30,056 nucleotides of DNA from a virus. The position numbers and the translations under genes are program-made. The notes below the pieces were generated by a model. It made no database searches, was not told the DNA's origin, and saw only the letters and a list, made by a program, of their open reading frames with translations. The stretch spans positions 1-30,056 of IMG/VR virus record IMGVR_UViG_3300020192_000061; one strand, 5' to 3'. Position 1 is the first letter of the stretch. Each line of letters opens with the position of its first letter. Below are positions 1 to 30,056 of the stretch, piece by piece.

Positions 1-68
1 TAATTCTTCTATATGGTTATATGTGTTATAGAAAACATATATAGCAGACAAAATCACTAGGAGAGAGT
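1..68 (+). promoter_or_regulatory. AT-rich upstream region with nested dyads
   Basis: This AT-rich stretch precedes the first plus-strand gene. It contains inverted repeats: ttctat at 7-12 pairs with atagaa at 28-33, and tatatg at 18-23 pairs with catata at 36-41. A Shine-Dalgarno sequence (aggagagag) lies just before the ATG at 69. No clean -35/-10 pair is visible, so the region may be an operator or a promoter of unknown type. Its segment 32-44 is nearly identical to 12741-12753. Confidence 0.35.
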
Positions 69-515
69 ATGTTGAAAAACCCGTACGATGCCCACCCCAC
101 TGTGGCGGTGCTGGCAGAAATAAAGAAACTTGAGCTTATGCTTGCAATGGAGGGCGTCCTTCTTGTCAAACAAGCGTTTGTCGTTGAAATTATGGAGGTG
201 CGCATAAAAAAGGCGCGTGAATCGCTAGCTAGCCGTTTTGACGGACCCGTCACGGCTGTGGTCGATGTTCGCAATAACATCAGTCAGCTCATGCTGGAAA
301 CGTACCACATCGTGGTTACAGACTACGCCCCGCGCGTTGGTGGACGGTGGATTCAGGGTGATGGTTATTACGTTGGGGTGAATCCTGACAGCCCGCTCCA
401 CACATGGCTATCGAATGCCCATCTTGATGATGACGTTGAGGCGTTCCTCATTGAGCTTCGTAACCGAAGCGTCGCAGTTGACTTGAACACCAAATTCTGG
501 GAAATTCCATTTTAG
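69..515 (+). CDS. hypothetical protein, 148 aa
   Basis: First gene of the plus-strand operon. The ATG follows an aggagagag ribosome binding site at good spacing. The N-terminal half (about residues 12-60) is rich in Leu, Glu, Lys and Met and is likely helical. The C-terminal half has mixed strand-like segments (ETYHIVVTDYAPRVGGRW, then EIPF at the end). There is no signal peptide or membrane segment. I do not recognise the family. It ends 9 bases before the next start, so the two are probably co-transcribed. Confidence 0.75.
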   Translation: MLKNPYDAHPTVAVLAEIKKLELMLAMEGVLLVKQAFVVEIMEVRIKKARESLASRFDGPVTAVVDVRNNISQLMLETYHIVVTDYAPRVGGRWIQGDGYYVGVNPDSPLHTWLSNAHLDDDVEAFLIELRNRSVAVDLNTKFWEIPF

Positions 516-536
516 GAGGCAACAATGGCAAACGAC
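513..536 (+). repeat. 24-bp translation-initiation repeat, copy 1
   Basis: The segment from the Shine-Dalgarno taggaggc through the first codons (Met-Ala-Asn-Asp) of the gene at 525 is identical over 24 bases to 850-873, which plays the same role for the gene at 862. The identity stops sharply on both sides. Confidence 0.9.
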
Positions 537-830
537 GACGGCAACAGTGAAATCTGGGACAAGTCCAATGTGTCTGTTGATGGGCATTGCGAAGGTGGCG
601 TTCCTACATTCTCGGTAAACAACACCAGTGAACGTGGCGGTGGTGACATGCAAGGCGCAGTAGAATATCGCGTCTTTGTGGATGGCACACAGCAGATTAC
701 TGGCACGTTGCAATTGTTGGGTGGCGAAACACGCAACTTTAGCTTCCCAGAATATGGGGTTGACCCAGTGCGTTTAGTGCGTTTAGAAGTAGACCAACGC
801 CCCGGACATCCCGGCGTCGGCGCGGAATAA
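525..830 (+). CDS. small secreted-type beta domain protein with VDQRPGHPG motif, 101 aa
   Basis: A single compact domain. The middle reads as a beta-sandwich (FSVNNTS, then AVEYRVFVDGTQ, GTLQLLGGETRNFSF) and the end carries RLVRLEVDQRPGHPG. From memory, domains with VTNTG...YRVY.DG...G.LQL..GES...LEVDQRPGHPG occur as C-terminal repeats of extracellular proteins, mainly in Chloroflexota. Here the domain stands alone, with no signal peptide and no partner domain, which is odd for a normally exported module. It could be a virion-surface or adhesion module, or a cytoplasmic protein recruited from the host. Strong aggaggc ribosome binding site 5 bases before the ATG. Function unknown. Confidence 0.75.
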   Translation: MANDDGNSEIWDKSNVSVDGHCEGGVPTFSVNNTSERGGGDMQGAVEYRVFVDGTQQITGTLQLLGGETRNFSFPEYGVDPVRLVRLEVDQRPGHPGVGAE

Positions 831-849
831 TTGTGTGAATATCAAATCA

Positions 850-873
850 TAGGAGGCAACAATGGCAAACGAC
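850..873 (+). repeat. 24-bp translation-initiation repeat, copy 2
   Basis: Exact copy of 513-536, again covering Shine-Dalgarno, start codon and the codons for Met-Ala-Asn-Asp. The downstream coding sequences of the two genes are otherwise unrelated, so the shared piece is the initiation cassette rather than a duplicated gene. Confidence 0.9.
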
Positions 874-1560
874 CGCTACACAATAGACCTGCAAGGGAAA
901 GAATATCGGCTAGTGGCGGGGCGCGTGTTAGATTTTAGACGCGCGCACCCAAATGGCGCAATCAAAACTGAAATGCTGATTGCTGATGGCGAGCGTTACA
1001 CATTCAAAGCCACCGTGATAAGCGGTGACGGTTGTGTTCTGGCAGTCGCGCATGGCGAATGCCTACGTTCAGAAGTTAAAGGCAAAGTGACCCCACTCGA
1101 AAAAGCCGAGACTAAGGCAATTGGTCGCGCGTTGGGGCTGGCTGGCTTCGGCACTGATGACATTAACGATGATGCGGACGGGGAACAGATTGCTGATTCC
1201 CCTATCGCCACTAAATCTAAATCTTCGCCACGCACCGACAAACCGACAGTTGCAGAAAATGCATCCTTTGAGGGCGAGCTATCCGACTTTTACCTGCACA
1301 CGGATAAACACGGCAAACCCCACTTGGCTTGTAGCGCAAGCTACGCTGGTGGCGCATCTAAGCTCATTCTGTTTCACCAAAAGGCGCACGCCTTTGGCAT
1401 CCCCGACGATGTTCGTGATGCAATCCTTCGCGGGGATGTGTACGCTGTACCCGGTGTGCCAGTTCTGGCAACCCTCGTAAAAAAGGGAGCCTTCGTCAAT
1501 TTTGACACAGTCCTCGTGGTCGGCGAAAACTGGCAAATCGTAGCGAAGGAGCGTGAATAG
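862..1560 (+). CDS. putative ssDNA-annealing/recombination-like protein (ETKAIGRAL motif), 232 aa
   Basis: The N-terminal domain (residues 1-100) has a strand-rich start (DRYTIDLQGKEYRLVAGRVL), a conserved HPNGAIKTE segment, a GHGE-like HGEC segment and the hallmark PLEKAETKAIGRALGLAGFG at 78-97. Phage and plasmid proteins with an EKAET.AIGRAL motif resemble Rad52/ERF-type single-strand annealing proteins, but exact family membership cannot be settled by eye. A charged linker (about 101-135) leads to a second domain (about 136-230, FEGELSDFYLHTDKHGKPHL ... VLVVGENW) that looks beta-rich and could be an OB-like or nucleic-acid-binding unit. The stop codon directly abuts the ATG of the actin-like gene, which implies translational coupling. 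Confidence 0.55.
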   Translation: MANDRYTIDLQGKEYRLVAGRVLDFRRAHPNGAIKTEMLIADGERYTFKATVISGDGCVLAVAHGECLRSEVKGKVTPLEKAETKAIGRALGLAGFGTDDINDDADGEQIADSPIATKSKSSPRTDKPTVAENASFEGELSDFYLHTDKHGKPHLACSASYAGGASKLILFHQKAHAFGIPDDVRDAILRGDVYAVPGVPVLATLVKKGAFVNFDTVLVVGENWQIVAKERE

Positions 1561-2649
1561 ATGGTCACCCCCATATCGGTCGATGCTGGAAACGCTGGGA
1601 CTAAAATCTCGGCGTTGGTTAACGGAAAGATTCACGACTATTTCATGCCGTCCTTCTGCGTCCCATTGACTCGTTCGCAGTGGGATAACGTGGTCGCACG
1701 GAGCGAGCAGACGGGGGATTATGCCGTTATCAATGGCATCCCGTTTGCGTTTGGCAGAACCGCCCTACAATATTCTCTAATTGGTACTCGTGATGTAGCC
1801 CGGTATACACGCGATTTTCTTGGAGCAATTCTCGCGTTCGGGTGCGCCCGATTAAAAGTGTCTGGGCAAATATCTGCAATGGTTCTGCATCCCCCACGCA
1901 ACATTGCGTTCCGTAAACAGATTTACAATGCGGTGTCGGGGGCGTTTGAGGTCGTCACTTATCACGGGCAAACCCGCAAATCACGCAAATCTAGCATCCA
2001 AGTGGGAGCCGTCACTACCTTAGATGAACCTTTGGGCGGGTTAACTCGCGCGATGCTCGGTGACAGTTGGTTAACCAACAAACCCGTACCCGACCCGCGA
2101 TTCAAGGGAATCAAGAATCTGCTGGTTATAGACGTGGGAGGGCATACTACCGATGGGGTGGGAATTGCAGACAACCATGTTATAGTCGAGAGTTTCGTGA
2201 GCGTCCCGCTGGGGGTGAATGGGTTGATGAACAGCGTTCGCGAGTACATCAACAATACTCAAAATGAACTCGTGACGATGGCAAATAATCCCCACTTTGA
2301 TGACGCGGTTCTGATGCAAGCGTTCCGCGACCGCTTTATCCAAATCGGTGGACACCAAATTGAGCTTGCCCCAAAATTGGTGGAACTATTTACCGCTCTA
2401 GCGAACAACGTATCTATGCTCATGAAGACGTCCGAATATGCGTCGTCGCAGGGCTTGGTGATAACGGGCGGTGGCGGTGCGCTTATTGAGTCATTTTTGA
2501 GAGTACAACATAAGCCGTTTTTCGGCAGCAACATCTTTCTCGCGGAAACCCCGAAAGACATGGCGTTCGCAAATGCACGTGGCGGGTTGGCAATCCTTGC
2601 CATGAGCCAAACTATGGGCAAGAATCGTAGGGGGGTCTCGAATGGCTAA
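1561..2649 (+). CDS. parM-like: ParM/Alp-type actin-like ATPase, 362 aa
   Basis: Actin-fold ATPase motifs are in the expected order. Phosphate-1 loop is DAGNAGTK at residues 8-15, phosphate-2 is IDVGGHTTDG at 190-199, and the adenosine loop is ITGGGG at 301-306. Length fits plasmid ParM/StbA and Alp proteins (about 320-370 aa). Family members form filaments that push or pull DNA molecules when bridged by an adaptor bound to a centromere. The small gene that follows with an 8-base overlap is the obvious adaptor candidate. The ribosome binding site aaggag lies inside the end of the preceding gene. MreB is excluded by length, motifs and context. Possible roles are stable inheritance of a plasmid prophage, or intracellular DNA transport as described for AlpC of the Corynebacterium prophage CGP3. 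Confidence 0.85.
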   Translation: MVTPISVDAGNAGTKISALVNGKIHDYFMPSFCVPLTRSQWDNVVARSEQTGDYAVINGIPFAFGRTALQYSLIGTRDVARYTRDFLGAILAFGCARLKVSGQISAMVLHPPRNIAFRKQIYNAVSGAFEVVTYHGQTRKSRKSSIQVGAVTTLDEPLGGLTRAMLGDSWLTNKPVPDPRFKGIKNLLVIDVGGHTTDGVGIADNHVIVESFVSVPLGVNGLMNSVREYINNTQNELVTMANNPHFDDAVLMQAFRDRFIQIGGHQIELAPKLVELFTALANNVSMLMKTSEYASSQGLVITGGGGALIESFLRVQHKPFFGSNIFLAETPKDMAFANARGGLAILAMSQTMGKNRRGVSNG

Positions 2650-3034
2650 AAACACACGCCACGTTCAGGCACAATTTAATCTGAAAAACCCCACCGAGCT
2701 AGTGGCTTTGGCGAACCTTGACGCGATGCTTGCGCAAGGCAAGGGCAATCGTGAGGTTATCACACTCGCGCTTTACAACCTGAACCCGTCTCAATATTCT
2801 GGTGGTGACCGTGAAATCGCTGATTATATTGTTGAGTCCACCGCATCAGCGGTACGCAAAATTTTAGAGAACACTCTGAAAGACCATACCGCCGAACTGC
2901 TGAAAGCGCTATCCGAACGCGGGTATCAAATTACCAACGAGCAGGGTTCGGCGGTTGATGACGGCGAGTTAAATGATTTTGCGGTTGATTTTCTAGAGTC
3001 TATGGGAGACCGGTTATATCAATTCGGGGAGTAG
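2642..3034 (+). CDS. ParR-like small adaptor candidate, 130 aa
   Basis: Starts inside the end of the actin-like gene, with an aggggg-type ribosome binding site. The N-terminus is basic (MAKNTRHVQAQFNLKN), then helices (PTELVALANLDAMLAQGKGNREVITLALYNL) that could form a ribbon-helix-helix or similar DNA-binding unit. The C-terminal half is acidic (EQGSAVDDGELNDFAVDFLESMGDRL). A basic DNA-binding N-terminus and an acidic C-terminal tail binding the filament is the usual ParR/AlpA design, and position after parM is typical. Sequence similarity to a named ParR family is not evident, so the assignment rests on context. Confidence 0.6.
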   Translation: MAKNTRHVQAQFNLKNPTELVALANLDAMLAQGKGNREVITLALYNLNPSQYSGGDREIADYIVESTASAVRKILENTLKDHTAELLKALSERGYQITNEQGSAVDDGELNDFAVDFLESMGDRLYQFGE

Positions 3035-3047
3035 CAAAAAAGTTTGA

Positions 3048-3065
3048 TGCCCCTATGACGGGGCA
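3048..3065 (+). other. small GC-rich hairpin after the parMR-like pair
   Basis: tgcccc at 3048-3053 and ggggca at 3060-3065 can pair around a six-base loop. It lies in the 107-bp gap between the ParR-like gene and the ASCH gene. No run of T follows on the plus strand, so a rho-independent terminator is unlikely. It may be an mRNA-processing or stabilising hairpin. The gap is also the only candidate place next to the cassette for a parC-like site, but no iterons are visible in it. Confidence 0.4.
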
Positions 3066-3141
3066 ATTGGGGTAAGAAAGTCACTCCAGCGCAACAATAC
3101 CCAAAATCAGTATACATCAAAAATGAGGAACGGAGAATACA

Positions 3142-3564
3142 ATGATATTTGAACACACGCAAAAAGTTCTAAGTGGGGAAACGACGCAAACATCGCGTTT
3201 GATTAAATCCGATACAGAGGCAGTGCTTGACGGGATTGCTATTGTATCGGTTATGCAAAACAATCGCTATCAATACCGCGTGGGCGCAACGTACCGAGTA
3301 CAACCCGCGCGCGGGCAGGGGGGCGTTCAACGGATTAGAATCGTGCAGATACAAAACCGTGATGTTCGCTATTTTGATGAGAGCGACATCGCCCGCGAGG
3401 GATTTGGTTCATACGACGAGTTTATCAAAGCGTGGGCAACCATGCACGACGTCGCACTCGTAAAAGGGTTTGACCTAACCGGCATAACGCCTGATTACCT
3501 GTACCAACGCCCGCATGACCGTTATCAAGCGTGGGTTTTAGTGTTTGAATTGGTGCGCTCATGA
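3142..3564 (+). CDS. ASCH/PUA-like domain protein, 140 aa
   Basis: The N-terminus MIFEHTQKVLSGETTQTSRLI matches the typical ASCH opening (a helix with K.I..G.KTQT.R). It is followed by the YRVGATYRVQPARGQ strand region, GGVQRIRIVQIQNRDVRYFDESDIAREGF, and a final strand WVLVFELV. ASCH domains are PUA-like folds thought to bind RNA or modified nucleotides and are frequent in phage accessory regions. The ATG follows an acggag ribosome binding site at about 7 bases. The last codons overlap the next start by four bases (ATGA), so translation is coupled. Confidence 0.8.
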   Translation: MIFEHTQKVLSGETTQTSRLIKSDTEAVLDGIAIVSVMQNNRYQYRVGATYRVQPARGQGGVQRIRIVQIQNRDVRYFDESDIAREGFGSYDEFIKAWATMHDVALVKGFDLTGITPDYLYQRPHDRYQAWVLVFELVRS

Positions 3565-3923
3565 TAAACATTAACGCGCTGGCAGAGACACCGCCAAAAT
3601 CTGCTACTTTGCTCTCCCCGCACATGGAGCGCATCAGCAACATTCACGACACCTACATGGCGCACTTCGGCATAGACGGCACACCGTTTCTGTGTAGCAT
3701 TAACAACAGCGTTGTTGTCGTGAACCATGTTACTTTGCGGTTGGTATTCCAAGACCGTTTTTACATCGTCCAACTTGGCGAGCTTCTAGACCACTCTGCT
3801 ATGAGTGAAAAGTTCTACGCTCATCTCAAAGGGAAGGAATTTCTCATACAGGGGTGGTCATTTTATTCCATCAATTTAGTAAATGTATCGCTGTTCGAAA
3901 ACAAGGAGAATGATGATGACTAA
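3561..3923 (+). CDS. hypothetical protein, 120 aa
   Basis: Starts by ATGA overlap with the ASCH gene. Mixed alpha/beta composition (FLCSINNSVVVVNHVTLRLVFQDRFYIVQLGEL in the middle, EFLIQGWSFYSINLVNVSLF near the end) and an acidic tail (ENKENDDD). No motifs, signal peptide or membrane segments that I recognise. Its tail overlaps the start of the next gene, so it belongs to the same polycistronic unit. Confidence 0.7.
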   Translation: MININALAETPPKSATLLSPHMERISNIHDTYMAHFGIDGTPFLCSINNSVVVVNHVTLRLVFQDRFYIVQLGELLDHSAMSEKFYAHLKGKEFLIQGWSFYSINLVNVSLFENKENDDD

Positions 3924-4548
3924 CTTGCAGTGGATGCTAGAACAAGAGGCTTATGGCTTCGCAGAACGCAAAGACATTGAAAGCGCAATAAAAATCGTGG
4001 ACATCCTAAAGGTGCTTGGCGTACCTGAAGAAGAAATTGCAGAACTAAGAAATAAAGTAGGGTTAACCTACCTGAAGCGTTGTAAAGAAGTCAAGTTTGG
4101 CATTGTTCCCCCGTATGCTTTGCACACCGCGACGGTAGACGCCGACGATGAACATGAAAGTGATGACAATCAATACATTGGGCTTAGTCCGTATGCGCTA
4201 CAGACATTTCAGGTGAGTAGACCTATCTATTATAAAGAACTTCGTAACAAGAAGGTACTCTTCCCACAAAACGGAAAGTGGTACTATGTGAGCCTCAAAG
4301 ACGGCGGGGACTACGGGGGGCGCGTTATACATGCGCATGATGGCGTGTATTGGGTGATTCCGTTCTTTAACCTTGAGAGAATCAAGATGCTAGCACAAGA
4401 GCATATTCGGGAACTTGGCGACGTAAATTCCCACGTTTGGGAACGACCAGAGAATTTTTGGACGAAACCGGCGGAATGCGAATACGTCCAGCATGTAGAA
4501 ACCAAACTAGCCGTAAAACACTACGGGTTGCCCTACGCTTCTTTTTAA
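3916..4548 (+). CDS. hypothetical protein, about 210 aa
   Basis: The frame is open from 3883. The best start is the third of three consecutive ATGs at 3910, 3913 and 3916, which sits about 7 bases after aaggag. The N-terminal part (NLQWMLEQEAYGFAERKDIESA ... VPEEEIAELRNKVG) is helical. The rest (from about residue 90) contains strand-rich and aromatic segments such as KWYYVSLKDGGDYGGRVIHAHDGVYWVIPFFNLERI. No family is recognised. It overlaps the preceding stop by 8 bases. An 84-bp gap follows with no visible feature other than the next ribosome binding site. Confidence 0.7.
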   Translation: MTNLQWMLEQEAYGFAERKDIESAIKIVDILKVLGVPEEEIAELRNKVGLTYLKRCKEVKFGIVPPYALHTATVDADDEHESDDNQYIGLSPYALQTFQVSRPIYYKELRNKKVLFPQNGKWYYVSLKDGGDYGGRVIHAHDGVYWVIPFFNLERIKMLAQEHIRELGDVNSHVWERPENFWTKPAECEYVQHVETKLAVKHYGLPYASF

Positions 4549-4632
4549 TTCCAACCCGAATAAGTGTGCCGAGCATCACATGAAACTGCTCAATTGACAA
4601 ATTATTGCCCGAATGGGCGGATGAGGAATACA

Positions 4633-4935
4633 ATGGACGCAAGCGAATTTTGTTTTGTGTGTGGAACACCGGGATTTTTCCCAGCAGAGGATAACCTACT
4701 CTGCCCCGATTGTACGCGCGTGCATGCGACGCAACCGGTAGATGATGAGCCTTACTTTGGCGAAGAAACAGACGCCATGTTTCCAGAGTTTCTTCATGAG
4801 TGCATGATGCACGGGGAGTTCAGTTCAGCGTACAGTTTTTTGTGTCCAGAGTGTCGTGCGCAGATGTTGGTGATGGCGATGGCGCAGACATTAACCCTTC
4901 GTCCAGCGTGGAGCTGTGGGTGCGCTTCACACTAA
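4633..4935 (+). CDS. small double zinc-ribbon protein, 100 aa
   Basis: The frame is open from 4564, but the supported start is the ATG at 4633 preceded by gagga. Two pairs of metal-binding motifs are visible: FCFVCGTPG with LLCPDCTRVH near the N-terminus, and FLCPECRAQM with SCGCAS at the C-terminus, giving eight likely Zn ligands (CxxC, CxxC, CxxC, CxC). Between them is an acidic stretch (VDDEPYFGEETDAMFPEF). Small zinc ribbons in phages often bind nucleic acid or host transcription proteins. No specific role can be assigned. Confidence 0.7.
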   Translation: MDASEFCFVCGTPGFFPAEDNLLCPDCTRVHATQPVDDEPYFGEETDAMFPEFLHECMMHGEFSSAYSFLCPECRAQMLVMAMAQTLTLRPAWSCGCASH

Positions 4936-5099
4936 ACGCGGTTGGGTGCGCGATGTTTGCGCCCCACATGGCAGAGCGTCCGATAGTTTCGCTAAGCGAC
5001 CTGAAAGATTTTGACGGCGCAGAGCTGACTTTCTTCGGCTTTAAGGTTTACACACTCGATTTAACCGACACATTAGTTTGCATTGGAGAGATGGAATGA
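4908..5099 (+). CDS. small hypothetical protein, about 63 aa
   Basis: A small frame between two zinc-ribbon genes, linked to the next gene by an ATGA overlap at 5096-5099. The start is uncertain: GTG at 4908 gives VELWVRFTLNAVGC..., and ATG at 4953 gives MFAPHMAERPIVSLSDL... with 48 residues. The C-terminal part (LTFFGFKVYTLDLTDTLVCIGEME) is strand-like. The frame extends upstream inside the previous gene, but that portion reads as out-of-frame sequence. Coupling to its neighbour is the main evidence that it is real. Confidence 0.5.
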   Translation: MELWVRFTLNAVGCAMFAPHMAERPIVSLSDLKDFDGAELTFFGFKVYTLDLTDTLVCIGEME

Positions 5100-5320
5100 C
5101 GATAAATGATGTGAAAGAAGCGCATGCGCGCGCAGTTGTACGTCGGAGCTTGGTCTACCCTGAAACTCTAACGTCATGGTGTCCGCGATGTGGGGTAATG
5201 ACCGACATTCCTCACAAAAAAACGGTGACGTTACGGAATAACATGCTCGTTCAGGCTTATGAGGGGCATTGCGGGTGTGGAACAGTTGTGACCGATTATC
5301 TATTTAGAGAGGATTCGTAA
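5096..5320 (+). CDS. small zinc-ribbon protein, 74 aa
   Basis: Start chosen at the ATGA overlap with the previous stop, with ggagag upstream, rather than the in-frame ATG at 5078. One zinc ribbon is visible: TSWCPRCGVM near residue 27 and GHCGCGTVV near residue 60, with strands between (KKTVTLRNNMLVQAYEG). The N-terminus is a charged helix (INDVKEAHARAVVRRS). This is the second zinc-ribbon gene in 700 bp, so the pair may act on the same process. Function unknown. Confidence 0.7.
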   Translation: MTINDVKEAHARAVVRRSLVYPETLTSWCPRCGVMTDIPHKKTVTLRNNMLVQAYEGHCGCGTVVTDYLFREDS

Positions 5321-5646
5321 TGAGCGATGACGCTATCCGCGTATTTTTACGCCAAGACAGAACCACCACGACACAGATAAACGAAGCCGTCGCTGTGACT
5401 AACACATCGTTATCGAGACAAACACCACCCATGTGGATTATGACCGTCGTAGGGTCAAACATCGGGGTGTATGTCGTACTGAAGAATAATGACATCCGCC
5501 CGCGACTTGATGAGGCGCATGAACTCGCAATCAACATCCTGAAAACGATGGGGATTACATCGGGCTATCGAAGACACTATAACGGCGGGGGATTGGTGTG
5601 TTATACTACACGAAAGTTCAGAAACATAGAGGACACTACAAAATGA
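5320..5646 (+). CDS. hypothetical protein, 108 aa
   Basis: The ATG shares one base with the preceding stop (TAATG), and its end overlaps the next start by four bases. A predicted alpha/beta protein: a helix (IRVFLRQDRTTTTQINEAVAV), strands (PPMWIMTVVGSNIGVYVVLKN), a helix (RLDEAHELAINILKTMGI), and a C-terminal basic segment (CYTTRKFRNIEDTTK). No recognised motif. Confidence 0.7.
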   Translation: MSDDAIRVFLRQDRTTTTQINEAVAVTNTSLSRQTPPMWIMTVVGSNIGVYVVLKNNDIRPRLDEAHELAINILKTMGITSGYRRHYNGGGLVCYTTRKFRNIEDTTK

Positions 5647-6065
5647 AACAGTTAAACGCAATCCAGCTTTTGATTCTATTGTTGTTTGTGATGCTATTCT
5701 CGTTTACGACCCTAGCACAAGACCCAACCCCCACCGCCGAAGGCGCGGTAGTTGGTGATAGTGACGTAGTGGTTATAGCCCCCGAAGAAGTCGCCAATGT
5801 TGAGGCGAGCGTTCTCACCTACATTCTCATGGCAGCCAGCGCGCTAATCGGTGTTTTGGTTGGTGGCGGTGGCGTGTTGGCAGTACTATCACGCGCCCGT
5901 AATGACGAGGCACTATTGACCGCATTGGAGGGGTTGGCTAAAAGCGTTCCGCCCGAATTGGCTGCGCGACTTTTAGAAGTTATCGAAAACATCAGCGTAG
6001 GTCTAGAAGTCGCTGAAGAAGTCTTAGACGACATTCCGTTTGCAGACAAGCCTCGCGACAACTAA
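5643..6065 (+). CDS. membrane protein with signal peptide and one TM, 140 aa
   Basis: Start set at 5643 (ATGA overlap, gagga upstream) although the frame is open from 5598. The N-terminus MKQLNAIQLLILLLFVMLFS is a typical signal peptide, with a likely cleavage at TLA-QD. A short Pro/Thr/acidic segment follows. A second hydrophobic helix lies at about residues 59-84 (LTYILMAASALIGVLVGGGG...). The C-terminal 50 residues are charged and helical (ELAARLLEVIENISVGLEVAEEVLDDI). Two hydrophobic segments in a small phage protein at an operon end would fit a holin or accessory lysis protein, but no endolysin is nearby and this is only a guess. Confidence 0.7.
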   Translation: MKQLNAIQLLILLLFVMLFSFTTLAQDPTPTAEGAVVGDSDVVVIAPEEVANVEASVLTYILMAASALIGVLVGGGGVLAVLSRARNDEALLTALEGLAKSVPPELAARLLEVIENISVGLEVAEEVLDDIPFADKPRDN

Positions 6066-6079
6066 CACGCAACAAAAAA

Positions 6080-6100
6080 AGCCCCCTAATTCAGGGGGCT
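6080..6100 (-). terminator. rho-independent terminator of the late operon
   Basis: Eight-base-pair stem (agccccct at 6080-6087 with agggggct at 6093-6100) with a five-base loop. Read on the minus strand it is followed directly by a run of seven T (complement of 6074-6080). The stop codon of the last late gene (6091-6093) lies within the loop and 3' arm, so termination begins inside the gene end. On the plus strand only a poor T-rich stretch follows, so it favours the minus-strand operon. Confidence 0.85.
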
Positions 6101-6711
6101 TCGGGGTCTTCTTCTGATGTACCTATCGCAATTGTAGGTCGTGGCATATTCGGATTAATCGCAACAGGTTTCACCATTCTTTCCTTCATGACACCGTTTA
6201 TTGTTTCAATCACCGCAATCCGAGCTTCTGTGAGTGCGTTTGTTAGGGTGCTGATAGCGTTCATCTGGTCATTGTTGACGGATTTCAATGCTGTGATACC
6301 CTCGTTAATGCTAGCTAGCGCGCTGATTAGCGGGTTCATTTCACCCCGTACGCTATCCTCAAACACATCAAATTTAGCAGTTAAAACTTGGAACTCTATT
6401 TTACGTTCCTCATCGCGATGTTTCGATACGGCGGTTTGCTCATCACGCCATTCTCGTATCTGCGCATTTAATCCTATTAGCGCATCAGTCTGTTGGGTGA
6501 TAACTCCGCCCTGCCTGTCTGCGATGACCATTGCCTTCGACACCATTTCCGCGCTTAGTTGGCTTGATAATTGCTGTGCGTTTGCGGATGCGTTCTGCGA
6601 GTCTGACACCCGCTTATTCATCAAAACGAATTGGCGTGTAAGCCAAACAATCACACCGATTAAGATGCTGATGATTCCTACCTGCTCAAGTGCTATCTGC
6701 TCAAGTTGCAT
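6091..6711 (-). CDS. N-terminally membrane-anchored coiled-coil protein, 206 aa
   Basis: The best start is the second Met (6711), which has gagggg about 7 bases upstream and overlaps the previous gene by 11 bases. A single transmembrane helix lies at about residues 10-27 (VGIISILIGVIVWLTRQ). The rest is largely alpha-helical coiled coil rich in Gln, Ser, Ala and Glu (about 30-180), ending in a Pro-rich tail. Last gene of the late operon, after the fibre. Candidate roles are an accessory lysis protein or an inner-membrane component acting late, but no family is recognised. Confidence 0.65.
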   Translation of the reverse strand: MQLEQIALEQVGIISILIGVIVWLTRQFVLMNKRVSDSQNASANAQQLSSQLSAEMVSKAMVIADRQGGVITQQTDALIGLNAQIREWRDEQTAVSKHRDEERKIEFQVLTAKFDVFEDSVRGEMNPLISALASINEGITALKSVNNDQMNAISTLTNALTEARIAVIETINGVMKERMVKPVAINPNMPRPTIAIGTSEEDPEAP

Positions 6712-7171
6712 TTCGGTTCCCCTCTCTGATGTAAGTTGCATCGCTAGTTGTCACTAATCGCATTTTCTCTAGTAATTGTAGACGCGATTCTGTGAGTAGC
6801 TTGCTCACCCACATTCTACGATATGCCTCTAAGATTGTTTCGCCACCCTGTAGGTCGCTGGTGATTCTCGTCTGCTCGGTTAGCATCTCATACAGAATGA
6901 ACACCAATGACAACAGTTCGGCGTTATCATGTGTGGGAACATCCTCAATTTTTTCTATGAGATACTCGTCCCACCAATCAATAATCTCTGTCTCTGTCAG
7001 CATATCATCAGGTGTTAATCCTGTTTCGCTATCGGGCGAGTTTTGTTCGAAACCGATAACCGCTAAATCGTTGTTCTTATCGCCATCACCCTTCCAGTGA
7101 TAGCGTTTGCCAGCCGTTCTGGGGTGTGTCCCCAGAACTAATCTTAAATCAACATCTTGAATGTTTGTCAT
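6701..7171 (-). CDS. hypothetical protein downstream of the fibre, 156 aa
   Basis: Starts 4 bases after the stop of the fibre gene. Acidic, with a Trp/Asp-rich centre (TETEIIDWWDEYLIEKIEDVPTHDNAELLSLVFILYEML) and a helical C-terminus (ILEAYRRMWVSKLLTESRLQLLEKMRLV). No signal peptide. The N-terminus LRLVLGTHPRTAGKRYHWKGDGDKN may form strands. It could be a fibre assembly helper by position, but nothing in the sequence proves it. Confidence 0.65.
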   Translation of the reverse strand: MTNIQDVDLRLVLGTHPRTAGKRYHWKGDGDKNNDLAVIGFEQNSPDSETGLTPDDMLTETEIIDWWDEYLIEKIEDVPTHDNAELLSLVFILYEMLTEQTRITSDLQGGETILEAYRRMWVSKLLTESRLQLLEKMRLVTTSDATYIREGNRNAT

Positions 7172-7175
7172 GATT

Positions 7176-8873
7176 TTACCCTATTTTCTGAATATAAACT
7201 TCGGAGTACACCTCAATATTGCCGAACGAAACAGCAGCTCCAAACCCGCTTGTTGCGACGGTACTTTGACACCTATTCTGTAACTCAATCGCGGTTGTGA
7301 CTGCCAGCACAACCCGCGCCGTTACAACCGAGTCCCCGCCACCGGCTGTGCCAACAAACGCTGATGCGCCAAACGCGATTGTCGTGCCAGCTGTAATGTT
7401 CTGCAAACGGCATTGATGACGATTAACGTTAACGGCAGGCGCACGCGCGGTTATGATGTACGTTCCAGCTGAGAGCGTGATTTGGTTTGACGCTAACGTC
7501 CCAATGCCATCGGGGTCAAATGATTCTGTGTTCAATTCTCTAGTCTGCCATGCGCCGCTTGTAAACGTTCCGCCGTTGGTATTATTGGCTTTTTCGTCTC
7601 GATAGAGAGCATAAGAGACAGAGCCACCAGCAGCTGCCCAAACAGGCACACCCCCTGTAACCGTCAACACTTGCCCGGCTGTTCCGATTGCGCGTTTGGT
7701 GAGCGTGTTCGCCCCACTTGCATATAGAATATCACCGGTCGCATAAGTGCTTTGGTTTGTGCCACCGCGTGCTTCCGCAAACGTTCCGCTTGTAATTTTA
7801 GCGGTGTCTAGGCTCGGTATCTCGGACGCTATTAAGGCTCCAACCGTGAAATTACTGCCAACGCCTGATTGTTTCACGACGTGACCCGTGCCACCAGTGG
7901 CTGACAGGTTAGCGTTTGTTCCGCCCTTGCTTAGCGCAAGCGTGGTGATGTATGTGAGACCATCAACGTACGCTTTGGTGCTTGCATCCTGTGCGCTCGT
8001 CGGGTCGGTAACGTTTGATATTTTGCCAGTGTCGTCAATGGTGACCGCGCTATTTTGAAGGGTTGCGCCCCCTACGCCATCCGCACGCAACACCGAGTTA
8101 TCGGTTGCGCCCGTTGTTCCGCCGATTCCACCGCTCCCGGTGGACGTGATTTCTATCCACACCGCGCTAGCTACGGTTGCATCTAAACAGACATAGCCTC
8201 TATCCGCCGTGATGTTGTACCAAAATGAACCCACGCTATAGCCATCAGCAGAATCTTCGTTCACCGTTGGCGCAAGTGTAGCGGTGCGGTTCACTTTTAA
8301 CTCGGTGGTTACACCTGCCTCGATAATGGGGATTCCCCCATACGCACTAACGTTTGCCTCTAGCCCGCCGTGTTCGTGCGTCACTGGAATATCTAGGTTA
8401 ATCGTAATGGTATCCGTTGCGCCAACTACGGTATTAATGCCCGTTCCACCCGTGAGTATTACAGTGTTTGAGTTTGTAATGGTTTGGGGTGTACCGGTAT
8501 CCGCGTTGATGTCAAAGCTCGTCATGCCCGACCCGCTGGTTAAGCTATTCGCAAGGTCGCGCCAATACGTGCCACCAAAGTACAGCAAAATCTGAACTTC
8601 CCCCGATAGCGTGAAATCTAAGCCACTCGCGAGTTTAATGTTGCCCGTATTGTGCTTAATCGTGATAGTATCGCCTGCGTCAGCACGTAACAGCACCATA
8701 TAACCGTACTGAAACCCCGATACCGTCATCGAACCGTTGTTAATCGTGACAAGGTCGTCCGTCACTCCCGTTTCGGCTTGCACGAGATTGACAGCCTGAA
8801 CAGGGTTTATTACCCCGCTGACAATGGGGGCGTTCACCCCAACTTCTAGTCCTAGTTGCCTCAATAGTGCCAT
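7176..8873 (-). CDS. tail fibre / receptor-binding protein with C1q-like head, 565 aa
   Basis: Typical fibre composition: rich in Gly, Thr, Ser, Ala and Asn, with very few charged helices. The N-terminal 120 residues (GDTITIKHNTGNIKLASG, VQILLYFGGTYWRDL) look like a base-attachment domain. The middle holds fibre-shaft segments (DNSVLRADGVGGATLQNS, DPTSAQDASTKAYVDGL, LALSKGGTNANLSATGG, ARGGTNQSTYATGDILYAS) characteristic of phage fibres. The last 140 residues (YALYRDEKANNTNGG ... GNIEVYSEVYIQKIG) have the strand pattern of a trimeric C1q/TNF-like jelly roll, the likely receptor-contacting head. The start is preceded by aggtggcac. Confidence 0.85.
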   Translation of the reverse strand: MALLRQLGLEVGVNAPIVSGVINPVQAVNLVQAETGVTDDLVTINNGSMTVSGFQYGYMVLLRADAGDTITIKHNTGNIKLASGLDFTLSGEVQILLYFGGTYWRDLANSLTSGSGMTSFDINADTGTPQTITNSNTVILTGGTGINTVVGATDTITINLDIPVTHEHGGLEANVSAYGGIPIIEAGVTTELKVNRTATLAPTVNEDSADGYSVGSFWYNITADRGYVCLDATVASAVWIEITSTGSGGIGGTTGATDNSVLRADGVGGATLQNSAVTIDDTGKISNVTDPTSAQDASTKAYVDGLTYITTLALSKGGTNANLSATGGTGHVVKQSGVGSNFTVGALIASEIPSLDTAKITSGTFAEARGGTNQSTYATGDILYASGANTLTKRAIGTAGQVLTVTGGVPVWAAAGGSVSYALYRDEKANNTNGGTFTSGAWQTRELNTESFDPDGIGTLASNQITLSAGTYIITARAPAVNVNRHQCRLQNITAGTTIAFGASAFVGTAGGGDSVVTARVVLAVTTAIELQNRCQSTVATSGFGAAVSFGNIEVYSEVYIQKIG

Positions 8874-8886
8874 GTGCCACCTGCCT

Positions 8887-9771
8887 CTAAATTTCTATGA
8901 GCTGTCCGATAACTTGATATTGCCCTTCAATTTCTTGCACTTGTCCTGCCACCATCATTTGCCGTTCCCGCCCGATGCGAATCATAGTATGCGCTACCAT
9001 TGGATTCCCCTCAAGGCGCGGGGTGTTAATGATGTTGCGCATATCCGAGCGGATGTTAGTCGGGGTAACGCTAGTTTGCGCATCTTGCAGTGCGAACGCT
9101 TGCAACGGTATAACATCATCATCAAACAACGCGATTGCCTCGTCGTAGTCCGATTTAGTCAACGGGGAACTTAGTGCTTGCTGGGTGCTGGACGTGACTT
9201 GTAGCACATTGTCAAACGTCTTTAGTCCCACAATCACAATCGCATGGTTGCCCGCTGTCGGTATAAAACTAGAGAGACTGGTTTGCGCCCCACTGAAAAA
9301 CCGCAACGTTGCGTTGTCGTCATAGTAAAATAACGGTTGTGCGCTCACGCTAGCGCTAGGCGTGTTGGCAGTCCCAACCGGTCGAACCATCGCGATGCTT
9401 ATCATGTCAAGCGTGACAAACTTTGTCTCTGGTCTCATGGGATTTAGCACACGGGGCGAAACGTTCACTTGTCGCATCCATGTATCGTCCTGCCCCACAA
9501 CCGCTAATTCGCCTAGCCAGTTCCGACCGACCAAAACGCCCACCCCGTCACCGGTGATATAATTCGCTTGACCCGCATACACGGGAACGGGTGCGCTATA
9601 GACCGTTTGCCCGTTGCCGTCTGTTCCTTCTGCAAACCGAACAAAAATCTTATCACGGCTTGCAGGAACGTCGATTGCCCCTACGCCATTGCCCAAAACG
9701 GCTTGTCGAACATTGCGCCGTTTGTCAAGTTCACGTTTAACCCGTCCGAAAAGTGCGCCTCTCATGCTCAT
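8887..9771 (-). CDS. tail tip/baseplate-associated structural protein, 294 aa
   Basis: The start at 9771 overlaps the stop of the tail-tip gene (ATGA) with aggag 7 bases upstream; the frame is open further (to 9855) but without support. The N-terminus is basic (MSMRGALFGRVKRELDKRRN). The rest is strand-rich (VPASRDKIFVRFAEG, YSAPVPVYAGQANYI, VGVLVGRNWLGELAVVGQDD), ending in MMVAGQVQEIEGQYQVIGQLIEI. It lies between the tail-tip protein and the fibre, so it probably links fibre to tip. Family not recognised. Confidence 0.75.
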   Translation of the reverse strand: MSMRGALFGRVKRELDKRRNVRQAVLGNGVGAIDVPASRDKIFVRFAEGTDGNGQTVYSAPVPVYAGQANYITGDGVGVLVGRNWLGELAVVGQDDTWMRQVNVSPRVLNPMRPETKFVTLDMISIAMVRPVGTANTPSASVSAQPLFYYDDNATLRFFSGAQTSLSSFIPTAGNHAIVIVGLKTFDNVLQVTSSTQQALSSPLTKSDYDEAIALFDDDVIPLQAFALQDAQTSVTPTNIRSDMRNIINTPRLEGNPMVAHTMIRIGRERQMMVAGQVQEIEGQYQVIGQLIEI

Positions 9772-12692
9772 GCTCCAGCTCCTGTTCCGCACACCGTTAG
9801 CAATAATGGGGTCGGCGTAATGTCTGGGTAGGGTGGTAACGACCCGTCCCCCCATTTGAACAACACAGGATTGCCCGTTCCGGTGAAGGCGAAACTATAT
9901 TCGTGGTTGGGGCTAAACGGAAACGTTGGGATTATCCGCACATTGTCCACATACAAACCGTAACCCGATGGCGTTAGTTCTGCTAACCCGTCTGGGTTGA
10001 GATTGTAGTACCAGTAGAATGGGTCTATCGCAACGTTCGATGGAGTGTCAACCGCTGTGAACGGGTTCACGCCTATACCGTTGAATCGAATCCCCGTGAT
10101 TCTGCCAAACCCACTGCCTGCGCTTAATTCAGAAACCCATAGTCGCGCGCGCAATCTTGCATATATTACAGTGCTAAGCCCCGTCCAAGTAAACGTTCCC
10201 GTGCCGGTGGGGGGTGGGGTTTCTTGCACAATTAGGTTAATTGGGGTTGTAGCTCCTACGCTTGTGGGGGTAGCGAATACCTGCAAAAACGTAACTCCTG
10301 TGCCTAGCACCACGTCTGCATAGTCGAACTCTATGCTGGTAAATGTAGCGGGCGCAGTAATATCAATGCCAATATCCACTATTCGCACTGTGGGTCTAAC
10401 CACGCAGTCTGGGAATTTAATCCCCCCGACGGATTCAAACCCCCCTGTGCCATAGACCCCCACATCATTGCCAGCACAATACTGATTCATAGACCAACCA
10501 TCCGCGCTAGCACTAAAGTCAAATGATTTTGACCACGTACCGATATTAATCAGACTGTTGCCCTTAACCGTTAGGGTGTACGGGTCACCTAGCGTAGTGC
10601 TAAACCCCGATGAGGCGTTCGTGTTTGATGCAAACGTGCTTGTGATTGTTCTGCATCCCGGCGCAGGCGTGGGTAATGCGTCCGCAAACGCTGGGGGTAA
10701 CGGTTGCAATAACCCTAAATCCCCGCGATTCAACGGTGGTAAGTCTAGGTCACCAAACCCCGATGGCAAATTAAGGTTCGCGTTCGGCGGGAAGTCTGGA
10801 TAATTGCTAACTTCGGGCTGAACGGGCATACTCACACCGCTCACAGATGGGGTAACCGCCACTTGAATTTGTGACGAACCGCCAACGGTTTCTTCTGCAA
10901 ACGAAACTGTGACCGCGCGTGTGCCGGTGGCGTTGTCATGGTCGTAAGATACTTCGTTCAATACGAAACGCTGACTGCTATACACAATCCCGCGTATAGT
11001 ATCCCCACTCGCAACTGCTAGCGTAAACCAATAACCCCATGAGGGCGTGAGGATGTACCAAGCATCAAACAACCCCGAACTATAGGTGACCGCGCGGTTT
11101 GCATCAGCATAAAAGTCGGCGGTACGTTGGCGAACCTCTAACAGCGCGTTAGTAATCGTCAAGTTGGCGCGCAGAATTTGTGAGTTCTCTTGCCGTGTTT
11201 CGCCACCTTCGCCACGCGCTTCCGCTGGAGCTTTACCTGAAAATGCTTGCACTGCTCGAGTGCTTGTGTTGTATCCACCAAAACCAGCGATAAGCACGCC
11301 AACGCGATTGCTATAATCTCGCGTGACAGTAATGTCCAACGCATCGGCAACGGTGATTTGAGCAATGGTGCTTAACGCGCTTCTGTCAGCGCTCGGTAGT
11401 AATGACGGGTTGCGCCTAAACCGTGAAACCCCCACACCTGAAAACTCAATGTGTGCGTTTGCCTGTGACAAAATGCCATTGAGTGCCTCTAACGCGCTCT
11501 CACTGTTTTCTTTGGTCGAAAGGTCACTAAATGCGTGGTCGTCTAACGACGTGGGAAAACTTAATGAGCAAACCGTGTTGAGTGTCGTCTGCCACACGAT
11601 TCCAAAACATGCGCTTCGTGGTACGGTTGGGTTAGTTACGTCCCCCCACTTTGATGGGCTTGCGGAATAGCTATAGCCATAACCAGTAATTGGGATGGTC
11701 GCGAGTTGCGAAGCTACCCCTGACAGGTTAAATTCACATTCGCTTATTGCGCTAGCATTTGCATCCCCACGCAATGATACCGATTCAGATTCAAACCGCC
11801 CAACCATGTCAATGACTGTTTGGCTAGCGTTGTCTATCGTGAATAGCACGCATAACGTTTTGTCTAGTATCGTGCTGACATCTGCAAACGCCCGTACCGA
11901 AGCGTTCGAACCATCCTCTAGCGTGGTCGTCATGCTCGCGCCGTCAACATTCTGCAATGACCATGACGCACTATCGGGATTGCCACAAAACACTGGGAAC
12001 GTAAAGTAGCTCGCGCGTCCGCCATTGTCTGTGACCGTTAGCCGAACCCATCGAACCGTGTCGCCTGATGGGAACGATACCGTGATGTTTTGTGTGGTGG
12101 TTGTGCCAATTGTGATTGTGCCATCGGCAACATTCCATAGCCATGCGCTAACCGTAGCACTCGCCTGCAATGTTTGCGCGGATGGCGTTAACGCTACACT
12201 TGCACTAACAGCTGTTGTGGGTAGAACAATCGCGCTTGGCAATCCCGCAATAATGGGGGGGTTGCCTGTAAACGCGATGTCCCAATCCATGTATTCTTCT
12301 TTGGTGGCAGGGTTAATCGCGCGCAAACGTTCCCATATCCGATAATCATTCGTTACGGTTATCGTCATGTTATTGGTTATCGCTGATGACGTTTCGTTGA
12401 TGTACAGAATCGTAGACGTGCCAACTTTGCGGACACGACCAACAAAAACAGCACTCTGCAAATCAGTGCCAGTGCCGATGTAGACCGTCATGCCTTGACG
12501 GATGTCACCAAACGCGCCGATGCTCACAGTATCAAAAATGACCTGTGCAAATGATGCGCTAAATGTGACTTGATTCACCAACGCACGGAACACAATCGTA
12601 TTTGGCAACAACGCGCAATACTGTTTTCCACTCCAATTGCCACGCAATGCGGTTAGTTCTCCTGCTGTCAATACGGCGTTAAATGCTGGCAT
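9768..12692 (-). CDS. large tail-tip protein with PKD/Ig-like domain, 974 aa
   Basis: Largest tail gene after the tape measure, in the position of a tip/central hub protein. The N-terminal part (1-145) is strand-rich. Residues about 150-235 read as a PKD/Ig-like domain (SVALTPSAQTLQASATVSAWLWNVADG ... VRWVRLTVTDNGG). A hub-like region follows (about 240-640; e.g. ALEALNGILSQANAHIEFSGVG, DALDITVTRDYSNRVGVLIAG). Then comes a Pro/Leu-rich linker (PDFPPNANLNLPSGFGDLDLPPLNRGDLG) and a 270-residue C-terminal beta-rich region that could bind surface polysaccharide. The ATG at 12692 has only a weak agggtggtagggt leader. Confidence 0.8.
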   Translation of the reverse strand: MPAFNAVLTAGELTALRGNWSGKQYCALLPNTIVFRALVNQVTFSASFAQVIFDTVSIGAFGDIRQGMTVYIGTGTDLQSAVFVGRVRKVGTSTILYINETSSAITNNMTITVTNDYRIWERLRAINPATKEEYMDWDIAFTGNPPIIAGLPSAIVLPTTAVSASVALTPSAQTLQASATVSAWLWNVADGTITIGTTTTQNITVSFPSGDTVRWVRLTVTDNGGRASYFTFPVFCGNPDSASWSLQNVDGASMTTTLEDGSNASVRAFADVSTILDKTLCVLFTIDNASQTVIDMVGRFESESVSLRGDANASAISECEFNLSGVASQLATIPITGYGYSYSASPSKWGDVTNPTVPRSACFGIVWQTTLNTVCSLSFPTSLDDHAFSDLSTKENSESALEALNGILSQANAHIEFSGVGVSRFRRNPSLLPSADRSALSTIAQITVADALDITVTRDYSNRVGVLIAGFGGYNTSTRAVQAFSGKAPAEARGEGGETRQENSQILRANLTITNALLEVRQRTADFYADANRAVTYSSGLFDAWYILTPSWGYWFTLAVASGDTIRGIVYSSQRFVLNEVSYDHDNATGTRAVTVSFAEETVGGSSQIQVAVTPSVSGVSMPVQPEVSNYPDFPPNANLNLPSGFGDLDLPPLNRGDLGLLQPLPPAFADALPTPAPGCRTITSTFASNTNASSGFSTTLGDPYTLTVKGNSLINIGTWSKSFDFSASADGWSMNQYCAGNDVGVYGTGGFESVGGIKFPDCVVRPTVRIVDIGIDITAPATFTSIEFDYADVVLGTGVTFLQVFATPTSVGATTPINLIVQETPPPTGTGTFTWTGLSTVIYARLRARLWVSELSAGSGFGRITGIRFNGIGVNPFTAVDTPSNVAIDPFYWYYNLNPDGLAELTPSGYGLYVDNVRIIPTFPFSPNHEYSFAFTGTGNPVLFKWGDGSLPPYPDITPTPLLLTVCGTGAGA

Positions 12693-12764
12693 ACCCTACC
12701 ACCCTACTCTATCGCGCTATGCGCACAAATTAGAACATATAAAACACATATAGAACGCCTGATT
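12693..12764 (-). promoter_or_regulatory. AT-rich gap with tandem 11-bp repeat upstream of tail-tip gene
   Basis: This 72-bp gap is unusual in a tightly packed operon. Read on the minus strand it has two adjacent copies of gttYtatatgt (gttctatatgt, gttttatatgt). The plus-strand segment 12741-12753 matches 32-44 at 12 of 13 positions. It could be an internal promoter or operator for the tip and fibre genes, but no canonical -35/-10 pair is evident. Confidence 0.35.
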
Positions 12765-13193
12765 CTACAACGCTACCAACCGCGTGAACGTCAATACCAC
12801 TTCACGAAAGCCGATGCCCGAATAACCGCCTACTGAAAACACGGTTGGCGTTAGTTCGCCGTTGTCGTCAATTTGTAGAACCGCGTTGTAGTTGGCAAAT
12901 GTTGTGCCGTTCAACGTAGCGCGAACGGTCACAAGCCCTTCATAAGATGCGCGTAGCAAAACCATCTGCTTCGCAGTCACATAGCTAAACGTCCATGTGA
13001 TGCTGGAAAACCCAGCAAAGGTGGAAGTCCCATTCGCTCTGATGCGACGCTCCCCCCTTCGCCATGTACTCCATGCCGTCGGGGAGATAAACGCTACACC
13101 GTCCGCATCCGTGATACTGGTGATGAGGGCAAGCCCCCCCGCGTTATTGATGCCGACCGCTATCTGATAGTCGTTTGTCACGAAAACCGCCAT
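12765..13193 (-). CDS. minor/distal tail protein, 142 aa
   Basis: Directly follows the tape measure gene, with a gagggtgac ribosome binding site before the ATG. Beta-rich, with a segment typical of small tail proteins behind the tape measure: GFSSITWTFSYVTAKQMVLL, then a strand-turn-strand region GLVTVRATLNGTTFANYNAVL. By position and pattern it is likely the distal tail or tail-tip adaptor that joins tube and tip. Family assignment is by context. Confidence 0.75.
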   Translation of the reverse strand: MAVFVTNDYQIAVGINNAGGLALITSITDADGVAFISPTAWSTWRRGERRIRANGTSTFAGFSSITWTFSYVTAKQMVLLRASYEGLVTVRATLNGTTFANYNAVLQIDDNGELTPTVFSVGGYSGIGFREVVLTFTRLVAL

Positions 13194-13202
13194 GTCACCC
13201 TC

Positions 13203-15302
13203 CTAGTATCCCAAACTATTTAGAACTCTCAAAACTTCGTTGCCAATTGCCGACGGGTTGTTGCCCGTTATCGCTACGTTGTTTGTCTGTGAGCGCGATG
13301 TCGTGTTGTTGGTCACGGGTGTACTCCCTCGCCCACCAAGTACAGCATCCCTCAATTGGGAGATGATTGCAATTTCACCCCTAGCGATTTGCTCCTGAAG
13401 ATTCAGTTTCGCTTGCCCTGTTTGTTGCGCTAATTTCAATTCAGCACGCGCTTGCTCTAATTGCCGATTGTATGCAATTCGCGCTTGCTCTTGTTGTCTG
13501 CGCGTGTTCTCGGTGATGTCGCGTAGTTGTTGGGCAAATGCAATGTTCCGCTCACGCCGTTCAATTTCAAACGCCCGTTGACGGTCCTGCGATTCGATGG
13601 CGCGCTGTATTTCAGTTTCCTGTGCCTGCTCATCAAACGCGAGTCGCTCATCATCTAACCGTCGTTGGGTATCACGTGCGAGATTGCGTAAGCCCAAGAA
13701 GTCGCGTTCGGCAATCAAATCGCCTTCGGTGCGTAGCGCGTCCCTACGTATATCTCTCAATGACCGATTAAAATCGCGCGCCTGTTGCAACTGTTCTTCG
13801 TTGTTTTTGATGCGCACTTCCAGTTCATCATCGGCGCGTTTGCGTTCCTGTGCCAACACATCATCGCGAAGCTTCGTTCTTGCATCTTGCCTCGCAAGTT
13901 TTTCATTGCGTGTAATGTCTTCAAACGCATTGTTCAGGGTCGTTTTGGCGTTATTAATCGCCTTGTTGTAATTCTCTTGCGCCTGCTTAGCGCGGTCAAG
14001 TGCTTGTTGCTGTTCATTCGCTTGTTTCTCTACAGCACGTTGAGAGTCATTGCGTTGTTTTTCCGCAGTCCTATCCGCCTCTTTTTGCGCGGTTTCGGCT
14101 TCCTTCGTGCGCGATTCTTCTGCTTTCTTAGCATCAGCAACCGCAAATTTGCCGTTAGCAATCGCTTGGTTGTACGCCTCTATTGAGGATTGCGAACTGT
14201 TGAGGCTACTTTCAAGCGTAGCAATTTGTGACGTTACTGCCTCATATGCAGTTGACCCCACGTCTAACGTTTCTAATTGTGTGGCTAGTGTTTCCTGTAA
14301 TTCGCGTTCTAATGCTATGCGGGTCTCGAGTTGCGCGATTGTCTTTTTTGCATCTTCACTGGATGCGCCACCCACGATTGCCTCGATAACGCCACGCTCT
14401 GATGCAAACGCGCTATCTAACGAACGCGCTAAATCGTTAACAGCAAATTTTCCGTCTTCTAGTGCGATGGAGAGCTGGCGAATCTGCGCGTCATAGCTAT
14501 TGACCGTGTCTTTCGATTTGGTGATTTGAGTAGCGAGAGCTTCTTCTTCGGGGCTAGTTAACCGATAAGCGGTTTGCAAAATCCCCTGCGCTTCGATGCT
14601 CTTCGCATATAAGGTTTCAGCATTTTTAAGCAATTCGCCTTCTTGTTGACGCAAACGGTTTAATTCACCGAGTGAACTCTCTGCATCTAAAGATGTTGCG
14701 CCCCGCGCTGCATTCTCGCGAACTTGGCGATTTGCCTCTATCGTACTCATCACCATTTTGGCGGATTTTTCGCTCTCAACTTGCAGTGCTTGAAACACTA
14801 CAGTGACCGCAACGATTGCTCCAACCACTGCCAACCCAGCCGGTCCCAACGAACCAGCAGCCGCACCAATTGCGCCCGGCAACCCAACGAAGGCTTCTTT
14901 AAGTTTCGGCAACGCTTCAATGATTGCAGGAACTTCCGCAACTGCGCCAATCGCACCGCTGACTTCCGTACCACCGAATGAGCCAATCGCCCCACCCACC
15001 GTCCGCAGGTTACTCTCAACATCCCCCGCAAGACTTACGCGATTGGATGTTTCGCTAAAACGGTCGTTGGCAACCTTGACGCTATCGGCTAACGATTGCA
15101 TAGACTTCTTAGCGGTGTCCGCTTCGGTTTTGACCTTTGATAATCCTGTGGCTATGTTGTCACCGGGCTTAACCCGTGATAGCCCCATCAGCTCCTTCTC
15201 TAGTTTTGAGACAGATTTGCTTGCATCGGTGAGGGCTTTTTGGCTACGCGCCACACTTTCTTTATCAACCTCAATCCCAAACTTGATTGAATCCTCTGCC
15301 AT
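13203..15302 (-). CDS. tail tape measure protein, 699 aa
   Basis: The N-terminal 110 residues are helical, starting EDSIKFGIEVDKESVARSQKAL as in many tape measures. A Gly/Ala-rich hydrophobic region (about 120-175; GAAAGSLGPAGLAVVGAIVAVTVVFQAL) probably crosses the cell membrane during DNA entry. Long coiled coil follows to about residue 660, with heavy Gln/Arg/Glu content (e.g. RKRADDELEVRIKNNEEQLQQARD). At roughly 1.5 angstrom per residue, the family rule predicts a tail near 100 nm. Preceded by the frameshifted chaperones and followed by minor tail genes, the standard order. Ribosome binding site gggagggtgac. Confidence 0.9.
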   Translation of the reverse strand: MAEDSIKFGIEVDKESVARSQKALTDASKSVSKLEKELMGLSRVKPGDNIATGLSKVKTEADTAKKSMQSLADSVKVANDRFSETSNRVSLAGDVESNLRTVGGAIGSFGGTEVSGAIGAVAEVPAIIEALPKLKEAFVGLPGAIGAAAGSLGPAGLAVVGAIVAVTVVFQALQVESEKSAKMVMSTIEANRQVRENAARGATSLDAESSLGELNRLRQQEGELLKNAETLYAKSIEAQGILQTAYRLTSPEEEALATQITKSKDTVNSYDAQIRQLSIALEDGKFAVNDLARSLDSAFASERGVIEAIVGGASSEDAKKTIAQLETRIALERELQETLATQLETLDVGSTAYEAVTSQIATLESSLNSSQSSIEAYNQAIANGKFAVADAKKAEESRTKEAETAQKEADRTAEKQRNDSQRAVEKQANEQQQALDRAKQAQENYNKAINNAKTTLNNAFEDITRNEKLARQDARTKLRDDVLAQERKRADDELEVRIKNNEEQLQQARDFNRSLRDIRRDALRTEGDLIAERDFLGLRNLARDTQRRLDDERLAFDEQAQETEIQRAIESQDRQRAFEIERRERNIAFAQQLRDITENTRRQQEQARIAYNRQLEQARAELKLAQQTGQAKLNLQEQIARGEIAIISQLRDAVLGGRGSTPVTNNTTSRSQTNNVAITGNNPSAIGNEVLRVLNSLGY

Positions 15303-15303
15303 G

Positions 15304-16001
15304 TCACCCTCCCTTCGCTAGTTGCTTCTGTACGTCCACTAATTCAGCCTCAAGATTAACATACTCGTCTAACAAATCGTATGCGGTAAAATCGTTTATC
15401 ACATAAATGGGCTGGTCTACCAACGCCCCGCTAAATGGATACGATACATAATTACTCGCCCGCCACATTTGCCACCACCAAAACGTATTACTCTCGTCCG
15501 CGATGTTGGTCGTGTCTAGAGTAACCGCTACCTCGTCCAGACGTTCCTGTATCATCGTAGCGAGGCTAATGCCTGTTGCTTTCCCAAATGCCTTTGCGCG
15601 CGCCAACCTGTTTTTAAGCCGATTCCATTGGTCGGCACGCTCGGTTACTTTGGGACGGTTATTTTGTCTACACGGTCTAGAGTGCCTGTCAGCGCATCAG
15701 CAAAACTTGGCGAAACCGCTAACATATCCCAAAATGCTTTGTAAGCTGTTCCGAGTTGTGTGCGTGACGATTCTGCTTCAACCCACCATGCTACATCTTC
15801 AGCGGGTGTGACTTGTAGAATGAAACTGGTGAACTTAAATACCTTCGCCCACATCACGGGTTTATCAGCAACGGTTTCATAGGTTTCCCCTAGCCCCGAT
15901 AGTACTGCCTCATTGATGAACGGCGCGAACATACTCATTAACCCATTGCGTGGGGTGACCACATACGCCACCCCGTCGAACTCAAACGTTTCGCTAATCA
16001 T
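15304..16001 (-). CDS. tail assembly chaperone gpGT fusion by -1 frameshift, about 232 aa
   Basis: The second chaperone frame (ending at 15304) has no good start of its own. It is open upstream and overlaps the end of the gpG frame, so it is reached by a -1 slip at C CCA AAG (15648-15654). After the slip the frame reads PKVTERADQWNRLKNRLARA then KAFGKATGISLATMIQERLDE, a basic helical segment typical of gpT-like domains, and ends VNLEAELVDVQKQLAKGG. The product would be 118 residues of gpG plus 114 of the T part. In lambda-type phages gpG and gpGT bind the tape measure and recruit tube subunits. Confidence 0.85.
15645..16001 (-). CDS. tail assembly chaperone gpG, 118 aa
   Basis: Unshifted product, starting at the ATG at 16001 with aggtgg a few bases upstream (GTG codons at 16004 and 16010 are alternatives). 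The sequence is MISETFEFDGVAYVVTPRNG, then a helical acidic body (WAKVFKFTSFILQVTPAEDVAWWVEAESSRTQLGTAYKAFWDML), ending DRVDKITVPK. Lies between the major tail protein and the tape measure, the invariant place for gpG. The stop TAA comes immediately after the slippery heptamer. Confidence 0.85.
   Translation of the reverse strand: MISETFEFDGVAYVVTPRNGLMSMFAPFINEAVLSGLGETYETVADKPVMWAKVFKFTSFILQVTPAEDVAWWVEAESSRTQLGTAYKAFWDMLAVSPSFADALTGTLDRVDKITVPK
15648..15654 (-). promoter_or_regulatory. -1 ribosomal frameshift slippery site C CCA AAG
   Basis: On the minus strand the heptamer cccaaag lies in the gpG frame as C CCA AAG, matching X XXY YYZ, one codon before the gpG stop (15645-15647). The gpT frame continues without a stop from this point to 15304 and is offset by exactly -1. 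Confidence 0.85.
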
Positions 16002-16010
16002 CACGACCAC

Positions 16011-16871
16011 CTAGCATTCAGGAATGAACTGGTAAAGGTACACTGCTTGCGCGCCTGCAGCAGGTAACGTGCCGGTGAAGGCGATTGTTTTTGTAGCAGT
16101 GGTTACGGTGAAATCGGTTGTAATCACTCGGCGCGTCCCGGCAATAGCTACTTGCACAGCGTTAGCGGTTGCAGCTGCGGGCGTGAAGTCGGTGACAATT
16201 TCTTGCGCACTTACACCCGTACCAACGTATGCCCCACCGTGTACAGGATATGGGCTAAAGAAGCGTCGGCGATAACTCTGCGTCACGCCAAAATTAGCAT
16301 CCGTAATCGCAGTGCCGAAAATGTCCTGTGATACCTCGTCAAAAATGAGGCTGTAAGGGAACCCGACGGCGGTATTGTTATTGTAGGTTTCACCCGATGG
16401 GCTTGCCGTTGCTGATTGATAGATGTGAACGTAATATCCTTTTTGCCCTTTGGTTGCAACTTCTTGGGAAGTGGCAGGGCTATTGAGAATAAGCACCAAA
16501 GGAGTGTAATCTAAACAGTCGAGACTGTCATCAACAACGCGATAAGCCCCATCAGTGTAGATTTTGCGTCCAGTTGCGACGGTCTCAAATGTCTCATCAA
16601 ACACCGCGAACCCGCTGTTGCCAGTCACTGCTTCGGTTGGGTTTAGTGTCCATGTTCCGAACGAACCGTTATCGCCCACTTTAGCGACCGCTGTCGCAGC
16701 GGGTCGTGTGATTGCGTATTCTGTGATAGAGCGTGCGCGTGCCATAGATGAAGCTGTGCCATTGGTTAGCGTGCTGATGCTCACACCGTTTAGGTATGCG
16801 CCAAGTTTGACGCCCCAAAATGCGTAACGAGTGCCTAATGCGTCACCGCGAGTAATTCCTGTAAATGCCAT
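16011..16871 (-). CDS. major tail (tube) protein, 286 aa
   Basis: Located immediately before the chaperones. Begins MAFTGITRGDALGTRYAFWGVKLGAYLNG. The body is beta-rich with low charge (WTLNPTEAVTGNSGFAVFDETFET, YTPLVLILNSPATSQEV, KGYYVHIYQSATASPSGETYNN). The last 80 residues (EIVTDFTPAAATANAVQVAI ... TLPAAGAQAVYLYQFIPEC) look like a separate beta-domain added to the tube fold, as decorative domains often are. Length and place agree with siphovirus tube proteins. Ribosome binding site aaggag about 9 bases before the ATG. Confidence 0.85.
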   Translation of the reverse strand: MAFTGITRGDALGTRYAFWGVKLGAYLNGVSISTLTNGTASSMARARSITEYAITRPAATAVAKVGDNGSFGTWTLNPTEAVTGNSGFAVFDETFETVATGRKIYTDGAYRVVDDSLDCLDYTPLVLILNSPATSQEVATKGQKGYYVHIYQSATASPSGETYNNNTAVGFPYSLIFDEVSQDIFGTAITDANFGVTQSYRRRFFSPYPVHGGAYVGTGVSAQEIVTDFTPAAATANAVQVAIAGTRRVITTDFTVTTATKTIAFTGTLPAAGAQAVYLYQFIPEC

Positions 16872-16876
16872 GTCGT

Positions 16877-17143
16877 CTACTCCTTAGATTTCTTTGGTTC
16901 AGTTTTCTTTGATTCATGTGTCGGCAATGCACTGATTAGCCGTTCGCGCAGTTCTTCTTTGTCTGCATCCAACAACGTTCCCCATGCCCCTGCGGATATG
17001 TAACAATACCACCCGTCCGCTAGATTCATGCGCACGTTTGGCGCACCCCAACAATCATCACCCCACATCACGCAATAACGCGGTGTCGGGGCTTGCCCGT
17101 CAGCACGTCCGATACGGGTCACATCAATAGCAATATTGCTCAT
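16877..17143 (-). CDS. small hypothetical protein, 88 aa
   Basis: Overlaps the previous gene end by 20 bases and precedes the tail tube gene by 5 bases. The core is Trp/Gly/Cys-rich (RYCVMWGDDCWGAPNVRMNLADGWYCYISAGAWGTLL), which suggests a small strand-rich fold. The tail is charged and lysine-rich (KKTEPKKSKE). Likely a tail-associated accessory by position; no family recognised. Confidence 0.65.
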   Translation of the reverse strand: MSNIAIDVTRIGRADGQAPTPRYCVMWGDDCWGAPNVRMNLADGWYCYISAGAWGTLLDADKEELRERLISALPTHESKKTEPKKSKE

Positions 17144-17588
17144 AGTCCACCCTCACATTAATTTGATAGCCATAAAATTCTCGGATACCTTGCCCATCAG
17201 GGTACGGTATCGGTGCGCGCAATCCACCATCCCCTGTCAACAGAGTGTAGCGCACACTCGTTAACCCCGTTCGTGTCGTCGGGTCTTGTAGCTGTTGGGA
17301 TGTCAAAAACTTTTGATATATCTGAGTCACGATGTCATACGACACATCTTCGTTCTCGGCACGTAACCCAAGATTCACCTCTGCTACAAACAGACTGATT
17401 TGGAATGTCAGCTGTAGCAATTGCGTATCGCTCGATTCTGGTTGAGGCATGGTTGTGCCTGTGTGCCTCGCAAACGCCATCGGCAACTCGAACTTCTGCA
17501 CGCCCGACGGGATGCGTGGGGGAACGGTTTTAATTTCAGGTATCGTATCCAGAATGGCATGGATGCGGTTGCGAACGTCTTTTATCAT
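17124..17588 (-). CDS. tail completion/terminator-like protein, 154 aa
   Basis: Begins MIKDVRNRIHAILDTIPEIKTV and then has strand-rich stretches (QLLQLTFQISLFVAEVNLG, GYQINVRVDYEQY) with helices between (YDIVTQIYQKFLTSQQL). Short proteins of this size and pattern just before the tube gene are tail terminators (gpU-like) that cap the tube and join it to the head. The start has a 4-base overlap with the upstream gene and an aggtggcac leader. Confidence 0.7.
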   Translation of the reverse strand: MIKDVRNRIHAILDTIPEIKTVPPRIPSGVQKFELPMAFARHTGTTMPQPESSDTQLLQLTFQISLFVAEVNLGLRAENEDVSYDIVTQIYQKFLTSQQLQDPTTRTGLTSVRYTLLTGDGGLRAPIPYPDGQGIREFYGYQINVRVDYEQYCY

Positions 17589-18145
17589 GTGCCACCTCGT
17601 CCTGTAAATGCGCGCTGGCTCGCCCTAAACCCTCTAACATAAGTTCCGTTCACGCGGTCTAAAAACTCCTTGCGCGCCTTCTCTAGTATCGGCGTTACAA
17701 TGTCCGTCGCTGGCTCCCACCCTGTGATTCTATGGAATCGTTGTTGTTTCGCGATTGCCTTAGAACGCTGTTTTGCGAATGTGCCATAGACAAATTTCGC
17801 AGAACGTGACGAGTTTTGTATCGTGATGATTAAACCGTTTTCGCTACCGATGTCTATCTCCCACGATTGTGCTAGTTTGCCTGTGCGCCGATAAGGGATG
17901 CCTGCACCAAACCCGTCGCTAGCGAAGTAGGCTTTGCGCTGTTTGTCACTCGTCCATTGAATCGGATACTCATCTGGGAATGACCGCTTCGGTGGGGTGC
18001 TGTATAGCAACGCAGTCGCTAGGTCGGATTTAGCATTACGCCCCACGTCCCTAGCCGTTTTGCTCATGAAGGCGTTGGTGTAATCCTCAAAAGATTGCAA
18101 GGCTTCTTGGATTTCTACGGTGGTCTTGAATGTAATGCGTATCAT
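17585..18145 (-). CDS. HK97 gp10-like head-tail/minor tail component, 186 aa
   Basis: A basic protein following the connector gene. The central part YPIQWTSDKQRKAYFASDGF with IPYRRTGKLAQSWEIDIGSE matches a pattern common in phage head-tail joining proteins of the gp10 type. The C-terminus is helical and basic (DIVTPILEKARKEFLDRV ... RASQRAFTGRGGT). The start has a strong taggaggtcat ribosome binding site. Confidence 0.7.
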   Translation of the reverse strand: MIRITFKTTVEIQEALQSFEDYTNAFMSKTARDVGRNAKSDLATALLYSTPPKRSFPDEYPIQWTSDKQRKAYFASDGFGAGIPYRRTGKLAQSWEIDIGSENGLIITIQNSSRSAKFVYGTFAKQRSKAIAKQQRFHRITGWEPATDIVTPILEKARKEFLDRVNGTYVRGFRASQRAFTGRGGT

Positions 18146-18153
18146 ATGACCTC

Positions 18154-19011
18154 CTAAACCGCGCTGATGTTCGCCATCCTGAAACTGTCAACTAAATCCT
18201 TCACGAAGGGGGGCATGTTTATTTCGCTACTCGCGTCTGCAAATTGCGTTGCCCCGTTGCCTATGTCATTGCGGTGCTGATAGAGATACGCTACAAGTTT
18301 AGTAGCGGTCAAAGCAAGCGAAGCATCTGGTGCGAATAACTTAATTTCAAACGCGCTATGCACGACCGCTATTGTTCCGTTCACCCCACGTCGTAACGTT
18401 AGCGTGTTCGTTAGCGGTGCGATACTCGTGATTTGCACTAACTCATTTTCAAACTGAAGGTATTGAAACGTCTCGTAGAGTGATGCATTCACCACCACTA
18501 GGCTCGTTTGGTTTGCAGTGACCGACCCAGCGATGGTCTCTATTGCGGTAAACGCATGGGCATAGTTAGTGACATATCCCCACATTGCTGTAATCTCAAT
18601 GAGCGTGTCTGCGCTGAATGAGAAGAATGGGTTGAAGGTTGGCAAGAATCGCAACAGCAGAGGGGGCGTGAAATAGACTGGGTTTAGCCGATATTGATTT
18701 GCATTCACTACCACCGAGTTTTGTTTCACATCCTCAATCTGCAAACAGAAATCTGGCAACGTCATCACCCCGCGCGATGCGGTGTTACGTAAAATCTCAT
18801 CATAGGTGTAGTACTTATACGTATACCGATAAGGCACAAATCGCGTACTCGTCCAACGGCTAATCATGTCGCTAGCTTGCACGCAATACGTTTTGATGAG
18901 CGCAAGGGCATCGGCATACTCGTTCACATACGCAGAATCTACAGATACCGGAACCGCTTTATCCAATTGTCTGAACACCGCTTCGGGTGTCGTGTATGCC
19001 ATGCTGAACAT
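18154..19011 (-). CDS. head-tail connector/adaptor protein, 285 aa
   Basis: The N-terminal helix region (TTPEAVFRQLDKAVPVSVDSAYV ... ALALIKTYCVQASDMISRWT) is typical of gp6-type adaptors that dock under the portal. Next come RFVPYRYTYKYYTYDEILRN and strand-rich segments (VMTLPDFCLQIEDVKQNSVVV). An inserted beta-domain lies at about residues 155-225 (ETIAGSVTANQTSLVVVNASL ... TLRRGVNGT), then the final helices (DASLALTATKLVAYLYQHR). It is longer than usual adaptors because of the insert. Translation may start at 19011 or 19002; gaggg supports 19011. Confidence 0.7.
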   Translation of the reverse strand: MFSMAYTTPEAVFRQLDKAVPVSVDSAYVNEYADALALIKTYCVQASDMISRWTSTRFVPYRYTYKYYTYDEILRNTASRGVMTLPDFCLQIEDVKQNSVVVNANQYRLNPVYFTPPLLLRFLPTFNPFFSFSADTLIEITAMWGYVTNYAHAFTAIETIAGSVTANQTSLVVVNASLYETFQYLQFENELVQITSIAPLTNTLTLRRGVNGTIAVVHSAFEIKLFAPDASLALTATKLVAYLYQHRNDIGNGATQFADASSEINMPPFVKDLVDSFRMANISAV

Positions 19012-19015
19012 GCGT

Positions 19016-19315
19016 CTAACCCTCTAACTCTATGTTGACGATTGCGCCATCAGCGATTGCGCGGATGGTCATCGCGCGGATGTTATTCGCACCCTCAACA
19101 ATGATGACACTATTTACAGGGTAGAATATGCCATCAGTAACGCCTGCCGACGTGGCGATTGATACTCTAACCGCCTGTGCGGAATTGCTTATTCGCGCTC
19201 TAACCGCCCGATTCACGTCCGATTGCGATAGTAGAATGGGGGTTTCCGTTAACAGGATTGCGCCTGTAGCGATATTAAGCGTTTTGCCGTAACTTGCCGA
19301 AAATACGTTGAACAT
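19016..19315 (-). CDS. small beta-rich head protein, 99 aa
   Basis: Start set at the ATG at 19315 with gagggataaa upstream; the longer frame to 19351 lacks a ribosome binding site. Sequence is MFNVFSASYGKTLNIATGAI followed by strand-rich, low-charge segments (VRVSIATSAGVTDGIFYPVNSVIIVEGANNIRAMTIRAI). Third of three small beta-rich proteins behind the capsid gene, so a capsid decoration, spike or stabilising role is likely but unproven. Confidence 0.65.
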   Translation of the reverse strand: MFNVFSASYGKTLNIATGAILLTETPILLSQSDVNRAVRARISNSAQAVRVSIATSAGVTDGIFYPVNSVIIVEGANNIRAMTIRAIADGAIVNIELEG

Positions 19316-19355
19316 TTTATCCCTCGCATAAGGGGGGCATTGCCCCCCCAATATC

Positions 19356-19796
19356 TTAACTTCCCGTCGTGTACCAAAACACTAGAGTAACCTCGCCCGC
19401 AGTTGTAGCGCCCACTTTAGTAATGGTGGCTACAATGTCGGACGGGCTACCTAATGCGGTAAACAGGTTTGTTATCGGCACTGTTGAACCCGATGCACTA
19501 TTAGAGCGCGTTGTGCCAGCTGTGCCTTTTAGGTTAAAGGCGTTCACGTAAGCAGTGGTTGCTCCAGTTGTGCCTAAACTAAACACCGCCGTTGTGGCAC
19601 TGTCAAACGCCGTTACCAAATGCACAGCCACATCCACGATTTTAGAACCGCTGGGTAAACTGGCAATCGTAATCGCGTCTGTGTCACCAAACACGAATGC
19701 TTGACTAAACATCGCGGTAGTCCCCCCAACCATCGGGGGAACTTGACCATAACCGTTGGCAGGATATGCCGTCGGCATTACAAAGGTGCTAGGCAT
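19356..19796 (-). CDS. small beta-rich capsid-associated protein, 146 aa
   Basis: Low-charge, Thr/Ala/Gly-rich protein with repeated strand patterns (TAMFSQAFVFGDTDAITIASLPSG, KIVDVAVHLVTAFDSATTAVFSLG, EVTLVFWYTTGS). Such proteins right after the major capsid protein are often decoration or cement proteins. The start is preceded by gagggataaa, a leader it shares with the gene at 19315. No named family recognised. Confidence 0.65.
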   Translation of the reverse strand: MPSTFVMPTAYPANGYGQVPPMVGGTTAMFSQAFVFGDTDAITIASLPSGSKIVDVAVHLVTAFDSATTAVFSLGTTGATTAYVNAFNLKGTAGTTRSNSASGSTVPITNLFTALGSPSDIVATITKVGATTAGEVTLVFWYTTGS

Positions 19797-19807
19797 TTTA
19801 TCCCTCC

Positions 19808-20212
19808 CTAAATTGCATCAGAACGCAGGAATTGCGCTGTTGCCACCACTGCGAAGTTATGCGTGCTAACCGTTGTTCCCACCATGTTGATGCGAACATA
19901 CGCTTGGCATTGTTGGGTGACGACACCCAAGAACTGGTTCAATGCGACCGCTAACACGGGGGCGAATGCGAACTCACTCCCGGTTGATGGCGAGAACACA
20001 GCGCTTGCCGGTACTGCTGTCCAATCGCCTGTACCCGTTGCACTGTGTTCAATGGTTACGGTGACCGTGTTGGATGCACCAGCACGGTTGGATACGATTA
20101 CGTAAAATGGAGTGCCACCCGAAAGGCTGACATTCAAATTAGAGCTTGCGCTCCCGCTTGCGCCTAACGCTGCATTGAACAGCGTAGTCATACCGAGTTG
20201 GTTAGAAATCAT
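19808..20212 (-). CDS. small beta-sandwich capsid-associated protein, 134 aa
   Basis: First gene after the capsid gene. Strand-rich (NLNVSLSGGTPFYVIVSNRAGASNTVTVTIEHSATG, FLGVVTQQCQAYVRINMVGT), with few helices apart from the N-terminus (ISNQLGMTTLFNAALGASG). The order of strands resembles an Ig-like sandwich. Probably a decoration protein or head spike. The start follows gagagagaaccaaa, 19 bases downstream of the capsid gene stop. Confidence 0.65.
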   Translation of the reverse strand: MISNQLGMTTLFNAALGASGSASSNLNVSLSGGTPFYVIVSNRAGASNTVTVTIEHSATGTGDWTAVPASAVFSPSTGSEFAFAPVLAVALNQFLGVVTQQCQAYVRINMVGTTVSTHNFAVVATAQFLRSDAI

Positions 20213-20230
20213 TTTGGTTCTCTCTCTGCG

Positions 20231-21625
20231 CTAAATAGCGCGCACACCTGTAAGCACGGTAAATGCTTCTGGGTAATGGATGATAAAATCGCTGTAGGTG
20301 TATGCGATTACGCGCACTTGCAAACTGCCCATGAGCGATATGGCGTCTACCACAAGCTCAATGTCGTTGCTCATGACGTATTCGGCAAACCCAAATGTCC
20401 CAAAGTAGATTCGGCTCGTGCCTGAACTAGAACCGGTGGTAACTGTTTTGGTGAGCGCGGTGGATGTTAAAACAGGGTATCCAAGTACATCTTGATACGC
20501 TAGTTCACCATAGTTATTGCGAAGTAGGGGTTGCCCTACGGTGTCAGTCAAACTGCGCAATGTTCCTCTGTCACGAGGGTGCATCACAAATGCAGTCGTG
20601 TTGTTGGTTGGGATGTTGCCCTCTGCTAGCAATGTTTCCAATCCCACCAAATCTTGGTAGCTAGGTACACCACCATTTGCGCCAAGCGACTCAAGGTTGC
20701 CGGGCAGGCTATCGGTGAGGACTCTGAAAATGCCCTTTATTTCTTGACCCGTGCCACTGCCAACCGCACCCAAGCCTTCAAAGATTTCTTTGTCTACGGC
20801 TAGTTGGAGAGAGCGAATAAGCTGTGTGCGGATAATTTCTTCAACACGATATGGGCTTGTCTGCATCAATTGCATAGGGATAATTACTTGAGCAGCAATC
20901 GGGCGCAGTTGCGCGGTCACAGTGTCAAATTGAGCGTCACTAGAAACCACTGGGGTATTGATGCCGGGACGGTACGCTTCAGGAGCCGTTACCATTCTTG
21001 GCAAAACATACACCCCCGTGTTAGGAATCACCGTTTGCAGAACACCCGCTTGGAACGCTACGGATTCAGCACGCAATGGAGGCAGGATTTCGTCTGCCAT
21101 CGTTTGACCCACCATGACCCCACCAAGATTTCCGATGAGCGGGTTTTGCGCTTTGTTATAGGACTTATCGTGTATGCCCTTTACTAGGTGGGCGAAAGGA
21201 AAATCGCCACGTGCTGAAATTTGTGCTGGCGCGAGGCGGGTCTTCGCTACCGGTGCGCCCTTAACTGCGTTGCGTGCCGATTCCACCAACTTCACTTTGC
21301 GCTTCTCGCGTTCCGATTTAGCGAACTTGGCTACACTAGCGATAATCGCGTCCTGCTGTTTTACGATTGCTTTAGAAACGCGCTTAGCGTTTTCTTCTTC
21401 ATCGTCATCGACCATCTTGGTATCTTCAGCTACTTCGGCTAGTTGTTCTTCGATAGCGTCCGAAACTTCTTCCATTTCTTCGGGGCGTAAATCGTCCAGC
21501 ACGCTTTCAATGACGGCAACCATGTCCGCCTTCATTTGAGTTAAGACCTTAGCAACGTTGTCGCTATAGCCCATGCCCTTATCTTCTTCATCAATGGATG
21601 CATCATCCATCATCTTTTTTGCCAT
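20231..21625 (-). CDS. possible separate major capsid protein from internal start, 464 aa
   Basis: Inside the fusion frame, the ATG at 21625 (Met193 of the fusion) is preceded by agggagagaacaaa, one of the better ribosome binding sites in the operon. Translation from it would give a scaffold-plus-capsid protein of the usual HK97 length without the protease. This would let many capsid subunits be made for few protease copies. Whether it is used cannot be decided from sequence alone. Confidence 0.65.
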   Translation of the reverse strand: MAKKMMDDASIDEEDKGMGYSDNVAKVLTQMKADMVAVIESVLDDLRPEEMEEVSDAIEEQLAEVAEDTKMVDDDEEENAKRVSKAIVKQQDAIIASVAKFAKSEREKRKVKLVESARNAVKGAPVAKTRLAPAQISARGDFPFAHLVKGIHDKSYNKAQNPLIGNLGGVMVGQTMADEILPPLRAESVAFQAGVLQTVIPNTGVYVLPRMVTAPEAYRPGINTPVVSSDAQFDTVTAQLRPIAAQVIIPMQLMQTSPYRVEEIIRTQLIRSLQLAVDKEIFEGLGAVGSGTGQEIKGIFRVLTDSLPGNLESLGANGGVPSYQDLVGLETLLAEGNIPTNNTTAFVMHPRDRGTLRSLTDTVGQPLLRNNYGELAYQDVLGYPVLTSTALTKTVTTGSSSGTSRIYFGTFGFAEYVMSNDIELVVDAISLMGSLQVRVIAYTYSDFIIHYPEAFTVLTGVRAI

Positions 21626-22201
21626 TTTGTTCTCTCCCTGAGAATAGATAATTTGTGTGCCATTAGGTTCGGCTGGTTGGTACGTGACACTACCCTCTAC
21701 AATCACCCATTGTTCGATATGCCCTGTGGCATCGTCCCTCTTGACTGATTGCGGTAACGCCCCACTACTGAATTGAGCCTTGCCTGTGCTAAGCAACTTC
21801 TTGACTGCCTCACACGCAATTTCTGCGGTTCGGCGAATCTCCTCACTGCTCAACCCCTTGTAATTGATTTCGGAAAGCCACCGCTCATAGTCCTCACGGT
21901 CTGCTAGCTTCCCCTCTACCCACACGCCAACATCGTCAACCGATTCAAAATCAAAGACGCCAATCGGCAAAAGCCCGAAGTGGTCTTCTAACCCATGTTC
22001 TAACAGAATGGGTTTCCCTTTGATGGAATGCGATTTTAGCATGAACTGAGTATTGCTATTAAAATAGTCGCCGACTAGGTCGGTGTCACCTTCTTTTGTG
22101 AACCGTACCAAATAGCCACTAATGCGACCCGCGCCCAGAGTGTCGGATTTTATAAAATCCCCGACACGCTTTATTGTATCCATGTGTTTAGTGTGTTCCA
22201 T
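20231..22201 (-). CDS. prohead protease-major capsid protein fusion (HK97 type), 656 aa
   Basis: The start at 22201 has aagggggaacac directly upstream; the frame is open to 22228 inside the portal gene. Residues 1-190 are an HK97/U35-type prohead protease: GRISGYLVRF, the His-containing KPILLEHGLEDHFGLLPIGV (about 63-82), and the Ser-containing AQFSSGALPQSV (about 142-153). Residues about 193-340 form an acidic, helical scaffold-like region. The rest is an HK97-fold capsid protein (GNLGGVMVGQTMADEILPPL ... DKEIFEGLGAVGSGTGQEIKG ... FVMHPRDRGTLRSL). The protease presumably matures the shell by removing the scaffold region. No stop separates the two parts. Confidence 0.9.
   Translation of the reverse strand: MEHTKHMDTIKRVGDFIKSDTLGAGRISGYLVRFTKEGDTDLVGDYFNSNTQFMLKSHSIKGKPILLEHGLEDHFGLLPIGVFDFESVDDVGVWVEGKLADREDYERWLSEINYKGLSSEEIRRTAEIACEAVKKLLSTGKAQFSSGALPQSVKRDDATGHIEQWVIVEGSVTYQPAEPNGTQIIYSQGENKMAKKMMDDASIDEEDKGMGYSDNVAKVLTQMKADMVAVIESVLDDLRPEEMEEVSDAIEEQLAEVAEDTKMVDDDEEENAKRVSKAIVKQQDAIIASVAKFAKSEREKRKVKLVESARNAVKGAPVAKTRLAPAQISARGDFPFAHLVKGIHDKSYNKAQNPLIGNLGGVMVGQTMADEILPPLRAESVAFQAGVLQTVIPNTGVYVLPRMVTAPEAYRPGINTPVVSSDAQFDTVTAQLRPIAAQVIIPMQLMQTSPYRVEEIIRTQLIRSLQLAVDKEIFEGLGAVGSGTGQEIKGIFRVLTDSLPGNLESLGANGGVPSYQDLVGLETLLAEGNIPTNNTTAFVMHPRDRGTLRSLTDTVGQPLLRNNYGELAYQDVLGYPVLTSTALTKTVTTGSSSGTSRIYFGTFGFAEYVMSNDIELVVDAISLMGSLQVRVIAYTYSDFIIHYPEAFTVLTGVRAI
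21632..21639 (-). promoter_or_regulatory. internal ribosome binding site for the capsid part
   Basis: The minus strand reads agggagag about 6 bases before the in-frame ATG at 21625, within the protease-capsid fusion gene. The spacing is that of a normal Shine-Dalgarno site and it lies exactly at the protease/scaffold boundary. Confidence 0.6.
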
Positions 22202-22211
22202 GTGTTCCCCC

Positions 22212-24911
22212 TTACCCTGTGGGTACATTACCGAGACTGCCCGATGGCTTTCCTGATGCGCGCACTAGCTCACATTTGCAAGCCATTTTGCAGATGAGTT
22301 TTGACGACGTTGGGAACAAATCCTGTTTCCGCCACGCTTTCAGACGGTGGATTTGCCCTCGCAGGTAGTCGCACGATTCGCACGATTCCGCTGCGTTGGT
22401 GACCCACAGGTATAACCCATTCGTGTCAGCACTCTCGAGAGCCATGTAGTACGCGGGTTTGATTGACCCATCGAACCACAGCTGTGCTTTCTGCTTAGCT
22501 TCGTCATCACTGATGCCCTCTTTGAACAGCACCGATGTGAAGTTGCTCACAAATGCGGATTGGTCTTTGATGTGCGCGTCAATCGCGATAGTGTCCTCAT
22601 CATCTAGAGTGTCACCGTCAACACCACCCGCCATCAGCCCCTCACGATAAGCTCGGTAACTAAAGACGCGGATAAGCTGGCGTATGATGTCACCCGCTCT
22701 GCGTCGGTTGCTTATTCCACCCCCACGTATTTCCGCTAGCACAGGGCTGAACCGCGCCATCCAATCACCCTCAACACTCCCGATTGATTTCAGGGTCTCG
22801 TTGTCGTGGTCGTGTGGTTGCTCATCTAAAATAGATGCTAGGTACTCATCATCATTCAGCGCACGAAAGAAGTCCGATTTTAAGACCTCTAACGGGTCAC
22901 GGTTCAGAACTACTTTTAGCTCTTTCGCCGTTTCTATGAACGCCCCGTTACCGCCTGTCAAAAGACTAAGCTGTAAAGACTTCGCCATATACCCCGTGAG
23001 ATACTCTGGCTTAAATGTCAGCGCCTTCAAACGATTCGCGTTAACGATGTTCTCCCATGCCTTCAATTCGCGATAAGCCTTTTGCCTTCGCCACGTGGGT
23101 TGTGCTGATACCATGTTGTCGATGTTGTGGTTGTCGTCATGCTCATGGTCATGCTCATGGTCATGAGTGTGGTCGTGTTCATGGGGTGCTGTTTTCTCAT
23201 TGTCTGCCGTGTTCATTTGTGACACACGCGCACGCGCCCAACTGAAACCTACATCGCCACCCCACAATGCCCATGCAATTCGTCCGTTGCTAGGGTATCC
23301 CTTTTCACCCGGTGTAAACCCCTCACCCTTTTTGTCTACCTCATGACGACTAAAGTAGGAGAACATGCGCTTGACCGTGTCGGGTGCTAGTATTCGTTTG
23401 TTTGATATATCCCTCGCACGCGCTACGCCTATTCCCGTACCCCCGCGACCATATTCCCTACGCCACTCTAGTCCGCGTTTCGCTTCCTCTGCCATCGCAG
23501 AACTCGGCGTAAAATCAATCCGCGAGTAACGCACAGCTTTAGCATCGGATTCCATTCCTTCGTCAAGCGGTTCGTCTAGTTCAGGCGGTGGAATGCCAGC
23601 CAGCATTTCTACTGATGGCACGAGGAACTGATGCTCCCAAATGTTCGGTAGTTGCTCAATAGGTATCGGTGTCCCACTGACTAGCAGAACGTCCCCATTA
23701 TCCAGCGGTTCATACCCCGATTGTTGACGCGCTTGGTTCAGGGTGATTAGCCCTGCCTGATACGCATTGATTGCGTTGGATTGTAGCGTTTGCTCCTGTG
23801 CGCTGATGACCTCAAATGCCCGCATGTTAAACGAGAAGTAAGTGCTTGGGTTCGGGTCAAAGTGTGGCAGGATGCAATGGTTTACAAATTCCTCTATCCG
23901 TTGCAATATTGGGTATACCGTACCGAGATAAAAGCGCTTGGTAACTTCGTCCCCATCTTTGTATGTGGTGCTGACAGAAGAATCACCTGCCATAGATGCT
24001 GGCACGCCAAACGCTGCATATATCTCTCGCGTGATTGGGTCGTTGGTGTCGTATATTTTCCCCACATCTGGCATGTCAAATGTCTCAACATTCGCAGAGA
24101 ATGGGAACACCCCTGTAGTAAACTGATTGCCCGAACCTTTGAAGAACCGTTGCAAGTTATCGTTAATCGCGCGCATCTGCTCGTTCGTCCACATCGTCTT
24201 ATCGTTCGGTGGTGATATGAGCGTGGTCGGTCTAGCGTTATTGATGAAGAAGTCGCGCATGAATCGCTGAAGGTTGCGCGCTATGTTGATTGCGTTCAAC
24301 GCACTAAGGATACGACTATTCCCACGCGTCTGGTCGAATGGGTTGAACTCAAATGAGTGAGCGAAGTCTCCCAGCTCTAACCGTACCATACTACCCGTGT
24401 TGACTGGGGTGTACTCTATCGCTAAAACAGTTTCACCCTCACGGATAACGCGAACCCGTAACGGGTTTAGCCAACGCAATCCGACAGCGCGTTTGTTATC
24501 GTCTCTGATAATCTCTACGAAAATCTCGCCGTAGATGTCTAACCCCAAAACCAACGCCTTGATGAAGTTGATGCCATCGTCATGAACGTGCCGTCGCATC
24601 GCGCGTGTCAGCGGGTAGTTGTCAAACCGATTTGCGCTTGTGCTAATCAGTTCCTCGTCATCCCCATCGCTAGATGTTGTGATGCGCCTAATCTCGTAAT
24701 CAAGACTCGCAACCGCATTAGAGCGAAGGTCGATTGACCGCTGTACCGCTACAATGTGTTGATACGCCGTAGCATATCCCGCTTTGTCTTCGCTGATGTC
24801 AGCGTTCTCATACGTTAGCCCACCATTCAGAAACGGCTGGAAAAAACTGTCAGTCCCGATAGACTTGGTGGGGCTTTTATTCGGTTGTAAAAGTCGCTTA
24901 AAAAATCCCAT
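22212..24911 (-). CDS. portal protein fused to MuF-like head morphogenesis domain, 899 aa
   Basis: Residues 1 to about 430 are an HK97-type portal (GFFKRLLQP, IVAVQRSIDLRSNAVASL, DIYGEIFVEI, TREIYAAFGVPASMAGD, LQRIEEFVNHCILPHFD). A compact domain at about 468-562 (EEAKRGLEWRREYGRGGTGI, DTVKRMFSYFSRHEVDK, GRIAWALWGGDVG) is one I associate with phage capsid-assembly proteins. A His/Asp-rich linker follows at 577-597. The C-terminal 300 residues resemble MuF/SPP1 gp7-type minor head domains, ending with conserved cysteines C844, C847, C874, C878 and C880 and the DYLRGQIHRLKAW motif. Portal-MuF fusions occur in some phages; the His-rich linker is unusual. Confidence 0.85.
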   Translation of the reverse strand: MGFFKRLLQPNKSPTKSIGTDSFFQPFLNGGLTYENADISEDKAGYATAYQHIVAVQRSIDLRSNAVASLDYEIRRITTSSDGDDEELISTSANRFDNYPLTRAMRRHVHDDGINFIKALVLGLDIYGEIFVEIIRDDNKRAVGLRWLNPLRVRVIREGETVLAIEYTPVNTGSMVRLELGDFAHSFEFNPFDQTRGNSRILSALNAINIARNLQRFMRDFFINNARPTTLISPPNDKTMWTNEQMRAINDNLQRFFKGSGNQFTTGVFPFSANVETFDMPDVGKIYDTNDPITREIYAAFGVPASMAGDSSVSTTYKDGDEVTKRFYLGTVYPILQRIEEFVNHCILPHFDPNPSTYFSFNMRAFEVISAQEQTLQSNAINAYQAGLITLNQARQQSGYEPLDNGDVLLVSGTPIPIEQLPNIWEHQFLVPSVEMLAGIPPPELDEPLDEGMESDAKAVRYSRIDFTPSSAMAEEAKRGLEWRREYGRGGTGIGVARARDISNKRILAPDTVKRMFSYFSRHEVDKKGEGFTPGEKGYPSNGRIAWALWGGDVGFSWARARVSQMNTADNEKTAPHEHDHTHDHEHDHEHDDNHNIDNMVSAQPTWRRQKAYRELKAWENIVNANRLKALTFKPEYLTGYMAKSLQLSLLTGGNGAFIETAKELKVVLNRDPLEVLKSDFFRALNDDEYLASILDEQPHDHDNETLKSIGSVEGDWMARFSPVLAEIRGGGISNRRRAGDIIRQLIRVFSYRAYREGLMAGGVDGDTLDDEDTIAIDAHIKDQSAFVSNFTSVLFKEGISDDEAKQKAQLWFDGSIKPAYYMALESADTNGLYLWVTNAAESCESCDYLRGQIHRLKAWRKQDLFPTSSKLICKMACKCELVRASGKPSGSLGNVPTG
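23137..23165 (-). repeat. 12-bp tandem repeat encoding the His/Asp-rich linker
   Basis: The unit tcatgctcatgg (plus strand) occurs twice in tandem at 23137-23148 and 23149-23160, with a partial third copy. It encodes His-Glu-His-Asp-type repeats of the portal linker (residues 577-597). Slippage at this repeat could change the linker length in steps of four residues without breaking the frame. Confidence 0.8.
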
Positions 24912-24922
24912 CGTCCACGTCC

Positions 24923-26143
24923 TTAGAACATAAGCATATCAAAGTTTAGAACGGCGTTCTGCACACCCCACCATGCAATCGCTAATGCCATCACCGTGTC
25001 ATCATGTGCGCCACTCGGTGCGCCAAACTGATAATTCCCACTCGATGTTTTGCGTTGCGCGTATGCCATAAGCTCATTTTTTTGTATCTCGGTATTCAGC
25101 AGAAGGATGTCGCGCTTCTCGATAGCGAGGCTAAGGCTGTCAATAATTTGCCGTTTGCTCTGCATCGTAGTGGTGAACCCCATTACAGGAATGCCGTCTA
25201 GGCGAAGGGCTTCAATGTTCACACCCCCCACGCTGTTCTCTTCTGCTACCACGCGCATAGGTTGCCATGCCTCATAAAGCGCTTTAAGTCTCGCACGTTG
25301 AACATCCCACCCGATTTTGTTAAACCGTGTCATTCCCACCTGTTGACGAGTGTCCGCATCTATAATGCTAATCACGGTGTAATCGTTATCCCGTCCCCAG
25401 TCCACCCCGAAGATAATCCGCCCGTCGTAGGGCGCGCGTTCCTCAAGCGTGGATACATCGCCAATATCGCGAAACACCGCGCCTGCGCCTTCTACAAATT
25501 CGGCGAGTATCTCCTGCTGATAGGTGGATGCCGTTAGCTCACTCTCCATCAATCCCCATTCTGATGGGGGGATGTAGGGGTTTGCCATGCTGGGGTAACG
25601 GAACGATGCCCAATCATTTTCACCCTGCACACCGCGCTGATAGATAGCATAAAAATCGTTAAGCCCCTTCGGCGTGCTAGAGATGAAAGCGCGTCCTTGC
25701 TTGTCTGCTAATGCTGGGCGAATAACATCGCCCCACGATTTGTTTAAGTTAGGCGCAAACGCTACTTCGTCCAACGCGATAACGTCCCACCCTTTGGTAT
25801 CACCACGTAAGCGGTCGATAGCGTTGAATGTGTATAGCGCGAGATGCCCGCCGTTGATGAGCGTGAGTGTTTTATCCGCCTGATTGCTCTTTTTGGTAAT
25901 CGGTTTCAATCGTTCTTGAACATCGCGCCAAACGGCTTTGTATGCGTTATCAGTTGATGCCGGTGCGACATACGCAACGCGCTTCCCCTGCAGTAATGCC
26001 ATAGCGACCTCATAGAGAATGTAAGACGTTTTGCCCCACCGTCTACCACAGCATAAAACCGTGTATCGCTTTTTGTTCCGTTCCACGTGCGCTTGGCTAG
26101 GGTGCAATCGGGGCAGGCGAATGTTGATAACTTGTTCGCTCAT
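24923..26143 (-). CDS. terL: terminase large subunit, 406 aa
   Basis: Packaging motor ATPase and nuclease. Walker A is CGRRWGKTS at 32-40, Walker B is VIALDEVA with D125/E126, and the coupling motif is SSTPKG at 155-160. The RNase H-like nuclease has D248 in GVDWGRDNDYT, acidic E301/E302 in VVAEENSVGG, and D381/D382 in GAHDDTVMALA. All catalytic positions are present. Length is slightly short for the family, but both domains are complete. Lies between the small terminase and portal genes, as usual. Confidence 0.95.
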   Translation of the reverse strand: MSEQVINIRLPRLHPSQAHVERNKKRYTVLCCGRRWGKTSYILYEVAMALLQGKRVAYVAPASTDNAYKAVWRDVQERLKPITKKSNQADKTLTLINGGHLALYTFNAIDRLRGDTKGWDVIALDEVAFAPNLNKSWGDVIRPALADKQGRAFISSTPKGLNDFYAIYQRGVQGENDWASFRYPSMANPYIPPSEWGLMESELTASTYQQEILAEFVEGAGAVFRDIGDVSTLEERAPYDGRIIFGVDWGRDNDYTVISIIDADTRQQVGMTRFNKIGWDVQRARLKALYEAWQPMRVVAEENSVGGVNIEALRLDGIPVMGFTTTMQSKRQIIDSLSLAIEKRDILLLNTEIQKNELMAYAQRKTSSGNYQFGAPSGAHDDTVMALAIAWWGVQNAVLNFDMLMF

Positions 26144-26156
26144 GTTCCCCCCGTTC

Positions 26157-26588
26157 CTACTCGTCTATTTCAGTATCAAAGTTTGGTAGCGTGCTGTCAT
26201 CGTAGGTGACCTTAATCTGAATTGCGCCACCCCCTTGCCCGCTGTGTTCTACCACCCGCTTACCATACTCATCAGGGAATCGGCGTTCCAACATCCAAGC
26301 AGCCGCCTGCCATTGGAGTTCGCTCGCGTCGGTGATGCGTGATAAGTACTTCATCGCACCCGAAGCCTCTGCGCCTTTTATTGTGTCCAAGAACTCCACG
26401 TTCGATTGAAGTGTTTCATAAAATAGGCTGGGACTAATGCCTGCGTATTGACACGCTAAACGGTTGGTCGAACCCGCCTTAATAGCTTCCACCAGCTTCG
26501 CGATTACCTCTGGTGTCATTTTGCGCTTAGCCCCACTCTTTCTACCAGCGGGCTTTACGTTTGGTTTATCATTTGATTTTTCAGTCAT
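26157..26588 (-). CDS. terS: terminase small subunit, 143 aa
   Basis: A basic N-terminal tail (SNDKPNVKPAGRKSGAKRKM) is followed by a helix-turn-helix (TPEVIAKLVEAIKAGSTNRLACQYAGISPSLFYETL), a helical oligomerisation region (EFLDTIKGAEASGAMKYLSRITD, WQAAAWMLERRFPDEYGKR), and an acidic C-terminus. This matches small terminases that recognise pac/cos DNA and load the large subunit. First gene of the late operon; its leader contains a promoter and two stem-loops. Ribosome binding site aaagg is weak, about 7 bases upstream. Confidence 0.85.
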   Translation of the reverse strand: MTEKSNDKPNVKPAGRKSGAKRKMTPEVIAKLVEAIKAGSTNRLACQYAGISPSLFYETLQSNVEFLDTIKGAEASGAMKYLSRITDASELQWQAAAWMLERRFPDEYGKRVVEHSGQGGGAIQIKVTYDDSTLPNFDTEIDE

Positions 26589-26610
26589 AGGATTGCCTTT
26601 AGAATGCCAA

Positions 26611-26636
26611 AGCCCCGTTACAGTTGTAACAGGGCT
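26611..26636 (-). promoter_or_regulatory. 26-bp dyad in the terS leader
   Basis: agccccgttaca at 26611-26622 and tgtaacagggct at 26625-26636 form an inverted repeat with a single mismatch and a two-base centre (in RNA, about 10 bp with a small loop). It lies between the promoter and the terS start. It could be an operator for a regulator, a packaging-site element bound by small terminase, or an attenuator. On the minus strand only ttt follows it, so strong termination is unlikely. Confidence 0.6.
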
Positions 26637-26666
26637 ACGTCAATTAGGAGTTTTTTGCGGAAGGTC

Positions 26667-26682
26667 TAGGGATGAATCCCTA
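26667..26682 (-). promoter_or_regulatory. stem-loop at the predicted late transcript 5' end
   Basis: taggga at 26667-26672 pairs perfectly with tcccta at 26677-26682 around a tgaa loop. It begins almost exactly at the predicted transcription start of the late promoter, so it would form a 5'-terminal hairpin on the long late mRNA, or serve as an operator. Confidence 0.55.
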
Positions 26683-26687
26683 CCCAC

Positions 26688-26715
26688 AGTATAACAGGGT
26701 TTTACGATGTGTCAA
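26688..26715 (-). promoter_or_regulatory. sigma70-type promoter of the late operon
   Basis: The minus strand has a perfect -35 (TTGACA at 26710-26715) and a near-perfect -10 (TATACT at 26688-26693) with 16-bp spacing. Transcription would start near 26681 and run through terS and the 20-kb structural block to the terminator at 6080-6100. It is the only convincing canonical promoter I see in the window. Confidence 0.85.
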
Positions 26716-26752
26716 GTAATGTATCCGATAGTTGGACGGTCTATAGTGCAAA

Positions 26753-27034
26753 CTAGGCTGTTGTGTAGTCACCGTATCGTTCCAGCATTCTAGTTAGGTC
26801 GTGTTTCATTTTTTGATTCGGTGACCATGTGCGTTTAATTTCCTCTGCCCAATAGCGAAGCCCTGCCTCATTCAGGCACACGAGTTCACCTGAAACGTCT
26901 ACGTGCTGACGGTCAATCAATGTATCTAGCGTGTAGGGTGTACAATTGCGCCATCCATCGTTTTCGGTAGATGCTCGCCACAACGCAACATACGCGAATC
27001 GGGTGACCGTCTCATCATGCTCATATCGTTTCAT
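26753..27034 (-). CDS. hypothetical protein, 93 aa
   Basis: Small acidic/basic mixed protein starting MKRYEHDETVTRFAYVALWRAS. The C-terminal half (GELVCLNEAGLRYWAEEIKRTWSPNQKMKHDLTRMLERYGDY) looks helical and could be a winged-helix fragment, but this is a weak reading. Good ribosome binding site (aaaggag) before the ATG. It is the last gene of the upstream minus-strand group, ending just before the late promoter. Confidence 0.65.
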   Translation of the reverse strand: MKRYEHDETVTRFAYVALWRASTENDGWRNCTPYTLDTLIDRQHVDVSGELVCLNEAGLRYWAEEIKRTWSPNQKMKHDLTRMLERYGDYTTA

Positions 27035-27096
27035 CTGTCATGCTCCTTTCTGTTTATCATCAGCATCATTCCCCACCGTTGCGGTTGGCAGGTGTT

Positions 27097-27840
27097 TCAT
27101 AGTAGCTTTGGCTGTCTAGGTTTCAATTTTGCACCCCCACCTACCTGATAAAGGTTTTCAGTGTAGCGCCCCGTTTTGAGGGTACTCATTGCCTTTTGAA
27201 GATTGAACTGGTGAATTGGTTCACCCACCCATTCGGGCGCGGAAAGTTCAGAGATAAAAACGATGTTGTTGCATGCCCATAATTTCACCTGCTCCCAAAA
27301 AGCATCGCTGTCGAACCCATCTCTTTCGTTGACGCGATATTTTTGGGTAGTGTCCCTGTAGGGTGGGTCGCAATAGATAACAGCGTCCTTTACGTTAGCC
27401 CAATGCGTATAAGAACACTCGAAGAAGTTCATGCGTTTCAGAAACGGCTTCTTTTTCATTATGCCATTAAACCCTTCAAGGGCATAGTTTCTTCCCCCCT
27501 TTTTATCACGTGCATATCCGTTCCAATAAGCCCCCGCGAAGCTACACGAATGGCTTACGAAAGCCACCATCTCCTTAGGGTAAGCACCGGGGGTCTTTCG
27601 TATTGTCTTATACGTTTCTTCACTTACATCTATGGGGGGTTGCCAACCGTTCTGCACCGCTCGCCACATGCTAATCATATACTCGTCCACATCCGACATT
27701 GTCTTGTATTCTGCATTGACCTTGCACCCGACACTCAAAGCCCCACAAAATGGTTCTAAGTAGGGGAAAGTCCCGATGACGCGGTTAATGTAGTCGGCTA
27801 TTTCCTTTGCGTTCCTTGCCTTGCCACCGGGATACTGCAT
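27097..27840 (-). CDS. D12-class N6-adenine DNA methyltransferase, 247 aa
   Basis: N-terminal QYPGGKAR (residues 2-9) and LEPFCGALSVGC (28-39) form the AdoMet-binding start. SDVDEYMISMWRAV (49-62) is the acidic-loop motif, and CDPPYRDT with DPPY at 158-161 is the catalytic motif of amino-methyltransferases. Order PGGK, EPFxG, DPPY and length match the Dam/M.DpnII-type D12 family. The family often methylates GATC, but this window contains no GATC, so the target may differ or may lie elsewhere. No restriction enzyme is adjacent. It is 42 bp downstream of the cytosine methyltransferase gene. Confidence 0.9.
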   Translation of the reverse strand: MQYPGGKARNAKEIADYINRVIGTFPYLEPFCGALSVGCKVNAEYKTMSDVDEYMISMWRAVQNGWQPPIDVSEETYKTIRKTPGAYPKEMVAFVSHSCSFAGAYWNGYARDKKGGRNYALEGFNGIMKKKPFLKRMNFFECSYTHWANVKDAVIYCDPPYRDTTQKYRVNERDGFDSDAFWEQVKLWACNNIVFISELSAPEWVGEPIHQFNLQKAMSTLKTGRYTENLYQVGGGAKLKPRQPKLL

Positions 27841-27882
27841 TTTAACACCCTTCTGAACATAGCTAGCAACAGCGTGACGGTT

Positions 27883-29166
27883 TCATGTTAGGGATTCCAT
27901 CACGCGATGACCAATCCATTCCGCTACATTAGGCGTGACGGCATTGCCAATTTGACGCACTTGGTCTTGACGACTACCGAGTATGATGTAATCAGAGGGG
28001 AACGACATCCCGCGCTTTAATTCCTCTGGGTTGAGCATTCTAAATGAACACCCCTCTAGCAAATCGTTTTCGCTGGGTGCGAACGGTGGCGGTTGTACAA
28101 GCGCGTGCTTCGCTACTGTGGTGAGCGTAGGCAGAGCGTTAGCGACATCGGTATGCGTAGCGTTGCCATAATAGCTCGAGATAAACGAAGGGGTAGCCAA
28201 CCCGTGCTGACTAGAACTGTGCGCGCTACTTTCCGAAGCTGGCATAGCGAGACCCATTCCGTTGAAAGTGGTTATCGTGTGCAAACTCTCACTCACAGGA
28301 CGCGCTGGACCATCCCCATTAGCGTACGGGATAATAACAGGAACCGCAAATTTGCGTAACCCGGCGCGGATTCTTTGGATTGTGCGCTCTATAAGGGGTC
28401 GGGTGCGATTGCTAAGTAATTCGCCTTTAATCGACCAGTCAATCACCGTTGAGGCGGGGGCATGCGCTGGAGTGACTTCGCTAGCGCAGTGGGGGCAACG
28501 CCAAACATATTGCCCGTTTTTGCCATAACGCCCCCACATCTCTGGGCGTTTCCATGCCTGTACGGATTCAATTGTCCCGTGTTTCTGGCAATGCCCGTCG
28601 GGTCTGTAATCTAGGTTCGGGGCTTTAATGCCCTTCCGCCAAAAAACTGCGTAATACCTATCGCGCGATTGTGCTACATTAAAGAATTTGCTGTTGGCAT
28701 ATATCACGCGCCCCTCATAGCCTAAATCAATTATGGAATGCCACCACGCATCATAGTGTTGCCAGTGCCTAACGTCCACGACATTCTCTACAATCACCAC
28801 ATCGTAACGGTGATATTCAGTGAACTGCACAACTTCCCGCATTGTTGCGCGAGAGCGTTCCTCTGATGGGTCAACGTCCGTATTACCCCACAAATCAAGT
28901 TGATTTATGTTTTTGCGCTTACGCCCTCCCGCGATTGAGTGATTAGTACACTCTGGGGAGAACCATGCTACGTCTACGCGCGGATACCGGCTAGGGTGCG
29001 CTTGCTGAAGGTCATCAAGAAAATGAGCGGTGTCGGGGTGATTCGTGTTGTGCGTTTCAATAGCGATAGCCCAGTGATTCACAGCTGCACGCACTTCGAA
29101 CCCTGCCCGAACAAGCCCAGTGCTAGACCCTCCTGCCCCGCAGAAAAAATCAATCGCTGTTGGCAT
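27883..29166 (-). CDS. C5-cytosine DNA methyltransferase, 427 aa
   Basis: Start at the ATG at 29166 with gaggagg 6 bases upstream. Motif I is DFFCGAGGSSTGL (residues 6-18). Motif IV is SPECTNHS with catalytic C73, the SPEC variant seen in phage enzymes rather than PPCQ. Motif VI is VENV (126-129) and motif VIII is QSRDR (166-170). A possible zinc site uses C193, C224 and C227. Motif IX-like SESLHTIT and ANALPTLTT precede motif X GNAVTPNVAEW near the end. All catalytic elements are intact. Likely protects phage DNA from host restriction. Confidence 0.9.
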   Translation of the reverse strand: MPTAIDFFCGAGGSSTGLVRAGFEVRAAVNHWAIAIETHNTNHPDTAHFLDDLQQAHPSRYPRVDVAWFSPECTNHSIAGGRKRKNINQLDLWGNTDVDPSEERSRATMREVVQFTEYHRYDVVIVENVVDVRHWQHYDAWWHSIIDLGYEGRVIYANSKFFNVAQSRDRYYAVFWRKGIKAPNLDYRPDGHCQKHGTIESVQAWKRPEMWGRYGKNGQYVWRCPHCASEVTPAHAPASTVIDWSIKGELLSNRTRPLIERTIQRIRAGLRKFAVPVIIPYANGDGPARPVSESLHTITTFNGMGLAMPASESSAHSSSQHGLATPSFISSYYGNATHTDVANALPTLTTVAKHALVQPPPFAPSENDLLEGCSFRMLNPEELKRGMSFPSDYIILGSRQDQVRQIGNAVTPNVAEWIGHRVMESLT

Positions 29167-29195
29167 CGTCAGCCTCCTCAAAAATACACGCCATC

Positions 29196-29534
29196 TTACG
29201 CATTGTCGAGTTCCACGCTAGTGATGTATAGCGCACACTCAACTAAAAGCTTGCAAACCATCGTAGTGCTGATATGGAAGTCGCTAGCAATCTTGAGTGT
29301 GATGGTGTCCTCAAGCTGTGCGCGTTCACGGATGCTCATAGAGCCGTCATCACTCATAATCTGCAACCGGCGGTAGGCAATCTCACGTGCGAGTACTTCT
29401 TGATGAAGGGTCGTTAACTCAAACGTCTTAGCCCTAATGCCTGCCAACACATTCTGTAACGCCTCAACCTCTGTAGGTCTACGGATAATTCTCCAACCGT
29501 CCTCATGACTGTATGTTGCGCTGAAGCCACTCAT
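29196..29534 (-). CDS. hypothetical protein with C-terminal HTH-like segment, 112 aa
   Basis: Linked by ATGA overlap to the upstream gene. The middle is helical (EALQNVLAGIRAKTFELTTLHQEVLAREIAYRRLQI). The C-terminal part (LEDTITLKIASDFHISTTMVCKLLVECALY) reads like a helix-turn-helix and may bind DNA. It could be a small regulator, but the evidence is only the spacing of hydrophobic residues. Confidence 0.6.
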   Translation of the reverse strand: MSGFSATYSHEDGWRIIRRPTEVEALQNVLAGIRAKTFELTTLHQEVLAREIAYRRLQIMSDDGSMSIRERAQLEDTITLKIASDFHISTTMVCKLLVECALYITSVELDNA

Positions 29535-29833
29535 GTTAGTTCACCGTTCTTGTTAGGGTTGTTTAGTGGTGTTCCCGTTAACTGGTGTTCCTCTACCGCG
29601 ACCAACGCGGTGAGGGTTTCTGTGGGGATGTCCATCGCGAAGTAGCGACCTGCGAAAATCACCGCCGTATTGCGCAACTGCTCAACATGCTCTCTCGTCG
29701 CGGGTGCGTCTGTGAACACTAACGCATCAAATGCTATACACACGCCATTGACGAAGGATTCTAAATCCCCCCCATCTGTTGCGATTATGGTTGCTAGTTT
29801 CTGTGTCTTAAACTCTAGGTAGTAGGGGTTCAT
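29531..29833 (-). CDS. hypothetical protein, 100 aa
   Basis: Start chosen at 29833, where ggag lies 6 bases upstream; the frame is open to 29854 with a poor leader. Alternating helices and strands (YYLEFKTQKLATIIATDGGD, ESFVNGVCIAFDALVFTD, THR/ALA-rich middle, TALVAVEEHQLTG). No motif recognised. Overlaps the next gene by four bases. Confidence 0.65.
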   Translation of the reverse strand: MNPYYLEFKTQKLATIIATDGGDLESFVNGVCIAFDALVFTDAPATREHVEQLRNTAVIFAGRYFAMDIPTETLTALVAVEEHQLTGTPLNNPNKNGELT

Positions 29834-29871
29834 AGTTTCTCCAAGTGCCTCCATTAGATTTTATCTGTCAG

Positions 29872-29883
29872 AGTAATATTACT
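29872..29883. other. 12-bp perfect palindrome agtaatattact
   Basis: A perfect AT-rich palindrome covering the stop of the partial right-edge gene and the gap to the next gene. It could be a protein-binding site; too AT-rich to be a terminator stem. Confidence 0.35.
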
Positions 29884-30056
29884 AGGGTATACGCTCTACT
29901 ACAATATACCCGTTGATGTTCACATCTTCAGCCTGCTCGCTACGGTACGTCATGATTCTATAGCCGTGTTTAGCGCACAACCATATCAAAAATTTTTGAT
30001 GTCCATGCTCAACGTACTGTTTGATGTTGTACGGAAACGCGCCGTCATTACACGCC
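29882..30056 (-). CDS. partial hypothetical protein, C-terminal 57 aa
   Basis: The minus-strand frame is open from the right window edge to a TAG at 29882-29884. The visible part is ACNDGAFPYNIKQYVEHGHQ, then KFLIWLCAKHGYRIMTYRSE and QAEDVNINGYIVVERIP. It has an alpha/beta look with two short strands at the end. The start lies outside the window. No recognised family. Confidence 0.7.
   Translation of the reverse strand, partial: ACNDGAFPYNIKQYVEHGHQKFLIWLCAKHGYRIMTYRSEQAEDVNINGYIVVERIP

Follow-up and report, generated by a model that had tools for sequence, protein, structure and literature searches.

A ParM-like actin gene and its small downstream partner in an uncultured phage fragment probably derived from a virus of Chloroflexota

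A gene for a ParM-like actin, followed by a small overlapping gene, lies close to the left end of an uncultured phage fragment. The locus raises the question of whether the two genes form a DNA-moving cassette and what such a cassette says about the life of the phage. The first-pass annotation of this DNA had read them as an actin with a ParR-like adaptor, and had suggested from them either a phage-plasmid lifestyle or a cytoskeletal system of DNA transport.

The record and its two gene blocks

The window, that is, the whole stretch of DNA analyzed here, is an IMG/VR virus record of 30,056 bp consisting of a single linear contig. No end repeats were found on it, and its right end cuts through a gene. 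Its genes form two convergent blocks that meet at a terminator-like hairpin (6078..6102). From 30,056 to 6,091, the minus strand encodes the packaging and structural proteins (small and large terminase, portal, major capsid protein, and tail fibre); from 69 to 6,065, the plus strand carries about a dozen genes, most of them without an assigned function, and the actin and its partner are among these. The search for tRNA genes and Rfam families in the record gave none. The scanned genes of the window included no recognized integrase, replication initiator, or helicase, and no resolvase was recognized in the fragment. Most of the best 80 loci related to the terminase were labelled Anaerolineae, Chloroflexi, or Aggregatilineales; since Chloroflexota genomes dominate this terminase group, the host of the phage probably belongs to that phylum.

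Several other genes of the record have features of their own. The major capsid protein (20231-22228, minus strand, 665 aa) has a capsid domain restricted to residues 369-660, and its architecture suggests a protease-capsid fusion; no close relatives of it were found in viral contigs. The portal protein (22212-24911, minus strand, 899 aa) has an additional C-terminal part and matches phrog_2859 at residues 456-587, and a stretch of 104 of its residues is 50% identical in two viral loci (L012 and L013). Two adjacent DNA methyltransferases, one N6-adenine (D12) and one C5-cytosine, are encoded upstream of the terminase genes (27097-29181, minus strand). In the plus-strand block, a small protein (4633-4935) has cysteine pairs resembling a zinc ribbon (Pfam DZR_2, 2.5e-6). 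An exact 24-nt duplicate, TAGGAGGCAACAATGGCAAACGAC, occurs at 513-536 and 850-873. At each place it spans a ribosome site and the initial codons of a gene; the two genes are otherwise dissimilar, and the duplicate looks like a copied gene start.

The actin, its neighbours, and the DNA around them

The actin gene (1561..2649, plus strand) starts with ATG and encodes a protein of 362 aa, which family profiles and nucleotide-binding motifs identify as a ParM-like actin-family ATPase. The first-pass annotation had reported complete ATP motifs, and all five are indeed present: phosphate-1 (VDAGNAGTK, at residue 7), connect-1 (LDEPLGG, 154), phosphate-2 (VIDVGGHTTD, 189), adenosine (VITGGGGAL, 300), and connect-2 (FANARGG, 336). 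In connect-1 the window protein has E156 at a position where its relatives have Q. The best family match was phrog_691, annotated "partition protein" (E = 4.4e-14, residues 3-342), and the second-best full-length match was NCBIfam TIGR03739 (PRTRC_D), which aligned end to end at 1.1e-5. Pfam MreB-like_C matched at 7.6e-6 with 27.0 bits, slightly under its cut-off of 27.8. A profile made from 37 other ParM-like actins, with the window sequence left out, matched the protein at 5.5e-27 and found no other frame in the window. When a profile of the window actin and four relatives was compared with ParM proteins of solved structure, it matched those of pSK41 (3js6) at 5.6e-38, pCBH at 3e-28, and R1 at 1.7e-7. 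These profile matches place the protein in the actin superfamily far beyond chance, and over its full length it belongs to the ParM-like group of phages and plasmids. Readings of the gene as MreB, FtsA, or Hsp70 were rejected because partition-type families score far better against it.

Within this group the protein is divergent. Identity to the relatives compared was about 20-28%, and in the tree its end branch measured 4.3 changes per column, with at most 22% identity to the other rows and no supported placement near any group. Searches of viral contigs, phages, plasmids, and the sampled Chloroflexota genomes gave no close relative. A first scan of the genome collection with the actin gave no match, and degenerate patterns made from it recovered distant loci only.

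The gene upstream (862..1560, plus strand) ends with its TAG directly before the actin ATG and contains the AAGGAG ribosome site of the actin gene. Its product matches phrog_11717 (1.9e-13), a family of unknown function, and tblastn gave matches of up to 3e-9. The homologues are proteins of Thermus P23-45-type and Lactobacillus delbrueckii Ld17-type phages; for the Thermus phages, three records carry the annotation "ssDNA binding protein" and others call the protein hypothetical, and genes for a helicase, a Holliday junction resolvase, and SSB are their neighbours in those phages. An annealing protein, as had been proposed for this product, is possible. No close relatives of the gene were found in viral contigs.

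Downstream, the partner gene (2642..3034, plus strand, 130 aa) shares 8 nt (ATGGCTAA) with the end of the actin gene and is served by a G-rich ribosome site of its own. The overlap described in the first-pass annotation stands, as does the direct adjacency of the preceding gene to the actin, but its naming of the partner as a ParR-like adaptor was not confirmed. Searches of Pfam, PHROGs, NCBIfam, and PDB gave the partner no significant match, including to any DNA-binding family, and comparisons with a profile of the partners from other phages and Chloroflexota were negative with both HMMER (hmmsearch) and hhalign. When its first 60 residues were fitted end to end to this partner profile in an anchored test, the score was 3.8, whereas shuffled sequences averaged -6.9 and 12 of 1000 shuffles did as well as the real sequence. 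One further gene of the window outscored it, and known partners scored 17-61, except that of phiT1 (3.1). This fit to the other partners is only suggestive. By eye, the N-terminus can be read as strand-helix-helix (HVQAQFNLK / NPTELVALANLDAML / GNREVITLALYNL), and the C-terminal tail DFAVDFLESMGDRLYQFGE, which finishes in VDFLESMGDRLYQFGE, is like the acidic/hydrophobic tails of other partners. AlphaFold models of the partner by itself and of the actin together with a single distant relative had pLDDT values of 47 and 34; they were unusable and weigh neither for nor against an adaptor role. We regard the partner as a candidate DNA-binding adaptor, ParR-like by position and size, on the basis of gene context with weak sequence support. 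Close relatives of it were found neither in viral contigs nor in 396 genomes of the class to which an Anaerolineae bacterium of our collection (G004) belongs.

In agreement with the first-pass annotation, searches of 1-6100 and of the whole window for centromere-like repeats (direct, inverted, or tandem repeats, or clustered k-mers) gave none. The intergenic stretch behind the two genes (3035..3141) has a short hairpin and no repeated k-mers, and the AT-rich contig end before the first gene (1..68) has an imperfect TATATGTGT repeat at 10-30. The record begins at base 1, so a promoter or centromere farther left would be cut off, and a centromere may be located beyond its ends.

The two-gene order in known systems

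In eight of the nine inspected phages with this actin family (API480, BboS-125, phiT1, Troll, phage G, Yucatan, Moorella MTATph1, and Bobb), the gene that follows the actin is small and adjoins or overlaps it. The exception was Vibrio phage 150E35-1, in which the gene after the actin is not of this kind. The pair was also found on the Aneurinibacillus plasmid pAT1, at one IMG/VR locus (L005), and at many Chloroflexota loci, with somewhat larger gaps in places. The small gene is nearly always on the same strand as the actin and overlaps it or lies a few bases away. By eye, most of the other partners have a short strand and two helices at the N-terminus, which is the ribbon-helix-helix pattern, and many have an acidic C-terminus that finishes in hydrophobic residues. 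ParM-like genes paired with ribbon-helix-helix genes have been described in Bacillus phages (PMC8026635). Because the same pairing occurs in eight of nine phages and at many Chloroflexota loci, the cassette is of a known kind, and the window actin is a divergent addition to it.

The phages with phrog_691 actins (Troll, Bobb, Yucatan, phage G, Moorella MTATph1, Paenibacillus API480, and Bacillus vB_BboS-125) share the actin family and the gene order with the window; most also have the overlap, which is likewise of 8 nt in phage G and API480. The window partner, in contrast, is longer than most of theirs and could not be aligned with them confidently, and the probable host phylum is Chloroflexota here and Bacillota there.

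With the ParMRC plasmids (pSK41 ParM, 3js6; R1 ParM, 1mwk) the locus shares the superfamily and a motor-first layout of two genes, the small one directly downstream of the actin. It differs from them in that it is phage-borne, no homology of the partner to ParR could be demonstrated, and the window has no parC repeats near the operon. Since the fold of the adaptor is not established and no centromere was found, we assign the actin alone, by its sequence, to the ParM-like family and do not classify the whole locus as ParMRC.

The AlpAC system of the Corynebacterium prophage CGP3 also joins a phage-encoded actin to an adaptor gene, although in the window the adaptor is a candidate. In CGP3 the adaptor gene is co-transcribed and first in order, 24 alpS repeats are present, and the function is an early one (PMC4446434). 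The window locus is motor-first and no repeats were found in it, whereas AlpAC is adaptor-first with repeats in its promoter; the window locus does not match that arrangement. It does not match a PRTRC system either: the actin scored 24.5 bits against a family cut-off of 214.8 for protein D, and no other PRTRC genes were recognized among the window genes scanned.

Function of the cassette and lifestyle of the phage

We think it probable that the two genes, which stand in the usual motor-first order, form a DNA-moving actin/adaptor cassette of the ParMR kind. The segregation-type cassette of the first-pass annotation is retained as a class, on the strength of the actin and the gene order, but not in its identification of the adaptor. 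Most likely, the two-gene machine positions or partitions extrachromosomal phage DNA. From its intact motifs and its family, the actin is expected to bind ATP and polymerize; the N-terminal part of the partner would bind a site on the phage DNA and its C-terminal part the filament. Because the cassette lies in the plus-strand, non-structural block directly behind a gene related to phage genes annotated as ssDNA-binding, it would act on free, replicating phage DNA and would position or separate the genome copies inside the cell, much like AlpAC in the case of CGP3. Stabilization of a plasmid prophage could be an additional or alternative role.

How far this action extends beyond the productive cycle is where the readings differ. 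It is a substantial possibility, although not one that we would favour, that the filaments serve the productive cycle only and carry replicating genomes to a site of replication or packaging, with no plasmid state. The same actin family and adjacent small gene occur in Herelleviridae (Troll, Bobb, and Yucatan) and in phage G, AlpC and AlpA are required for efficient replication of CGP3 (PMC4446434), and the upstream gene is like the phage genes annotated as ssDNA-binding. On the other hand, the gene order of AlpAC is reversed and its alpS repeats are clear, while no such repeats were found in the window, and Bp8p-C, a phage of broadly this type, is listed with a plasmid prophage (PMC8026635).

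A lysogen maintained as a circular plasmid, with the cassette as its par locus and the centromere beyond the fragment, seems somewhat unlikely. The Bacillus phages IEBH, B83, and Bp8p-C, which have ParM-like proteins with ribbon-helix-helix or HTH adaptors, are listed as such plasmid prophages (PMC8026635, PMC6669507), and the absence of a recognized integrase from the scanned genes is in keeping with it. However, the fragment, which is incomplete, shows no replication initiator, resolvase, or centromere, the cassette stands in a convergent block of early type and not beside a replicon, and the presence of ParM-like partition genes is not by itself sufficient to show that a phage replicates as a plasmid (PMC8026635). 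The phage-plasmid lifestyle proposed in the first-pass annotation does not follow from the cassette, because phages such as the Herelleviridae and phage G carry the same one. That annotation had also called it unusual that no replication initiator adjoins the pair, and this was overstated: the pair stands apart from a replication initiator in other phages too, as in Moorella phage MTATph1, where it lies behind a DNA helicase. In the linear 30,056-bp fragment, which lacks the replication region, neither an initiator nor an integrase was recognized among the genes scanned, and both the plasmid reading and the productive-cycle reading are compatible with this.

It is improbable that the actin does a job without DNA (on host MreB, in cell shape, or in virion assembly) with the small protein as a filament cofactor: its very long branch, the partner's lack of an established fold, and the absence of a visible DNA site in the window would fit, but its closest profile family is the partition-type ParM group and not MreB or FtsA, and partners elsewhere resemble, by eye, DNA-binding ribbon-helix-helix proteins. 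More doubtful still is that the pair represents a separate branch of Chloroflexota-phage actin cytoskeletons, with an adaptor outside the ribbon-helix-helix type and a DNA site built from something other than repeats.

Read as a DNA-moving cassette of the ParMR kind, the locus adds a probable Chloroflexota phage to those that encode ParM-like actin cassettes. Because such cassettes are common to plasmid prophages and to phages with no known plasmid state, a partition-like actin should not be taken to prove a phage-plasmid lifestyle. Many actin/partner pairs were also present in the sampled Chloroflexota genomes, some of which hold several ParM-like actins. Similar small proteins (KFLHFTVGLLKDSEALE...) were observed behind the ParM-like actins of the Chloroflexota loci L109, L110, L112, L113, L118-L121, L123, L125, and L126.
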